Source of the DNA: Spirochaetales bacterium
GTDB lineage: Bacteria > Spirochaetota > Spirochaetia > SZUA-6 > DRHE01
Direction: 5' to 3'
Assembly: GCA_030604195.1 (NCBI GenBank)
Contig: JAUVWI010000002.1
Span: 62,001 to 126,000, forward strand
DNA: 64,000 bases
Shown here piece by piece: positions 1 to 64,000 of this stretch (its first letter is position 1; every line of letters starts with the position of its first letter). Made by a program: the position numbers and the translations under genes. A model generated the notes under the pieces. That model saw only the letters and a list, made by a program, of their open reading frames with translations. It was not told the DNA's origin and made no database searches.

Positions 1-816
1 CAGCTCATATATCTCGGAAACAGCCTCAGCCATCTTTTGCTGCAGCCTGCTCAATGGCCCACGAATAAGGGTAATGGTTACATCACTGGTATACCCCCTG
101 TATTTTACCCCGAAATCGATTACTGAAAATCCTCTTTCCCCGATCAGCGAGCTGCCGTAAGAGGGAAAGGCATGGATGGCAAAACTTCTGGTGGCTGCGG
201 CTGCCAGGGTTTCAAAGCCCGTGCCTTCCGCCCCCCTGGTGCGCGCTTCAGAATCGATATATTGGGCGATATCCAGCTCCCTTAAGGTGTTCCTCTTATC
301 GGCCAGCAAGTCCTCTATTCCCTGTATGATCTCATTGCTTATCTCACAGGCCCTCTGCAGCGACTGGATTTCGCTCTTATCCTTGATGCTCCTTAATTTC
401 AACAGCAGACTGTCAAGGCCCTGGTCCCTGCAGATAATCTCCATATCAGGTAAGCTTGATATCAACTCTACCGCAGATGGATAGGGAAATTTACCCGAAA
501 GTTCTATCCTGCTGCCCTCTTTGAGCCGCCATTCTTCTACCAGGCTCTGAACAGCTATGGAAAAGGAACGTTTATAGGAATTATAGGGAATGATTTTATC
601 TACGAAGGCTAACTCAGCAGCCAGGTTTTCGTCCCAGGGAATTAAAAAACATTCCCCTCTGGAGCTGAGAAAGAGCAATGCATCTGCGGGGTGACCAGTT
701 AGATAGCGCAAAGAGGGATTGCGTCTTTCTTCCAGGTCGGCAAGAACAGCAATATCGAACCCCTCTTTTCTTAAGTAAGAGTAAACCTTCTGCTGTCGTT
801 TTTTGTAAACTTCCAA
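1..816 (-). CDS. Xaa-Pro aminopeptidase-like M24 metallopeptidase (3' part outside window)
   Basis: The minus-strand frame opens just after leuS and runs off the left edge. It reads as an N-terminal creatinase-like domain followed by the start of a pita-bread fold. The segment VIDFGVKYRGYTSDVTITL carries the first two aspartate metal ligands of M24 peptidases; the later His and Glu ligands lie outside the window. A cytosolic peptidase removing N-terminal residues next to proline is likely. TTG at 816 is the only near start after the leuS stop, with no strong ribosome binding site, so translation may be coupled to leuS. Confidence 0.8.
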   Translation of the reverse strand, partial: MEVYKKRQQKVYSYLRKEGFDIAVLADLEERRNPSLRYLTGHPADALLFLSSRGECFLIPWDENLAAELAFVDKIIPYNSYKRSFSIAVQSLVEEWRLKEGSRIELSGKFPYPSAVELISSLPDMEIICRDQGLDSLLLKLRSIKDKSEIQSLQRACEISNEIIQGIEDLLADKRNTLRELDIAQYIDSEARTRGAEGTGFETLAAAATRSFAIHAFPSYGSSLIGERGFSVIDFGVKYRGYTSDVTITLIRGPLSRLQQKMAEAVSEIYEL

Positions 817-821
817 AATTG

Positions 822-3239
822 CTATTTAGCTACAATATTCACCAGTTTGTCCGGAACCGTGATAATCTGTACTATCTTTCTTTCCGCGAGCAGTTCTTTA
901 ATGCGCGGTTGCTCCAGCGCTATTTTTTCCATCGCTTCCCCGGCCAGACCGGTTTGCACATCAGCCCTGGCCCGTATTTTGCCATTTATCTGGAAAACAA
1001 GGGTTGTAACCTCTCTAACGGTAAGGGCTTCATCAAATACCGGGTATCTCTCTTTTGAAACAGAGGGTGAATGACCTGCCTGCTGCCATAACTCCTCGGC
1101 CAGGTGCGGGGCATAGGGTGCTAATAGCAAAACAAAAGGCTCCCAGAGCCGGCGGTAGAGCTTATCAATCTTGTACAGCTCCCCGGTGAAAATCATCATC
1201 TGGGCAATAGCGGTATTGAACTCTATATGTTCAGTATCGTGGCCGACCTTTTTTATTGTCTCGTGCAGAAAGACCAGTAGTTCCCGCGGCGGCTCATCTT
1301 CACACAGCTGCCGCTGTGCCAAGCGCCACACTCGCTCTAAAAACCTCTTTATACCGGTTATTCCCCTGGTGGACCAGGGTTTGGATACTTCCAGGGGACC
1401 CATAAACATCTCATAAAGTCGCATGGAATCTGCGCCGTGTTTTTCTATAACTTCATCCGGATTTATAACATTGCCCAGAGACTTGGACATCTTTACACCG
1501 CCCTCACCAAGGATCATTCCCTGATTGATCAGCCTCATGAAGGGTTCGTCGGTGTTGACCAGACCAAAATCGTAGAGCACTTTATGCCAAAAACGGGAAT
1601 AGAGTAGATGGAGAACAGCATGCTCGGCGCCGCCCACATAGAGGTCCACGGGCATCCAGTAATCAATCTTGTCCCTGGCGGCAAACTGGCTGTTGTTGCC
1701 GGGATCAAGATAGCGCAGATAATACCAGCAGGAACCGGCCCATTGGGGCATTGTATTGGTTTCTCTTTTCGCCTTACCGCCGCATTTGGGGCAGATAGTA
1801 TTGACCCACTCCTTTATTGCGGCCAGCGGTGATTCGCCGGTGCCTGTGGGTTTGTAGCTCTCCACCTCCGGCAACAGTAAAGGCAGTTCGTCATAGGGAA
1901 CCGGTACTATGCCGCAGCTGGAGCAATGTACCAACGGGATCGGTTCGCCCCAGTAGCGCTGCCTGGAAAAAACCCAATCCCGCAGTTTATAATTAACCGC
2001 TTTCCTTCCCAGGTTATTTTCATTCAGCCACTCAATCATCCTGACTTTGAATTCATCGGTGGTCAGGCCGTTAAATTGTCCGGAGTTAATGGCAATGCCG
2101 TCCGCAGTCGTAGCCTCTTTCAGTTCTGCCGTCTCTCCATCGTTGGAAACCACCTGCACTATGGGAAGATCAAATTCCATAGCAAACTCAAAATCACGCT
2201 CATCGTGGGCCGGGACCGCCATTATTGCGCCGGTTCCATAAGATATGAGTATATAATCTGATATCCATACAGGAATCTTCTCTTTATTAACCGGATTTAC
2301 AGCATAACCGCCTGTAAAAACCCCGGTCTTTTCTTTAGCCAGATCAGTGCGCTCCATATCCGATTTGCGGCTGGCTTTACGAATATAGGCCTCCACCTGC
2401 TCTTTCTGTTCAGCTGTGACCAATTCACTAACCAATGCATGCTCTGGGGCCAGGACCATATAGGTGGCGCCGAAAAGAGTGTCGGGCCGGGTAGTATATA
2501 CTTCAATTTGCCCCTTACCATCAGCTAAGGGAAAGATTACATTTGCTCCCTCACTGCGGCCTATCCAGTTGCGCTGCATCAGTTTCAGCGATTCAGACCA
2601 GTCAAGTTTATCCAGATCCGCCAGTAACCGGTCTGCATAAGCTGTTATTTTAAGCACCCACTGTCTGACATTTCTTCTTTCCACAGGACTGTTACAACGT
2701 TCACATAAACCCTCTCTAACCTCTTCATTGGCCAGCCCGGTCAAACATTTGGTGCACCAGTTTATGGGCATTTCAGCCTCATAAGCCAAACCCTTTTCCC
2801 ACAGCTTTAAAAATATCCACTGCGTCCATCTATAATATTGCGGGGTATGGGTGGATATATTCCTGTCCCAATCGTAGGAGAATCCTAATGCCTTTATCTG
2901 TTTTTCAAATAATCTGATATTTTTTTCAGTTGAAATCCTGGGATGGGTCCCGGTTTTTAAAGCATAGTTTTCCGCAGGCAAACCAAATGAGTCAAAACCC
3001 ATTGGATGGAGCACATGGTATCCCTTCATTCGCAGGTAACGGCAATATATGTCTGTTGCTGTATACCCTTCAGGGTGGCCTACATGCAGTCCGGCAGATG
3101 AGGGATAAGGGAACATATCCAGCACATAGACCCGCTTCTCCCTGGGAATGGTAGTGTCTTCAGTAACGCGAAAGGTCTTATTGTCCTGCCAATATTCCTG
3201 CCACTTTTTTTCTATTGCCGTAAACGGATATTTATTCAT
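822..3239 (-). CDS. leuS: leucyl-tRNA synthetase
   Basis: This cytosolic class Ia synthetase charges tRNA-Leu. The protein has 805 residues, the usual bacterial length. The HIGH-type motif appears as [13 protein letters not shown] near residue 55. The CP1 editing domain shows [14 protein letters not shown] near residue 250. The KMSKS loop is intact in [11 protein letters not shown] near residue 585, followed by an anticodon-binding domain and a C-terminal tail ([10 protein letters not shown]). It is followed after 5 nt by the M24 peptidase gene, probably in one transcript. Nothing is unusual in the catalytic motifs. Confidence 0.98.
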
Positions 3240-3299
3240 AGGCGCATGATACCCGTCAGTAATTTTTGAGTCAATCGACAGTCTTATTCTTTATCTTCT

Positions 3300-4382
3300 T
3301 TATCCAGCCTGAAGAGTCACGGGCTGCTTTGATTCCGCCGAAAGCTGGGCGGCAAAATTTATATCCTGTACTATACTCATATTACTGAAACTTAAAAAAG
3401 GTTTTTCTTTTCTTTCTATATGATCAAGAAAGTAGCTTACACTTTCCCGGGTTGAATGAGTTATAACATCGCCGGAATTAGGCAGAGATATACTTTCCGG
3501 CCAACCGTGTTTTTTTTCCTCTTTGCTTAATGGATAGACCCATTTTCGATCTGTATCTTCATTCCAGTATTTCACCGCAGCTTCACCCTTTCCTTGAGAA
3601 TCAAAAACAAAACCTCCCTTTGTCCCGAAAATATTATGGTAAAGATCATAACTGTTGCCACCTTCAATATCCCCAAGCACAATACCGGTTGCCCCGCTGT
3701 CAAATGTGATCATTATATTCCAGATCGGGTCCACCTCAAAACCGCTATCTGCGCTTGCGTGTGATGAGGCAAATACTGATTCCGCCTTTGCCGGAGAAAA
3801 AAAATAGCAAAGAGAGAATACTGCATGTGTTATACCCATACCCACGGCATCACCAACATAGTCTTTTCTGGTTTTCCAGTACTTACTGCCACCAATATTA
3901 ACCGCATGCCGGTAGTTTATCTGCATCTGGGTTATCTCGCCAAACAGCCCTTGTTCAACCATGCTCTTTACCTTTTGTTCCATTGGATTGAAAAACAGAG
4001 TGTAGTTGGTCATGGTCACCAGATCCTGATTATCATGGTCAAACTGTACCAGTTTTTTATGGTCCTCAAGGCTGGTTGAGTTTGGCTTCTCACAGAACAC
4101 ATGCTTTCCGGCGGCCATGGCAACAAGAGCCTGCTCCGCATGAAAAGTATTGGGGCTGGCAATAATCACCGCATCAATATTTTTATCGCTGACTATTTCC
4201 TGATAATCGGAAACCAGGCAATCCATGCTCACCCCTGATCGCTTAAGAACCTCTTCAGCCATATTAAGATCAGTATCATATACCGCTGCTATCTCTGCAT
4301 TAGTTTTACCTGGTATCTTATTTAAAAGCTGTTCACCCATCCAGCCGGTGCCGGCAAAGCCAATCCTGATTCTGGTATCCAT
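3300..4382 (-). CDS. Gfo/Idh/MocA-family NAD(P)-dependent oxidoreductase
   Basis: The protein starts with a Rossmann dinucleotide-binding motif (IGFAGTGWMGEQ), has CEKPNS in the position of the family's EKP active-site motif near residue 95, and ends in the usual alpha/beta C-terminal domain. Members oxidise sugars, inositols or related polyols; the substrate here cannot be read. A longer frame reaches 4412, but ATG at 4382 has AGGAGG five bases upstream, and a promoter -10 hexamer lies at 4404-4409, so the longer start would fall upstream of the transcript. It is divergent from a glycosidase gene, which suggests shared use of one carbohydrate. Confidence 0.85.
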   Translation of the reverse strand: MDTRIRIGFAGTGWMGEQLLNKIPGKTNAEIAAVYDTDLNMAEEVLKRSGVSMDCLVSDYQEIVSDKNIDAVIIASPNTFHAEQALVAMAAGKHVFCEKPNSTSLEDHKKLVQFDHDNQDLVTMTNYTLFFNPMEQKVKSMVEQGLFGEITQMQINYRHAVNIGGSKYWKTRKDYVGDAVGMGITHAVFSLCYFFSPAKAESVFASSHASADSGFEVDPIWNIMITFDSGATGIVLGDIEGGNSYDLYHNIFGTKGGFVFDSQGKGEAAVKYWNEDTDRKWVYPLSKEEKKHGWPESISLPNSGDVITHSTRESVSYFLDHIERKEKPFLSFSNMSIVQDINFAAQLSAESKQPVTLQAG

Positions 4383-4403
4383 ATGCGCCTCCTGGCCACT
4401 GCT

Positions 4404-4432
4404 ATTTAACACCCGCTGTTATTAATTGTCAA
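4404..4432 (-). promoter_or_regulatory. sigma-70-type promoter of the Gfo/Idh gene
   Basis: On the minus strand TTGACA (4427-4432) is separated by 17 bp from TTAAAT (4404-4409). Transcription would begin near 4397, giving a leader of about 15 nt that holds the AGGAGG site before ATG 4382. Confidence 0.65.
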
Positions 4433-4524
4433 TAAAGCTTGACCGGAGCCGGAAGGTATACTTATATTTCCTGTTGGAATAACCCTCCTTCAGGCAGAGG
4501 ACTTCATTATATACTAAAAAAACA

Positions 4525-4552
4525 TTGACTGTCTGCTCAAGCATGTTAAAAT
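4525..4552 (+). promoter_or_regulatory. sigma-70-type promoter of the glycoside hydrolase gene
   Basis: TTGACT (4525-4530), a 16-bp spacer and TAAAAT (4547-4552) lie just upstream of the plus-strand gene. The expected start point near 4559 leaves a leader of about 25 nt. Confidence 0.6.
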
Positions 4553-4583
4553 GGTCTAAAAATAAAAGAACTAAGGAGTATTG

Positions 4584-6005
4584 GTGGCCAAAAAGGAGTT
4601 CCCGAAAGTACATTTTTACGATCATGATCTCATCGATATGTACGATCTCACCTGGAACCAGATAAGGAATCACTGGAAAAAGGGAACCGACAAAAATGGT
4701 TTTCAGCCAAAATATTTCAGCTTTCCCCAGGACAAAAGAATTAACCAGTTTGAGGCAATTCTCGCAACTTTTTTTTTAGTATACAGCAACAAAACCTTTA
4801 CCGCCTCTTCATTGTTAGATAATTTCTATTCCAAACAGGAAGAAACAGGGGCTATCAGGGGTGAATATTGTCAGAAAGATGGTAAACCAATTCTAAGCGA
4901 TACCAACCCCGAGGGTGTTCTGCCCCCTCTTTTTGCCTGGGCTGAATATAATCTCTACCATAAAGTCGGTATGAAGAAGAGAGTCAGAGATATTATGCCT
5001 CTGTTGGAAAAGTACTACCACTGGTTGGAGTTAACTTTCAGAGAGAACAATGGCCTTTATTCCGTTCCCCTTGAGGCCACCATGATGGGCAACTCCCCAA
5101 GGGAGGGAACCTGTTATCCAATAGACTTCAACTCCCAGGTGGCAATAAACGCCCTGTACATGTCTGCACTGGGGGACATTTTAAATGATAAAGAAATCAG
5201 TTACCGCTATAAAAGAGCCTATTTCGCCATAAAAACCAGAATCAGCGATCTAATGTGGAATGAAAAGGACGGTTATTATTATGATCTCGATAAACGCAAT
5301 AAGCAAATAAAAGCAAGAACCATCGCCTCTTTCTGGCCCCTTCTTGCCGAGATACCAAACGAATACCGGGCTGAAGCCTTGATTGCTCATCTGGAGAATC
5401 CCCGGGAATTCGGACTGGACCATCCCTTTCCAACTCTGTCAGCCGGCGAAAAAACCTTTGATAATATGGGGAATGGTTATCGCGGGTCAATATTTCCCAG
5501 CTTTACCTATATTATCATTAAGGGCTTGGAAAAATATGGAAAATTCGAACTGGCCAGAGAAGAAGCCATTAAGCACCTCTATTTCATTCTTGATGGACTT
5601 CACCCGGAAAAAGGCAGGAAGGGTATATTCTGGGAGGCTTATGCGCCAAAACATGAGGGGCCTGCGGTATGGCAGGACAATGAGAATTTTCCCCGTCCTG
5701 GTTTTCTTACCTATTCCGCTCTCTCCACAATAACTCTAATGATTGAGAATGTTGTCGGCCTATACATTTCATTACCCCGCAAAACAGTGGACTGGATAAT
5801 TCCCTCCCTTGAGCTTATGGGTATTGAAGACCTGGGGTTAAAAAGAAATATGATTACTATTCTCAGTAATAAGAGCGGCAGAGGGTGGGAAATCAGGCTT
5901 GAATCAGAGAAACTCTACTATCTGACCATCAATATTCTTGATTCCAAAAAGAAAACCCTGCCCATTCCCTCAGGTAAATGTTCAATACTGATTGATAAAA
6001 TATAA
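4584..6005 (+). CDS. MGH1/trehalase-type (alpha/alpha)6-barrel glycoside hydrolase
   Basis: The protein of about 473 residues resembles the mannosylglycerate-hydrolase-type (GH63-like) domain and amylo-alpha-glucosidases. Visible hallmarks are GNGYRGSIFPSFTY near residue 300, a probable acidic active-site segment GIFWEAYAP near residue 350, and a final barrel segment near NFPRPGFLTYSALS. It probably releases sugar from an alpha-glycoside or a compatible solute; no signal peptide is seen, so it is likely cytosolic. AAGGAG at 4573-4578 is five bases from GTG 4584 but only two from TTG 4581, so GTG is preferred. It ends 8 bp from convergent recR. Confidence 0.75.
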   Translation: MAKKEFPKVHFYDHDLIDMYDLTWNQIRNHWKKGTDKNGFQPKYFSFPQDKRINQFEAILATFFLVYSNKTFTASSLLDNFYSKQEETGAIRGEYCQKDGKPILSDTNPEGVLPPLFAWAEYNLYHKVGMKKRVRDIMPLLEKYYHWLELTFRENNGLYSVPLEATMMGNSPREGTCYPIDFNSQVAINALYMSALGDILNDKEISYRYKRAYFAIKTRISDLMWNEKDGYYYDLDKRNKQIKARTIASFWPLLAEIPNEYRAEALIAHLENPREFGLDHPFPTLSAGEKTFDNMGNGYRGSIFPSFTYIIIKGLEKYGKFELAREEAIKHLYFILDGLHPEKGRKGIFWEAYAPKHEGPAVWQDNENFPRPGFLTYSALSTITLMIENVVGLYISLPRKTVDWIIPSLELMGIEDLGLKRNMITILSNKSGRGWEIRLESEKLYYLTINILDSKKKTLPIPSGKCSILIDKI

Positions 6006-6013
6006 TTGCTTTT

Positions 6014-6601
6014 TTACTGACGGTTTCTTCCCTGCAAAGCACGGGCCAGGGTGAGCCGGTCAGCATACTCAAGATCACCACCAACAGGTAAACCCAAAGC
6101 CAGTTTGGAAACCTTTACTTCCAACGTTCTCAATCTTTGAATGATGTATTGAGCCGTAGTTTCTCCTTCTACAGTGGGATTAGTGGCAATAATCACCTCG
6201 GTTGTTCTCTCTTCCTTAACCCTGGCAAGGAGCTTATCTATACGTAGATCATCTGGTCCCACACCATCAATAGGAGAAATCGCACCCAGCAAAACATGAT
6301 ATAAACCGTGATATTCTCTGGTAGACTCAATTGTTGAAACATCCTTGGCTTCTTCAACTACACAAATTGTACCGCGATCACGCTGCGGGTCGGAACATAT
6401 GGAACAGGGCACTTCAACTGTATAGTTGGCACAAACCGGGCAGTTCCTGATTTTCTCTTTTATCTCCAGCATATCCCCTGCCAGAGCTCGCACATAATTT
6501 TTATCGGCCCTCAGAATATAATAGGCAATACGCGAGGCGCTTTTAGCCCCCAGGCCGGGAAGCCTGGATAAGTTGCCTATCAGGCGCTCTAAAACAGTCA
6601 C
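6014..6601 (-). CDS. recR: recombination mediator RecR
   Basis: RecR works with RecO (and RecF) to load RecA at single-strand gaps. The order of motifs is typical: N-terminal helix-hairpin-helix (LSRLPGLGAKSASRIAYYIL), a four-cysteine zinc finger (CPVCANYTVEVPCSIC) and a Toprim domain (TICVVEEAKDVSTIE). A longer frame opens at 6694, but those extra residues have no RecR likeness and overlap ybaB. GTG at 6601 gives 195 residues, the normal length, and lies next to the ybaB stop. Last gene of the dnaX-ybaB-recR operon. Confidence 0.95.
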   Translation of the reverse strand: MTVLERLIGNLSRLPGLGAKSASRIAYYILRADKNYVRALAGDMLEIKEKIRNCPVCANYTVEVPCSICSDPQRDRGTICVVEEAKDVSTIESTREYHGLYHVLLGAISPIDGVGPDDLRIDKLLARVKEERTTEVIIATNPTVEGETTAQYIIQRLRTLEVKVSKLALGLPVGGDLEYADRLTLARALQGRNRQ

Positions 6602-6602
6602 C

Positions 6603-6926
6603 CTATAAGCCCATAAATCCCGGAGGCAGATTGATACCGCCGGTGACTGATAACATTTCCTGACGAATGCGCTCCTTGGCTTTGTCAAGAGCATTAGAGA
6701 ACGCCGACTGGATAAGATCTTCCAGCATCACTATGTCCTTCGGGTCCACCGCCTCTTCTGATATATGTACTTTGAGAATTTCCAGATGTCCATTAACCTC
6801 CACCTGAATCATATCCCCGCCTGCCGAACCGGTAACCTGAATCTCTTTTAATCTGCTCTGTACATCAGTCATTTTTTCCTGTATATTCCCAAACTGCTTA
6901 ATCAAGTCGAATGGATTAACTGCCAT
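6603..6926 (-). CDS. ybaB: YbaB/EbfC-family nucleoid-associated protein
   Basis: This is a small (107-residue) DNA-binding protein of the YbaB/EbfC family, which forms tweezer-like dimers on DNA. The conserved core VEVNGHLEILKVHISEEAVD and the C-terminal GGINLPPGF segment are present. Its ATG lies 2 bp after the dnaX stop, with AAGGAG inside the end of dnaX, and its stop abuts the recR start, so the three genes are translated in close succession. Confidence 0.95.
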   Translation of the reverse strand: MAVNPFDLIKQFGNIQEKMTDVQSRLKEIQVTGSAGGDMIQVEVNGHLEILKVHISEEAVDPKDIVMLEDLIQSAFSNALDKAKERIRQEMLSVTGGINLPPGFMGL

Positions 6927-6928
6927 TT

Positions 6929-8461
6929 TTAAGCTCCTTTAACAATCTCACCCCGAAATATCTTTTTCACAATTTCCACCCTCTTCTCTTCCACGCCTTC
7001 CCCTTTCTTTTTATCTTCCAGGTAGCTGACTGTTAACTTCACTTCACCAGCCAATATATCAGCCGCCTTCCGGGTAACTGTGTCCTTCTCTTTGCAAACC
7101 ATCTCTCCCGAAAATTTATTCTTACCCTTGAAATATAGAATCAGTTCATTACTTTCCAGTTTCCAGCTTTCCACCTTCTGCAGAGAAGAAGCCAGGGCAA
7201 GCTTTTCTTTCCTTAAGGAATTAATCAGATCTTCCCAGAACTTCCGGTCAACCTGGTCAACATTCTTTTCCATACCTCCATCAACGGCGGCAGTTACCAA
7301 TTCACCCGTTTCAACCCGCCCTGAAATACTCGCCTTAAGTTTCTTTAGCGCTTCAATGACCTCGGCAGGGGTAATCAGCTCATCGAGCCTTTTCAATCTG
7401 CCCAGCAGCAGCTCCAGCTCAAAACGTTGATTCAGCGAGAATTTCAGATTACGAAAAAGCTCAAGCACCATTTCCGTTGCCTTTTCCAATTGCTCCAGGG
7501 ATAACGCTTCAAGAATATCTTTAGAAAAACTCTCAACCGGATAACTAAGCAGAGCTTCCCTTCTCACTCCGCTCTTTATGAATAGCAAATTACGGAAGTA
7601 CTCGGCCAGATCAATTACAAACTGCTCAACAGATATCCCCATATCCAAAAGAGCTGATGATTTTTCAAGAACATCCTTTAATTCACCACCAACCAGAAGC
7701 TTACCGATATCATTGATCTCATCTATTCCCACTACTCCTAACTTATCCCTGATGAGATCAAGGGTAATCGCTCCCTTTGAAAAGGAAATAACCTGATCGA
7801 GCAAAGTATAGCCGTCGCGCAGCGATCCGGTAGCTTCTTTTGCTATCCAGAAAAGGGCCTGTTCCTCTGCCTCAAGAGCCATTCCTTTTATTACTTCCCT
7901 TAACTTCATCTTTATCTGCTCTGTAGATATCAGTCGAAAATTGAATTGCTGGCATCGTGAACGGATAGTGGCAGGAACTTTGTATATCTCGGTAGTGGCA
8001 AAGATAAATACAATATAGGGGGGAGGCTCCTCAATAGTCTTTAACAGAGCATTAAAGGCGCTGTTGGAGAGCATATGAACTTCATCAATTATATATATCT
8101 TATAGCGCGAGCTGTTGGGTGCAAAGAGCACCTCATCCTTTATCTCCCGAATATCATTAACACTGGTATTGGAGGCGCCGTCAATCTCAATTACATCCAG
8201 GGAATTACCATAGGTAATCTCTTTACAGGACGCACATGAACCGCAGGGATTATCTGTAGTACCCTGCTCACAGTTTAAAGCTTTGGCAAGAATTCTGGCG
8301 GCTGATGTTTTTCCTACGCCCCTGGGACCTGAGAAAAGATAAGCGTGGGCAATACGACCCTGTGTTATGGAATTAGTCAGCGTGGCGACTACAAACTCCT
8401 GTCCCACCAGTTCTTTAAATGTTTGGGGTCTCTCTTTATTTGCAGTTACTTCATATGCCAT
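6929..8461 (-). CDS. dnaX: DNA polymerase III gamma/tau clamp-loader subunit
   Basis: This AAA+ ATPase forms the clamp-loader core that places the beta clamp on primed DNA. The Walker A motif is GPRGVGKT near residue 45, the zinc module spans CEQGTTDNPCGSCASC, Walker B/DEVH is IIDEVHML and the arginine-finger motif SRC follows. Domain III continues to about residue 360, then a divergent tau-like tail. About 510 residues. TTG at 8467 also opens the frame, but ATG 8461 begins MAYEV and is preferred; no strong Shine-Dalgarno site distinguishes them. Confidence 0.96.
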   Translation of the reverse strand: MAYEVTANKERPQTFKELVGQEFVVATLTNSITQGRIAHAYLFSGPRGVGKTSAARILAKALNCEQGTTDNPCGSCASCKEITYGNSLDVIEIDGASNTSVNDIREIKDEVLFAPNSSRYKIYIIDEVHMLSNSAFNALLKTIEEPPPYIVFIFATTEIYKVPATIRSRCQQFNFRLISTEQIKMKLREVIKGMALEAEEQALFWIAKEATGSLRDGYTLLDQVISFSKGAITLDLIRDKLGVVGIDEINDIGKLLVGGELKDVLEKSSALLDMGISVEQFVIDLAEYFRNLLFIKSGVRREALLSYPVESFSKDILEALSLEQLEKATEMVLELFRNLKFSLNQRFELELLLGRLKRLDELITPAEVIEALKKLKASISGRVETGELVTAAVDGGMEKNVDQVDRKFWEDLINSLRKEKLALASSLQKVESWKLESNELILYFKGKNKFSGEMVCKEKDTVTRKAADILAGEVKLTVSYLEDKKKGEGVEEKRVEIVKKIFRGEIVKGA

Positions 8462-8531
8462 AGGCAATCTTACAATCAGAGTCCCATGAGGTCAATGACC
8501 GCCATGGGGGATAATAAATGGGATAATAAAA

Positions 8532-8655
8532 CCCCTTAGCTCCAATCAAACCGCTTACGTCTCATTAACAAGTTGCTTACCGCTGCTACCTTCCGGTCCT
8601 GACGGAATTGGGCAACAGTTAATAGCGTATGGCCCGACCTTCATAGCTAAGGGGG
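8532..8655 (-). ncRNA. ffs: signal recognition particle RNA, small bacterial type
   Basis: The minus strand carries the hallmark apical domain TCAGGACCGGAAGGTAGCAG, which binds Ffh. The ends pair through CCCCTTAGCT and AGCTAAGGGG, closing a rod-like hairpin of roughly 120 nt without an Alu domain. It lies immediately upstream of dnaX in the same direction, as in Bacillus scr-dnaX. Confidence 0.93.
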
Positions 8656-8657
8656 GA

Positions 8658-8744
8658 CGGAGAGAGAGGGATTCGAACCCTCGGTGCCCTTACGAGCACA
8701 CACGCTTTCCAAGCGTGCACCTTCGGCCTCTCGGTCATCTCTCC
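8658..8744 (-). tRNA. tRNA-Ser (anticodon GGA)
   Basis: A class II tRNA with acceptor stem GGAGAGA/TCTCTCC, anticodon loop TTGGAAA, a long variable arm and T loop TTCGAAT. It reads TCC/TCT codons. The CCA end is not encoded. Confidence 0.97.
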
Positions 8745-8777
8745 AAAAAAATATTTCAAAAAGCTGCCCTGCCAGGA

Positions 8778-8865
8778 CGGAGAGAGTGGGATTCGAACCC
8801 ACGGAACTGGCAAGCAGCTCAACGGATTTCGAGTCCGCCCGATTCAACCGCTCTCGCATCTCTCC
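8778..8865 (-). tRNA. tRNA-Ser (anticodon CGA)
   Basis: Class II tRNA: acceptor GGAGAGA/TCTCTCC, anticodon loop CTCGAAA and a long variable arm. It reads TCG codons. No CCA is encoded. Confidence 0.96.
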
Positions 8866-8875
8866 TTTTTAATTA

Positions 8876-8949
8876 CGTGCCCAAGAGGATTCGAACCTCC
8901 GGCCTTTAGATCCGCAATCTAACGCTCTATCCAACTGAGCTATGGGCAC
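8876..8949 (-). tRNA. tRNA-Arg (anticodon GCG)
   Basis: A class I tRNA with acceptor GTGCCCA/TGGGCAC, D arm GCTC...GAGC, anticodon stem TTAGA/TCTAA and loop TTGCGGA, giving anticodon GCG. Most bacteria read CGN codons with an inosine-modified ACG anticodon, so a G34 arginine tRNA is less usual. CCA is not encoded. Confidence 0.93.
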
Positions 8950-8953
8950 ATAA

Positions 8954-9040
<87 letters not shown>

Positions 9041-9065
9041 CGATTGAAAGAAACAACTTCTGATC

Positions 9066-9150
9066 CGGAGAAGGTGGGATTCGAACCCACGGAACCTTGC
9101 GGTTCAACGGTTTTCAAGACCGCCTCCTTCGACCACTCGGACACCTCTCC
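9066..9150 (-). tRNA. tRNA-Ser (anticodon TGA)
   Basis: Class II tRNA: acceptor GGAGAGG with CTTCTCC (one G-U pair), anticodon loop CTTGAAA, long variable arm and T loop TTCGAAT. It reads TCA and other TCN codons. First gene of the minus-strand cluster. Confidence 0.96.
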
Positions 9151-9199
9151 AGTTTTGTCCTCAATATACCCATAGCGGTACCATGCTGGCATGTGCCAT

Positions 9200-9260
9200 C
9201 TTCGACCGCAATGGACTTAAAACTTCTTGCTATAACAACAAGATTTTGAGCTATCATAGC
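9200..9260 (+). repeat. dispersed intergenic repeat, copy A
   Basis: This segment holds CAATGGACTTAA, an imperfect inverted repeat CTTGCTATAACAACAAG and the end GAGCTATCATAGC. Related copies lie at 42461-42511 (same strand), 62029-62088 and 63378-63438 (opposite strand). It sits between the tRNA cluster and the class V aminotransferase gene. No coding sequence was seen in 9151-9362. Confidence 0.75.
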
Positions 9261-9362
9261 TTACGAGCATCTACTTTGTCAATTAATGACGGCTATTCTT
9301 GCGTACCTATTTTAGCCGCCTAAATATGTGTTAATTATATCAATGTGATATCTTATCGGATT

Positions 9363-11072
9363 TTAGCCTTTCAAACAGATATACATAAAGGGAATCAGGT
9401 TTGCCTCGGTTGTCTTTATCTCTGCTTCGTTGAAATCGTTTTTAAGTTCCCGGGCCAGTTTGTCGGCCTGGTCCAGGTAAGATCGGTAAAGTTCCGGGCC
9501 CATTTTATCATCATTTTTCTGCTTTACCTCTTTACTGTCCTTAATGGCTAAAGCTTCATCGAGTCCAAAAGTAATAGTCTCTTCTTTAAAATCCTTATAG
9601 TGCCATTTACCGTTATGAAGATCAAATTCATAGAGCTTCAGAAAATATTTACCTGTTTGGGCGATAAAGACTATCGCATCACAAATGAAATTAAACTCCT
9701 CCTCATTCAGAAGAAAATGAAAGTTTACCCGCGCCCAGCCGGGTTTTACCCCTGCCCGCCCCTGCCTTATCAACTCTTTAAACTCCCTAGATTTCTCGCA
9801 GGTGATCTTCAGCACCCTGTGGCCATAGGGCCCGGCACAGGAGCATCCTGCGCGACTCTGAATGCCGAAAAGATCATTAAGCAGGGTAACCACAAAACGG
9901 GGGTGCAGCCATGAAGCCCCGCATTTAATGTTAAATGATAAAACAGCAATCCGATTATGAGGGTCGGGATTTCCAATAATCTCAACCTCAGGAAAAGCTG
10001 CCACTCTCTCTAACGCCCGTTTTATGTAGTCACTTTCTATTTGATCAATATCTGCCGGGTTACATTTTTCTTTAAGCTCCATGGCCAATGCCGCCCGCAG
10101 GGTTTGCAATATACCCGGGGTACCCGGTTTCTCGCGTACCTCAATTTCCGCACTGTATTCTTGATCATTAAGATTAACAAAATCCACAGTGCCGCCGCCC
10201 GCTATAGTGGGCGGTAGATCACCCCGGTAGATCCTCTCATTAATAATCAGAATACCGCTGCTTCCCGGTCCCCCCAGAAATTTATGAGGGGAAAAATATA
10301 TACCGTCAAAAAAACTATCCTGGTCCCGACAGATATTGATCTCAGTGTAAGGTGCAACAGCCGCGTAATCAAAAAATACCAGGGTATCATTTTTATGAAG
10401 AATCCTGGCAACCTCAAATACCGGTGTTTTAATGCCTGACACATTAGATCCAGCCGAAAAGGCGCCGATCTTAAAACGATCTCTGTATTCAGCTTTAGAA
10501 AGTTTTCTCTCCAGATCAGCAAGATCAAGCAGGCCCCGGTTATCAAGATCAATTTCAATAACCTCAGCATAACATTCCCGCCAGGACAACTCATTTGAAT
10601 GATGCTCATAGGGACCGACAAATACAACCGGGCGTTTCGATAAGAGATAGGAATTAAAGCTATCCATTTCCTCTTTCCGGAAATAGCCTGCTGCCATCTG
10701 TTTGAAATTATCAATCGCAGCAGGGGGAATATAGATTCCTAGAATCTGCTGAAGACGATGTACGGCGCCTGTAGCTCCCATCCCCACTTCAATGATTTTA
10801 TAATTTATCCCGGCATTTACCAGCCTCTTGATGGTTCTTTCCGCCTGGTGAAACCTTTTTGTAGTATAACTACCGGTGGCTCCGTCCTCGGTGTGAGTAT
10901 TTCCGTAAAGCTCCAGCATCTGCAGCATATATTTCTCTATGAAAGTTACATTTTTTCCTGAAGCAGTATAATCCGCATAGGTAACCCGCCGCTCACCGAA
11001 GGGGGTTTTAATCAAAGCTTCTCTGCCTATTATGTTCTTTCTTACCAACTCCCAGAAAGGATTTGTATTCAT
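9363..11072 (-). CDS. class V aminotransferase-fold, cysteine-desulfurase-like PLP enzyme
   Basis: The 569-residue protein has the fold-type I PLP core: the lysine motif SPHKFLGGPG near residue 265 and, near residue 408, a cysteine-rich loop RAGCSCAGPYGH resembling the catalytic-cysteine region of SufS/NifS proteins. About 100 residues beyond the core (from about residue 450) are extra compared with ordinary desulfurases of about 400. Reaction and acceptor are unknown. ATG 11072 has AAGGA close upstream and starts 7 nt after the parB stop, so the gene is probably cotranscribed with parAB. No iron-sulphur scaffold genes are adjacent. Confidence 0.8.
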   Translation of the reverse strand: MNTNPFWELVRKNIIGREALIKTPFGERRVTYADYTASGKNVTFIEKYMLQMLELYGNTHTEDGATGSYTTKRFHQAERTIKRLVNAGINYKIIEVGMGATGAVHRLQQILGIYIPPAAIDNFKQMAAGYFRKEEMDSFNSYLLSKRPVVFVGPYEHHSNELSWRECYAEVIEIDLDNRGLLDLADLERKLSKAEYRDRFKIGAFSAGSNVSGIKTPVFEVARILHKNDTLVFFDYAAVAPYTEINICRDQDSFFDGIYFSPHKFLGGPGSSGILIINERIYRGDLPPTIAGGGTVDFVNLNDQEYSAEIEVREKPGTPGILQTLRAALAMELKEKCNPADIDQIESDYIKRALERVAAFPEVEIIGNPDPHNRIAVLSFNIKCGASWLHPRFVVTLLNDLFGIQSRAGCSCAGPYGHRVLKITCEKSREFKELIRQGRAGVKPGWARVNFHFLLNEEEFNFICDAIVFIAQTGKYFLKLYEFDLHNGKWHYKDFKEETITFGLDEALAIKDSKEVKQKNDDKMGPELYRSYLDQADKLARELKNDFNEAEIKTTEANLIPFMYICLKG

Positions 11073-11079
11073 CTATCCT

Positions 11080-11958
11080 TCATTCCTCTTTCACAATCAG
11101 CAAATAAATTCTTTCCAGGTCATCCAAAGAGAAATAATCAATCTCGATCTTCCCTCTTTTATCTGATCCCCTTATTGTTACTTTGGTACCTAAACACTCA
11201 ATAAATTTTTGCTCCGCGCTGAGTAATTCAACACTTTTCTTTCTTTCTGAAAGGGGCTTTTTGCCTTTAGTACTATCTTCACCCTTTCTTATGCCCCGGT
11301 TAAGTTTATCAGCCAATGCCTCAGCCGCGCGTACCGAAAGCCCCTTTTTAGCTATTCCTTGATAGAGCGTCTCCTGGTCTGTATCATTTATTAAAGATAG
11401 AATAGCCCTTGCATGTCCCGGCGTAATATCCCTTGACTCAATAGCCTCCTGCATATGTTGGGGCAGCTTCAGAAGACGCAAACTGTTTGCTATAGTGGAT
11501 CGCTGTTTTCCGATGTGCTGAGCAAGTTCCTGTTGGCTCAATCCCGCCGTATTCATCAGTTCTTTAAAAGCCGCAGCCTCTTCAATTGGGGTAAGATCCT
11601 CACGCTGTATATTTTCAATTAAAGCAATCTCCAGTTTTTCCTTTTCTGAGAAACTCTTTACAAGCACAGGTATCCTCTCCAGCCCGGCCATAGCAGCAGC
11701 TCTGAACCTTCTTTCCCCGGCAACAATATTATATTTCCCATCACCGGCCTCCTCTACCAGAATAGGCTGAAGAATCCCTTTCTGCTCAATTGATTGAGCC
11801 AATTCCGCTAAACTCTCCTCCGTAAAAGTCTTTCGCGGCTGATAAACACCACTGCTGATCAAAGAGAGCGGCAGCTGCCGGATAGAAGAAACAGCAGTTT
11901 TATCCTGTTCTATTTCAAATAGAGCGCTTATCCCTTTACCAAGAGCTTTCTTAGACAT
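11080..11958 (-). CDS. parB: chromosome partitioning protein ParB
   Basis: ParB binds parS, spreads on DNA and loads SMC near the origin. The protein has 292 residues. Domains in order are the N-terminal ParA-interacting segment (KKALGKGISALFE), the CTPase/nuclease-like fold with GERRFRAA and ENIQREDLTPIEEA, a helix-turn-helix (LSQQELAQHIGKQRSTIANSLR) and a C-terminal dimerisation domain. Its ATG overlaps the parA stop by 8 nt. A consensus parS site lies about 1 kb away at 12961. Confidence 0.97.
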   Translation of the reverse strand: MSKKALGKGISALFEIEQDKTAVSSIRQLPLSLISSGVYQPRKTFTEESLAELAQSIEQKGILQPILVEEAGDGKYNIVAGERRFRAAAMAGLERIPVLVKSFSEKEKLEIALIENIQREDLTPIEEAAAFKELMNTAGLSQQELAQHIGKQRSTIANSLRLLKLPQHMQEAIESRDITPGHARAILSLINDTDQETLYQGIAKKGLSVRAAEALADKLNRGIRKGEDSTKGKKPLSERKKSVELLSAEQKFIECLGTKVTIRGSDKRGKIEIDYFSLDDLERIYLLIVKEE

Positions 11959-12700
11959 AACTAATTACCTCTTCAGCTAATCTTTTATAGCTTTTCGCGC
12001 CCAAGCAATCCGGGTCGTACTGGTTTATTGTTTTTGCGTGCGACGGCGCTTCGCTTAAACGGACGTTCCTGGGAATAATAGTCTTGAATACTTTATCTTT
12101 AAAATATCCTGTTACCTCTTTTACTACCTCTTGAGCCAGCTTGGTGCGGGTATCGTACATAGTAAAAACAATTCCGCCTATATCTAAAGCGGGATTTAAT
12201 TCTTTACGCACAATATTTATGCTGTTTAGAAGCTGGCTCAATCCCTCCAAAGCAAAGTACTCACACTGTAAAGGTATGATAACCCTGCCGGCCGCTACCA
12301 GCGCATTTAAGGTAAGGATACCTAACGATGGAGGACAGTCAATAAAGATAAAATCAAATTCTTTCTCCACTCTACGCAGAGTTTCTTTTAACTGGTACTC
12401 CCTCTTTTCTACAGAAACCAGTTCGACGGTGGCTCCGGTTAAATTTATGCTTGAGGGAATAATGTAAAGGTTTCTGTTTGTTGTTTCCTGAATACACTGC
12501 TGAACATCAATATTGTTGCTCAGCGCTTCATAGATACCGGGAAGCTTAATATCTGCGCCGACACTGCTGGAAATATTGCACTGGGGATCAAAATCAACGA
12601 GCAGCACCCTCTTACCAGCCTCAGCAATATAAGCTCCCAGGTTGACTGCCGTTGTTGTTTTTCCTACACCACCCTTCTGATTGGCAAAAGCAAAAATCAT
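11951..12700 (-). CDS. parA: chromosome partitioning ATPase ParA/Soj
   Basis: This 249-residue protein is the ParA ATPase that works with ParB-parS in origin segregation and often regulates DnaA. The deviant Walker A motif NQKGGVGKTTTAVNLG starts at residue 7, switch residues lie in DFDPQCN, and Walker B is FDFIFIDCPPSLG. It lacks the N-terminal DNA-binding domain of plasmid type Ia ParA proteins, so it is the chromosomal type. AAGGAAGAG precedes the ATG. Confidence 0.97.
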   Translation of the reverse strand: MIFAFANQKGGVGKTTTAVNLGAYIAEAGKRVLLVDFDPQCNISSSVGADIKLPGIYEALSNNIDVQQCIQETTNRNLYIIPSSINLTGATVELVSVEKREYQLKETLRRVEKEFDFIFIDCPPSLGILTLNALVAAGRVIIPLQCEYFALEGLSQLLNSINIVRKELNPALDIGGIVFTMYDTRTKLAQEVVKEVTGYFKDKVFKTIIPRNVRLSEAPSHAKTINQYDPDCLGAKSYKRLAEEVISYV

Positions 12701-12753
12701 ATTCTCTTCCTTATACTATAACAACCCATCTTTCAGTTATGACCAAAGACGGA

Positions 12754-12767
12754 ACATGCCAGCATGT
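12754..12767. repeat. short inverted repeat ACATGC-CA-GCATGT upstream of parA
   Basis: Two 6-bp arms with a 2-bp centre lie about 55 bp upstream of parA. A closely related motif with similar flanks (consensus AAGAYGGMACATGCCAGCATG) lies on the other strand at about 9182-9202 beside repeat copy A. It may be an operator or a repeat remnant. Confidence 0.4.
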
Positions 12768-12848
12768 GTCTTCATCCCCGCAGGGGGGTATTACGATATA
12801 CCTATTAAAACGATCTTGGAGCAGTTGTTCAATAAAAAATGCAATACT

Positions 12849-12870
12849 ATTTAAAATATTTATTTTAAAT
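12849..12870. repeat. 22-bp perfect A+T palindrome between parA and parS
   Basis: ATTTAAAATA, a TT centre and TATTTTAAAT form a perfect inverted repeat in the 290-bp gap between parA and gyrA. It could be a protein-binding site, part of the parA promoter region, or a weak terminator for gyrA. No other gene-like content was seen in the gap. Confidence 0.6.
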
Positions 12871-12960
12871 AAGAGAGGCTTTTTTAACTGCCGGAACCCT
12901 GAGCTGCCAAAGCTATGCTGCCAAACCCATGTTACCAAAGAGCGGGGCTGGCGCCAAAGA

Positions 12961-12976
12961 TGTTTCACGTGAAACA
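12961..12976. promoter_or_regulatory. parS: parS centromere site
   Basis: TGTTTCACGTGAAACA is an exact match to the 16-bp bacterial parS palindrome bound by ParB. It lies between parA and gyrA, about 5 kb from dnaA, as expected for an origin-proximal centromere. Confidence 0.95.
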
Positions 12977-12991
12977 TTTAACATTGATAGA

Positions 12992-15424
12992 TCAGGCTCT
13001 CTTTTTGGCGATGCGGGCTATACCCATTACCATATCCGGTCTGGCTATTCGCACCAGCCTGACCCCCATGGCCGTCTTTCCCAACACAGGTATTTCATTC
13101 AACCTCAATCTGATTGTTTTTCCCTTAGAAGTTATACATACCAGGGAATCGCCCCGCTTTACCGAGAGGGCTCCTATTACTTCACCCGTTTTCTCAGAGA
13201 CTCCATAGCAGATCTGTCCGCGTGTGCCCCTGCCGTGGGGAATAAAGTTATCGTAAGCAATTCTTTTACCAGAGCCGTACTGAGAGATCAGCAGCATCGA
13301 ACCCTTATTATCAACCAGAGCAACACCGGTCAATTCATCATTTTTGCCCAGTCTTATGCCAATTACACCCCTCGAAGAGCGGCCCGTTGCCCGTATCGCT
13401 TCTTCATGAAAACGCAGAGCGTATCCGTGCCTGGTAATAAGCAAAATCTCATCCTTGCCTCTGGTGAGCATGGCGCTTTCCAGCTTATCACTCTTATCAA
13501 GGTTTATCGCTATGATTCCCCTGGTCCTGGCATTTGAAAAATCAGAAATGCTCACTTTCTTCACAATACCCCTTCTGGTAGCCATAAAAAGGTAGTTTTC
13601 TTCCTTAAAACCCTTAAAAGAAAGAACCGCTGTTATGTCTTCATTATTTGATATAGAGAGCAGGGTCTTGATGCTTTGTCCCCTTGACTGTCTGGTGGCC
13701 TCAGGTATCTCAAAGACTTTAAGCCAGTAAGCCTTTCCCTCGCTGGTTATAAAAAGAAAATAATCGTGAGTAGAAGCAATAAATATCTGTTCAATAAAAT
13801 CGTCTTCTTTCTTGCGGGTAGACATTGACCCTTTTCCGCCGCGCCCCTGGCTGTGGTAGGAAGACATGGGAATTCTCTTGATCAGCCCTTTATTGGAAAT
13901 GAGAATTACCATATTCTCCTTAGAAATCATGTCTTCAATATTGATCTCCTCAACCTCATCATTAATAATTTGCGTTCGCCGTTCGTCGCCGAAATCAGCG
14001 GAAAGTTGAATAGTCTCCGCCCTTACCACCCCCAAAATCTTTTCCTGGCTTGATAGCAGATCTTTAAGGTGCTTGATCAGTGCGATAAGTTCCTTCAGCT
14101 CCTCAACTATTTTCCTGGTTTCCAGGCTGGTTAAACGCTGAAGCCGCATATCCAGAATTGCCTGCGCCTGTTTCTCAGAAAGACTGAACCGTTTAATCAG
14201 TTTAATGCGGGCTGCTTCTACGGTACTCGAGGCTTTGATAATGGCTACCACTTCGTCAATATTATCTAAAGCGATCTTTAGACCTCTAAGTATATGAGCG
14301 CGCTCTTCCGCCCTTTTCAGCTCAAAGCGGGTGCGCCGTGTAACTACATCTTTACGATGCAGAATATAATGATCGATCATCTCCCGCAGGGTCAAAACCC
14401 GGGGAATACCGCCGACCAGGGCCAGAGAATTGACACCGAAATGGATCTGCATCTGCGTATGCATGAATAGCTGGTTCAGTACTACCCTGGTAATAATACC
14501 TCTCTTAAGCTCAATAACAATGCGCATTCCCGCCCTGTCTGATTCATCACGCAGGTCAGCTATTCCTTCTATCTTTTTCTCTCTAACCAGCTCAGCAATA
14601 CGAACAATCAAGTTGGCTTTATTCACCTGATAGGGCAGTTCATGGACAATTATTGCTTCTTTACCGCTTTTCAGGGTCTCAAGAGAAACGTTGGCGCGAA
14701 CCGTAATCCTCCCTCTGCCGCTTCTATAAGCCTCCTTTATACCCTCTTTACCGAATATAATTCCTGCAGTTGGAAAATCCGGTCCTTTGACAATCTTTAA
14801 TAGCTCTTCAAAGGTGAGCTTTGGGTTATCGATTATAGCTACTACGGCTGCTGCTATCTCAGTTAAATTTTGGGGTGGTATATTGGTAGCCATGCCTACG
14901 GCAATACCGGAAGCTCCATTCATAAGCAGAAAGGGAAACGCCGCCGGAAGAAGTAATGGTTCCACCATGGAATCATCATAATTGGGACCAAAATCAACTG
15001 TCTCTTTTTTTATGTCCCGCAGCATAAGATCTGCAATCTTCGCCAGCTTTGCCTCGGTGTATCGCATAGCCGCCGGCGGGTCGCCGTCTACAGAACCAAA
15101 GTTACCCTGACCATCTACAACCGGATAACGAAGTGAAAAATCCTGAGCCAGCCTGACCAGGGCCTCATAGATGGATTGATCCCCGTGGGGGTGATATTTA
15201 CCGAGTACATCACCGACAATTCTTCCTGCTTTCTTATAGGTACGATCATATCTTAAGCCCATTTCACTCATTGCGTAGAGAATTCGCCGGTGAACCGGTT
15301 TCAATCCATCCCGTACATCGGGCAGGGCCCGGCTGACAATAACGGACATAGCGTAATTCAGATAGGATTCCTTTACTTCATCTTCTATATTTACCGGTAT
15401 TATTCTACCTGCTTGTTTCTGCAC
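12992..15424 (-). CDS. gyrA: DNA gyrase subunit A
   Basis: GyrA cuts and rejoins DNA in the gyrase heterotetramer. The 810-residue protein has the winged-helix region with the catalytic tyrosine in [12 protein letters not shown] and a six-bladed C-terminal wrapping domain starting with a GyrA box, QGRGGKG (QRRGGKG in E. coli). In the quinolone-determining region [12 protein letters not shown], the residue equal to E. coli Ser83 is Gln and that equal to Asp87 is Glu. The start is GTG 15424, with AGGAG upstream; an out-of-frame ATG at 15426 overlaps it. It follows gyrB by 20 nt. Confidence 0.97.
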
Positions 15425-15444
15425 ATGTTTCTCCTGAATATTAA

Positions 15445-17763
<2,319 letters not shown>

Positions 17764-19128
17764 ATGGAAACTTGCAACTGGGATTACGCTATCTTCTGGA
17801 AAGAAGCTATCAACCAGATACAAAATAGTATTACCGATCAGGAATTCCAGATGTGGTTTAACAATATGAACTATATTGAATCCCGGGAAGCCCAGATTAT
17901 TATTTCAGTGCCTTCCAGCTTCTATAAAGACCAGGTAACGCAGCGCTACCTTTCAGTGATCGAAGGCAAGCTTATGGAGCTTTCCGGCCAGAAAATATCT
18001 ATTGAATTTATCATAAAAAACAACAGATCTCCCGCTCCGGGGAAAAAACAACAACATTCAAAGCCAATTAAACCTGCTTCTGTCAAGAAGAGGAAACATC
18101 CGCAGCTTAATAGTGAATATAATTTCGAGCGCTTTGTTAGGGGAGAAAATAATGATTTCGCCTATATGGCCTCTTTTGCTATGGCAAAGAATCCGGGAAA
18201 AGCGTATAATCCCTGCCTGATATACGGAGGTGTTGGTCTGGGAAAGACACATCTTCTCCAGGCTATAGGCAACACTGTATATCAGGATTTCCCGGAACTG
18301 AAAATTGTCTATGTAACTGCAGAAACTTTTACTAACGAATTTATATTAGCTATTAAAGAAAATAAGGGCCACCAATTTAAAAACAGGTACCGCACTGTTG
18401 ATGTGCTGCTTATTGATGATGTTCATTTTCTCCCCGGTAAAGTTGAGACCCAGGAAGAGCTCTTTCACACTTTCAACGCTCTTTATGATGCCAATAAACA
18501 ACTTGTTTTTACCTGCGATCGGCCTGTTTCAGAGCTCAAGGCCCTGTCGGATCGATTACGCAGCCGTTTTGAAAGAGGACTCAATGTAGACCTGCAGCCG
18601 CCTAACTATGAGACCAGGCTGGCAATTCTTAAAAAAAAGATCGAAGAAAGAAAGATATTTATAAACGATGCGGTAGCTGATTTAATCTGTCAGAATATAA
18701 AGACAAATGTCCGTGACCTGGAAAAGGCGCTAACTAAACTTATAGCCTATGCTGAACTGGTAGATAAAGAGATTTCTATCGATATTGCTCAACGCCAGCT
18801 TAAAGATTTCTTCTCAAATCATCAGGGTAGAAATGTTTCTCTTGAACTAATTCAGAAAGTAGTGGCCGAATATTTTGGTCTCTCGAGCGTTGATATAAGG
18901 GGTAAGAAGAGAACCAAGGCAATTGTTTATCCACGGCAGATTGCCATGTATATAACCCGCGATATCACTGAGTTTTCAACAACTGAAGTGGGTTTGGCAT
19001 TTGGCGGACGGGACCATACAACTGTAATGCACGCCTGTCAGCGAATTGAAGATAGAATGAAAACTGATCCCATGCTTGAACCGACTATACAGAATTTAAT
19101 TAGAAATATAAAAGAGGCCAGCCTATAA
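17764..19128 (+). CDS. dnaA: replication initiator DnaA
   Basis: DnaA binds oriC boxes and opens the origin. Domain I spans about residues 1-85, a Lys-rich linker follows, the AAA+ domain has Walker A GGVGLGKTHLLQAIG and Walker B VLLIDDVHFL, and domain IV ends with the box-binding signature GLAFGGRDHTTVMHA. The frame extends to TTG 17743, but ATG 17764 gives METCNWDYAIFW with GAGG upstream, fits domain I, and is preferred (454 residues). Origin elements lie on both sides. Confidence 0.97.
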   Translation: METCNWDYAIFWKEAINQIQNSITDQEFQMWFNNMNYIESREAQIIISVPSSFYKDQVTQRYLSVIEGKLMELSGQKISIEFIIKNNRSPAPGKKQQHSKPIKPASVKKRKHPQLNSEYNFERFVRGENNDFAYMASFAMAKNPGKAYNPCLIYGGVGLGKTHLLQAIGNTVYQDFPELKIVYVTAETFTNEFILAIKENKGHQFKNRYRTVDVLLIDDVHFLPGKVETQEELFHTFNALYDANKQLVFTCDRPVSELKALSDRLRSRFERGLNVDLQPPNYETRLAILKKKIEERKIFINDAVADLICQNIKTNVRDLEKALTKLIAYAELVDKEISIDIAQRQLKDFFSNHQGRNVSLELIQKVVAEYFGLSSVDIRGKKRTKAIVYPRQIAMYITRDITEFSTTEVGLAFGGRDHTTVMHACQRIEDRMKTDPMLEPTIQNLIRNIKEASL

Positions 19129-19155
19129 TGTTAAAAGTGGGTTGGTAACTGGTGG

Positions 19156-19171
19156 AAAAAAGCGCTTTTTT
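19156..19171. repeat. 16-bp palindrome after dnaA
   Basis: A6-GCGC-T6 forms a perfect self-complementary block 28 bp after the dnaA stop. It has no loop and only a 4-bp G+C core, so it is a poor terminator; an origin-associated site is possible. Confidence 0.4.
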
Positions 19172-19261
19172 GATATATAAAAAGAATATGTTGATAGAAT
19201 GTGGAAGGATCAGCAATCTATTAAACAGAATAAATTATTTATGGATAATAAATTAAACTAC

Positions 19262-19320
19262 TTTTCCACAAAAACACTGTTACTACTACCACTACTACTA
19301 GAATTTAATATAATAGTATA
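19262..19320 (+). other. probable origin unwinding element (DnaA box, DnaA-trio, A+T tract)
   Basis: A near-consensus box TTTTCCACA (19262-19270) is followed by a short spacer, then repeated triplets TACTACTAC-CACTACTACTAG (19281-19301), then an A+T tract to 19320. Top-strand CTA repeats correspond to 3'-GAT-5' on the other strand, the DnaA-trio motif described for Bacillus between dnaA and dnaN. Another near-box, TATGGATAA, is at 19240-19248. The element ends just before the dnaN ribosome binding site. Confidence 0.65.
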
Positions 19321-19331
19321 AGGAGTAAAAA

Positions 19332-20444
19332 ATGAAATTTTCTTGCGAAAAGGATATTTTACTTAGAGAAATATCAATAGCTCAGGAAATAATATCTTCA
19401 AGAAATTCTCTATCAATCTTATCTAATGTTTATCTTGAGGTTAAAGAAAATAATCTCTTTATTAAAGCAACAGATTTAAAGGTAAGTTTTGAAACTGATA
19501 TTAGAGTTGAAGCAATACTTCCCGGAAGCATTACCGTCTTTTGCGACAAACTATTAGGAGTACTAAGATCACTTCCTCCCGGAGAAGTTGAATTTGAACT
19601 TAAAGAGAATACACTTCTTTATATAAAGCCCCTGTTAAAAAAAATCGATTTCCAATTGAAGAGTATTGCCGCTGATAAGTATCCGGAAATAAAGAGCATT
19701 CCTAAAGAGCTGTACTTTAATTTTCCTCAAAAAGAGTTTATAGATATGATTTCCAAAACCACCTTTGCTGTATCTGATGATGAAACCCGCTACTTTATGA
19801 ATGGCGTATTTTTTAAAAGGAGTGATCAGAAACTCCTGATGGTTGCTACGGACGGCAGAAGGCTCTCTTATATCTCCAAAGAGATAGATGTAGATGTTAA
19901 GTTTGAAGGAATGAAAGGGATCATAATACCTACAAAGATACTTATGTTAGGCAGGAAGTTATTGAGCGGAGAGGGAAATTTTTCCATAGCATTAACCGAT
20001 AAGAATATCTTCTTACGATCTAATAAACATAAGCTATCTTCAAACCTCATAGATGGACAATTTCCAAATTATGAACGTGTCATTCCTGAAAAACAGGAGT
20101 ATTCGGCAATTATAGAAAAACTTAACTTTCTTGAAGCTCTGAAGCGGGTTTCATTATTAGTAGAGCATAAATCCAACAGAATATTTCTTTCATTTGAGAA
20201 CGATATATTAACCATTACTTCTGCAGAGGGTGAAATAGGTAGAGCAACAGAGGAAATACCATGCCAATATAAGGGACCGGAAGTAACTATAGCGGTAAAT
20301 TATCAATATATAATTGATCCATTAAGAGAGATGGAAGAGGATCAGGTATTAATTCAATTTACTGAAACAGATAAAGCAATGACTATTGGACCAGAGCCGG
20401 TTAAGGATTTTTTTCATATTGTTATGCCCATGCAATCCGGATAA
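19332..20444 (+). CDS. dnaN: DNA polymerase III beta sliding clamp
   Basis: The 370-residue protein shows three repeated clamp domains. Recognisable parts are the N-terminal MKFSCEKDILLREISIAQ, the middle MNGVFFKRSDQKLLMVATDGRRLSY and the C-terminal TITSAEGEIGRATEEIP leading to the usual VMPMQ end. The clamp tethers polymerase III and many repair partners. AAGGAG precedes the ATG. The stop overlaps the recF ATG by one base, so the two are translationally linked. Confidence 0.97.
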   Translation: MKFSCEKDILLREISIAQEIISSRNSLSILSNVYLEVKENNLFIKATDLKVSFETDIRVEAILPGSITVFCDKLLGVLRSLPPGEVEFELKENTLLYIKPLLKKIDFQLKSIAADKYPEIKSIPKELYFNFPQKEFIDMISKTTFAVSDDETRYFMNGVFFKRSDQKLLMVATDGRRLSYISKEIDVDVKFEGMKGIIIPTKILMLGRKLLSGEGNFSIALTDKNIFLRSNKHKLSSNLIDGQFPNYERVIPEKQEYSAIIEKLNFLEALKRVSLLVEHKSNRIFLSFENDILTITSAEGEIGRATEEIPCQYKGPEVTIAVNYQYIIDPLREMEEDQVLIQFTETDKAMTIGPEPVKDFFHIVMPMQSG

Positions 20445-21535
20445 TGGGGTTTAACTCTTTCAGGCCATTCAACTTCAGGAATTTAGAAGATAAGGAAGTC
20501 AATCTCAATTCCCCCAGTGTTTTTTTTATAGGAAGGAATGGGCAGGGCAAGACTAATTTTATTGAAGGTATCTACAACCTCTGTTTTGGGGCTTCTTTTC
20601 GTACCAATTATGATCAGAGAATGATAAAAGAAGGAAAAGAGCTGTCAAAAATCCAGGGGATCTTTGATCAGGATAAGGAGCTAAAACTAGATATATCTGT
20701 CAAGTTAAGCAGAAAAAGCAAAAAAGAGATAAGAATAGATTCCAAGCGAATACATGACCGGAAAGAGCTTATAGAGAAGATTCCATGTATTATTTTTTCT
20801 CCTGAAGATTTGAGCTTTATAAATGGACCGCCGGAACGGAGAAGATGGTTTTTTAACCAGACATTAAGCCTTTTTGATATAACCTACATAGATCTTCTAA
20901 GAGATTATAAAAGAGTACTGAAATCAAGGAATATTCTACTAAGACAGAAAAACAAGGAATTATTTGATATATATAATAATAAACTGGCTCAACTTGGATT
21001 AACAATACAGTCAAAAAGAGAGCTTATTATTGATGAATTTAACCAGACTTTCCTGGCAATATTTAAAAAAATATCCGACCTTGAAGATAATCTGGAGATT
21101 GTTTATAAGCCATCCTGGAATGGAATGGTCTCAAGAAAGGATGTAATCAGGGCGCTTGAAAATAATCTAGAAAAAGATGTATTAATGGGAACTACTACAA
21201 CCGGACCACATCGTGATGTTTTCTCATTCTATTTGAGAAAGAAAGATTTTACTTACTTTGCCTCTACCGGACAGGTGCGCTTGATTTCTTTAATTCTTAA
21301 AGTAGCTCAAGCTGAGTTCCTGTATCAGAAAAGCCGGAAAAAACCGGTTTTGCTGCTTGATGATGTTTTACTGGAGATGGATGCAAAAAAAAGGGAATCC
21401 TTTCTCAATAATCTTCCCATTCACGATCAAGCAATGTTTACCTTTCTACCTGATGAAAATTTCATAAAACATAGGAGTGAAAATACCTTAATATACTCTG
21501 TTTCTGAAGGTAAACTTGAAGAACAGAAAGTGTAA
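20444..21535 (+). CDS. recF: DNA replication and repair protein RecF
   Basis: RecF is an SMC-like ABC ATPase that recognises gapped DNA and helps RecOR load RecA. The 363-residue protein has Walker A IGRNGQGKTNFIEGIY near residue 30, an ABC signature region STGQVRLISLILK near 275 and Walker B VLLLDDVLLEMD near 305. It keeps the usual position directly after dnaN. Confidence 0.96.
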   Translation: MGFNSFRPFNFRNLEDKEVNLNSPSVFFIGRNGQGKTNFIEGIYNLCFGASFRTNYDQRMIKEGKELSKIQGIFDQDKELKLDISVKLSRKSKKEIRIDSKRIHDRKELIEKIPCIIFSPEDLSFINGPPERRRWFFNQTLSLFDITYIDLLRDYKRVLKSRNILLRQKNKELFDIYNNKLAQLGLTIQSKRELIIDEFNQTFLAIFKKISDLEDNLEIVYKPSWNGMVSRKDVIRALENNLEKDVLMGTTTTGPHRDVFSFYLRKKDFTYFASTGQVRLISLILKVAQAEFLYQKSRKKPVLLLDDVLLEMDAKKRESFLNNLPIHDQAMFTFLPDENFIKHRSENTLIYSVSEGKLEEQKV

Positions 21536-21557
21536 TTTCTATTGGTGAGATAAGTTA

Positions 21558-22010
21558 ATGGATAACGCGGGTGATATTTTAAAAGCTCTATTAATACGTA
21601 ATGAGCTTATAGAAAAAGGGAGCAATTATTCATCTTTATTTAAAGGATGGGCCGGAATAGTTGGACCGCCGCTTATGGATCATTCACGGATAATAGATAT
21701 TACTAACGGTAATCTGCTGGTGGAGGTTGATCACCCGGGCTGGCTGCAAATTCTACATTTCAAGAAAAGACTATTCCTGAAAAAACTTAAAGGCAGATAT
21801 CCGGAACTTGATATTAAGGACCTTCATATAAAGGTTAATCTAAATTTTTCAGTTCTGCAGCCGGATAGGAAAACACCGGAAAAAAGAAAAATAGAGAATC
21901 CTGAGATTGATAGTATAGTCTCCCAGGTTAAAGAAGATGAATTGAAAGGACTGCTGAAAAACCTGTTTGTGACTGCTCTTAAACGTCAAAGCAAAGAAGA
22001 GGATTCTTAG
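21558..22010 (+). CDS. dciA: DciA-like (DUF721) replicative helicase loader
   Basis: The 150-residue protein contains the DUF721 core: FKGWAGIVGPPLMDHSRIIDI followed by NGNLLVEVDHPGWLQILHF, residues 25-75, then a basic, probably flexible tail. DUF721 proteins include DciA, which loads DnaB helicase in bacteria lacking DnaC or DnaI. The position behind recF in an initiation operon supports this role. GGTGAGA lies upstream of the ATG. Confidence 0.85.
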   Translation: MDNAGDILKALLIRNELIEKGSNYSSLFKGWAGIVGPPLMDHSRIIDITNGNLLVEVDHPGWLQILHFKKRLFLKKLKGRYPELDIKDLHIKVNLNFSVLQPDRKTPEKRKIENPEIDSIVSQVKEDELKGLLKNLFVTALKRQSKEEDS

Positions 22011-22045
22011 TCGAATAAAGCTGAACAGGAAGTCAATGCGCATAC

Positions 22046-22074
22046 TTGACAATTTTCTCACTTAAATTTATACT
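22046..22074 (+). promoter_or_regulatory. strong sigma-70-type promoter of the rpmH operon
   Basis: TTGACA (22046-22051), a 17-bp spacer and TATACT (22069-22074) form a near-consensus promoter in the 194-bp gap between dciA and rpmH. The predicted leader is about 120 nt. Confidence 0.8.
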
Positions 22075-22204
22075 TTTCTTACTAAGTTGGAGAAATAGAC
22101 CTGTCTTAGATAGACAAGTTATAAATAATAACTTTCAGGCTCAAGAGTTATATATTAATGATATATACATTACCTGTAGAGAAGATAGTAAGGAGTCAGT
22201 ATAA

Positions 22205-22360
22205 ATGAAGAGGACTTTTCAGCCCAGCAAGATGAAGAGGCGAAGAAAATTCGGTTTTAGAGCAAGAATGAAGACAAACGGCGGGAGGGCGGTCTTAAAG
22301 CGAAGGAGACAAAAAGGTAGAATAAAGCTTTCAGTTTCTGATGAGAAAAAACCTTACTAG
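22205..22360 (+). CDS. rpmH: 50S ribosomal protein L34
   Basis: The 51-residue basic protein begins [18 protein letters not shown] and contains the L34 core [15 protein letters not shown]. It extends slightly beyond the usual 44-46 residues with a SVSDEKKPY tail. AAGGAG lies upstream. Its 3' end overlaps rnpA by 20 bp in another frame, which explains the tail and links expression of the two. Confidence 0.97.
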
Positions 22361-22682
22361 GCACGAAAGGTTAAAAAAAAGAAAAGAAATAAACAGGCTT
22401 TTCCAAATTGCAAAAAGAGTTAAGTGTTCCGGATTAAAACTACTTTATATAGAAAATCACTACCCGGTGAACCGAATTGCTGTATGTACGGCAAAGGGTT
22501 TCAAAATGGCTGTTGCCAGAAATAGAGAAAAAAGGATTTGCCGAGAGGCTTATCGTTTGCTTAAAAACGAGATTAAACCGGGGTATGATCTGGTAGTAGT
22601 TATTTACCCGGGAGCTTATATGTTTATTGAGAGATTCCAGCAGCTTCAGTCACTGTTAAAGCGCGCGGGATTGGTAAAATGA
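22341..22682 (+). CDS. rnpA: ribonuclease P protein component
   Basis: The 113-residue basic protein cofactor of RNase P, needed for tRNA 5' maturation. The family signature appears as [15 protein letters not shown] around residue 60, and the N-terminal [13 protein letters not shown] is typical. The start lies inside rpmH, and the stop overlaps the yidD ATG (ATGA), so rpmH, rnpA and yidD are tightly coupled. Confidence 0.95.
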
Positions 22683-22912
22683 GATATATTATCGCATTTT
22701 TCATAATATTATATCAAAAACTTATCTCTCCTTTATTGGGATCAAAGTGCCGTTTTTATCCAACCTGCTCCCAGTACAGTAAAGAAGCAGTGCTTGAACA
22801 TGGGGCCCTTAATGGTTCATTTCTTTCAATAAAGAGAATTATAAAGTGTCATCCCTTTCATGCAGGCGGATATGATCCTGTTCCTAAAAATTTATCAGAG
22901 AAGAGTGAATAA
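22679..22912 (+). CDS. yidD: YidD membrane protein insertion efficiency factor
   Basis: The 77-residue protein matches the YidD family: [20 protein letters not shown], then [12 protein letters not shown] and a C-terminal [13 protein letters not shown] motif. YidD is a small membrane-associated protein that helps YidC-mediated insertion. Its neighbours rnpA (4-bp overlap) and yidC (2-bp gap) are the usual ones. Confidence 0.95.
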
Positions 22913-22914
22913 TT

Positions 22915-24741
22915 ATGGATAAAAGAACAATAATTGCTGTGGCATTATCGGTTGTCATCATTATTATAAGTATGGTTGCTCAGAATTATTTTTTCCCGCC
23001 ACCTGAGGTTATACCGGCAGGGGAGCAGGCGGAACAAACAACACAAAGCATCAAGCCCATCGCGAGTGAAGCGACCGAAGGGAGAACAGGTGAAATTACT
23101 GAAGCTGAAGATAAAACAACAGATAAAGTAACCCCGGAAGAACCGGCAGTTGAGGAGGTTCCTTCAGGTGCTGTAGCTGCAGAAGAAATCAGGGAAGAAA
23201 CCTATACTCTGGATACTAATGTTTTCAGAGTAACCTTTACCAACTGCGGTGGTGAAATAGAATCAATATTACTAAAAGGTTTCAGGAATACCGACGGCAC
23301 TCCGGTGGAAATGGTTCTCTCCGGAGATTCCGGTTATAATCCCTTCAGTATCCACTATAGTGATTTTGAAGGGGTTCCAATAGATGCACTGTTTAAGACT
23401 GTGCCGTCACTGACCGGAGATAAGGTTGAATTTTACCGGAATTTTGTCTCTTCATCCGGTGTCCCCTTTAGTTTAAGAAAAACCTATATTTTCAAACCTA
23501 ACGATTACTTGATAGAGCTTAGAATTTCAATCGAAAACAGTGTAAACGAGTATCCTGACCTTAATTTCAATGGGCTGGCCTATTCCCTGGGTTTTGGACC
23601 ACAGATTGGCCCGGAGTTCGAGAAATTAGACCGCAGGAATGAATTCAGGGATTACAGCTACTATGTCGACGGTAAGAAGAAAAAGGTGAAGATACCGAAA
23701 GAAGGTTTTCTGCAGTTAGAGGACAGGGTGAACTGGATTGCAATTGAAGGAAAATATTTTACCGCAATAGCAGTTCCGGATGCAACCCAATACCGGATTA
23801 CCTTCGATACCAGGCCGATCAATGGTGTTGAGGAGCGCTCAAGCTTCTATTTTGGCAGACCGGAAATTAAAAGCTCAAAGAATATTGATGTTTTTCGTTT
23901 TTATATAGGCCCCAAGAAGAGGGATATTTTATTAAAGTATAACGATCCAAAAAAGAATGGATTCGGAATGCAGGACATGCACTTTGAAGAGATAGTATCT
24001 TCTTCAATCATGTTGGGCTGGCTGGCAGATATACTTAAATTTCTCCTTGAGTTTTTCTATAAACTTATTCCAAATTACGGTCTTGCAATTCTTTTTTTAA
24101 CCATTGTAATTAAAATTGTTTTCTTTCCTTTGACGCATAAGAGTTTTGAGTCTACCGCCAAAATGGCTTCAGTTAATCCGATGATTACTGAAATCAAGCA
24201 AAAATATAAGAGCAACCCACAAAAAATGAATGCCGAGGTCGCTGCCCTTTATAAAAGGGAAGGAGTTAATCCGTTGGGCGGCTGTCTGCCGATGCTCCTG
24301 CAGTTGCCGATTTTCTTTGCCCTTTACAGATTGCTGAGTACCCACTTCGAGCTGCGCGGCGCCTCCTTTATTCAACCATGGATAACAGATCTTTCTGCTC
24401 CTGAGACAGTGTGGGATTTTTCACCCTTTGCCATTCCCATTGTGGGCTGGCATGATCTGCGTATTTTGCCATTCATTATGCTGGTAACCACTTTTATCCA
24501 ATCCAAACTTACCCAGACCGGAGATGCATCAAATCCAAACATGAAAATGATGACTTATATGATGCCGATAATGTTTTTCTTTATTCTTTACGATATGCCC
24601 TCCGGACTGGTGCTTTACTGGACAATGCAGAATATCTTATCTGTTTTTCAGCAGCTCTATATTAATAAAAAGCGTAAGAGAGATATTGATAAAGGAGGGA
24701 CAGCGCCGGCCAAAGGTAAGAAACCTAAAAGGGGGAAATAA
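22915..24741 (+). CDS. yidC: membrane protein insertase YidC
   Basis: YidC inserts proteins into the cytoplasmic membrane alone or with Sec. The 608-residue protein has an N-terminal anchor (residues 5-25), an acidic linker, a large periplasmic beta domain (about 95-345) and the conserved five-helix core from about 360, including FFPLTHKSFESTAKM, GCLPMLLQLPIFFALY and VLYWTMQNILSVFQQ. The C-terminal tail is lysine-rich. The long periplasmic domain marks the diderm type. Confidence 0.97.
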   Translation: MDKRTIIAVALSVVIIIISMVAQNYFFPPPEVIPAGEQAEQTTQSIKPIASEATEGRTGEITEAEDKTTDKVTPEEPAVEEVPSGAVAAEEIREETYTLDTNVFRVTFTNCGGEIESILLKGFRNTDGTPVEMVLSGDSGYNPFSIHYSDFEGVPIDALFKTVPSLTGDKVEFYRNFVSSSGVPFSLRKTYIFKPNDYLIELRISIENSVNEYPDLNFNGLAYSLGFGPQIGPEFEKLDRRNEFRDYSYYVDGKKKKVKIPKEGFLQLEDRVNWIAIEGKYFTAIAVPDATQYRITFDTRPINGVEERSSFYFGRPEIKSSKNIDVFRFYIGPKKRDILLKYNDPKKNGFGMQDMHFEEIVSSSIMLGWLADILKFLLEFFYKLIPNYGLAILFLTIVIKIVFFPLTHKSFESTAKMASVNPMITEIKQKYKSNPQKMNAEVAALYKREGVNPLGGCLPMLLQLPIFFALYRLLSTHFELRGASFIQPWITDLSAPETVWDFSPFAIPIVGWHDLRILPFIMLVTTFIQSKLTQTGDASNPNMKMMTYMMPIMFFFILYDMPSGLVLYWTMQNILSVFQQLYINKKRKRDIDKGGTAPAKGKKPKRGK

Positions 24742-24744
24742 AGG

Positions 24745-25416
24745 ATGGGTGTACAAGAATTCGAAGGAAAAAATGAACGAGAGGCAATTGATAACGCAAT
24801 CAAGGCGCTTGGCCTGAATAAGGAAGATATTGATATAGAAGTAGTGGAGGAAAAAAAGGGCAAACTATTCTTTGGCGGTGGCAAAGTCAGGATAAGAGTA
24901 CATATTGAGGAGGATGGCTTCGAACCTAAGAGCAGCCTGGAAGCAAAAGATGATTTTGAAAAGGAAGCTGTAAATTATGTTTCCCGGTTAATAGAAAAGA
25001 TTGGTATGGAAGCTGAGGTTCATATAGCTTATAGAGAAGAGCGTAAAATAGGCCTGGATATTGAAACTGATGATTCCGGTCTGCTTATTGGCAAGAGAGG
25101 AAAGACCCTTGAGGCCTTGCAGGTGATTACCAATATTGCCGCAGGCCGGAGGAGTAATGACAGCCGCCGTATAATAATTGATACCGAGGACTATAGAAGC
25201 AGAAGGGAGTCGAGTTTAGTGCGTTTTGCTCAATCAGCCGCCGAGCAGGTCAGGCGAACCGGCCGGCCGAGGTTACTGGAGGCAATGAATCCCTTTGAGA
25301 GAAGACTGGTCCACACCGCTTTAGGTGATTCAAAAGATGTTGAAACGATCAGTGAGGGAGATGGGCTTTATAAACGAATAAGAATATATTACCGCAGCTC
25401 TGAAAGAAAGCGGTAG
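24745..25416 (+). CDS. jag: Jag/KhpB RNA-binding protein
   Basis: The 223-residue protein has three domains in the usual order: Jag-N (residues 1-50, with LFFGGGKVRIRV), a KH domain (about 90-140, with GLLIGKRGKTLEALQ) and an R3H domain (about 165-220, with MNPFERRLVHTAL). It follows yidC by 3 nt, the common arrangement. KhpB proteins bind RNA and influence cell envelope synthesis. Last gene of the rpmH operon; it ends 13 bp from a convergent gene. Confidence 0.94.
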   Translation: MGVQEFEGKNEREAIDNAIKALGLNKEDIDIEVVEEKKGKLFFGGGKVRIRVHIEEDGFEPKSSLEAKDDFEKEAVNYVSRLIEKIGMEAEVHIAYREERKIGLDIETDDSGLLIGKRGKTLEALQVITNIAAGRRSNDSRRIIIDTEDYRSRRESSLVRFAQSAAEQVRRTGRPRLLEAMNPFERRLVHTALGDSKDVETISEGDGLYKRIRIYYRSSERKR

Positions 25417-25429
25417 AATTAAGTTGTAA

Positions 25430-27301
25430 TCAATAACGGATAAGAATCTTCTCAATCTCGGTTTTATGGGTTATTTTCAGGAACAGGGTCTGGGATTCAG
25501 CTTCATAGAACCAGCCGTCGCTGTATTGAAAATAGCGGACATCCGGTTGCCATAGTATTCCATGAAGTTCCAGATGGCTGAAGGGTTTCAAGCCCTGAAT
25601 AATTAAATAGTGACTTCCCTTTATCGGAAAGGATAGAGAAAAGCTGTATAGATCCTCGGCAATTATGATGTCGATAACTTGAGAGGCAGTCCATATCCAG
25701 GATCCGGGATATAGATAGCGGTATAAGGGAACTTCCCGGGGGAGATATCTATTATCAGCTATAAGGGGGTAAATATCTTCTGCAGGAATTATTCCTGATT
25801 GTTCAATTATTCTATTCTGATTGATCTTAAGGCGCAGGGGGAGGTGGCTGCTGTCAGGGGTATGGGTGGCTCTTCCCAGTGCGGAGAAGATCAGGTTTCT
25901 GCCTATAGCACTGAATACGGCTTCGTTGAGTAAATCCCCCAGCGAGAGAAGCAGACTTCCCCCTTTAATAGATAGATAGAGGTCTACATTATATTCTTCA
26001 TTTGTCACTACCGGCAATTCTGTTGCTTTTTCCTGAACCAGGAAAAAACCCTGACCAGTTTCGATTATTGCCGGCAACACTTTTTGGCTTAATATGTTCC
26101 AGATTTTTGAGGTGGTGGAGTCGCTGAAACCGATAAATGAGGAAATCTCTGAATAAAGATCCAGGAGAGCTATCAACTCTTCTGTTGACAACTCTTCAAT
26201 GTCTATACCATCTGTCAGGCGGATAACCTCTTCAATCAGAGAGAAGGGAGCGTGATTGAGAATGAAGCGAAGCAGATGTGGAAGCTGGAAAAGGGATAGA
26301 TCAGAATTTTTTATCATATCGGTAAGCTTTTCTATCTGGCTGGATTCCTGCCCCCGTGAGTAGTTATAATACTTTTGTAAGCCACCAAGATAGGGTGTGG
26401 TATACGCGGGAAGAAGCTCCCCGGGGTTAGCAGACATCACTCTTCTGAATTGTCTGACAGCGGGGAAAAAGATTTTCTGATAATCACCCTGAATAAGGGA
26501 TTCAGAAAAAAGAGCAGCTATTAAGCTTTCAACCTGCAATGGGCTTTCTGTGCCCTTGAATTCTCTTTTCTGCCAGTTTTGATAGGATTCATCAAGAAAG
26601 GTATTTAATCTGTCTTCGAATTCTTTTCTTTCAACGAAATATTCGCTTTTTGAAAACCAGTATAGGTAAGGATTCACTTTCCTGTTTACAGTACGTTCTA
26701 TATATACAGTAATTTTCTGATTATGGAGTTCTCTTTTTAAAGCAAGACGCTTTGTCTCAATATTTATATCTGAACCGTGAGGCAGGGATATAAAGTAGCT
26801 TCCGGAATCTGAATTGAGAGAGTATAACGGCAAGCCTGTTATTTTTTCTATTTTTGCTTTTATAATATCCAGGGGAATTGATAGGGTCAGGTAGTCCAGA
26901 TATTTAGAGGAAACAATGGGTTCCAGAGAAAGAGTGTCACCGGATTCATCTTTTATGGTAAAGCGTATTGTTAACCCCTCATCGAATTGAAGATCAATTC
27001 CCCTGGAAAAGGTATAGAATGATTTGACTGCCAGTTTTGTTTCTGTTTCATCTTCTGTTTGGATAATTAAGGGATTCTTTTTAGAAAAGTTAAACTCAAA
27101 ACCATTGATGTGAATATTTAAACTGTGAATTACCTGCTGATTAAGACCGCGGCCCTTTGAGCTTTCTCCTGAGATTACCAGGTTGCCTACTTTTTCGCTG
27201 AATTGTTCTTTTACCGAGAATTGCAGATAAAAAAAGAAGAGTACTACGCCAATATATAGTAATGGTATAAGCCAGTACCAGAATGAGAACTTTTTTTTCA
27301 T
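25430..27301 (-). CDS. membrane-anchored protein of unknown function
   Basis: This 623-residue protein is not recognised. It has one N-terminal membrane segment (WYWLIPLLYIGVVLFFFYL, residues 8-26) and a long, probably periplasmic remainder. Residues 40-200 look beta-rich; a helical region with many leucines follows (about 240-430); the end again looks beta-rich with several aromatic residues. No catalytic motif is evident. It is transcribed toward jag and is divergent from the TPR lipoprotein gene, so envelope work is the most that can be inferred. Confidence 0.7.
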   Translation of the reverse strand: MKKKFSFWYWLIPLLYIGVVLFFFYLQFSVKEQFSEKVGNLVISGESSKGRGLNQQVIHSLNIHINGFEFNFSKKNPLIIQTEDETETKLAVKSFYTFSRGIDLQFDEGLTIRFTIKDESGDTLSLEPIVSSKYLDYLTLSIPLDIIKAKIEKITGLPLYSLNSDSGSYFISLPHGSDINIETKRLALKRELHNQKITVYIERTVNRKVNPYLYWFSKSEYFVERKEFEDRLNTFLDESYQNWQKREFKGTESPLQVESLIAALFSESLIQGDYQKIFFPAVRQFRRVMSANPGELLPAYTTPYLGGLQKYYNYSRGQESSQIEKLTDMIKNSDLSLFQLPHLLRFILNHAPFSLIEEVIRLTDGIDIEELSTEELIALLDLYSEISSFIGFSDSTTSKIWNILSQKVLPAIIETGQGFFLVQEKATELPVVTNEEYNVDLYLSIKGGSLLLSLGDLLNEAVFSAIGRNLIFSALGRATHTPDSSHLPLRLKINQNRIIEQSGIIPAEDIYPLIADNRYLPREVPLYRYLYPGSWIWTASQVIDIIIAEDLYSFSLSFPIKGSHYLIIQGLKPFSHLELHGILWQPDVRYFQYSDGWFYEAESQTLFLKITHKTEIEKILIRY

Positions 27302-27397
27302 AGAGGTATAATTCTATCAACAGAACCTTAAAGATTCAAGGTTGTGTAAATTAAATAAGATAGATATATTAAACTACTTCTGTATTACGGGGGCGTG

Positions 27398-28777
27398 ATG
27401 TTGCGGGGAAGTTCGGCTTTAGCTTTAATAATGCTTTTTATCTTTTTGACCGGCTGCAGTTCAATAGAAAATGTTCCGGAAGAAGCTGTCGAAGATGAGC
27501 TGCCTTATGCGAGTATCAGCTTCTATATTTCGGTTGGTAATCCGGAAAAAGCGCTGTCAGAGTATAAGCAGGCTTCAGTAAAAGAACCGGAGAGCGAAGA
27601 AACCAGACTTCTTTATTCAAGGCTGTTACTGCTTGCCGGCAGACTGGAGGAGGCTCAAGCGGAACTTGATAAGCTTGTTGCCGCGGACCCGCAAAACACT
27701 GATGCTCTTTTTAATCTCTCTCTTATAGAGGGAATAAGAGGCAATCGGGGCGCTCAGAAAGAGTTTTTGCAAAAAATAATTGAGATAGATAAAGAACATG
27801 TTCAGGCTGCTGCGCACGCCTCATTGGGTGAGATCAGTCTAATAGAGGAAGATTATTCAAAGGCCCGCGAATATTTTGAAGGCGCTTTAAAAGTAGATCC
27901 GCAAAATACGGTTGCGTTAATGGGGCTGGGAAATATTTCGTTAAGAGAAGAAAAAAATGAAGAGGCTCTGAAGTTATTTGACAGGGTTTTAATAAATGAG
28001 CATGCTTTTTCTTTTGCCTATCTGGACAGATCAAAAGCCAGGAGGGCATTAGGGGATACCCCGGGGGCTCTGGCGGATATCACGGAAGCTATCAACCTGG
28101 ATAAGGAGTATTACTGGAATTATATTGACCGGGGCCGGCTGCTCATAGAGTTAAGACGCAAAGGGGATGCTTTAGCTGATTTTAATAAGGCGGTGCAAAT
28201 CGATCCTGATTATTTTATTGCCTATGTTTATCGAGCCGGACTGAATTATGAAGCGGATAAGATTAATGCAGCTATCAAAGATTATGAGAAGGTAATTGAA
28301 AAGAAACCGGATTATCACTTTGCCTATAGCCCTCTTGGCGAACTTTACTTTGTAACAGATAACTGGAGCCGTTCCGCAGAAATGTTTGAAAAAGCTTATG
28401 AGTATGATACTTTGGAATACTCTTATATTTTACTTAAAGCCCTGGCCCTTAAGCAGGGAACCATGGATAAAGAAGCGCGCAAGTACCTGGAGGGAATGAT
28501 AAAGCAGCTGCCGGGTGAATCATGGTATTATACTATAGCACGTTACCTGGCAGGAGCGGCGAGTGAATTTGCCGCAGTCAATGCTGCCAATAAAGAGAAG
28601 GATAAAATAATAAAAGGTCAGATGCTTTTTTATATAGGCAGTCAATTTTTATGTGAAGGTAAAACCGTAGCAGGCTTAAAATATTTGATTGAAGCAAGAG
28701 ATATCAAGGGTCAGGGAAGCATAGAGAGAAAGATAGCGCACTGGCTCTTACTGGAGGATAATCAGCAGGATGAATGA
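27398..28777 (+). CDS. TPR-repeat lipoprotein
   Basis: The start is a lipoprotein signal with lipobox LTGC near residue 20. From about residue 40 the protein consists of tandem 34-residue tetratricopeptide repeats (for example KAREYFEGALKVDPQNTVALMGLG). These form a scaffold for protein contacts at the outer face of a membrane. GTG 27395 and ATG 27398 are adjacent possible starts; ATG is preferred. The stop overlaps the downstream TraB-family gene by 8 nt, implying coupled translation and perhaps a joint role. Confidence 0.85.
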   Translation: MLRGSSALALIMLFIFLTGCSSIENVPEEAVEDELPYASISFYISVGNPEKALSEYKQASVKEPESEETRLLYSRLLLLAGRLEEAQAELDKLVAADPQNTDALFNLSLIEGIRGNRGAQKEFLQKIIEIDKEHVQAAAHASLGEISLIEEDYSKAREYFEGALKVDPQNTVALMGLGNISLREEKNEEALKLFDRVLINEHAFSFAYLDRSKARRALGDTPGALADITEAINLDKEYYWNYIDRGRLLIELRRKGDALADFNKAVQIDPDYFIAYVYRAGLNYEADKINAAIKDYEKVIEKKPDYHFAYSPLGELYFVTDNWSRSAEMFEKAYEYDTLEYSYILLKALALKQGTMDKEARKYLEGMIKQLPGESWYYTIARYLAGAASEFAAVNAANKEKDKIIKGQMLFYIGSQFLCEGKTVAGLKYLIEARDIKGQGSIERKIAHWLLLEDNQQDE

Positions 28778-29945
28778 ATCTATAACTAAAATAGTTCTAG
28801 GGGAACGGGAGTTTATACTTTTAGGCACTGCCCATATTTCCAGAGAAAGCGTGGAAGAGGTTAAGGAACTGATTACCGCGGAGCTGCCGGATCGGGTTTG
28901 TATTGAAATTGATCAATCCCGGTATAAATCCCTGGTTGAAAAAAGTCAGTGGAGCAATCTGAATATTTCGGCGGTACTAAAAGGGGGTAAAGGGTTTCTG
29001 CTGCTGGCAAATCTGGTACTTTCATCCTTTCAGAGAAAGCTGGGAATGGACCTTGGTATTAAACCCGGGGAAGAGATGGTAACGGCGATCAACCTTTCAA
29101 AAGAGCTCGACATTCCCTTTTCTCTTTGTGACAGAGATATTCAAATTACCCTAAAACGCGCCTGGGCAAAGTCCGGTTTCTGGGGAAAAAATAAAATGTT
29201 AGCCGCCATGATCTCTGCTGTTTTTTCCAACGAAAAGCTCAAAGAAGAGGACATTGAAAGTCTAAAAGAGAAGAGTGCATTACAGAATATGCTCAATGAG
29301 CTGGCGGAGTATTTGCCTGCGGTTAAAGAAGTGCTGATTGATGAACGTGACCGGTACCTGGCCACCAGGATCTTCACTTCAGCGGGCAAAAAAGTAGTGG
29401 CAATTATCGGCGCGGGACATGTTAATGGAATAATCAGGAATATGGAGGCATTGGACGCCGGTGATCTTAAAGCTGAGTTGTCATCCCTGGAGGAGATCCC
29501 GCCGGCCGGTAGGTTTTCTAAATTCATGCCCTATCTTGTACCCCTTTTAATATTGGGGCTGTTTGCCACAGGATTTTTGAGATCGGGCTTAAGTTTCAGC
29601 ATATCCATGATCTGGAAATGGATACTGGTAAATGGAACCCTCTCTTCAATCGGCGCTCTGATTGCCTTTGCCCACCCCCTTACTGTTATACTTGCCTTTG
29701 TGGCTGCGCCCATTACCTCGATTAATCCAACGGTCGGTGTCGGCCTGTTTACCGGTGTGCTGGAATCGATACTGAGAAAACCAAGGGTTTCAGATTTTGA
29801 GAATTTACCGGAAGACATACTAACCATAAGGGGATTCTTCAGGAATAGAATTACCCATATTCTATTAGTTTTTTTCTTTTCCAGCATAGGTAGTGTGGTG
29901 GGTACCTTTATCGGTATTCCCTATTTAACCTCCCTGCTGAGGTAG
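28770..29945 (+). CDS. traB: TraB-family integral membrane protein
   Basis: The 391-residue protein has the TraB/PrgY domain: GTAHISRESVEEV near residue 15, CIEIDQSRY near 45 and GAGHVNGI near 215, which hold the family's conserved Gly-x-x-His and Glu residues. The C-terminal 140 residues contain several hydrophobic helices. Enterococcal relatives block peptide pheromone activity, and related Tiki proteins are metal-dependent proteases; the role in spirochaetes is unknown. It overlaps the upstream TPR gene. Confidence 0.85.
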   Translation: MNESITKIVLGEREFILLGTAHISRESVEEVKELITAELPDRVCIEIDQSRYKSLVEKSQWSNLNISAVLKGGKGFLLLANLVLSSFQRKLGMDLGIKPGEEMVTAINLSKELDIPFSLCDRDIQITLKRAWAKSGFWGKNKMLAAMISAVFSNEKLKEEDIESLKEKSALQNMLNELAEYLPAVKEVLIDERDRYLATRIFTSAGKKVVAIIGAGHVNGIIRNMEALDAGDLKAELSSLEEIPPAGRFSKFMPYLVPLLILGLFATGFLRSGLSFSISMIWKWILVNGTLSSIGALIAFAHPLTVILAFVAAPITSINPTVGVGLFTGVLESILRKPRVSDFENLPEDILTIRGFFRNRITHILLVFFFSSIGSVVGTFIGIPYLTSLLR

Positions 29946-30005
29946 CAGGTGGCAAGACAGCTCTATTTGCTTGAAATTATAGTATAAGGATATTAGTATT
30001 AGCCC

Positions 30006-31085
30006 ATGGTTACCATGGAAATGATTAAGAAAATACCCAAGGTGGAACTTCACGATCATCTGGATGGCGGAGTGCGAGCATCGACAATTGTTGAGCTGGC
30101 CGCGGAGCAGAATATCGAGCTGCCTACGTACGATCCGGATGATCTTGCGGCCTGGTTCCAAAGGGGTGCAGACCGTAAAAGCCTGGCTCTATATCTGGAG
30201 GGTTTTGGTGTAACCCTGGCGGTTATGCAGACCCCCGAAGCTATTGAGCGGATTGCCTGTGAAACAATTGAAGACCTGGCTGCGGATAATGTGGTGTATG
30301 CCGAAATCCGCTTTGCCCCGGTGCTTAACCAGCAGCAGGGCTTAAACCTGGAGACCGTGGTTAAATCGGTATTACGGGGTCTGGAAGCGGGCAAAAGAAA
30401 AACCGGTGTAGATTATGGCTTGATTCTCTGTGCCATGAGAAACCAGTCGGTTTCACTGGAAACTGCCGAACTGGCCGTATCCTTTCGGGGAAAAGGCGTT
30501 GTGGGTTTTGATCTTGCCGGAGATGAGTATGGACACCCGCCCAAGAAACATCTCGATGCTTTTGAATATATACGTCAGAAAAACTTTAATATTACCATCC
30601 ATGCCGGAGAGGCTTTCGGTATGGAGTCAATATGGCAGGCAATTCAGCTATGCGGAGCTCACCGGATAGGCCATGCAACCAGGCTGCTCGAAGATATGAT
30701 GGTTGTTGGAACCAGGATCGAAAAGATGGGCTCCCTTTCCAACTATATTCGTGACAAGCGCATCCCTCTGGAGATGTGCCTCTCTTCAAATGTACAGACC
30801 GGTGTAGCCAATAATATTGATGAACATCCCTTCAACATCTACTACCGCAATAATTTCCGGGTGTCTCTCTGCACTGACAATCGATTAATGAGCAATACTA
30901 CCCTGGGAAAAGAGATGTCTCTGGCTGTTAAACACTTCAATCTTACATTGGGAGATCTGGAAAAAATAACCATTAATTCCATGAAGTCAGCTTTCGCCAC
31001 CCATGACGAACGCATAAGGATTATCTATGATATTCTTAAGCCCCGCTTTGCTCGCATGAGGGAAGAGATTACCTCTATCTCGTAA
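30006..31085 (+). CDS. add: adenosine deaminase
   Basis: This zinc enzyme converts adenosine to inosine and ammonia. The 359-residue protein has the metal-binding HxH in VELHDHLDGG near residue 15, the HAGE motif near residue 200 with its catalytic Glu, and CTDNRLMSNT near 290 with the metal-binding Asp. A stop two codons before ATG 30006 fixes the upper limit of the frame; a second ATG at 30018 (MIKKIPKVE) is possible. It precedes the dihydroorotate-dehydrogenase-like gene, so both may serve nucleoside use. Confidence 0.93.
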   Translation: MVTMEMIKKIPKVELHDHLDGGVRASTIVELAAEQNIELPTYDPDDLAAWFQRGADRKSLALYLEGFGVTLAVMQTPEAIERIACETIEDLAADNVVYAEIRFAPVLNQQQGLNLETVVKSVLRGLEAGKRKTGVDYGLILCAMRNQSVSLETAELAVSFRGKGVVGFDLAGDEYGHPPKKHLDAFEYIRQKNFNITIHAGEAFGMESIWQAIQLCGAHRIGHATRLLEDMMVVGTRIEKMGSLSNYIRDKRIPLEMCLSSNVQTGVANNIDEHPFNIYYRNNFRVSLCTDNRLMSNTTLGKEMSLAVKHFNLTLGDLEKITINSMKSAFATHDERIRIIYDILKPRFARMREEITSIS

Positions 31086-31113
31086 TTAAAAAAAAGGTTT
31101 TAAGGGGGAATAT

Positions 31114-32097
31114 ATGGCCGATCTTTCAGTTAAATATATGGGACTGGATATCTCTAATCCTCTAATTGTATCCAGCTCCAGCCTTACCGGAACTGTGGAT
31201 AAGGTTAAACGCTGTGAAGACAGCGGCGCCGGAGCCGTTGTCTTAAAATCGCTCTTTGAAGAACAGATTGAGTCTGAAGCTGAGCAGATAGATGATGAAT
31301 CCTGGCCCTATCCCCATCCCGAGGCTTTTGATTATATGAGACAGATGGGAATGAGGCTTGGTCAGGATGAGTACCTGAAACTGGTGGAAGGGGCCGTCCA
31401 GGCGCTTTCAATTCCGGTAATTGCCAGTCTTAACTGCGTTTCTCCCAGGTGGTGGAACAGTTATGCAGAAAAACTCGCCGGAGCCGGAGCCGATGGACTG
31501 GAGCTTAACATATCCATAATGCCCAGGGATTACAATCAAAGAGCCGCTGAGATCGAGAAAGTTGTCATTAAAATAGTTGAGAGCATATCAAAGCGTGTGG
31601 ATTTACCGATTGCAGTGAAAATCGGTCCCTACTTCACCTCTCTTCCTAATCTTGCTGTGGACTTAAGGAGAGCGGGAGCTAAAGCCCTGGTGTTATTCAA
31701 CCGCTTTTATCAATTTGATATTGATATTGACAAAATTGAACTGGCGTCCGGCTACCGCTTCAGTTCACCCCATGAGATATATCTTCCCCTTCGCTGGATT
31801 GCCATTCTTTATAGCCAGGCAGGGTGCGATCTTTCTGCTTCTACCGGGGTTCATGATGGTTCAGGGGTAGTGAAACAGCTCCTGGCAGGGGCTGCAGCCG
31901 TTCAAATTTGTTCCACTCTCTACATAAATGGCCTGGAGCAGATAGGTAAGATGATTAAAGAAGTAAAGAGCTGGATGGATAAGAATAACTATAATTCAAT
32001 TGCCGACTTCAAAGGGAAGCTAAGCCAGGGAGAAAGTGAAAACCCGGAGTTTTATGAACGCTTCCAGTATATTAAGGCTCTGGTAGGAATCGAATAA
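31114..32097 (+). CDS. dihydroorotate dehydrogenase-like FMN protein
   Basis: The 327-residue TIM-barrel protein resembles class 1 dihydroorotate dehydrogenases: YMGLDISNPLIVSSSSLTG at the start, SLNCVSPRWW near residue 105, ELNISIMP near 130, AVKIGPYF near 170 and the phosphate-binding STGVHDGSG near 245. The usual NxSCPN catalytic loop is replaced by NISIMP, so it may not act in pyrimidine synthesis. The ribosome binding site AAGGGGG is clear. Its last 39 bases are duplicated 14.6 kb away, at the far end of the catabolic island. Confidence 0.82.
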   Translation: MADLSVKYMGLDISNPLIVSSSSLTGTVDKVKRCEDSGAGAVVLKSLFEEQIESEAEQIDDESWPYPHPEAFDYMRQMGMRLGQDEYLKLVEGAVQALSIPVIASLNCVSPRWWNSYAEKLAGAGADGLELNISIMPRDYNQRAAEIEKVVIKIVESISKRVDLPIAVKIGPYFTSLPNLAVDLRRAGAKALVLFNRFYQFDIDIDKIELASGYRFSSPHEIYLPLRWIAILYSQAGCDLSASTGVHDGSGVVKQLLAGAAAVQICSTLYINGLEQIGKMIKEVKSWMDKNNYNSIADFKGKLSQGESENPEFYERFQYIKALVGIE

Positions 32098-32108
32098 AGC
32101 TACCTAAG
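32059..32108 (+). repeat. left copy of the 50-bp island-flanking direct repeat
   Basis: This 50-bp block (last codons of the dihydroorotate-dehydrogenase-like gene plus the glpK stop region) is identical base for base to 46670-46719. The two copies bound the catabolic island in direct orientation. Confidence 0.95.
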
Positions 32109-32195
32109 GAATTTTAAAGCTCCTTGCCGCTGTTACCGCCGCTTGCCAGCCGTCAAGAAGTTTGTCTCTGCTTTTCGCGCGATAGACTCATACCG
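32104..32195 (-). pseudogene. decayed glpK 3' end fragment
   Basis: The minus strand encodes DKLLDGWQAAVTAARSFKIP then stop, clearly homologous to DKLIHGWQAAVEAARKFKVT at the end of the intact glpK at 46715. Upstream residues (RYESIARKAE) continue the similarity only in another frame, so a small deletion has broken the frame. The rest of glpK is missing: the isomerase gene begins right at the break. It marks the left edge of the inserted island. Confidence 0.85.
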
Positions 32196-32199
32196 CCCC

Positions 32200-33600
32200 T
32201 TAACCGATAATCACCGTTTCCCAGCCCATCATCTGCCCGAAAGCTTCGATCAGACGAATCGAGGGCTCGTAAGTCATGGCCAGGTGGTGGGTCCCCCCGC
32301 AGCGGCTGTAAGCCCCGAGGAACTCTTCGATCGGCATTCGTGTTTTAAACCAGCCGTGCACACTCCGCTCCATATTGTCCTTGCCCTTGACTTTGATCAT
32401 CGTGGCCGGGGCGATAATGAGGCGGTAGCTGTCCCCAGGCGGGTCTCCCAGCGGCAGCAGGTTGACCAGCAGGAACTCGCCCGGCTTAAAGCGTCCGACT
32501 GCATAGATCGGGTTTTTGGTATCACTGAAGCGGTAGTCGTATTCCAGCAGCCGTGCCTTTCCCTCTGCTAAGCGGTAGTTGAACTCGGCCATGTGGCTTA
32601 AGTAAATTGAGTCACCCTGCCAGTCGGGGCAGAACATCTCGGTAAAACTGGTCTCCGGATTGGCCTGGGCCAGGGTGCCCACGAGCGAGGCGGTCAGGAT
32701 GTCCCCCTCTCCGCCGTAGCCCACCCCGTTGGCCATGAGCTTGCTCGCCCGCAGGAACGGTACTATTTCCAGGGCGGAATCCGGAGTAATGCTGCCGAAG
32801 TTGAACGAGATAGCCCCAAGTTTCTCCTGGTCCACCCATTTTTGCAGGGCCAGGCCGGTGCGCAGGCTGAGCTCGTAGATCTCGTCGTCTAAATTCTCGA
32901 TCAGGAAACGCTCCCGGTCTGCCTCTTTCTCCTTTTCGATTTCTCCTGGAGTAACTGTGGCGTACAGGCCTTTGAACTGTTTAGGTATCAAAGGAATAGT
33001 TTGTACGCCGATACTTTCCTTGAGACGGGGTGCGGGAACGAAAAAATCGCCCATTCCCTTGAATGGCTGGCCAATCAGACCGGCCTGCATCGATCGCAGA
33101 TAGGAGGCCATAGCCGCGGCTTTGGCCAGAAGGGCTACCCGGTCCAGTACATCCGATTTTTGCCAATGCCCGACCTCGATCTGAAAGGGTTTGCCCTTTC
33201 GAATCAGCAGGTTGCACATGTCCTGGACCCCGTGGATACCGTGGTTGAACATAAGCTCGGCCGGGTCCTGGGTGGGTCCGTACCCGTAGGTGGGTGTGGT
33301 ATCGCAGACGATGATCGGCAGCTCCGTTCCTGCCAGGGCGTCGACCGATTCCAGAGAGGGGGAGTAGGCCAGGTGCAGGGTAACAAGGCTTTGAGCACCG
33401 GAAGCCTCGAAGATTTCCACAGCAGGCTCGAACTCTTCCTTTATCCGGCAAATCGGGCAGGTAAGTACCCTGAGTCCACGCTGCTCGAGTTCCTGTGCGA
33501 TGGTTTGATAGAATTTTTCCACCCTGGGCCGTTTACCCGGGTCCACTTCGTCGTACAGCTTCAAATAGAGCGGCAGTAATCCGATAGTCGTTTCTTTCAT
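32200..33600 (-). CDS. L-fucose/L-arabinose isomerase-family protein
   Basis: The 466-residue cytosolic protein resembles the L-arabinose/L-fucose isomerase superfamily, which interconverts aldoses and ketoses with a divalent metal. Family-like segments are MFNHGIHGVQDMCNLLIRKG near residue 140, GVGYGGEGDILTA near 290 (the YEGDxxxA-like glutamate) and a C-terminal GTHHLAMTYEP near 435, holding a likely metal-binding His. The exact sugar is unknown. It is last in the minus-strand island operon, 12 nt after the dehydrogenase gene. Confidence 0.75.
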   Translation of the reverse strand: MKETTIGLLPLYLKLYDEVDPGKRPRVEKFYQTIAQELEQRGLRVLTCPICRIKEEFEPAVEIFEASGAQSLVTLHLAYSPSLESVDALAGTELPIIVCDTTPTYGYGPTQDPAELMFNHGIHGVQDMCNLLIRKGKPFQIEVGHWQKSDVLDRVALLAKAAAMASYLRSMQAGLIGQPFKGMGDFFVPAPRLKESIGVQTIPLIPKQFKGLYATVTPGEIEKEKEADRERFLIENLDDEIYELSLRTGLALQKWVDQEKLGAISFNFGSITPDSALEIVPFLRASKLMANGVGYGGEGDILTASLVGTLAQANPETSFTEMFCPDWQGDSIYLSHMAEFNYRLAEGKARLLEYDYRFSDTKNPIYAVGRFKPGEFLLVNLLPLGDPPGDSYRLIIAPATMIKVKGKDNMERSVHGWFKTRMPIEEFLGAYSRCGGTHHLAMTYEPSIRLIEAFGQMMGWETVIIG

Positions 33601-33612
33601 TGTATTCCCCTT

Positions 33613-34755
33613 TTAAACGGTAACGTTTTCCACTGTATTGTTCCGGTTAGACTTCAGGGCAGCGGTTAGCAGTGCGTGGGAGAGGTGGGTCTCTTCCGGG
33701 CGTACGCAGCCGAACAATGGTTCTTTGCCGTCCAGCTCCTGCAGAAAAGACGCCCACATTTGCAGTATACTATCGGAAAAGCCGAACTCAAAGATACTTC
33801 CGGTAATCGAAGGGATCATCGGCTTGTGGCCCACAACGACTCTGGACCAGGCTTGCTCCTTACCCCGGGTCTCCAGAAAGACAAAGGCGTTGGGATCTTC
33901 GGTGGTAAACTTTGCCGAAGCCTCAAGGCCGTAGACCTCGATAAACCACCTGTTAGTGGCCCCAGGAGCGAGGCGCTTGGTCTCCAGGTACATGGGAAAG
34001 CTGCTGCCGTTTTGGTTATCTACCTGGCAAACCAGGGTAGCGTTGTCCCAGGTGCGGCAGGGGGCGGCCCCCCCTTTTCCATCCGGACGTTCCGGGACGA
34101 TGTTGGAGAGCACCCCGTAAACGCTTCGTGGGACCCATCCCACCCGGAAAGGAATATGCTGGGTATGGATGCCCAGGTCGCCCATACAGCCGTACTCACC
34201 ATTGAATTCGATCATGCGCTTCCAGTTGATGGGTTTGCTCAAATCCATATCGCTGGAGTGGTTGAAACCAGCGTGGACCTCCATAATGCGGCCGAAACGT
34301 TTCTCTCGGATCCACTGGATCATCCGCTGGCAGGCCGGAAAGAAGGGAAACTCAGAGCTGCAGCGCACCATACTTTCCGGGTTTTCCTTGATGGCTTTGA
34401 GGATGTTGCTGTTGGCTTTCTGATCGATGCCGAAGGGTTTTTCGCCCATCAGATGTTTACCCGCCCGAATGATGTCCACGTAAATCTGCTCGTGCAGGTT
34501 GTGTGGTACCGCGCAGTAGAGCGCCTCAATTTCATCTGAGTGGAGCAGCTCATGATAATCCCGGGTCGCGATTTTAATGGTTGGAATGTTGTCGGTGAAC
34601 CACTTTACCGCTTCGGGATCGGTATCACAGGCGCCGACCAGCTCCGGAACGGGACCATCATCGAGCAGGTGACACCATCGAGCGGCCGCGCTGCCGAACT
34701 CCTTACCCATGAGGCCGAGTCCGATTACCCCGAAGTGTACTTTTTTTCGAGCCAT
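33613..34755 (-). CDS. Gfo/Idh/MocA-family oxidoreductase (island)
   Basis: The 380-residue protein starts with a dinucleotide-binding VIGLGLMGKEFGSAAARW, has GEKPFG near residue 110 as the family active-site lysine motif, and GDLGIHTQHIPF near 195 in the position of the catalytic H-x-x-D/H region. It probably oxidises a hydroxyl of a sugar, inositol or amino-cyclitol. It is only distantly like the dehydrogenase at 3300. It lies between the aminotransferase (11 nt upstream) and isomerase genes in one operon. Confidence 0.82.
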   Translation of the reverse strand: MARKKVHFGVIGLGLMGKEFGSAAARWCHLLDDGPVPELVGACDTDPEAVKWFTDNIPTIKIATRDYHELLHSDEIEALYCAVPHNLHEQIYVDIIRAGKHLMGEKPFGIDQKANSNILKAIKENPESMVRCSSEFPFFPACQRMIQWIREKRFGRIMEVHAGFNHSSDMDLSKPINWKRMIEFNGEYGCMGDLGIHTQHIPFRVGWVPRSVYGVLSNIVPERPDGKGGAAPCRTWDNATLVCQVDNQNGSSFPMYLETKRLAPGATNRWFIEVYGLEASAKFTTEDPNAFVFLETRGKEQAWSRVVVGHKPMIPSITGSIFEFGFSDSILQMWASFLQELDGKEPLFGCVRPEETHLSHALLTAALKSNRNNTVENVTV

Positions 34756-34766
34756 GCTGTCCTCTC

Positions 34767-36314
34767 TTAGAGTTTGTTAAGTGCTTGATCCATTTTCCGG
34801 ATCAGGAAATCCACCATCTTATAAGTAGCAGTCAGAGGGATTTTGGTCAATGCCGAGGGGGGGCACCTGGCTTTGTAGGTCTGGGCGCTGATATCGATAC
34901 CGGCATGGTTTAAAATCTCGATAAAACCGATCGCCTTGTCTGCGGAGTTGAAAAAAATGGCTGAAAGGTGCCGTTGACCCTCGATCCGTTCGATGAGCTC
35001 TGAATGGCGTTTTGCCAGCGCTTTTAGCTCCCCTTCATAGTAGTCGCCCAGGGCGGACGTATACTCCGAGTTGGCCTGAGCAAACTCCATGGTAACCAGG
35101 TAGGCCAGGGAAGCCAGCTCTTCCTGTCCGTTGGTAACCAGGGCGCCGAACTGGTTCAGGTTGTCCATCGGTGTCGTAGAAAGGATTTTCGAAGCAGGAT
35201 ATTGGCCGCCGGGAAAACCTTTGCCCACCGATACGAAATCCGGTTCCAGCCCATACTCCTTGTAGTGGAAGAGCCTGGGGGACCAGATACAGGACTGAAT
35301 TTCGTCGACAATGGTGGGAATGCCCCGATCCCGGCAGATCTGGTACGCCGCCTGGAGGAAACTCTCCGACAGGCGTATGCCGCCGTAGTTCATGAGGATA
35401 AGCTCGTGGAAAAACCCGGCCACTTTGGTGTCTCCTTTGTCGTAGGTTTTGACCAGTTCCTCGAAGTGGCCGGAGTCGTTTATCCGGACTGATCGAACCA
35501 GTAACAGGCCGTTCTCGAGCTTCGAAAGCAACTCCGGCCAGAGACCGCGCATGGTCTGGGTGAGGGTAGTGGTTCCGTGGTAGTTGGCCTGTTTACCTCC
35601 TTCGTTGTCGGCAATAACCAGGAAAACGGGGGTCTTTCCGGTATGGGGAGGGGTGTCAAAGGTCTGTTCCAGCTTGTAAAAACGGCCCAGCATCATCTTT
35701 AGGGCGGCTTCTACCGCCAGGCTGCCTGTTTCCAAGTTAAGCACCCTGTTCAGGACATGGGGCTCCTCCGAAGCCAGCACATGCTCCAGGCCCCGGCAGT
35801 CGCTCCTGTCGATGCCGTTGGCAATGCGGATCAGTTCCTCTTCCAACCGCCGGGTAATGTGCCCCCGGGAATTGTTGTGGGTTATATTGGCGATGCCCAA
35901 TTTCTTGGCGTTTTCAATTAAGCGGTATCCGGGAAAACAGTGGCCCAGCGAAGCGTGATAGTGCTCGCTCTTGGATATCAGATAGGCCCGGCCGTCTTCA
36001 CCGATACGGATCAGGCCGAAACCGGAGAGCGGGGCCAGGTAGGTCCTGGAAGCGTTGGCAAAGGCTTTGGTTGAGGCTCCGGCGGCGGAACGGCTGTACC
36101 CGTCGCAGACCTTCTGGCCCACGTAATCAATCAGCTCATCCACCCGCTTCTGGAACGAGGCAGGATAGAATTCCACTTTCTCCTCGGCAACAGCCAGGAG
36201 CTGCTCGGGATCCACCCCCGCGGCAAAGGACCTGGCCCGGCATACGGCCTTCATATAGTCGTCTCCTACCAAGTCGCACAGAGAAAGTGCCGGGTTGACA
36301 ATCGATAGTCTCAT
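34767..36314 (-). CDS. class III aminotransferase (island)
   Basis: The 515-residue PLP enzyme carries the class III marks VDEIQSC near residue 315 (PLP-binding Asp) and VSVGKGFPGGQYPAS near 345 (Schiff-base Lys). It is longer than the usual 400-460 residues, mainly through an N-terminal extension of about 100 residues. It is likely to move an amino group from or to a sugar or polyol ketone. AAGGAG precedes ATG 36314, and a near-consensus promoter lies at 36342-36369. First gene of the aminotransferase-dehydrogenase-isomerase operon. Confidence 0.82.
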   Translation of the reverse strand: MRLSIVNPALSLCDLVGDDYMKAVCRARSFAAGVDPEQLLAVAEEKVEFYPASFQKRVDELIDYVGQKVCDGYSRSAAGASTKAFANASRTYLAPLSGFGLIRIGEDGRAYLISKSEHYHASLGHCFPGYRLIENAKKLGIANITHNNSRGHITRRLEEELIRIANGIDRSDCRGLEHVLASEEPHVLNRVLNLETGSLAVEAALKMMLGRFYKLEQTFDTPPHTGKTPVFLVIADNEGGKQANYHGTTTLTQTMRGLWPELLSKLENGLLLVRSVRINDSGHFEELVKTYDKGDTKVAGFFHELILMNYGGIRLSESFLQAAYQICRDRGIPTIVDEIQSCIWSPRLFHYKEYGLEPDFVSVGKGFPGGQYPASKILSTTPMDNLNQFGALVTNGQEELASLAYLVTMEFAQANSEYTSALGDYYEGELKALAKRHSELIERIEGQRHLSAIFFNSADKAIGFIEILNHAGIDISAQTYKARCPPSALTKIPLTATYKMVDFLIRKMDQALNKL

Positions 36315-36341
36315 ATTGTAGCTCCTTGAACGTTTAAATAG

Positions 36342-36369
36342 ATTATAGCTAAATTCTTATCTATGTCAA
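36342..36369 (-). promoter_or_regulatory. promoter of the minus-strand island operon
   Basis: On the minus strand TTGACA (36364-36369), a 16-bp spacer and TATAAT (36342-36347) form a near-perfect sigma-70-type promoter upstream of the aminotransferase gene. Confidence 0.8.
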
Positions 36370-36385
36370 ACATATTTTGACTGTT

Positions 36386-36451
36386 CCGATCATTTTTCTG
36401 CTCATTGCCATAGAGCGGGGATTTGATTTATGCACTCCGCGGAGTGATCGG
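36386..36451. promoter_or_regulatory. inverted-repeat pair and palindrome, likely operator
   Basis: CCGATCA (36386-36392) and TGATCGG (36445-36451) are inverted repeats. The second overlaps a perfect 14-bp palindrome CACTCCGCGGAGTG (36433-36446). They lie between the divergent island promoters, where a DeoR-family regulator encoded at 38260 could bind. Confidence 0.5.
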
Positions 36452-36548
36452 ATTTATCTGTTAGCTCAGGGCTGCTGGTCCCTGCTTCTGGAAGGTATGA
36501 GCCCGGTCCAGGACTGTCTCTGATTTGATTGAATTATTCAACGATTTA

Positions 36549-36577
36549 TTGACACAATCACATAATTGATCTATTCT
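36549..36577 (+). promoter_or_regulatory. promoter of the plus-strand island operon, followed by a long leader
   Basis: TTGACA (36549-36554), a 17-bp spacer and TATTCT (36572-36577) lie 240 bp before the kinase gene. The implied leader (about 36585-36818) has pairing segments such as AACAGG...CCTGTT (36745-36765 area) and a GGCAGG...CCTGCC hairpin near 36670-36705. No gene was seen in 36315-36818. Confidence 0.55.
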
Positions 36578-36818
36578 TAGTTGAAATAAGCATAAGGATA
36601 CAGCTATTTCACAACATTTTTGGAATCGAGAGCCCGCTGTTATTCGTTTGGTCCAGATCGAGTTTGCCTGGAGGCAGGATGCGATGAGTATCCGTGCCTG
36701 CCCCAGATGCGTATCGCCTACGTGAAGACGCTTGAGCAAATAAACAGGGTTCCGCACCTGTTCTAAGAGCTGTTGATCCGTTTTGAGCAGCAGCACTAGA
36801 AACGTACAAGGATTATCG

Positions 36819-38273
36819 ATGGATCTGTTAATAGGCCTTGATGTGGGGACCAGCGCGGTAAAAGGCGTTCTGATCTCTGCCGAAGGTGAAAGAATTGCCA
36901 GGGCAAAAAGAGCTACCCCTTTTGTTTATCCCCAACCCTCCTTCATTGAGGTGGAGCCGGAAGCCCACTACCTTTCGGTATGCGACCTGATTCAGGAATT
37001 GGCTTCAAAGGCTCCTGCGGGAAGCCGGGTCAGGGCCCTGGCCATGGCCGCGGCCAGCGGGAATACGCTGCTCCTGGACAAAAACGACCGGCCCCTGACC
37101 AATATCATCAACTGGATGGATGAGCGGGGAGGATCCTTCGATATACCTGGATTCGATAGGCAGCATTTACACCGGGTTGTGGGCTGGCCCTGGAAGGGAA
37201 ACCCGATGTCCTTCGGGCATCTGTACTGGTTAAAGAAAAACCGGCCGGAAATCTGTCAAAAGACCGCCCGTTATTGTATGAACTCAGACTGGCTTCTCTA
37301 CCGCCTGTCGGGCATGTGGGGCATGGATTACTCTACCGCCACCACCTTCTACCTGCAGGACCAGGTCAATCGCAGGTGGCATAAACCGATTCTTGAATTT
37401 CTGAATATTCCTGAGACAGCTGTTTCCGATCTCATGCCATCAGGAGCCGCTCTGGGCCCGTTGACAGACCAGGGGGCTCGGGACACTGGGCTTACCCGGG
37501 ACACTCTGGTGGTACTGGGCGCCTTTGATCATCCCTGTGCAGCCAGGGGGACCGGGTTTCTCGATCCCGGGGACCTGCTGCTCTCCTGCGGCACCTCCTG
37601 GGTCGGTTTTTATCCGATTGAGGATCGCGACCTGGCCCTTTCGCAGGGGCTCTTGATTGATCCCTTCCTGACACCGGAGGGCCCCTGGGGGGTGATGTTT
37701 GCTTTAACCGAGATTGGTAATCTTATTGATTGGTATATTGACAATCTCATCACCAAGCAGGATGAGGGATCAACGGACAAATACACCATTTTTAGCGAAA
37801 GCTCGGCAGCCGTGCCGGCAGGTGCGCACGGCTTTTATATCAATCCCTATATAGACAGTAAACATATCCCGGAGACCGAACTCGATCTGTACGCCTTACA
37901 TTCCAGGGCGGAAATCGCCCGGGCAGTGATGGAAGGTCCCGCCTTGCGGATGCGGCGAAACATAGAGAAACTGGCTAAAGTAGGTATCAAAGCCGACCGA
38001 ATAGCCATGGTCGGGGGTCCCGCCGAGAGCCACATCTGGCCGCGAATCGTGGCCGAGGTAACTGGTCTGGAGTTGAAGCTGATCAATGGCCAGACCGCCG
38101 GGGCAGTTGGCGCAGCCATTCTAGCAGCTCTTGGCGCTGGCTTGTTCGATAACGTACGGCAAGCCTTCGAGGCCATGGGTGGAAGTGGAACCGTAATCAA
38201 CCCTGCGGAAGAAGCAGTTAATAAATACAACATGATCTACGAGGGGTATTTGGAGAGATATGAAAATGACTAA
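36819..38273 (+). CDS. FGGY-family carbohydrate kinase
   Basis: The 484-residue protein has the ribokinase-unrelated sugar kinase fold: phosphate 1 motif LIGLDVGTSAVKGVL at the start, a middle ALGAFDHPCAARGTG near residue 240 where the catalytic Asp of the family lies, and the C-terminal adenosine motif MVGGPAESHIWPRIVAEVTG near 400. It phosphorylates a ketose or polyol (xylulokinase-like is the best guess). A longer frame starts at TTG 36783, but AAGGA before ATG 36819 and the fold start support the shorter form. Confidence 0.88.
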   Translation: MDLLIGLDVGTSAVKGVLISAEGERIARAKRATPFVYPQPSFIEVEPEAHYLSVCDLIQELASKAPAGSRVRALAMAAASGNTLLLDKNDRPLTNIINWMDERGGSFDIPGFDRQHLHRVVGWPWKGNPMSFGHLYWLKKNRPEICQKTARYCMNSDWLLYRLSGMWGMDYSTATTFYLQDQVNRRWHKPILEFLNIPETAVSDLMPSGAALGPLTDQGARDTGLTRDTLVVLGAFDHPCAARGTGFLDPGDLLLSCGTSWVGFYPIEDRDLALSQGLLIDPFLTPEGPWGVMFALTEIGNLIDWYIDNLITKQDEGSTDKYTIFSESSAAVPAGAHGFYINPYIDSKHIPETELDLYALHSRAEIARAVMEGPALRMRRNIEKLAKVGIKADRIAMVGGPAESHIWPRIVAEVTGLELKLINGQTAGAVGAAILAALGAGLFDNVRQAFEAMGGSGTVINPAEEAVNKYNMIYEGYLERYEND

Positions 38274-39057
38274 GAGTGAGCTTCGAACCGCTAAACTGCT
38301 GGAGATGCTCCATGTTGACAAGCGACTCAATGTGCGCACCGTGACCGAGGCGTTGGAGATATCGGAAGCCACGGCTCGGCGTTTCTTCTCCCAGCTGGAG
38401 GAGCAGGGCAAGGTAATCCGTGTCCACGGCGGTGTGCAGCTGGCGCCGCAGCTAGGCTACGATTACTCCTACCGGGTGTCCATTACCTGTCGGCAGAAGG
38501 AGAAGGCTTTTATTGGAAGGGCCGCCGCCGATCTGGTAGAGGATCACGACCGGATATTTCTCGATTCCGGCACTACCGTGCTCAAGATGGCCGAGGCCCT
38601 GTGCATGAAGATGCAGACCGGGATGTTAAAAAACATCGTGGTGCTGACCAATTCAATCTCCCATATCGAAACCGTGGCTCGGTTGTGCAAAGTAATCCTT
38701 TTAGGTGGGGAGATTAGGGTCGAACGTCGAGATGTCTGCGGTTCTGTAACCGAGAAAAACCTGATGTTGTTTCATGTGAACAAGGCCTTTCTCGGAGCAG
38801 ACGCTATCAGTTTGAAGGGCGGTCTTATGACCACGGATGAGCGCACCGCCAACATCAACGAAATGGTCGTAGAGCGTTCCGATGCCGCTTTTGTGCTCGC
38901 CGATTCAAGGAAGTTCAACAAATCTTCATTTATCCGTTACGCCACCATCAGGGATGTGGAGGCGATCATCACTGACAAAGGGATCGGGCCCGACCAGGCC
39001 CGGGAAATCAGAAATTCGGGAATCAGGGTAGAGATTGTGGAGGTGCAAAATGCTTGA
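38260..39057 (+). CDS. DeoR/GlpR-family transcription regulator
   Basis: The 265-residue protein has an N-terminal DeoR helix-turn-helix (LNVRTVTEALEISEATARRF, residues 25-45; the usual core reads V.ELA..L.VS..TIRRDL) and a sugar-phosphate-sensing isomerase-like domain with DSGTTVLKMAEAL and LGGEIRVERRDVCG. It is probably a repressor of the island, induced by a phosphorylated intermediate made by the kinase. Its start overlaps the kinase end by 14 nt. ATG 38266 is an alternative start. Confidence 0.88.
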   Translation: MKMTKSELRTAKLLEMLHVDKRLNVRTVTEALEISEATARRFFSQLEEQGKVIRVHGGVQLAPQLGYDYSYRVSITCRQKEKAFIGRAAADLVEDHDRIFLDSGTTVLKMAEALCMKMQTGMLKNIVVLTNSISHIETVARLCKVILLGGEIRVERRDVCGSVTEKNLMLFHVNKAFLGADAISLKGGLMTTDERTANINEMVVERSDAAFVLADSRKFNKSSFIRYATIRDVEAIITDKGIGPDQAREIRNSGIRVEIVEVQNA

Positions 39058-40087
39058 GATAAAAGATGTGGACAGAAAGATCTATGCCGAACAGCTTCAG
39101 GGATTTCTGCCGGACAGGATCATCGACATTCACACCCATATCTGGCTGGACCGTTTAAAAAAGAACGTGAAAAAGGACCGGGTGGTCAGCTGGCCCTCGC
39201 TGGTGGCCAAGGAGAACTCTATCGAGGACCACCTGGAGTGCTACCGCCTTATGTTTCCCGGGAAAGAAGTGACGCCTATGATCTTTCCCGGTCTGGTCAA
39301 CGCGGAATCCGCCGACGGCCTGAACCAATATGTAGCCGAGTCGTCCGGGCAGCACGGTCTGCCGGCCCTGCTTTTTGCTATCCCTGAGTGGAGTGCCGCC
39401 GACGTAGAGCGCAGGGTCATTGAGGGCGGTTTCAAGGGAATCAAGGTGTACCTGAATCTGGCCCCTGCTTACCTTCCGAGGAAGGAGATACGCATCTTTG
39501 ATTTCCTCCCGCCGCATCAACTGGAGCTTCTGCACCGGCACGGCTGGATTGCCATGCTGCACATTCCCCGGGATGGGCGACTGAGAGACCTGGTGAATCT
39601 GGCCCAGATGATCGAGATCGAGAAGAGGTATCCCGGGGTACGTTTGATTATCGCTCATGTGGGTCGCGCATACTGCCGTGAGGATGTGGACAACGCCTTC
39701 GAGGTGCTTAAAGAAACGAAGAAAATGGCTTTTGATTTCTCGGCCAATACCAATGATTGGGTTTTTGAACAGCTTATCCGGGCTGTAGGCCCCAAACGGA
39801 TACTCTTCGGCAGCGATTTGCCCATCCTGCGCATGCGTATGCGCAGGATATGCGAAAACGGCGCCTACATCAACCTGGTCCCCAAGGGTCTCTACGGTGA
39901 TGTGTCGGGAGACAAGAATATGCGCGAAGTGGAGGGGGCGGAGGCGGAAAAGCTCACCTTTTTTATGTACGAAGAACTGCTCGCATTTAAACGGGCGGCC
40001 GAACGTACCGGTTTGGTTGTCTCGGATCTGGAGGATATTTTCTACAACAATTCCAGGTCAATCATCGATTCGATTCAGCACGGGTAA
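39050..40087 (+). CDS. amidohydrolase-family TIM-barrel enzyme 1
   Basis: The 345-residue protein resembles the amidohydrolase 2 group: metal-binding HTHIW near residue 30, the strand LHIPRDGRL near 165, AHVGRAYCRED near 205 and FGSDLPIL near 255, which supplies the usual catalytic Asp. Such enzymes hydrolyse lactones or amides, or decarboxylate. GGAGG six bases before ATG 39050 fixes the start, although the frame opens at 39035. It is a paralogue of the protein at 41333. It follows the regulator gene in the same operon. Confidence 0.8.
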   Translation: MLEIKDVDRKIYAEQLQGFLPDRIIDIHTHIWLDRLKKNVKKDRVVSWPSLVAKENSIEDHLECYRLMFPGKEVTPMIFPGLVNAESADGLNQYVAESSGQHGLPALLFAIPEWSAADVERRVIEGGFKGIKVYLNLAPAYLPRKEIRIFDFLPPHQLELLHRHGWIAMLHIPRDGRLRDLVNLAQMIEIEKRYPGVRLIIAHVGRAYCREDVDNAFEVLKETKKMAFDFSANTNDWVFEQLIRAVGPKRILFGSDLPILRMRMRRICENGAYINLVPKGLYGDVSGDKNMREVEGAEAEKLTFFMYEELLAFKRAAERTGLVVSDLEDIFYNNSRSIIDSIQHG

Positions 40088-40159
40088 CTACAGAAATATA
40101 TAATCTGGAGCAGGCGGCCGTCCATAGTGGTCGGTGGATTATTAACAAGGAAGCGACGA

Positions 40160-41257
40160 GTGAAAACACCGTGGATTGAACCGGAACAGCTGCAGAAAGC
40201 CCAGGAGCGTAACGAGGCCTTCTGGGAGGGCCGGCTCGAGGGTCCGCTGATGTGGATTACCGTGCCCGAGGCCAATCCGGGAAAACCGCCTCACGAACCG
40301 TCTACCGATGAAGAGCTTTGGACCGACGTGGACTACGTAATTGCCGCTGCGGAATACCAGCTGGAACATACCTACTATGCCGGCGACGCCCTGCCTGTGT
40401 ACAACCCCTGGCTGGGGCCGGACCAATTTGCCGCCTGGCTGGGTGCAGAGATCTGCCTACAGCCCAGGGAGTTTACCTCCTGGGTCACACCCTTTGTACA
40501 GGGCTGGTCCGAGCACCCTCAGTTCAGCATAGATCCGGAGAACCGTTGGTGGAAGCTCTACCTGGAGATCGTGCGCCGATCGGCCGAAGCAGGGCGGGAC
40601 AGATGGGTTACCGGATATCCGGACCTGCACACCGGGATCGACGGCCTGAGCGCGATCCGGGGTGCCGAGAAGCTGCTTATCGACCTCCTGGAGGATCCAA
40701 AGGCCGTTAAGAAAGCCATGAGCGAAATGACCGGGCTCTTTAAGTATGTGATTGATGTGGTCTCGGAGATCATCCTTCCCACAGGCCAGGGCACTTCCAA
40801 CTGGACCATGGGCTGGAGTGCAAAGCGCTTTGTCTGCATCGGGCAGAACGACTTTACCTGCATGATCTCACCCGCTATGTTCGAGGAGTTCTGCTTTCAG
40901 GATATCCTGGAGACCTGTAATGCCGTGGATTACTCCCTCTACCACCTGGACGGGCCCGACGCAATACGGCACCTGCCCCGGATCCTGGAGATCGAAAGCC
41001 TCGACTGCGTGCAGTGGATACATGGCGCAGGCCAGCCTTCGGCTAGCCACTGGCTGGATCTGCTCAAAGCAGTTCAGGCTGCGGGCAAGTCGGTTCAGGT
41101 CTACTACGGGCCCACCCACGGGGAGGAGGCCGATCCGGCCGAGGAATTAAAGATTCTATGCCGGGAGCTGGACCCGGCCTGGATCTTCTTCTGGGCGGCG
41201 GTTGATTCCATTGAAGAGGCTGATCGACTGGTGGAGCTGGGAAGGCAGGTCGGGTGA
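40160..41257 (+). CDS. uroporphyrinogen-decarboxylase-like (URO-D superfamily) protein
   Basis: The protein of about 365 residues fits the URO-D/MtaA fold. The segment YHLDGPDAIRHLPRILEI near residue 260 and DCVQWIHGAG just after are typical of the cobamide-methyltransferase-like subgroup sometimes called TCP2. The HxC zinc motif of MtaA-type enzymes is absent: HLD stands in its place. Its role in the island is unknown; removing a methyl group is one idea. AAGGA lies 8 bases before GTG 40160; the frame also opens at GTG 40127. Confidence 0.72.
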   Translation: MKTPWIEPEQLQKAQERNEAFWEGRLEGPLMWITVPEANPGKPPHEPSTDEELWTDVDYVIAAAEYQLEHTYYAGDALPVYNPWLGPDQFAAWLGAEICLQPREFTSWVTPFVQGWSEHPQFSIDPENRWWKLYLEIVRRSAEAGRDRWVTGYPDLHTGIDGLSAIRGAEKLLIDLLEDPKAVKKAMSEMTGLFKYVIDVVSEIILPTGQGTSNWTMGWSAKRFVCIGQNDFTCMISPAMFEEFCFQDILETCNAVDYSLYHLDGPDAIRHLPRILEIESLDCVQWIHGAGQPSASHWLDLLKAVQAAGKSVQVYYGPTHGEEADPAEELKILCRELDPAWIFFWAAVDSIEEADRLVELGRQVG

Positions 41258-41332
41258 AGCTTGAGTCCGAAGCAAACGCCAGGACCTGTTTTTGCAAAGC
41301 CGGTGGTTCTATTCCTCCTGCCAGAACAGTAT

Positions 41333-42367
41333 TCAAACTGCGGGCCGCGCAGCCTGGTCGAGCAGCTTCATGCCATTGTCGTGAAAAATTGCCTTTAGCT
41401 TGTCTGCCGAGAGCCTGGTCCGCTCCGCTGCCCGGCGAATGGCCAGGATAATCTCGTAGACCATGAAGCTGGCCCGGAAGTTGTCCGACTGTACCCGGTA
41501 GCCGCTTTCCGCGTATCCGGGCAGTACCAGGTCCACCCAGTGGTCCAGCACGTACACCCGGCGCCCCCGCATGGCGGGCACGGGAAAGTCGGTGGCAAAG
41601 AGCAGCCGGGAAGAGTCTATCTCTTCCAGCAATATCTGGATCACCGTGGGGTCCATGACCATGGAAGAGTCGAGGTAAACATTGTTAAGGTTCGTAATCG
41701 CTTTTACCGCCTTTGCCATCCGGTCCGGTGTGTAGCAGCGGCCGCAGTGGGCCAGAACGATCTGGGCCCCGGGATAATCTCTCGACAGGGCTGCAACACC
41801 GGCCTGGATTTCCGGGTCCGCCAGGCGTCCCGAACGGGGCACGTGCAGCAGCACGATCAGGCGGTACTTGTCGGCCAGCTCCATCTCCACCGGGCTGAGC
41901 ATGTCTTCCACCGCGATGCGGCCGTAATCATCGCCGAACCAGTTGAGAAAGACCTTGTAGCCGTAAAAGCGTCCCTTCTGCAGGCTTTGCTCGAGCGCTT
42001 CCCTACTGACCAGGCCCTTGCCCGCCAACATCAAGGGGAAGATGTTGTCCCGTTTTTCCAGAAGGGCAACGGCGTTATTGGTTTTGTCGATGTCCGCCGC
42101 CGGGGAGGGGTTGCCGAAGCAGACCGCCCGGTACTGCCTGCCGGGCAAAATTCTCCCGGCATCGGCCAGCAGCTTCTCCACCGGGTACTCGGTGTTTACC
42201 ACCATATATTTACCGCCGGCCGATCCGTCTTCGGCGGGCGCCGACTTCCACTGCTCCCTGCTCCACACATGGGTGTGGAAATCCAGCACTGCTTCAGGAA
42301 GAAGCGGATAGATTTCGGCTTTGTAAAAAGGCATATCGATTTGCTCGTAGCGTTCCTGTTCTGTCAT
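41333..42367 (-). CDS. amidohydrolase-family TIM-barrel enzyme 2
   Basis: The 344-residue protein is a paralogue of the enzyme at 39050. The motifs line up one by one: HTHVW near residue 33, LHVPRSGRL near 175, AHCGRCYTPDR near 205 and FATDFPVPAMRGRR near 260. The two differ widely elsewhere, so they probably handle related but different substrates or successive steps. It is transcribed on the opposite strand, convergent with the URO-D-like gene, and may have its own promoter. Confidence 0.78.
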   Translation of the reverse strand: MTEQERYEQIDMPFYKAEIYPLLPEAVLDFHTHVWSREQWKSAPAEDGSAGGKYMVVNTEYPVEKLLADAGRILPGRQYRAVCFGNPSPAADIDKTNNAVALLEKRDNIFPLMLAGKGLVSREALEQSLQKGRFYGYKVFLNWFGDDYGRIAVEDMLSPVEMELADKYRLIVLLHVPRSGRLADPEIQAGVAALSRDYPGAQIVLAHCGRCYTPDRMAKAVKAITNLNNVYLDSSMVMDPTVIQILLEEIDSSRLLFATDFPVPAMRGRRVYVLDHWVDLVLPGYAESGYRVQSDNFRASFMVYEIILAIRRAAERTRLSADKLKAIFHDNGMKLLDQAARPAV

Positions 42368-42460
42368 GGCCTTACTCCTTTAATTTATATTTCTCCCATC
42401 GCAGATTACATCCGCAACCGAAGTTCTTAAGGCAGAAGTCCAACTCAATATATTCGGGCG

Positions 42461-42511
42461 CTGGACTTAAATATTTCTTGTTAAAATAACAAGCTTTTGA
42501 GCTATCATAGC
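42461..42511 (+). repeat. dispersed intergenic repeat, copy B
   Basis: TGGACTTAA, then a perfect CTTGTT-AAAAT-AACAAG hairpin and GAGCTATCATAGC match copy A at 9200. The right end overlaps the last codons of the membrane protein gene on the minus strand. Copy B lies inside the catabolic island. Confidence 0.72.
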
Positions 42512-43233
42512 ATAAAAAGGTATATAAAGCGGGGGATGAAATAGATCATCATAGCCGCCCAGCTGATGATCAGAGCCGGGCCCAAGCTCAAGGGCGCCTG
42601 GGTCAGGCGGATGATAATCAAAACCGCACCGAGCATAAACAGGACTATCGGCACCTCCCGGCAGGTGGTCCAGAGACTCTTTCTTGTTTCATACGAAGCG
42701 AATACTCCCACCAGAGGAAAAGTGGTCATAAATCCCAGCAGGTGTTTCTTGATCAGGATAATAAAGAAAATCAGGGCCATGGTCATGGGAACCTTGTAGT
42801 AGATAGGCATAGGGCTGCGCCGCCCGGGTTCCTCTCGGGGAGGAACCGCCAGCCGTCCGACGGCGGCGAGGATCAGCACCATGGTAATGCCAATCCAGAA
42901 AGCCAGGTCTGTAGGCGGGATGATACCGGCCAGGAGGACGCCGAGAAGGCAGTAAGCAATGGCTGGTATGGCGATGGCCAGGACAATCGGCAGGCGGGCT
43001 TTCGTGTAGAGCAGCCGTACGGCGTGTATGAATAGCAGGAACATACCGAGGCCGGACACATTGGTGGCATCGATGGGGCGGCCCACGGCCAGGGCCGAAA
43101 AAGTGAAGGGAATGGGCAGGGTAATCATGAAGGCTTTCCGCTTGGGGTGGTGTACATAGGCTATAACCACAACCTGCAGTGAAACGGCAGCGAGTAATAC
43201 GATATCCCAGATTTCGAAAACCATGGAGCACAC
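42505..43233 (-). CDS. multi-pass membrane protein of unknown function (island)
   Basis: The protein of about 240 residues is not recognised. It has roughly seven to eight hydrophobic segments, for example VLLAAVSLQVVVIAYV near residue 12, IVLAIAIPAIAYCLLGVLLAG near 83 and VLFMLGAVLIII near 198. It has no signal cleavage site and could be a transporter or sensor. GTG 43233 or ATG 43224 are both possible starts. Its 3' end lies within repeat copy B. It is divergent from the ABC transporter genes. Confidence 0.6.
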   Translation of the reverse strand: MCSMVFEIWDIVLLAAVSLQVVVIAYVHHPKRKAFMITLPIPFTFSALAVGRPIDATNVSGLGMFLLFIHAVRLLYTKARLPIVLAIAIPAIAYCLLGVLLAGIIPPTDLAFWIGITMVLILAAVGRLAVPPREEPGRRSPMPIYYKVPMTMALIFFIILIKKHLLGFMTTFPLVGVFASYETRKSLWTTCREVPIVLFMLGAVLIIIRLTQAPLSLGPALIISWAAMMIYFIPRFIYLFML

Positions 43234-43310
43234 TATTCATTGAATAGAGAAAATGTCAATCATCTTAGTTCTAACTATAGATTAAAGTAAGCAAAAAATG
43301 ATTAAAACGC

Positions 43311-43339
43311 TTGACATGTGCCTTTTTGCGTGCTTTAAT
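43311..43339 (+). promoter_or_regulatory. promoter of the ABC importer operon
   Basis: TTGACA (43311-43316), a 17-bp spacer and TTTAAT (43334-43339) are followed by a leader of about 40 nt ending in AAGGAGG before ATG 43387. This is a strong expression signal within the island. Confidence 0.78.
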
Positions 43340-43386
43340 AGAAGTAGTTTCTAACCTACAAAAACACTTTTTTAAGGAGGTAACTC

Positions 43387-44709
43387 ATGAAGTTATTGAA
43401 ATACGGACTGATCGCAGCTTTGCTGCTGATCGGCGTAGCAATGCTGTTCGCCGGAGGTGCGCAGGAAGAGGGGCCGATAACCCTCACTTTCATGGTCCAC
43501 GAGGCTGATCTGCCCAAGGAGTTTGTAGACAAATGGAACGCTGCAAACCCGGACATAAATCTCGTACGGGTGGAGCAGAACTTTGAGAAATGGGTAGCTG
43601 ACGCCATGGTCGGCACGGCGCCGGATATTCGACAGCTGGGCCAGGGCTCGGATGTGCCTTACTATGCCAGAAGAGGTCTTTTCCTGGATATCACCGACTA
43701 CCTCAAGAAGAGCGACGTCATCAAGATGGATGATATCGACCCCTTGGGGAACAGCTCTTATCAGTGGGACGGAAAGGTATCGGGAAAAGGCTCTTGGTAC
43801 GGGCTGACAAAAGATTACAACAATGTAGGTGCGCTTACCTACAATACCGAGATGTTCGCCAAGGCCGGAATTGCTAAATTGTCGAAAACTCAGCCGATCA
43901 CTTATCAAGAGGAAATGTACGAACTGGGCAAAAAGCTGACCGAAAAAGACGCTTCAGGCAATGTGATGACCTGGGGCTACGAGATTGCCGGTAGCTGGGT
44001 ACCCTTTTTCGCTTCCGATATGGCCTATGCCGAGGGCATCAGCTTTTACGCCGACGAGCTCACCAGCGTAATGAATAACGAGTCCAAGATGCGGAACATC
44101 TGGAAATACTGGGCCCGCTTCATGAAGGAAGATATTTCCAGCAATGTACGCAATCCTGCTGCCGGCTGGACCGGTTCAGCCTTCCAGTCCGACCGGGTGG
44201 CTATGGTACAGATGGGCTACTGGTATGGTGCACAGTTGCAGGAGAACCCCGGGTTTAATGAAAAGTATGCCTGGGCGCCGACTCCCATCCTGCGTAAAGG
44301 ATCCAAGAGATTCACCAACACGCTGGGCGCCACCGGAACCGTAATCTATTCCAAAACCAAGTATCCCGACCAGGCTTTCAAGGTCTTCGAATGGTATACT
44401 GCCGGTGAATATGGAATCCACCGGGCAAAAACTGGTTGGGGACTACCTGCGGTATTTTCTTTGAGAAAATACCTGCCTGAAGACAACGAGTTCAACAAGA
44501 GCAGGAAGGATATTGCCTTTGACGATGCCAAATACTTCGTGCCCTGGCAGGCTACTACTCTTATGCCCTCTTCACTTTGGGCAGGTGCCTGGGGTGCCGG
44601 TATTGACGAGTACGTAAAGGGAGAGATTAATGCCGACGCCTTTGTTGACCGGTTTTTTGCCTACCTGAACGAAGAATTGCAGGCAGGCAAAGAGGAACTG
44701 GGACTTTAA
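43387..44709 (+). CDS. carbohydrate ABC transporter substrate-binding protein
   Basis: The 440-residue protein has an N-terminal signal (LLKYGLIAALLLIGVAMLFA) ending in AGGAQEE, the style seen in many spirochaetal binding proteins; it lacks a lipobox cysteine. The mature part fits family 1 binding proteins: FMVHEADLPKEFVDKWNAANPDI, TAPDIRQLGQGSDVP and ANTLGATG-like segments. It should catch a sugar or oligosaccharide outside the cytoplasm and deliver it to the two permeases. A 35-bp hairpin follows its stop. Confidence 0.9.
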   Translation: MKLLKYGLIAALLLIGVAMLFAGGAQEEGPITLTFMVHEADLPKEFVDKWNAANPDINLVRVEQNFEKWVADAMVGTAPDIRQLGQGSDVPYYARRGLFLDITDYLKKSDVIKMDDIDPLGNSSYQWDGKVSGKGSWYGLTKDYNNVGALTYNTEMFAKAGIAKLSKTQPITYQEEMYELGKKLTEKDASGNVMTWGYEIAGSWVPFFASDMAYAEGISFYADELTSVMNNESKMRNIWKYWARFMKEDISSNVRNPAAGWTGSAFQSDRVAMVQMGYWYGAQLQENPGFNEKYAWAPTPILRKGSKRFTNTLGATGTVIYSKTKYPDQAFKVFEWYTAGEYGIHRAKTGWGLPAVFSLRKYLPEDNEFNKSRKDIAFDDAKYFVPWQATTLMPSSLWAGAWGAGIDEYVKGEINADAFVDRFFAYLNEELQAGKEELGL

Positions 44710-44725
44710 TGATTTGATTGAAACC

Positions 44726-44760
44726 GTTTGAGCCATAGCCGTAAAGGCTGTGGCTCAAAC
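44726..44760 (+). terminator. intercistronic stem-loop after the binding-protein gene
   Basis: GTTTGAGCCATAGCC (44726-44740), loop GTAAA and GGCTGTGGCTCAAAC (44746-44760) pair over 15 bp with one G-U pair, followed by TCTATTTT. The site is typical of processing or partial termination structures that make the binding protein more abundant than its permeases. Confidence 0.75.
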
Positions 44761-44778
44761 TCTATTTTGGAGAGGGGT

Positions 44779-45726
44779 ATGGCTCAGCCTGGAATAAAAA
44801 AGTTGACTTCGATTGCCAGGGAGAGAAGATTATCGTTTTATATCTTTATTTCTCCCTGGATCTTTGGATTTATCTTTTTCCAGATGATGCCCATTATCTG
44901 GGGATTTTCCATATCTTTGACGAATCAGATGGCCTTCACAGTAAATAAAAAATTCATTGGCCTGGCCAATTATATTAAACTGCTCTCAAATCCGGAAATC
45001 AGGTATGCTTTCCTGACCACTTTCATCTATACAATTTCTTCTACCTCATTGGCCGTTATTACCGGACTGATTATCGCCTTGCTTCTTGAGCGAGAAGTTC
45101 CAGGCAGGGGTATCTTTCGAACTGTCCTTTACTTCCCCTATATGATCCCTCTGATCGCTGTGGGCTGGATATTCAAGATTTTCCTGGACAGAGATACCGG
45201 TTTTTTTAATATTTTTCTCTCAAAAATAGGCTTAATTACCACGAATATAGCCTGGCTAAGCGATTTTTCCAGGGGATCTGTTGTGAGTTTGTCTATCTGG
45301 ATGTCCGGGTGGAGCATGATCATCTTCCTGGGGGGCTTAAGCACCATACCGAATGAGCTTTACGAGGTGGCAAAAATCGACGGCGCCGGTTATCTCCGCC
45401 GGCTACGAGCAATTACACTTCCTCTGTTGAGCCCCTTTGCCTTTTTCCAATTCGTGACCAGCTCCATCTATTCCATGCAGAAGTTCATTGAACCATATAT
45501 CCTGAATCCGCGACAGATCAGGGGCGGTGCTTTTACACAGCAGCCCCCGCCGCTAACAACCTTTTTTGTGATGACCCGGGCCTACGACACGGTGTTTAAC
45601 AAGAACCGTTTCGCCTACGGCATCGCTCTGTTGTGGATTCTCTTTGCCTTTATACTGATCATTACCATACTTTTTATACGGTTTGGCGGTTTTATGGTCT
45701 ATTCCGAAACGGACGAGAAGAGGTAA
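44779..45726 (+). CDS. carbohydrate ABC permease, MalF/UgpA type
   Basis: The 315-residue protein has six membrane segments and the inner loop EVAKIDGAGYLRRLRAITLPLLSP (residues about 210-235) that contacts the ATPase (EAA motif). The frame is open from 44728, but GGAGAGG upstream of ATG 44779 and the alignment start (MAQPGIKKLTSIA) support this start. It follows the intercistronic hairpin and is followed after 7 nt by the second permease. Confidence 0.92.
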   Translation: MAQPGIKKLTSIARERRLSFYIFISPWIFGFIFFQMMPIIWGFSISLTNQMAFTVNKKFIGLANYIKLLSNPEIRYAFLTTFIYTISSTSLAVITGLIIALLLEREVPGRGIFRTVLYFPYMIPLIAVGWIFKIFLDRDTGFFNIFLSKIGLITTNIAWLSDFSRGSVVSLSIWMSGWSMIIFLGGLSTIPNELYEVAKIDGAGYLRRLRAITLPLLSPFAFFQFVTSSIYSMQKFIEPYILNPRQIRGGAFTQQPPPLTTFFVMTRAYDTVFNKNRFAYGIALLWILFAFILIITILFIRFGGFMVYSETDEKR

Positions 45727-45733
45727 CGCTACT

Positions 45734-46576
45734 ATGGTGTCGATGTCAAAACAGAGGGTAGTTACGAAAACGGCTAAAGTAATTGTACTGTTGATCCTGG
45801 TTTTTATCTTTTTTTTACCGCTGATCAGCATGGTGGTCACCTCCCTTAAATCGAGGGATGAGCTCTACGTGGTTCCTCCCGTTGTTTTTCCTACAGAGCC
45901 CAAGTGGGAGAACTACATCTCTGCCTGGACCATGATTCGTTATGATAAATTTGTTTTTAACTCGATAATCATCTCTCTCTTCTATACGCTGCCCTGTGTC
46001 ATGGGCAGTTGTCTTGCCGGATACGGTTTTTCCAGGTTTCAGGTAAAAGAGAAAAAAGCCGTGTTCATGCTGATGCTTTCCACCATGATGGTCCCTTATA
46101 TGGTTACCCTGGTGCCTCTCTACTTGATCGTCTCCAAGATCGGACTGGCCAACAAGCGATTCTTCTGGATAATCTGGGGTATACAGGGCACGCCTTTTCT
46201 GATTTTTCTATTTAGACAGTACTTTTCCACCATTCCTTATTCCTTTGAAGAATCTGCTAAAATCGAAGGAGCCAACCGTTTTCAAATATTTTTCATAATC
46301 ATGTTTCCGCTGGTACAGACCGCGGTAATTATCGCGGCGATTTTCGCTTTCCAGTGGTCCTGGTCCAACTACCTCATGCCGGTATTGTTTTTAAGAGCAG
46401 AGAAGGTCACACTGGCGGTAAAACTGGCCAATGGTTATGTGGACATGAAACAGAACATCCTGCACAACATTGGCATGGCCGGCATTGTCTATTACACCCT
46501 GCCTATCGTAATCATTTTCTTCGCCCTGCAGAAACGCTTCATCGCCGGGCTCCTATCCGGAGGCCTGAAGGGCTAA
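45734..46576 (+). CDS. carbohydrate ABC permease, MalG/UgpE type
   Basis: The 280-residue protein has six membrane segments and the EAA-type loop EESAKIEGANRFQIFFIIMFPLV near residue 195. It should pair with the permease upstream. No ATP-binding subunit gene follows, so a shared MsmX/UgpC-like ATPase from elsewhere is likely used. Start ATG 45734 lies after GAGGT; ATG 45743 is an alternative. The right edge of the island lies about 80 bp after the stop. Confidence 0.9.
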   Translation: MVSMSKQRVVTKTAKVIVLLILVFIFFLPLISMVVTSLKSRDELYVVPPVVFPTEPKWENYISAWTMIRYDKFVFNSIIISLFYTLPCVMGSCLAGYGFSRFQVKEKKAVFMLMLSTMMVPYMVTLVPLYLIVSKIGLANKRFFWIIWGIQGTPFLIFLFRQYFSTIPYSFEESAKIEGANRFQIFFIIMFPLVQTAVIIAAIFAFQWSWSNYLMPVLFLRAEKVTLAVKLANGYVDMKQNILHNIGMAGIVYYTLPIVIIFFALQKRFIAGLLSGGLKG

Positions 46577-46659
46577 AGGCTTATTCGGCTGTGCCGCCCG
46601 TTATCACTACGGGCAGCGATGATGTGCTGTGGCTCTGCCAGCGGAAAGTACGCCCAGGT

Positions 46660-46708
46660 GTCCGGCTACCGCTTCCAGTATATTAAGGCTCTGGTAGGAA
46701 TCGAATAA
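46660..46708 (+). pseudogene. shrunken 3' fragment of a dihydroorotate-dehydrogenase-like gene
   Basis: GTCCGGCTACCGCTTC (46660-46675) matches 31746-31761, the middle of the intact gene, and is joined in frame at the shared CGCTTC to the last codons (QYIKALVGIE, stop). About 300 bp of the gene between these points is missing, as after recombination at a 6-bp repeat. It marks the right edge of the island. Confidence 0.7.
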
Positions 46709-46719
46709 AGCTACCTAAG
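46670..46719 (+). repeat. right copy of the 50-bp island-flanking direct repeat
   Basis: Identical to 32059-32108. Beyond 46719 the sequence enters the intact glpK, while beyond 32108 it enters the decayed glpK end, where the two diverge at many positions. Confidence 0.95.
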
Positions 46720-48205
46720 TAACTTTAAATTTCCTTGCCGCTTCTACTGCCGCTTGCCAGCCGTGAATAAGTTTGTCTTTTTTTTCTGCTTCAATTTCGG
46801 GAGTATAGCGCCTTTTTATTTTCCAGTTTTCTTTGATTTCCTCCTGGTCCCGCCAGAAACCACAAAAAAGACCGGCCAGATAAGCTGCCCCAAGCGCGGT
46901 TGACTCGGTAATTTCCGGGACCACAACAGGTATACCCAATATATCAGCCTGGAACTGCATTAGAAAGGAGTCACGTGCTGCCCCGCCGTCAGCTTTTAAA
47001 ATATCAATGTGTTGACCCAAATCCGCTTCAATAGCTTTGATAAGGTCCAGGGATTGAAAAGCTATACTCTCGGAGGCGGCGCGAATCAGGTGGGCGCGTG
47101 AAGTTCCACGGGTTATTCCTAATATGGTTCCACGGGTCAGCGGTTCCCAGTAAGGCGCTCCCAAACCCACAAATGCCGGCACCATATACACGCCGCCGTT
47201 ATTTTCAACCGAGTGGGCAATATTTTCAGAATCAGCCGCCCGCTCCAAAATCATCAACTGGTCGCGGAGCCACTGAATTACCGCTCCGCCTATAAAAACA
47301 GAGCCTTCAAGGGCATATTCCAGACCATTGCCTAAATCCCAGGCTACCGTGGTTAGCAATCTATTTTTCGAGATTACAGGCTCTCTGCCCGTGTTGATCA
47401 GGGTAAAACAGCCTGTGCCATAGGTGTTTTTAATATCACCTTTTTCAAAACAGGCCTGTCCGAAAAGAGCAGCCTGCTGATCGCCGGCCACTCCGCCTAT
47501 CTGGATCTCTGAGCCGAATATTTCCCTGCGGCTGCGGCCGAAATCGCCGCAGGAAGGGATAACCTGGGGCAGGAGCTCAACGGGGATATTCAGGATATCG
47601 AGAAGCTCCTCATCCCATTCGCCGTTATTGATGTTAAAGAGCAGAGTTCTGGAGGCATTTGTCGGGTCAGTAACGTGGCGGCCGCCGGTCAGGTTAAAGA
47701 GGAGCCAGGAATCTATAGTACCGAAGCAGAGTTCACCATTTTGAGCCATCCGGCGCGCTCCGGCCAGGTTGTCCAGGAGCCATTTGAGTTTAGTGGCTGA
47801 GAAATAGGGATCAATCCTTAATCCGGTTTTGTGCAGAAAAATATCTTCATAACCCTTTTCTTTGAGTTCCAGGCAGATATCGGTTGTTCTTCTGCACTGC
47901 CATACAATTGCGTTATACAGGGGTTTACCGCTCTTTCTATGCCAGAGTGCCACAGTCTCGCGTTGATTGGTTATGCCGATCGCGGAGATCTGCCGGGCAG
48001 TCAGCCCTGCCTCCGATATAGCGCCTTTGGCTACGTCAACCTGGCTTTCCCATATCTCTTCAGCATTGTGCTCCACCCAGCCGGGATGGGGGAATATCTG
48101 TTTAAATTCCTTTTGATCACTGCTTTTGATCCTGCCGCTATGGTCGAAAATTATCGCTCTTGAGCTGGTTGTTCCCTGATCCAGGGCCAGAATATATTGT
48201 TCCAT
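46715..48205 (-). CDS. glpK: glycerol kinase
   Basis: This FGGY kinase makes glycerol 3-phosphate from glycerol and ATP. The 496-residue protein has LDQGTTSSRAIIFD at the start, NQRETVALW and NAIVWQCRRT near residues 80-105 (glycerol-binding Arg/Glu), AGDQQAALFGQACFEKG near 245 (catalytic Asp) and a C-terminal KADGGAARDSFLMQFQADIL. Length and motifs are normal. It is convergent with the dihydroorotate-dehydrogenase-like fragment; the ancestral neighbour was probably the intact gene now 14.6 kb away. Upstream, TTTGCAA is repeated in tandem at 48230-48243. Confidence 0.96.
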   Translation of the reverse strand: MEQYILALDQGTTSSRAIIFDHSGRIKSSDQKEFKQIFPHPGWVEHNAEEIWESQVDVAKGAISEAGLTARQISAIGITNQRETVALWHRKSGKPLYNAIVWQCRRTTDICLELKEKGYEDIFLHKTGLRIDPYFSATKLKWLLDNLAGARRMAQNGELCFGTIDSWLLFNLTGGRHVTDPTNASRTLLFNINNGEWDEELLDILNIPVELLPQVIPSCGDFGRSRREIFGSEIQIGGVAGDQQAALFGQACFEKGDIKNTYGTGCFTLINTGREPVISKNRLLTTVAWDLGNGLEYALEGSVFIGGAVIQWLRDQLMILERAADSENIAHSVENNGGVYMVPAFVGLGAPYWEPLTRGTILGITRGTSRAHLIRAASESIAFQSLDLIKAIEADLGQHIDILKADGGAARDSFLMQFQADILGIPVVVPEITESTALGAAYLAGLFCGFWRDQEEIKENWKIKRRYTPEIEAEKKDKLIHGWQAAVEAARKFKVT

Positions 48206-48358
48206 ATTGAGGTAATTATACCTTCACCCTTTGCAATTTGCAACATTTTAAAGAGCTGCTGTGAGCGTCAACGGTAGGGCTTTATTGGCTGACTGTAGAA
48301 AATATCTTCTTGATCAACTGATGCATGAAAGATATATTATCAGTTGGAAGCAAAGAAG

Positions 48359-49579
48359 ATGAATTTAAAAAATGATCTTAATATCCTGCTTGTTGAAGAC
48401 TCATCAAGTGAGCAGAACTATATAAAGCAGGTCATCCATTCTTTAGGCCATACTGTTACAACCTGTGCCCGCGGTGAAGAGGCTTGGGAACTTTTCAAGA
48501 TGAATAATTTTCAACTGCTCCTTCTCGACTGGATACTACCGGGCATGGATGGCCTGGAGCTGTGCCGTCGTCTGCGAGCTACCCCGGCCGGAGAGAAAGT
48601 CAGTATAGTGGTTATAACTGCGCGCAGTGAACCGGAAGATCTAGAAAAGGTTCTGGAAGCGGGCGCCGATGATTACATCTCCAAAATGGCCGGGCTAGAT
48701 CTTTTCCGGGTAAGGCTGCGTATAGCCCTGCAGCAGGCCTATATGCGAAAGGAAAGAGTGAACGCGGAGGAAAAACTGGCAGGGCTTAGCAGCCGCTTGA
48801 TCAGGGACCAGCACGCAGCCGCCAAAATTCAGCAATCCCTGCTGCCGAAGACACTGCCGGTTTGCCGTGATCTCTCTTTTGACTACCTGTTTATGCCCTG
48901 TGAAGAGCTGGGCGGAGATATGCTGAATATCTTCCGGCTTGATGAAAACAAAATTGGTTTTTATCTGGCCGATATTGCCGGCCATGGCATCGAGGCGGCG
49001 CTTTTTGCGGTAATGATTAACAGTATTCTTCAACCCAGCACATATCACTCTTCACTATCCAGATGGTTTTTAGAGGAGAGCAGAACTTACCGTATTGTGC
49101 AGCCGGCAGCTGTCGCTGAGAAGCTCAATAAGGAATTTCCTTTTGGAGTAAGCGACCAGCTAATCTTTACTCTGATTTATGGTATTTTAGACTGTAAATC
49201 CTTTACCCTGAAATATAGTGCAGCAGGACATCAGGGCATTATGCTTCAATCTGGTGCGCAGGGGGCCAGGGCAATCAAGAGGCCGAGCTTTCCAATCGGT
49301 GCTTCCCCTGAGCCGGGATATGAAGAACAAATCATACAATTACAGCCGGGAGACAGGTTTTTTATCTTTTCAGATGGAGTTTCAGAGGCCAGCAATTTAA
49401 AAAATGAACAATTTGGAGATAATCGGATAAAGGAAACCCTTGACCGAACTTCCGAACTGAATATCAAGGATAGTGCTAAAGAGATTTTTTCAGATCTTTC
49501 CACTTTTAGAGGGAGTAAAGATCAGGAGGATGATGTGACCATCCTCTCTATTGAGGTTTTACCGCAAAGTCAGCGGTAA
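48359..49579 (+). CDS. response-regulator PP2C phosphatase (RsbU/SpoIIE type)
   Basis: The protein of about 406 residues joins a receiver domain (residues 5-125, phospho-acceptor in LLLLDWILPGMDG) to a SpoIIE-type PP2C domain (about 185-400) with EELGGDMLNIF, LADIAGHGIEAALFAV, FSDGVSEA and a final DDVTILSIE; these supply the metal-binding aspartates. Such proteins dephosphorylate anti-anti-sigma factors in partner-switching cascades. GGAAG lies 8 bases before ATG 48359; TTG 48344 is an alternative. No anti-sigma-antagonist gene is adjacent. Confidence 0.9.
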   Translation: MNLKNDLNILLVEDSSSEQNYIKQVIHSLGHTVTTCARGEEAWELFKMNNFQLLLLDWILPGMDGLELCRRLRATPAGEKVSIVVITARSEPEDLEKVLEAGADDYISKMAGLDLFRVRLRIALQQAYMRKERVNAEEKLAGLSSRLIRDQHAAAKIQQSLLPKTLPVCRDLSFDYLFMPCEELGGDMLNIFRLDENKIGFYLADIAGHGIEAALFAVMINSILQPSTYHSSLSRWFLEESRTYRIVQPAAVAEKLNKEFPFGVSDQLIFTLIYGILDCKSFTLKYSAAGHQGIMLQSGAQGARAIKRPSFPIGASPEPGYEEQIIQLQPGDRFFIFSDGVSEASNLKNEQFGDNRIKETLDRTSELNIKDSAKEIFSDLSTFRGSKDQEDDVTILSIEVLPQSQR

Positions 49580-49588
49580 GAGAACAGG

Positions 49589-50083
49589 TCAACCCGCGGC
49601 AAATTTGCCGGCATCCCGCTCTAGAGCGATCTTGCCTGTTCTAATAGATTCCAGGATTTTATAATTTTTAAATAGATTTAAAGCATTGTCCACTGCGGTT
49701 GTATCACCGGTTATTTCCAGGGTCCAGATGGATTTTGCTGAATCTATAATCCGCGCCTGCACTGCGGTTATAATCTGCAGGAGCTCCGCCCTTTTAGCCT
49801 CGTCAATTTCAATTTTAACCAGGGCATGCTCTCTTTCCACACCATCCTCCGGTTTTATATCCCAGACCTTGATAACATGAACCAGTTTCTGCAGCTGTTT
49901 TCTAACCTGCTCTAAAACACGGTCATCACCCTGAACTACAATTGTAAACCTGCTTTTACCAGGGATGTCTGTGTGTCCCACGCTGAGGCTTTCTATATTA
50001 AAACCGCGCCTGGAAAAAAGAGATGAGATCCTGTTCAATACTCCCGGAGTATCTTCGCAGAGAATGGATATTGTATGTTTCAT
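49589..50083 (-). CDS. ilvN: acetolactate synthase small regulatory subunit
   Basis: The 164-residue protein starts with an ACT domain (ISILCEDTPGVLNRISSLFSRRGFNIESLSVG) and has the usual second domain (VKIEIDEAKRAELLQII). It binds valine and regulates the large subunit. It follows ilvB by 10 nt, and the operon is preceded by an attenuator at 51798. It ends convergent to the phosphatase gene. Confidence 0.95.
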   Translation of the reverse strand: MKHTISILCEDTPGVLNRISSLFSRRGFNIESLSVGHTDIPGKSRFTIVVQGDDRVLEQVRKQLQKLVHVIKVWDIKPEDGVEREHALVKIEIDEAKRAELLQIITAVQARIIDSAKSIWTLEITGDTTAVDNALNLFKNYKILESIRTGKIALERDAGKFAAG

Positions 50084-50093
50084 CTTTTACCTC

Positions 50094-51755
50094 CTATTCA
50101 ACATATTCTAAAAGAGACGAGCCGGTTACCATGGGGTAGACATTAGAAGTATCTTCCAGGGCAAAATCAATTACACATACCCGGTCAGCAGAAAGAGCCT
50201 TTTCCACGGCAGGACTAATTTCCTTTTCCTCAACCACCCTCATACCCTGGGCGCCCATGCTTTCAGCCAGCTTGCTGTAGTTTACAGCTTTTCCCAGCTT
50301 ACAGCTTCTGTACCTCTTGCCGTAAAATATATCCTGAAGCTGGTTGATCATACCCAAACAGTAATCATTCATTATCATAACAATTATTGGGATATCCTCT
50401 TCAACAGCGGTGGCTATTTCCTGGCAGTTCATCATAAAAGAGCCGTCACCGGAGATGGTTATCACTTTGCGGTCAGGTTGACCTGTTTTCGCTCCAATTG
50501 CCGCAGGCACTCCGAATCCCATTGTTCCCAGTCCGCCCGAGGTAATAAATGAGCGGCTCTTTTGAATGGGAAAGTAATGAGCGGTGAATATCTGGTGTTT
50601 ACCCACGTCCGTAACGATTAAGGGGTCCCGGGAAATCTCAAATAGTATTCTCAATATGTTGGGGATACTGACTCCGCTCATCTTTCCTTTCAGCGGATGA
50701 TCATGAGCAACTTTCTTTAAGAAATTACGCCATTCAGAATGTTTTTTCAGGGGTAAAAGGTCGGCGAGCTGACCGATTATATTCTTTGCATCACCTACAA
50801 TGGGCAGATCAACAGCTACATTTTTGCTGATCTCGGCAGGATCAATATCTATGTGGATAATTATTGCCTGGGCAGCAAAGGTGTCTAAGGGACCGGTTGA
50901 CCGGTCACCAAAGCGGGTGCCAACCGCTATAATCAGGTCAGATCTTTGAATTGCCGTATTGGCCTCGATCCGTCCGTGATAACCTATCATGCCCAAACAA
51001 TTCTTATGAAGATTGGGAAAAGCAGCCTTACCCATAAGGGTATATACCACCGGTATGTCTCCTTTTTCAGAGAGTAAGCGAAGCTCTTCATTGGCTTCGG
51101 CATAGAAAACACCGCCGCCTGCAATTATCAGCGGCCTTTTAGCATTTTTTATCAGGTTAAGCGCTCTTTTAACCTGGCCGGGATGTCCCTTAACAGTTGG
51201 ATTGTAGCCCTCCAGAGGGTGGCGTTTTGAGTTTTTAGAAGAGAATTCCTCCAGTTGAACATCCTTGGGAATATCAATTAACACCGGTCCTTTGCGTCCT
51301 GATGAGGCAAGATAGAATGCTTCTTCTATGCGGAAGGGAAGTGAATCAGCCTGCTGAATAAGATAGTTGTGTTTGGTTATGGGCAAGGTTATACCGGTGA
51401 TATCCACTTCTTGAAAGGCATCATTACCGATCATTGTGCGTGGCACCTGCCCGGTTATGGCTGCAACAGGTGAAGAATCCATATAAGCATTTGCCAGTCC
51501 GGTTACCAGGTTGGTGGCGCCGGGACCGCTGGTAGCCATACAAACCCCAACTTTACCGGTGGCGCGTGCATAGCCGTCGGCCATGTGTGCCGCTCCCTGT
51601 TCATGTCTGGTAAGAATATGCCTTATTGAAGATCTGGCAAGTTCATCGTAAATCGGAAGTGTAGCCCCCCCGGGATAACCGAAGATTACTTCTACACCCT
51701 GATTTTCCAACGACTTGACAATCGCCCTGGCACCGGTCATTTTATTTTTTTTCAT
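50094..51755 (-). CDS. ilvB: acetolactate synthase large subunit
   Basis: This TPP- and FAD-dependent enzyme makes acetolactate or acetohydroxybutyrate, the first step of valine, leucine and isoleucine synthesis. The 553-residue protein shows GYPGGATLPIYDEL and ARATGKVGVCMATSGPGATN in the N-terminal domain, FGDRSTGPLDTFA in the middle, and the TPP motif GDGSFMMNCQEIATAVEEDIP to NDYCLGMINQ near residue 430. Expression is likely controlled by leader peptide 51862-51948 and terminator 51798-51838. Confidence 0.96.
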   Translation of the reverse strand: MKKNKMTGARAIVKSLENQGVEVIFGYPGGATLPIYDELARSSIRHILTRHEQGAAHMADGYARATGKVGVCMATSGPGATNLVTGLANAYMDSSPVAAITGQVPRTMIGNDAFQEVDITGITLPITKHNYLIQQADSLPFRIEEAFYLASSGRKGPVLIDIPKDVQLEEFSSKNSKRHPLEGYNPTVKGHPGQVKRALNLIKNAKRPLIIAGGGVFYAEANEELRLLSEKGDIPVVYTLMGKAAFPNLHKNCLGMIGYHGRIEANTAIQRSDLIIAVGTRFGDRSTGPLDTFAAQAIIIHIDIDPAEISKNVAVDLPIVGDAKNIIGQLADLLPLKKHSEWRNFLKKVAHDHPLKGKMSGVSIPNILRILFEISRDPLIVTDVGKHQIFTAHYFPIQKSRSFITSGGLGTMGFGVPAAIGAKTGQPDRKVITISGDGSFMMNCQEIATAVEEDIPIIVMIMNDYCLGMINQLQDIFYGKRYRSCKLGKAVNYSKLAESMGAQGMRVVEEKEISPAVEKALSADRVCVIDFALEDTSNVYPMVTGSSLLEYVE

Positions 51756-51797
51756 TGCTTCCCCCTTTTATATTTACAACCAGGCAGATTCAGGTGC

Positions 51798-51838
51798 AAA
51801 AAAAAACCTGCCGCCTTTATTATCTAAAAGGCAGCAGG
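51798..51838 (-). terminator. ilvBN attenuator terminator
   Basis: On the minus strand CCTGCTGCCTTT and AAAGGCGGCAGG pair over 12 bp (one G-U) around an 8-nt loop and run into nine T residues. The 5' arm can instead pair with GGCAGCAG in the end of the leader peptide reading frame, forming an antiterminator. Confidence 0.88.
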
Positions 51839-51861
51839 CCCAAAATAACTTTAGTTTCGGC

Positions 51862-51948
51862 CTAAAAGCTGCTGCCGTCCGGTAAAAGTAGTACAGCTAC
51901 CACTAGAAGAGAAGTTAATACTGTTCTACTGTTGGTGAACGACATCAT
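51862..51948 (-). CDS. ilvL: ilvBN leader peptide
   Basis: A 28-codon minus-strand frame begins with two methionines and includes the run TVLTSLLVVAVLLLPDG, rich in leucine and valine codons. The TAG stop lies 24 bp from the terminator hairpin. The layout copies the enteric ilvB/ilvG attenuators, in which ribosome stalling at scarce branched-chain aminoacyl-tRNAs prevents terminator formation. The ribosome binding site is weak. The gene name follows the enteric usage and is an inference. Confidence 0.78.
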   Translation of the reverse strand: MMSFTNSRTVLTSLLVVAVLLLPDGSSF

Positions 51949-51960
51949 AACAATCTGCTT

Positions 51961-51989
51961 ATATTATTAATAATCAACTATCCGGTCAA
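51961..51989 (-). promoter_or_regulatory. ilvBN promoter with tandem CCTTGACCGG repeats
   Basis: On the minus strand TTGACC (51984-51989), a 17-bp spacer and TAATAT (51961-51966) form the promoter. The -35 lies in one of two direct CCTTGACCGG repeats (51982-51991 and 52001-52010). The plus-strand promoter of the next gene must lie downstream of these, before 52132; nothing else is seen in 51949-52131. Confidence 0.6.
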
Positions 51990-52131
51990 GGCTATTTTCC
52001 CCGGTCAAGGTTTTTGCCGGAAAATACTCCTGCTTTTGAGCCTCTTTTGTATTATAATAGAGAGCAAAAGTCCTAATAAATTAAAGAATTGAGCCGTAAT
52101 TAATTAAAGGAACTTAAAAAAGGAGGAAAAA

Positions 52132-52350
52132 ATGGCTAAAAAGGCAAAACATATGAAGCTGGCAACCTATTTAATTCAGAATGGTTATCTGACTGTAGAG
52201 CAAGCACAGGAAGTAATGCAAGAGCAGGAAGTGCCAGGAGAGAAGAGGAAGGAACGCTTTGGTAGAATTGCCGTTAAAAAGGGCTTTATTTCAGAAGATA
52301 AATTAAACCAGGCAGTACTGAAAAAAGAGCGCGAAGAATTCGGTTACTGA
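52132..52350 (+). CDS. small protein of unknown function, MshEN-like motif
   Basis: This 72-residue basic protein has an excellent ribosome binding site (AAGGAGG). It holds two copies of a short helical pattern: LATYLIQNGYLTVEQAQEV and FGRIAVKKGFISEDKLNQAV. This resembles the repeated half-motif of MshEN/GspE-N domains, which bind cyclic di-GMP in some ATPases, but here the domain stands alone. The function is unknown. The gene next to it encodes a sensor-like ATPase. Confidence 0.75.
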   Translation: MAKKAKHMKLATYLIQNGYLTVEQAQEVMQEQEVPGEKRKERFGRIAVKKGFISEDKLNQAVLKKEREEFGY

Positions 52351-52440
52351 GAAAAGCGGAGCCGGGAGATTTTAAGCAAAAGTAAGGGCTATTGTTTTTA
52401 AGCGGCAGATACTACATAATAAGCAATTATGAGGTAATAG

Positions 52441-53715
52441 ATGAAACAGATAGCAGTGTTAAGCACCGATGGTATCGTCAACCGCAAAATAGAGTACTAT
52501 TGCAAACAAACCGCTTCTGATTTCTCTCCCGTTTTTCTGGAATCAGAAGGTAAATCATTAGAATATCTAAATTATGAACTGCCTGAAATAAGTGTATTAA
52601 ACTTTTCTGATCCAGAGATCAATATGAAGAAGATTATCAAGATTATTGAAGATGATCCCTGGATACATTACGGCGGTATAATTGGTATCCATAATTTCGA
52701 CGATGAAGCAAAACTGGAAAACAGCTTAAAGAATAACAATATAGTCAGTTTGATCTCAATGGGCAGCATGGACTTTAATTTCCCGCGGGTTTTAAAAATA
52801 TTGAATCAGAACAGGCAGATCATCTTTCAGCGGGAAATCCAGCGCCAGTTGTTAACCAGTATTTCCGGTTCCTTTATTATTGACAATGACCCTTTTGATG
52901 TTAAGACCTACTCCAATTTAGTGTCAAATTACCTATACAATTCAAATTTTATCAATAGCGATGAAAAAGACGGGCTCCATGTTTCACTTATGGAACTGTT
53001 AATAAATGCCATTGAACATGGTAACTGCAGGATATCTCATCAGGAAAAGAGTGAATGGCTTGATGCGGGTAAGAATATTTTCGATCTGATGCGGGAAAAA
53101 AATCAAAATCCGAAAATAGCTAAACGAAAGATATATTTTAAATACCGGATAACGCCGAAGAAATCCACCACCTTTGTCATAAAAGATGAAGGCGATGGTT
53201 TTGACTGGCGTAAAAGGGTCAAGCAGATAACTGATAAAAACTACCTGCTACTTCATGGCCGGGGAATAATGATGGCTAACCATTATTTAAAAAATCTCAG
53301 CTATAATGAAAAAGGGAATGAAGTGAGCTTCGAAATGGAGCACCAGGTTAATGAGAGTAATGTTCTGCCCGGTGTTTTCAATGATCAGGAAGAGAGGGTT
53401 TTTGAAAATGGCGAAACAGTATTTACTGCCGGCGAAGAATCGAACTTTCTCTATTACATAGTTTCCGGCAAGCTGAAGATAATAGCTAAAGGCAAGATCC
53501 TGACCCGGCTTACTCCGGACGATATCTTTCTGGGAGAGATGTCCTTCTTGTTAAATAACCGTCGGTCGGCAACTGTAAAGTCAGAGGGAAGAAGCGTTTT
53601 ACTGAAAATATCAAAGAAATCATTTGTAACCGCTGTTAAGAAAAATCCCCACTATGGAATATTTCTTTCCCGCCTGCTCGCGCAACGCCTGGATAGGCTG
53701 AACCAGCTTTTCTAA
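52441..53715 (+). CDS. HATPase_c (anti-sigma kinase-like) protein with cyclic-nucleotide-binding domain
   Basis: The 424-residue protein has three parts. Residues 1-125 look like a degenerate receiver fold. Residues about 175-305 form a GHKL ATPase with LMELLINAIEHGN (N box), KDEGDGFDW (G1) and HGRGIMMANHYL (G2). Residues about 325-424 form a cNMP-binding domain (GETVFTAGEESNFLYYIVSGKL, FLGEMSFL). It could be a switch kinase sensing a cyclic nucleotide, a natural partner for the RsbU-type phosphatase at 48359. Probably cytosolic. Confidence 0.82.
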   Translation: MKQIAVLSTDGIVNRKIEYYCKQTASDFSPVFLESEGKSLEYLNYELPEISVLNFSDPEINMKKIIKIIEDDPWIHYGGIIGIHNFDDEAKLENSLKNNNIVSLISMGSMDFNFPRVLKILNQNRQIIFQREIQRQLLTSISGSFIIDNDPFDVKTYSNLVSNYLYNSNFINSDEKDGLHVSLMELLINAIEHGNCRISHQEKSEWLDAGKNIFDLMREKNQNPKIAKRKIYFKYRITPKKSTTFVIKDEGDGFDWRKRVKQITDKNYLLLHGRGIMMANHYLKNLSYNEKGNEVSFEMEHQVNESNVLPGVFNDQEERVFENGETVFTAGEESNFLYYIVSGKLKIIAKGKILTRLTPDDIFLGEMSFLLNNRRSATVKSEGRSVLLKISKKSFVTAVKKNPHYGIFLSRLLAQRLDRLNQLF

Positions 53716-53738
53716 AGGTATCAGCTGCTAATCCTTAT

Positions 53739-55697
53739 TCAATTTTTCTCCTTGAGTAATTCAGGTCTTTCTTCAATACCATCTTCAGAAGCGGAAGGAA
53801 AAGCGGAGAGTTTTGTGCGGAGAAAAGCGGTATCTTTTAAGGTTTCTTTACCGATTAAGCTGATTTTCTTAATTGATTCGGGAATGCTAATCAGGTCGGC
53901 AGTCAGATTATCCATGGCAGACATGGTGCCTTCTGCAAGATTCGTTACTTTTTCCATAGCTTGATCCATAGCCAGCACCCGGGAGTCCGTCCGTCCTGAA
54001 TATTGTTTGACCTCTTGAGTAATGCTAACCAACTCAGAAAGAGACTTCATTATTTCGTTGTTGCCGCTGGAGACCTCGGACATTCCCAGGATCATTTCAT
54101 TCATGCTCTGGGCAACCCCGGTTATGCCTTCGATAATCTGACTGATTGATGATCCGGTGTTTTCTGTGACCTTTGTTGTTTGTTTGATATTATCTATTAT
54201 ACCGGTTAGTGTACTGGAAATATTTGCTGCATTACTTGCCGTAGTTTCCGACAACTTCCTGATTTCTTCAGCAACAACAGCAAAGCCCCTGCCGTAATCA
54301 CCTGCATGGGCTGCTTCAATTGCAGCATTCATTGCTAACAGGTCGGTTTCCTTGCTTACGGTATTTATGATTTCCATCATTTCCAGAATAGTGCCTGCTG
54401 AGCGATCGATACTATTAAAAGCCCCGGTCATTTCGCTCATATTGTTTTCACCGATCCGGGCCAGACTGGTAAGATTGTTAATCAGACCTTTTTTATCTTC
54501 CGCAACTTTAGTCATGTTATTCATGGCGGCAATAATCTCTTCGACTGCAGCAGAAGATTTGGTTACCGATGCTGCCTGCTCTTCAATACGTCTATTTACC
54601 TGTTGAATAAAATCTTTAATCTCCTGAAAGGTATTATTTGAAAGGCTTATCTGTTGATTCAAGATTGTTGATCTTTCTTTAAATGAATCAATTGATACAG
54701 AAATAGATGCTGATTTGTCAGAAGCTCCAGCTGTGGCTGCTTCCATTTCCCGGCTCAATCGGCTTCCGGAAGCAGTTGCGCTTTTCAGCTCCGTAAAAAG
54801 AGCGAATAAGCTTTTTACTGACAGGTTAATTCGGTAGGAGAGGTAAGCGAATTCATCTTCCAGGGCAGAAGGAGCACCACTGTTTAAACCCCTTACGGTG
54901 TTGGTCAGTGCATTTACCGCTACCGATAAATTCTTATATCTTTTCATATCACCAAGAAAAAGCATCAGGAATCCCAGCAGGAAGGAAAAAAGATTCAGCA
55001 ACAGCAGCTGCAGCAAGTGATTTTTGAATGATAGAAATGAAGCTGTGGTGGGATAAAATATGCTTAAAAGGAGAATGTTTATCATACCTGTAGTGACGGG
55101 AATAAATAAGAACATCAATACCCGGCTTTTACTGCTTAAGCCGAAATATTTCTTATTCTCTATCAGTTCCGGGGAAATATAGTTAGCGATATAATTACCA
55201 TTGATGATGTCTTTAAGCGGTTGATCAATAATATAGAAAAGGATGAAGTAATTAATAAGTCCGGTCATGTAGGAAGCGAAAGAGGCTGAAACCAGGAAAA
55301 TAGTAAGAGCGTTTATAGTGATCTGTAGGCTGTAGTATATGTATATCGCTATAATTACCGCACCGCTGATCATTCTTAAGAAGATAAGCAGGGATTGCAG
55401 CAGCGGCAGCCTGATCAATTTTATAAACCCGCTCTCTATTTCCTGATTATTCAGGGTCTGTTGATAAAAGGCAGCAATAAATTGCGCTTTGCTGCGGGCA
55501 AGAAGATAATTAATAAGCAAGCCTAAAATGATTACCGCACCGGTAGCCGCTAACATTGAAAATAATATTGAAGCGGGTAATTGCGGAGCCATATTCAGGG
55601 TATACATAATGGACAGAGGAACTGCGCAGCCAAGCCCTATGAGTTCAGCAGCCAGATGTTGGGTAATAAATCCGGCGCCTGAAAATTTAGTCTTCAT
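53739..55697 (-). CDS. methyl-accepting chemotaxis protein with multi-pass membrane domain
   Basis: The 652-residue protein has about six hydrophobic segments in its first 250 residues and no evident periplasmic ligand domain. It ends in the cytoplasmic signalling domain, with the hairpin tip ETDLLAMNAAIEAAHAGDYGRGFAVVAEEIRKLSE near residue 445. It may sense membrane state or small molecules directly. It follows the OmpA-like gene by 15 nt, probably in one operon. Confidence 0.9.
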   Translation of the reverse strand: MKTKFSGAGFITQHLAAELIGLGCAVPLSIMYTLNMAPQLPASILFSMLAATGAVIILGLLINYLLARSKAQFIAAFYQQTLNNQEIESGFIKLIRLPLLQSLLIFLRMISGAVIIAIYIYYSLQITINALTIFLVSASFASYMTGLINYFILFYIIDQPLKDIINGNYIANYISPELIENKKYFGLSSKSRVLMFLFIPVTTGMINILLLSIFYPTTASFLSFKNHLLQLLLLNLFSFLLGFLMLFLGDMKRYKNLSVAVNALTNTVRGLNSGAPSALEDEFAYLSYRINLSVKSLFALFTELKSATASGSRLSREMEAATAGASDKSASISVSIDSFKERSTILNQQISLSNNTFQEIKDFIQQVNRRIEEQAASVTKSSAAVEEIIAAMNNMTKVAEDKKGLINNLTSLARIGENNMSEMTGAFNSIDRSAGTILEMMEIINTVSKETDLLAMNAAIEAAHAGDYGRGFAVVAEEIRKLSETTASNAANISSTLTGIIDNIKQTTKVTENTGSSISQIIEGITGVAQSMNEMILGMSEVSSGNNEIMKSLSELVSITQEVKQYSGRTDSRVLAMDQAMEKVTNLAEGTMSAMDNLTADLISIPESIKKISLIGKETLKDTAFLRTKLSAFPSASEDGIEERPELLKEKN

Positions 55698-55712
55698 AAT
55701 TCCTCCATAAAT

Positions 55713-56561
55713 TTAATCAATGAGAAAGCCAATCTCAACCCGGCGGTTCAGATGCTGTTCCGTTCTTTCCCTGGTAACCGGATTCCTGCCGCCGAGTCCC
55801 CGGACTTCAGCCTTCTTTTCCATTATCCAGCCGCTTTTTTTTAAATACTTTTCCACATTCAGTGCTCTTTGTAGAGAGAGTTTCTCTCTGCCGCGCTCTG
55901 AACCGTAAAGAGCGCAGTAGCCGGTAATATATAAAGTACCGGAGTTCCGGGCTTTTAAGAGGGTAATCAAATTCTCCAGTTTTTCCTTTGCTCTAAATGA
56001 TAGTTCGGCGCTCTCCGGGTTAAAATAGATCAACACCGGTGTGGAAGCGGGTATAATTTTTTCTTCTGCAATTGACGGAGCAACCGGAACCGGTGGTCCG
56101 GGTGTTGTGGTTGCCGGGGTTGATTGAGAATATGGTTTTAAAAAGAGCAGATAAAGAAATAACAGTAGAAAAACAATCACGGGCGGGATAATAAAATAAT
56201 TTAAGCTGGGGCTCTTAGAGAGAGAGCTTAGATTAACTATAATTTCCCGGCAGGGTTCTCCATCTAACAGTATCGTAAGAAACAATGTAACTCTATTTTC
56301 AATTCTTCCCAGAAGATCAATGGTTACTGCTCCGGCCTTTGCACGGGGGATCTCATCTATGATAACCTCCTTGATCAGGACCCTTTCTTCATCCGAACAG
56401 AAGATCCACTCTTTTTCAGGGCAAAAATAAAGCTTTATCATTCCTGAGTTCTGTAAGTCCTTTGCAGTTGTCAGGTGCAGCCCTTTAGTACCAGTCTCAT
56501 TAAGCGATAGGAAATACTTAATTCGTTTTTCAAAGAGTTCTATGAAAATGGATCCCTTCAT
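55713..56561 (-). CDS. OmpA-like domain protein with one membrane helix
   Basis: The 282-residue protein has a soluble N-terminal domain (1-120) with no signal peptide, one membrane helix (IIPPVIVFLLLFLYLLFL, about 125-142), a proline-rich linker and a C-terminal OmpA-like peptidoglycan-binding domain (about 170-282) with ITGYCALYGSERGREKLSLQRA and NRRVEI. The topology resembles MotB-like anchors, with the N-terminus in the cytoplasm. It precedes the chemotaxis receptor gene, suggesting a shared structure. Confidence 0.8.
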   Translation of the reverse strand: MKGSIFIELFEKRIKYFLSLNETGTKGLHLTTAKDLQNSGMIKLYFCPEKEWIFCSDEERVLIKEVIIDEIPRAKAGAVTIDLLGRIENRVTLFLTILLDGEPCREIIVNLSSLSKSPSLNYFIIPPVIVFLLLFLYLLFLKPYSQSTPATTTPGPPVPVAPSIAEEKIIPASTPVLIYFNPESAELSFRAKEKLENLITLLKARNSGTLYITGYCALYGSERGREKLSLQRALNVEKYLKKSGWIMEKKAEVRGLGGRNPVTRERTEQHLNRRVEIGFLID

Positions 56562-56630
56562 AGCATGAATTCTAACCTTAGAGGGATTAAGTTCAAGTGG
56601 GAAAGTGAATAATTATTGATATATCAGCGA

Positions 56631-57338
56631 TTAAATAGAGTGTCTCTGCTCAACCCGGCCGTTGTCGTGACCGATGAAGAGATGATCCACATGACGGGTG
56701 AAAATGCCGTTAGCCATTACCCCTGGTATCATCATGATTTCCTGATCCATCTTAACCGGGTTATACTGCTGCTTGAAGTTGGCATCAAGGATGAAGTTTC
56801 CGTGATCGGTTATAATCGGACCGGCTTTTACCTTGGCCATTCTTAAATTTGTCTTTGCTCCCAGCAATTGCAGCCGATGGGCTGCGGTGGTGAGCGCTTC
56901 CGGTACAATTTCAACAGGCAGGGGCAGTTTTTCTCCCAAATACTCAACCAATTTCCGCTGTTCGATCATAACCACGTACCGTAAAGAAGCATAGGCTACG
57001 ATTTTTTCCAGGAGCAGAGCCCCGCCGCCGCCTTTGGTGAGGAACCAGTGTGGGTCAACTTCGTCGGCGCCGTCAATAGTAATATCCAATTTGCCGTCTA
57101 TTGCAGGATCGCTTAAAGAGCGCAGGTGGAGCCCCAGCCGCATACACTCCACTTCAGTCTGGAAACTGGTGGGAACGAGTATTATATTACTCAGGCTGCC
57201 CTCTTTAAGCCGTTCACTAATACGAAGTACCGCCCCCAGGGCGGTACTTCCGGAACCGAGTCCGATTTTCATATTGTTCTTTATAAGGGTATCAACGGTT
57301 TTTTTGCCGATTGCCCGCTTCAGATCTGATACATACAT
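56631..57338 (-). CDS. rpiA: ribose-5-phosphate isomerase A
   Basis: RpiA interconverts ribose 5-phosphate and ribulose 5-phosphate. The 235-residue protein shows IGLGSGSTALGAV near residue 26 (phosphate-binding), the active-site DGADEVDPHWFLTKGGGGALLLEKIV near 90 and DHGNFILD near 180. It closes the four-gene pentose-phosphate operon, 15 nt after the transketolase C-terminal subunit gene. An RpiB-like gene starts the same operon. Confidence 0.95.
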   Translation of the reverse strand: MYVSDLKRAIGKKTVDTLIKNNMKIGLGSGSTALGAVLRISERLKEGSLSNIILVPTSFQTEVECMRLGLHLRSLSDPAIDGKLDITIDGADEVDPHWFLTKGGGGALLLEKIVAYASLRYVVMIEQRKLVEYLGEKLPLPVEIVPEALTTAAHRLQLLGAKTNLRMAKVKAGPIITDHGNFILDANFKQQYNPVKMDQEIMMIPGVMANGIFTRHVDHLFIGHDNGRVEQRHSI

Positions 57339-57353
57339 CTATTACTTACTGCC

Positions 57354-58286
57354 TCAGCTTATGAAATCTTTCACGGTTTCAGCTATTTGTTCAGCCCTTA
57401 AACCATATAATCCGATCAGTTGATCATAGGGGCCATTGCTGCCGAATTGATCATCAACCCCGATCCGTTTTACCGGCACCGGGAAGGTTTCAGTAACAGT
57501 TTCGGCTACCGCTCCCCCCAGGCCGCCGGCTATGTAGTGTTCCTCTACAACAACGATCTTTCCGGTTTCTTTTGCCGCTTTAATAATGATCTCTTTATCA
57601 AGAGGTTTTATTGTATGAATGTTGATCAGGCGCGCCTTAATACCATCTTTGGCCAAAAGCTCGGCAGCTGTGTAGGCCTGGTATAGAAGGGTGCCGGTAC
57701 CGATAATGGTAACGTCACTACCCTCTTTCATGAGAACACCCTTGCCTATAGTAAAATTGTAATCCTCTTCAAATAGCACCTCCATCTTGGGGCTGCCGAT
57801 CCTGATATAAACAGGGCCTACATGGTCGGCCGCAGCGTGCACCGCCTTTTTTATTTCCACCGGGTCTCCGGGGCTAAGCACGACAACACCTGGAATTGTT
57901 CTGATCAGGGCCAGGTCGTCCAGAGACTGGTGTGTGGGCCCCAGGGTGTTGTAGGTTAAGCCGCTGCAGCGGCCGACTACTTTAACATTCTGCCGCATAT
58001 AACCCAGGTCATTCCTGAACATCTCAAAGGAACGCGCAGTTACAAAAGGGGTAATAGCAACAAAAAAAGGTATCTTCCCGGTTGTGGCCAGGCCGGCGGC
58101 AAAACCGGTGATGCCCTGTTCCATAATACCGAATTCAATGTGGCGGTCGGGAAATCTGTTTTTAAAGGCTGTTAACTGTGAACCGCTTGAACTGTCAGCC
58201 GATAGGGCAATGATATTCTCATTTTTTTCACCCACTTCCACTAAAGCCTCGCCAAAGGTTTTTCTTGGATCTAAAGCCTCACTCAT
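57354..58286 (-). CDS. transketolase C-terminal subunit
   Basis: The 310-residue protein corresponds to the pyrimidine-binding and C-terminal domains of transketolase: IEFGIMEQGITGFAAGLATTG near residue 50 includes the catalytic Glu that activates TPP. It should act with the N-terminal subunit encoded upstream, whose end it overlaps by 4 nt. Such split transketolases are common in anaerobes and archaea. Confidence 0.93.
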   Translation of the reverse strand: MSEALDPRKTFGEALVEVGEKNENIIALSADSSSGSQLTAFKNRFPDRHIEFGIMEQGITGFAAGLATTGKIPFFVAITPFVTARSFEMFRNDLGYMRQNVKVVGRCSGLTYNTLGPTHQSLDDLALIRTIPGVVVLSPGDPVEIKKAVHAAADHVGPVYIRIGSPKMEVLFEEDYNFTIGKGVLMKEGSDVTIIGTGTLLYQAYTAAELLAKDGIKARLINIHTIKPLDKEIIIKAAKETGKIVVVEEHYIAGGLGGAVAETVTETFPVPVKRIGVDDQFGSNGPYDQLIGLYGLRAEQIAETVKDFIS

Positions 58287-59134
58287 CTGTCGAGCCTCCT
58301 TTCTATTTCTGCCAGGTCTTTCTCGGCCTGTTCTATCTCTTCTGTAGTCGCTTTCCAGTAGTGATAGTTGGCTTTATCTTCGGCAAAGGAAAATCCCTTT
58401 GATTTTATGGTGTCCGCGATAATCAGTGATGGCTTGCCCTCTACAAAGGGGATTGCCGAAATTGCTTCCACAAGACTTTTAAGATTATGGCCGTTTATCT
58501 CATGCACACTCCAGCCAAAGGAGCCCCAGCGCTCAGCCAGGGGTTCATAGCTCATAACATCAGTAGTTCTGCCCCCTATCTGCAGTCCGTTCCGGTCGAT
58601 TATTGCTAAAAGATTATCAAGACCATGGTGGCTGGCAGCGGCTGCCGCTTCCCAGTTTGATCCCTCAGCCAACTCGCCGTCACCAAGGAGAACATATACC
58701 CTGGCTTTAAGGCCCGACATTTTAAGTCCCATGGCCATGCCGCCGCCAATGGAGAGGCCATGGCCCAGTGCCCCGGTGTTGGACTCAACCCCTGGAACCT
58801 TGTGCATATCGGGATGTCCGGGAAATATTGATTTAAGAGAACCATAGGTGTCGAGCAGGGACTTATCAAAGAAGCCCTTCTCGGCCAGGGTGGAGTAGAG
58901 AGCCAGGCATTTATGACCGGCGGAAAGCACGAAACGGTCCCTCTGTTCCCACCGGGGATTTTTGGGGTCTACCTTCATGATCTGAAAGTAGAGTGCGGTC
59001 ATAATCTCTACAGATGAGAGAGCGCCCCCCAGATGGCCGGCTTTATCCGCCTTGATCATGCGCAGGATATTTTTCCTGATATTGAGAGCATTCCTTTTAA
59101 GACGTAATTCATCACTTTCATTAAGGCTGTACAT
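58283..59134 (-). CDS. transketolase N-terminal subunit
   Basis: The protein of about 283 residues matches the TPP-diphosphate-binding domain of transketolase: AGHLGGALSSVEIMTALYF near residue 32 and the TPP motif LGDGELAEGSNWEAAAAASHHGLDN near 150. It moves two-carbon units among sugar phosphates together with the next gene product. ATG 59134 is preferred over GTG 59140 because of AGAGGTG just upstream. Confidence 0.93.
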   Translation of the reverse strand: MYSLNESDELRLKRNALNIRKNILRMIKADKAGHLGGALSSVEIMTALYFQIMKVDPKNPRWEQRDRFVLSAGHKCLALYSTLAEKGFFDKSLLDTYGSLKSIFPGHPDMHKVPGVESNTGALGHGLSIGGGMAMGLKMSGLKARVYVLLGDGELAEGSNWEAAAAASHHGLDNLLAIIDRNGLQIGGRTTDVMSYEPLAERWGSFGWSVHEINGHNLKSLVEAISAIPFVEGKPSLIIADTIKSKGFSFAEDKANYHYWKATTEEIEQAEKDLAEIERRLDR

Positions 59135-59149
59135 TTTCACCTCTCTGGC

Positions 59150-59596
59150 TTACTTGATATGTTCGTTGTCGTAATCAACAATTCTCTGAACCTTGGGTTC
59201 CGACCCGCCGCCGGGTGTATACTCTGATTCCATCCACACTTTGACCAGGGTTTTGGCCAGCTGCGAGCCGATGGTAAAGGCACCCATGGTCATAATGTTG
59301 GCATTGTTGCTCTTCCGGGAGCGTTCGGTGGAGTAGGCATCCGTACAGAGCGCGGCATAGACGCCCGCCACCTTATTGGCGGCAATGCTCATACCGATAC
59401 CTGTGCCGCAGATCAGGATGCCGCGGTCATGTTTGCCGCCGGCCACTGCTTCGGCTACCTTAAAAGCCACGTTGGCGTATACAGTGTCTTCACTGCCGTA
59501 ATCTTCACATTCGTAACCAAGTTCGCTTAAGTAATCAATAATGATCTGTTTTCTTGTTGCTGCATTGGGATCGCAGCCAATAGCTACCTTTTTCAC
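59150..59596 (-). CDS. RpiB/LacAB-family sugar-phosphate isomerase
   Basis: The 148-residue protein has the family's catalytic cysteine motif CGTGIGMSIAANK near residue 65 and SNNANIMTMG near 98. The usual SDHAG at the start is CDPNAA here, as in RpiB-like enzymes thought to act on other sugar phosphates. As RpiA is also encoded in the operon, this one may use a different substrate. The start GTG 59596 has GGAGG upstream. It heads the RpiB-like, transketolase N, transketolase C, rpiA operon. Confidence 0.88.
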   Translation of the reverse strand: MKKVAIGCDPNAATRKQIIIDYLSELGYECEDYGSEDTVYANVAFKVAEAVAGGKHDRGILICGTGIGMSIAANKVAGVYAALCTDAYSTERSRKSNNANIMTMGAFTIGSQLAKTLVKVWMESEYTPGGGSEPKVQRIVDYDNEHIK

Positions 59597-59731
59597 CTCT
59601 TTTTCCTCCCGATAAATATGCGATTTTTATTTCTTTACTGATAATTTTGCGGCCAGAATACATGAGAAAGAGCTGGTCAGTCAAGTGAGGTTTTTATTGC
59701 CGCCTAAATATTGCCTGACCATTTTTAAAGC

Positions 59732-61309
59732 TTAATAAGCCTCAAGGCGCTTCAAAGCAGATTCCCTGCCTATGGTCAACAAAAATCCGGCCAGGCGGGG
59801 CCCCTTTTCCTTGCCTATTAAAACCCGGTACACCAGCTTGAAGAGCTCTTTCGCTTCCATGGCTGACTCTTCGGCAATTGAGTAGATGGCCTCAGCCAGG
59901 CTTTTTTCATTGTGCTCCTGCAGACGGGTATTGATCTCCATGCGTAGAAGGCGGAGGGCTTTACGTTCAACATCAGATACCTCAACCGGGGCAGAACCCT
60001 CTTCTATCAAGGAAAAACGGAAATCTTCAGGAGCAAACCTGGTAATCCAGTTCCAGGCACACCGGGCACGGCAGGTTAATCTCTTCAGCTCCTCACCGCT
60101 GCCCTCCAGGTTGAGGCTTTGAAAAACCTGCTCTATATTACCGCTCTTTATCTGCAGGAGGTTGCATAGGTGGCGAAAGGGAAGTTGAGTGGGAAGTTCC
60201 TTGGCTGGTTCAGCTACCTGGGAGAGTTCGTAGATTCTCATTTCTTTAGCCGCCCTTTTTTCAGAGACTGCCTCAGTTCCATAATATATGCGTTCACAGC
60301 GGTCATAATCTTCATATATCTTGATTACTTCGAGATCAAAAGAGATGGAAAATTCTGAATTGGGACGGGTCCCGGCAAACATATAGCGCACTATTTCGGG
60401 CTGGTATATCTCCAGAACGTCTTTCAGGCTTACCACCTCTCCGGCTGAAGAGGATATTTTCCCTCCCCTCCCCTTTATGCCGATGAAATCATATTGAAAT
60501 GTTGTAGGAGCCTCATGGTTGTATACCTCACGGACAATACGCCTGGCAGTATCAAAAGAACCGCCTTCAGAATGATGATCCTTGCCGGCCGGTTCAAAAT
60601 CCACCCCTTCATATGCCCATCTCATGGGCCAGTCCACCCGCCAGAAGAGCTTTACCGCCGGTGTATGGTGCAGCTCCACTTTTTCTTTATGGCTGCAGGA
60701 GTCGCAGGCATAGGTTAAGGCGTAATCTCCATCCCAGTCGAGAATGCGCGTGGTATCGCGTTTACAGTTCTCACAGAAGACTGACAGGGGCCACCACTCT
60801 TCCGGCAGGGGGGCGGTGCGGTGCTCGTTCAGAATATTGCGGATCAGCTCCCGGTTGAGCAGGGCTGTGCGTATACCCTCCGCATACAGGGATTTACGGT
60901 ATTGCTCTGCCTGGTAGATATATTCAGGATCAATTCCCACCATGGGAAGCAGTTTTTCAATTTCCACTTCATTTTTTCGTGCGTAACTATCTTCTTTTCC
61001 CAGGAGGTCAGGGGTAAGGGTGATGGGTTTGCGAAGATATTGCTCCAGCTCCTGGGGGTTGGGCATATTGGCAGGCACCTTACGGAAGACATCGTAATCA
61101 TCCCAGGAGTAGATAAAGCGCACCCTTTTTCCCAGAGTTCTAAGGGCGCGCACAACGAGATCAACGGAGATGATCTCCCGGAAATTACCAATGTGAACAG
61201 TGCCCGAGGGAGTAACCCCGGAGGCGCAGGTATATATGTCTTTCTCGCCTTTTTCACGGATTATCTTTTCCGCATAGGTATCAGCCCAGTGTTGAACAGG
61301 TTTTTTCAT
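59732..61309 (-). CDS. lysS: class I lysyl-tRNA synthetase
   Basis: The 525-residue protein is the class I type found in archaea, spirochaetes and a few other bacteria, unlike the usual class II LysRS. The HIGH-type motif is SGTVHIGNFRE near residue 35, KMSKS appears as GKISSSAGE near 285, and a zinc-binding CENCKRDTTRILDWDGDYALTYACDSC segment near 175-205 is present. A C-terminal helical anticodon-binding domain follows. Its ATG overlaps the vapC stop (ATGA), so synthesis is tied to the toxin-antitoxin genes. Confidence 0.96.
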   Translation of the reverse strand: MKKPVQHWADTYAEKIIREKGEKDIYTCASGVTPSGTVHIGNFREIISVDLVVRALRTLGKRVRFIYSWDDYDVFRKVPANMPNPQELEQYLRKPITLTPDLLGKEDSYARKNEVEIEKLLPMVGIDPEYIYQAEQYRKSLYAEGIRTALLNRELIRNILNEHRTAPLPEEWWPLSVFCENCKRDTTRILDWDGDYALTYACDSCSHKEKVELHHTPAVKLFWRVDWPMRWAYEGVDFEPAGKDHHSEGGSFDTARRIVREVYNHEAPTTFQYDFIGIKGRGGKISSSAGEVVSLKDVLEIYQPEIVRYMFAGTRPNSEFSISFDLEVIKIYEDYDRCERIYYGTEAVSEKRAAKEMRIYELSQVAEPAKELPTQLPFRHLCNLLQIKSGNIEQVFQSLNLEGSGEELKRLTCRARCAWNWITRFAPEDFRFSLIEEGSAPVEVSDVERKALRLLRMEINTRLQEHNEKSLAEAIYSIAEESAMEAKELFKLVYRVLIGKEKGPRLAGFLLTIGRESALKRLEAY

Positions 61310-61713
61310 AGTGTGTTAGTCATTGTGTAGTCTTCAACTCTAAGATCGGGAACACGGCTGAACTCTGATACATTCCTGGTAAGGAGAGGTAGTTCTGTTC
61401 TAAGAGCAGAGGCAGCTATCCAGAGATCGTGAGGACCGATTATCTGATTGATGTGCATGAGCTCGGCGTATGTATGGGCATAGATGCGTAAGGTTTCCTC
61501 ATCGGGCCAGACAACAGGATAGCGATCTATAAAAGAAGCCACTTCCTCTGCCGGATGAGCTGCTAATTCGGCTCCACGCAGGAACTCAGCCTTAACAATC
61601 CAGGGTAAACCGATAGCAGCTCCGGGATGTAAGTTAATGAATGCCTGCTCAGCTCCTGTTTTGCCACTACGCCATCGACCGATTAGAAAATTAGTGTCGA
61701 TTAAGAAGTCCAT
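61306..61713 (-). CDS. vapC: VapC-type PIN-domain toxin
   Basis: The protein of about 135 residues is a PIN-domain ribonuclease: acidic residues in MDFLIDTNFLIG, VKAEFLRG and IGPHDLWIAASAL, and a C-terminal LLTRNVSEFSRVPDL, fit the metal site of VapC. These toxins cut tRNA or rRNA. ATG 61713 gives the canonical start with AGGGA upstream; TTG 61725 is also open. The start lies inside vapB and the stop overlaps lysS. Confidence 0.9.
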   Translation of the reverse strand: MDFLIDTNFLIGRWRSGKTGAEQAFINLHPGAAIGLPWIVKAEFLRGAELAAHPAEEVASFIDRYPVVWPDEETLRIYAHTYAELMHINQIIGPHDLWIAASALRTELPLLTRNVSEFSRVPDLRVEDYTMTNTL

Positions 61714-61940
61714 GGATCCCTGCAATTTCTCCAGTCATTTGCCCAGTTCACAGCTTCTTTCATGACACCGGCTTGTTCTTCTGTTAGAGGAGGAAGTTTA
61801 TCAATTTCCTTGCCCAGGTCTTCCAATGTGCCCCGTTTAGGAACAGTTTTAAGAACCACGGAGGAAAAAGAATCTTTGGGTGAGTCTTTCCACACCAGCA
61901 GCCGTTTGTAAGCCTCATCGGATAGAGAAATTGTTTTCAT
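61701..61940 (-). CDS. vapB: VapB-type antitoxin
   Basis: The 79-residue protein starts MKTISLSDEAYKRLLVWKD, the ribbon-helix-helix-like beginning of VapB/AbrB-type antitoxins, followed by an acidic, probably toxin-wrapping tail. It lies directly upstream of vapC, with a short overlap. A near -10 TATAAT lies at 61955-61960 on the minus strand, and repeats there may be its autoregulatory operator. Confidence 0.85.
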   Translation of the reverse strand: MKTISLSDEAYKRLLVWKDSPKDSFSSVVLKTVPKRGTLEDLGKEIDKLPPLTEEQAGVMKEAVNWANDWRNCRDPWTS

Positions 61941-61956
61941 ATTGTAATATATACAT

Positions 61957-61995
61957 TATAACATGATTAATGTCAACAATTGACACTATAACATG
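61957..61995. promoter_or_regulatory. vapBC operator-like repeats
   Basis: TATAACATG occurs at 61957-61965 and 61987-61995, exactly 30 bp (about three helical turns) apart. Between them TGTCAA-CAA-TTGACA (61971-61985) is a perfect inverted repeat. They overlap the predicted vapBC promoter, a usual site for VapBC binding. Confidence 0.5.
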
Positions 61996-62028
61996 GACGG
62001 TGATTCACTTTGACAATAGCCACTATAT

Positions 62029-62088
62029 GCTATTATAGCTCAAAAGCTTATTTAATAGCAAAAAATATTAAGTCCATTGTAGTCGAAG
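62029..62088 (-). repeat. dispersed intergenic repeat, copy C
   Basis: The minus strand reads CAATGGACTTAATA, then GCTATTAAATAAGC and GAGCTATAATAGC, matching copies A, B and D. It continues on the plus strand into GTCGAAGGCTGCTCTGGGTAA, a segment also present beyond copy D. It lies directly before the phospholipase-D-like gene. Confidence 0.72.
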
Positions 62089-62115
62089 GCTGCTCTGGGT
62101 AATATTATTGAATAT

Positions 62116-63366
62116 ATGGCTAAGAAAATTATTTTAATATTATATACAGTTATCCTGTTAATAATTTCAGGATGCGCCACTGCAAAAATCATCCCGCTTG
62201 ACAGCACTTCAGATTATAAAATTGTAAAAGAGCATGTAAAAAAATACGGCATAGAATTCCCATATGCATCATCATATCCGAAGCTTTACTTTAATGGTGA
62301 TGAAGTAAGAAACGGTATGATAGAACTTATAAACAGGGCAGAGGATTATATAATAATCAATTCCTTTCTGATTATAAACGATGAATACGGTAACCTTATT
62401 CTTGAAGCGCTCAGGAAAAAATATGGGGAAGGGATCAATGTTTATGTTATATCAGATTCATCAAGCCGTTTCATAGGAAAGGAGTCCGGATTTAGCTATT
62501 TGCATAAAAATCAGATTCCTTATGTTGAGTATAATCCTATACGGCCCTGGAAACTGTTCCCACTAATAGACCTTTTATACAGAGATCACAGAAAATACTG
62601 GATCATAGACGGGAAGTATGTCCTTCTGGGGGGATGTAACATAATAAACACATCTCTTCAGTCTAGAGAGGAAGGGGGAAACACAGACGGTATGGTACTG
62701 ATTGAATCTCCTGGTGTGGCAGAACAGCTTCTTTTTTCCTTTATAGAGGATTGGAACAGATATTCCTCTTATGATATCAGAGCCGATTATTTCAATGTTC
62801 CTGAAATAACAAACAGAGAGACAAATGTTGTTCTCTTCAATCAGGAAGCTTCTGAGAAAGAACCTGTTATAGAGTTTATGATAAACAGTATCTTTGCAGC
62901 TGCTGAAAAAGAGGTATGGATAATTCAACCCTACACATTTGTCAATGAAAAGATCATATATTATGTGGAAGAGATGGAAAAACGGGGAGTTGAGGTTAAT
63001 ATAGTTCTTTCCGGGCAGGTCAATTATGAAAAATTCCATTATGCATCTTATTACGGGATCAAGGACCTTATCGATGCCGGAGCTGATGTATGGATATACT
63101 CATTTGTGGATTCAGCGCTTCATTTCAAGGTGTACATTATTGATGATAAAATTTTTTCCATAGGGTCTTCTAACTTCAATAAACGGTCAATGGAGCTTGC
63201 TGCCGAGGCTGATCTTCTTTTTTCTGACAGAAAATCTTTTGACATACTTTGCAGGAGCCTTAATGAAATAAAGAAAAGCCTCAGAAGGGTGACACCTGAA
63301 GAGGCTGCTGAATACAGAAGTTGGAAATACAGAAAATGGAACTGGCTTATGCAGAATGCGGGATAA
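62116..63366 (+). CDS. phospholipase-D-like (cardiolipin synthase-type) lipoprotein
   Basis: The 416-residue protein has a lipoprotein signal with lipobox ISGC near residue 19 and two HKD motifs: HRKYWIID (near 157) and HFKVYIID (near 335), each followed by GG/GS-N active-site loops. It belongs to the PLD superfamily of phospholipid transferases and hydrolases and should face outside the cytoplasmic membrane. Copies of the same repeat flank it on both sides in direct orientation. Confidence 0.88.
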   Translation: MAKKIILILYTVILLIISGCATAKIIPLDSTSDYKIVKEHVKKYGIEFPYASSYPKLYFNGDEVRNGMIELINRAEDYIIINSFLIINDEYGNLILEALRKKYGEGINVYVISDSSSRFIGKESGFSYLHKNQIPYVEYNPIRPWKLFPLIDLLYRDHRKYWIIDGKYVLLGGCNIINTSLQSREEGGNTDGMVLIESPGVAEQLLFSFIEDWNRYSSYDIRADYFNVPEITNRETNVVLFNQEASEKEPVIEFMINSIFAAAEKEVWIIQPYTFVNEKIIYYVEEMEKRGVEVNIVLSGQVNYEKFHYASYYGIKDLIDAGADVWIYSFVDSALHFKVYIIDDKIFSIGSSNFNKRSMELAAEADLLFSDRKSFDILCRSLNEIKKSLRRVTPEEAAEYRSWKYRKWNWLMQNAG

Positions 63367-63377
63367 TTTTAAGGCAT

Positions 63378-63475
63378 GCTATGACAGCTAATAATCTTGT
63401 TATTATAGCAAGAAGTTTTAAGTCCATTGTGACCGAAGGAAATCCTTTAGGGCGGTCGAAGACTGCTATGGGTAA
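63378..63475 (-). repeat. dispersed intergenic repeat, copy D with extension
   Basis: 63378-63438 on the minus strand reads CAATGGACTTAAAACTTC, GCTATAATAACAAG and TAGCTGTCATAGC, matching copies A to C. To its right GTCGAAGACTGCTATGGGTAA repeats the sequence beyond copy C with two differences, after a short extra stretch with a second CCGAAG. No gene was seen in 63367-63565. Confidence 0.72.
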
Positions 63476-63565
63476 GGTTGAAGAACAGATAAACATCAGC
63501 AATAGTCTGACAGAAAAAAGTACAGTTCAAATGATCAGTTTTGTCAAATTTATTTAGGCGAACAG

Positions 63566-64000
63566 TCATTTTCCTTCCTTAACAGTCCCTGTTGTTGTAC
63601 GGGTAATAAAAAAGTAGATTACAAATAGCATTGAAGCTGTAGCGGCCAGGACAATACCAATTGAGAATTCATTCCATCCTTCATTCTTCCAATAAGTCTG
63701 AAGATAAAAGAAGAGACTTGTAAGAAACATTAAAATCAGTTCGCTGAAGAGTATCAGGAATGCAATTTTCGGTCTTTCTCTGACAACCTGCAGGCTTTCT
63801 TTAGTCTGTACAACTAATGCTGTGAGCCATCCCATTTTCTTTAATCTGTTCTGCTCATGCTCAGTAAGGGATGGTTCCTGCAGACTGCATGCCAGTAGAA
63901 TTGTAACAGCACAAATAACCATTGACGGTATAAAGACCCAGGTATAGCCCATGTGGACGGCAAAATAGCCTCCTATAAGAAAACTTAAAACAGCGCCCCC
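63566..64000 (-). pseudogene. MFS transporter, 3'-truncated and cut by the window edge
   Basis: The frame is open to the right edge (GAVLSFLIGGYFAVHMGYTW at the edge, typical of helices 4-5 of a major facilitator). It continues through VFIPSMVICAVTILLAC, an inner loop and about two more helices (LILFSELILMFLTSLFFYL; IVLAATASMLFVIYFFI), then stops. The last three or four helices expected of a 12-helix transporter are missing, so the gene is probably broken near repeat copy D. The 5' end lies outside the window. Confidence 0.65.

Follow-up and report, generated by a model that had tools for sequence, protein, structure and literature searches.

Within the window (the whole stretch of 64,000 nucleotides analyzed here, part of a 3.83 Mb draft genome), the genes for the large and small subunits of acetolactate synthase, ilvB and ilvN, are preceded by a short frame rich in leucine and valine codons and by an intrinsic terminator. 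A promoter-like pair, TTGACC-17-TAATAT, spans positions 51989-51961 of the minus strand, directly 5' of the leader frame. From the promoter to ilvN, the features of the locus are:

51984-51989, minus strand: -35 box TTGACC, paired with the -10 box at 17-nt spacing
51961-51966, minus strand: -10 box TAATAT, its end 12 nt 5' of the leader ATG
51862-51948, minus strand: leader peptide ORF of 28 codons with an ATG start, encoding MMSFTNSRTVLTSLLVVAVLLLPDGSSF
51937-51947, minus strand: region 1, at the start of the leader ORF, partner of region 2 (putative anti-antiterminator)
51869-51880, minus strand: region 2, (GGAC)GGCAGCAG, at the end of the leader ORF, partner of region 1 or region 3
51837-51862, minus strand: spacer, foldable as the top of the antiterminator (GGCC at 51862-51859 with GGCC at 51840-51837)
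51827-51839, minus strand: region 3, terminator 5' arm, GCCTGCTGCCTTT
51806-51818, minus strand: region 4, terminator 3' arm, AAAGGCGGCAGGT
51798-51806, minus strand: U tract of the intrinsic terminator, nine T
51760-51766, minus strand: Shine-Dalgarno-like AGGGGGA of ilvB
50094-51755, minus strand: ilvB, acetolactate synthase large subunit, the putatively regulated gene (TIGR00118, 734.5 bits versus a cut-off of 538)
49589-50083, minus strand: ilvN, acetolactate synthase small subunit (TIGR00119, 171.8 bits versus a cut-off of 56.9)

The 28-codon frame described in the original prediction was confirmed at 51948-51862 and assigned to the minus strand, which had not been given; an alternative start of the ORF is possible at 51945, and its control codons encode LLVVAVLLL. 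The nine T residues after the hairpin were likewise found as described, while the stem of the terminator, GCCTGCTGCCTTT-TAGATAAT-AAAGGCGGCAGGT at 51839-51806, comprises 13 pairs (-22.4 kcal/mol) instead of the 12 reported earlier. The match of the terminator 5' arm to the leader frame was recovered as well, in that GGCAGCAG (51876-51869) is complementary to CTGCTGCC (51837-51830). The fold of the leader region was beaten by only 1 of 200 shuffles (z = -2.72), and a detector for a branched-chain amino acid (BCAA)-rich ORF followed by a terminator gave no positives among 120 shuffled upstream regions. Elsewhere in the window, at 8541-9151 on the minus strand, four tRNA-Ser genes (GGA, CGA, GCT, TGA) and one tRNA-Arg gene adjoin a small SRP RNA.

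For comparison, ilvB relatives were fetched together with their upstream DNA. All close relatives of the window's ilvB were spirochaete records, and the spirochaete origin suggested from the sequence was therefore correct. At 22 orthologous ilvB loci from at least six families of the Spirochaetia, the same layout was present: a Leu/Val-rich frame with its stop codon, a terminator that covaries, and the three pairings 1:2, 2:3 and 3:4. Two of the leaders are near-identical, leaving 21 distinct ones. The cultured relative Marispirochaeta associata (L012/L123) shares this layout. Leaders of relatives, such as MAKPFMLSIQLVFPLVLSPVLVVVLLNMNGSG, MRKLFIMRNLQMRKDVLLLALLLVVVLLSPGGRSS and MTATVRNLVVSLSVLVVVVLVVVDAGRRRSG, exhibited lengths within a range of 28 to 71 codons, and isoleucine, leucine and valine accounted for 31 to 55% of each peptide, with Leu and Val dominating. 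Among the 809 pooled leader residues there were 161 Val (20%), 140 Leu (18%) and 30 Ile; Phe (3.6%), Met (2%), Ala (6%) and Trp (0) showed no enrichment. Since valine and leucine were high but Phe, Met, Ala and Trp low, the codons, and not general hydrophobicity, are under conservation. Each attenuator feature that can be tested in a sequence was found at these loci, namely an ORF with start and stop, control codons, a terminator and competition between pairings 1:2 and 2:3, the only exception being a single leader (L115, 1 of 22 loci) that lacks a recognizable start codon. With the Leu/Val codons and both hairpins kept at all 22 loci, the attenuator proposed in the original prediction, for which conservation in close relatives had been named as the check, stands.

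The distribution of the leader within the class was not uniform. Within the same GTDB family, four relatives from genera g2 and g4 (L086-L089) had no leader, and another gene directly precedes their ilvB; these relatives have lost the leader. Genus g42 (L097, L125-L127) was also without it. In one relative (L118/L009), GCAGTCGTAACTGCCTTA (AVVTAL) occurs five times in tandem and in frame within the leader ORF, the control codons being multiplied through repeat expansion. When 40 upstream regions from the same phylum were surveyed, few convincing leaders were seen outside the class (L202, L206, L216 and perhaps L215), and for this reason we do not extend the leader switch to the whole phylum.

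We then consider the pairings themselves. In the terminator (3:4), changes on both sides occurred at 5 of 10 pairs, and 94.9% of cells in the alignment were paired, compared to at most 54% in slid registers; 18 cells were changed on both sides, a number reached by none of 500 shuffles. The alternative pairings were examined by register-free duplex energies, with each region tested against its own partner, against the partners from other loci and against shuffles. Region 1 paired better with its own region 2 than with non-cognate ones (p = 0.0019; versus shuffles, p = 0.0011), as did region 2 with region 3 (p = 0.0031; versus shuffles, p = 1e-4), while the control pair 1:3 showed no cognate preference in the same test (p = 0.66). 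In fixed alignment columns, 79% of 2:3 positions were paired, and column-wise covariation was not significant. The hairpin covariation named in the original prediction as a check was detected for the terminator, whereas the 2:3 pairing is conserved without it. The spacer stem beat shuffles (z below -1) in 10 of 21 loci (Fisher p = 0.00014). In the window, the two competing structures are of similar stability (antiterminator, -20.2 kcal/mol; terminator, -22.4 kcal/mol).

The effect of a ribosome on these structures was modeled by placing it at each codon of the leader and reading out the sequestered fraction of the terminator 5' arm. Taking for each locus the maximum within the Leu/Val cluster, region 3 was sequestered to a mean of 0.74, versus 0.17 with the ribosome at the stop codon, and the direction was identical at 22 of 22 loci. 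Shuffling the segment 3' of the last cluster codon lowered the sequestration of region 3 from the observed 0.65 to 0.50 (Wilcoxon p = 0.00026 over all loci), a difference that was not significant in most single loci. In the model without a ribosome, region 3 was still 54% sequestered, and the brake exerted by pairing 1:2 would hence be only partial.

Codon choice and the start of the leader were also distinctive. CTA made up 26% of the leader Leu codons versus 6% in the ilvB genes of the same genomes (p = 1.4e-4), corresponding to an ~fourfold preference; among Val codons, GTC was doubled and GTT depleted relative to the ilvB genes. This bias fits the idea that attenuator leaders favor codons read by those tRNAs whose charging drops first. 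A TTGAC element 16 to 18 nt from a -10 box that ends at most 12 nt before the leader ATG was present in 14 of 20 relatives but in only 27 of 20,000 shuffles, the end of the -10 box lying 6 to 12 nt before the ATG in these 14 of 20 loci. Shine-Dalgarno-like sites were seen at 4 of 20 leader ORFs versus 17 of 20 ilvB genes. Because the -10 box is adjacent and a Shine-Dalgarno site mostly absent, translation of the leader ORF probably takes place on a nearly leaderless mRNA whose start is predicted; for the window, the position of the -10 box predicts a 5' UTR of ~5 nt.

A second ilv operon of the same genome, ilvB-ilvN-leuA-leuC-leuD-cimA (leuC and leuD named by place and sequence), is preceded by a second predicted attenuator, made up of an Ile/Leu-rich leader, MNCISGYSLLLTLPLALIIISLIIIGVTPIVTGG, and a terminator (L001, G000:C128, about 49430-49640). 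Fifteen leaders of this type from across the class behaved in the ribosome-position model like the ilvBN leaders (0.76 versus 0.24) and were rich in isoleucine (86 of 535 residues). As judged from their codons, the ilvBN leader would read leucine and valine, and the leader of the cimA-containing operon isoleucine and leucine. A separate leader of leuA was rejected as a candidate, as leuA lies inside the operon in this genome and no leader directly precedes it. Upstream of trpE, three relatives (L262, L264 and L266) carry short frames that encode WW, WWAW or WWW and have terminators behind them; these frames are probable Trp attenuators of the Spirochaetia. Upstream of hisG in the genome of the window (L258), we observed a His-rich frame, MKLLQIILILDVIESRFFNTTYPNHPRHHHHYHSLSH, with a Shine-Dalgarno site and with no terminator within 70 nt.

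Taken as a whole, the ilvBN leader very probably acts as a ribosome-mediated transcription attenuator, with charged leucyl- and valyl-tRNA as its signal. The ORF, its codons, the terminator and the conserved alternative pairings are seen in the sequences themselves; from them we infer that the leader is translated, that ribosomes stall on it, that transcription terminates and that ilvBN thereby responds to starvation, as follows. The leader ORF would be translated as soon as it is clear of RNA polymerase. If leucine or valine were scarce, the ribosome would stall on the LLVVAVLLL codons, leaving region 2 free to pair with region 3, assisted by the spacer stem; the resulting 2:3 antiterminator would block pairing 3:4, and ilvBN would be transcribed. 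If both amino acids were plentiful, the ribosome would reach the stop codon and cover region 2, the 3:4 terminator would form, and transcription would end ~45 nt before ilvB. In an untranslated leader, regions 1 and 2 would pair, and the terminator would also tend to form.

Some translation-linked leaders act through coupling, Rho-type termination or exposure of a ribosome-binding site. We regard it as very unlikely that the present leader is translated and needed but that control is exerted at one of these levels, including exposure of the ilvB ribosome-binding site: the ilvB start follows the leader stop by 64 to 146 nt in relatives, as such control would allow, but leader and ilvB are separated by a strong intrinsic terminator and its U tract at every leader-bearing locus, and the Shine-Dalgarno site of ilvB in the window is positioned outside the terminator stem. 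Slightly less credible still is that the frame arose by chance or encodes a small protein, perhaps of the membrane, with no relation to ilvBN, the hairpin being just the constitutive terminator of a short transcript. Peptides rich in valine and leucine do look like transmembrane stretches, and the hairpin by itself is an ordinary terminator. However, the peptides can be aligned only among close relatives (not beyond the genus level), and what is kept are the Leu/Val codons and the RNA-pairing end; the lack of enrichment of Phe, Met, Ala and Trp, the fixed distance from leader stop to terminator (17 to 24 nt at 22 of 22 loci), the maintained pairings 1:2 and 2:3, the preference for CTA, and the equivalent Ile-rich and Trp-rich frames before the other ilv operon and trpE all argue against this reading.

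T-box or ppGpp-riboswitch control of ilvB is found in some other bacteria. Control of the terminator independent of translation (by a riboswitch, a T-box or an RNA-binding protein), with the ORF being incidental, is the least likely of the three alternatives: it could draw on the stable 5' hairpin and on the ppGpp-riboswitch class located before ilvB in some other bacteria (PMC10272879), but Rfam 15 scans of the leader (gathering and E-value) yielded no family at threshold (best score 16 bits, far below gathering scores), no ilvB-related Rfam model matched the leader at its gathering score, the T-box covariance model had no match in the window, in its own genome (G000) or in G001 and G003, and relatives conserve the codons and the mutually exclusive hairpins instead of an aptamer-like block. 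Exactly one T-box each was detected in the genomes of other relatives (G011, G016, G024, G026, G047, G049, G067, G084, G085, G090 and G097).

Leader-peptide attenuation of ilv genes is long established for enteric bacteria and Actinobacteria, and the type of mechanism proposed here is already known; what is new is its presence across a group, the Spirochaetia, where it has hardly been recorded. The E. coli ilvBN and ilvGMEDA attenuators share the logic of regions 1 to 4; the ilvBN leader reads Val and Leu, and that of ilvGMEDA also Ile. The genome of the window parallels this arrangement with its Leu/Val leader (ilvBN) and its Ile/Leu leader (ilvB-ilvN-leuA-leuC-leuD-cimA). In enteric leaders, a Shine-Dalgarno site is present and the 5' UTR is longer, whereas most leaders of the Spirochaetia, which belong to another phylum, lack a Shine-Dalgarno site, and the window's ilvB is of archaeal affinity. 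Although the original prediction drew its comparison from the enteric systems, the position of the predicted start and region 1 place the leader nearer to the attenuator of ilvBNC in Corynebacterium, which has a near-leaderless start (PMC11857589); in C. glutamicum, the ORF of the ilvBNC leader starts 1 nt from the transcript start (PMC11857589). This attenuator (ilvB-II motif; PMC11857589, PMC10272879) likewise has a BCAA-rich leader ORF near the transcript start (predicted here), a first hairpin over the ORF start, and an antiterminator and intrinsic terminator before ilvB. It differs in that its leader has ~15 codons, compared to 28 to 71 in the Spirochaetia; the latter encode mostly Leu and Val and little Ile and show no recognizable sequence relation to it, and ilvC is not part of the operon in the genome of the window.

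Among spirochaetes, the ilvB motif of Leptospira (WRC-14-1) was described from seven representatives, all from Leptospira (PMC8632094), and was reinterpreted in 2023 as a BCAA- and Thr-rich uORF, the mechanism being suggested to be common (PMC10272879). Compared by description only, it resembles the present leader in lying before ilvB of a spirochaete and in having a BCAA-rich uORF whose Val codons include a run of three or more; the leader family described here is found in spirochaetes other than Leptospira. The ilvB-OMG motif, found in various phyla (PMC10272879), is similar in having a BCAA/Thr-rich uORF before ilvB and distinct in that no ilvB-related Rfam model matches the window locus. 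A survey from 2010 noted that, until its own case from Firmicutes, leader-peptide systems had been demonstrated in Proteobacteria and Actinobacteria only (PMC2965389). The occurrence in a spirochaete, singled out earlier as noteworthy, is less surprising given the previous proposal of a BCAA-rich ilvB uORF for Leptospira (PMC10272879).

In a protein tree, IlvB proteins of the window type formed a spirochaete clade (support 100/100) separate from the canonical spirochaete IlvB; this clade, on a long branch, grouped with Methanosarcinales, Methanocellales and Archaeoglobi (100/98). The simplest reading of this tree would be a transfer of ilvB between archaea and a spirochaete ancestor. A single clade of spirochaete and Archaeoglobi IlvB was neither supported nor rejected (p-AU 0.24), and an earlier grouping of the two was dropped, as it involved a long-branch row. 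In Archaeoglobaceae, a BCAA-rich frame, for example MSATLELNNFGVVLGVVLIVVVVLLL or MRKCSRIAELCNLFLLVVVH, was observed upstream of ilvB at all 31 loci examined (L223-L253; also L041, L047, L049, L051, L059, L060 and L062). These 31 loci represent one family and are not independent; at least 5 of the last 11 codons encode I, L or V in 31 of 31, compared to 113 of 3,100 shuffles. The run of Val, Leu and Ile codons directly precedes the stop, which lies 21 to 40 nt before ilvB; the frames look leaderless, with the ATG 21 to 23 nt after a TATA-like box in most loci, and no bacterial-type terminator hairpin was found upstream of ilvB in the 31 loci. The frame is a candidate for an archaeal codon-sensing leader, and a search of open-licence papers found no report of such a leader of ilvB, nor of codon-sensing leader control in Archaea. 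We consider it quite unlikely that leaderless codon-sensing ORFs control ilvB in Archaeoglobaceae and that the spirochaete gained its first leader ORF with the gene from an archaeon, a bacterial terminator being added later between leader and gene. If borne out as leaders, the Archaeoglobaceae frames would open up codon-sensing leader control in Archaea.

For the Spirochaetia, our analysis extends classical leader-peptide attenuation beyond its textbook groups to a wide range of members of this class, where attenuation is apparently the ordinary control of ilv and trp operons. The near-leaderless start, seen earlier in Actinobacteria, probably recurs here, and a single genome appears to hold two differently tuned BCAA leaders. 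Such leaders may serve as a read-out, from the DNA alone, of the amino acids that an uncultured spirochaete senses.
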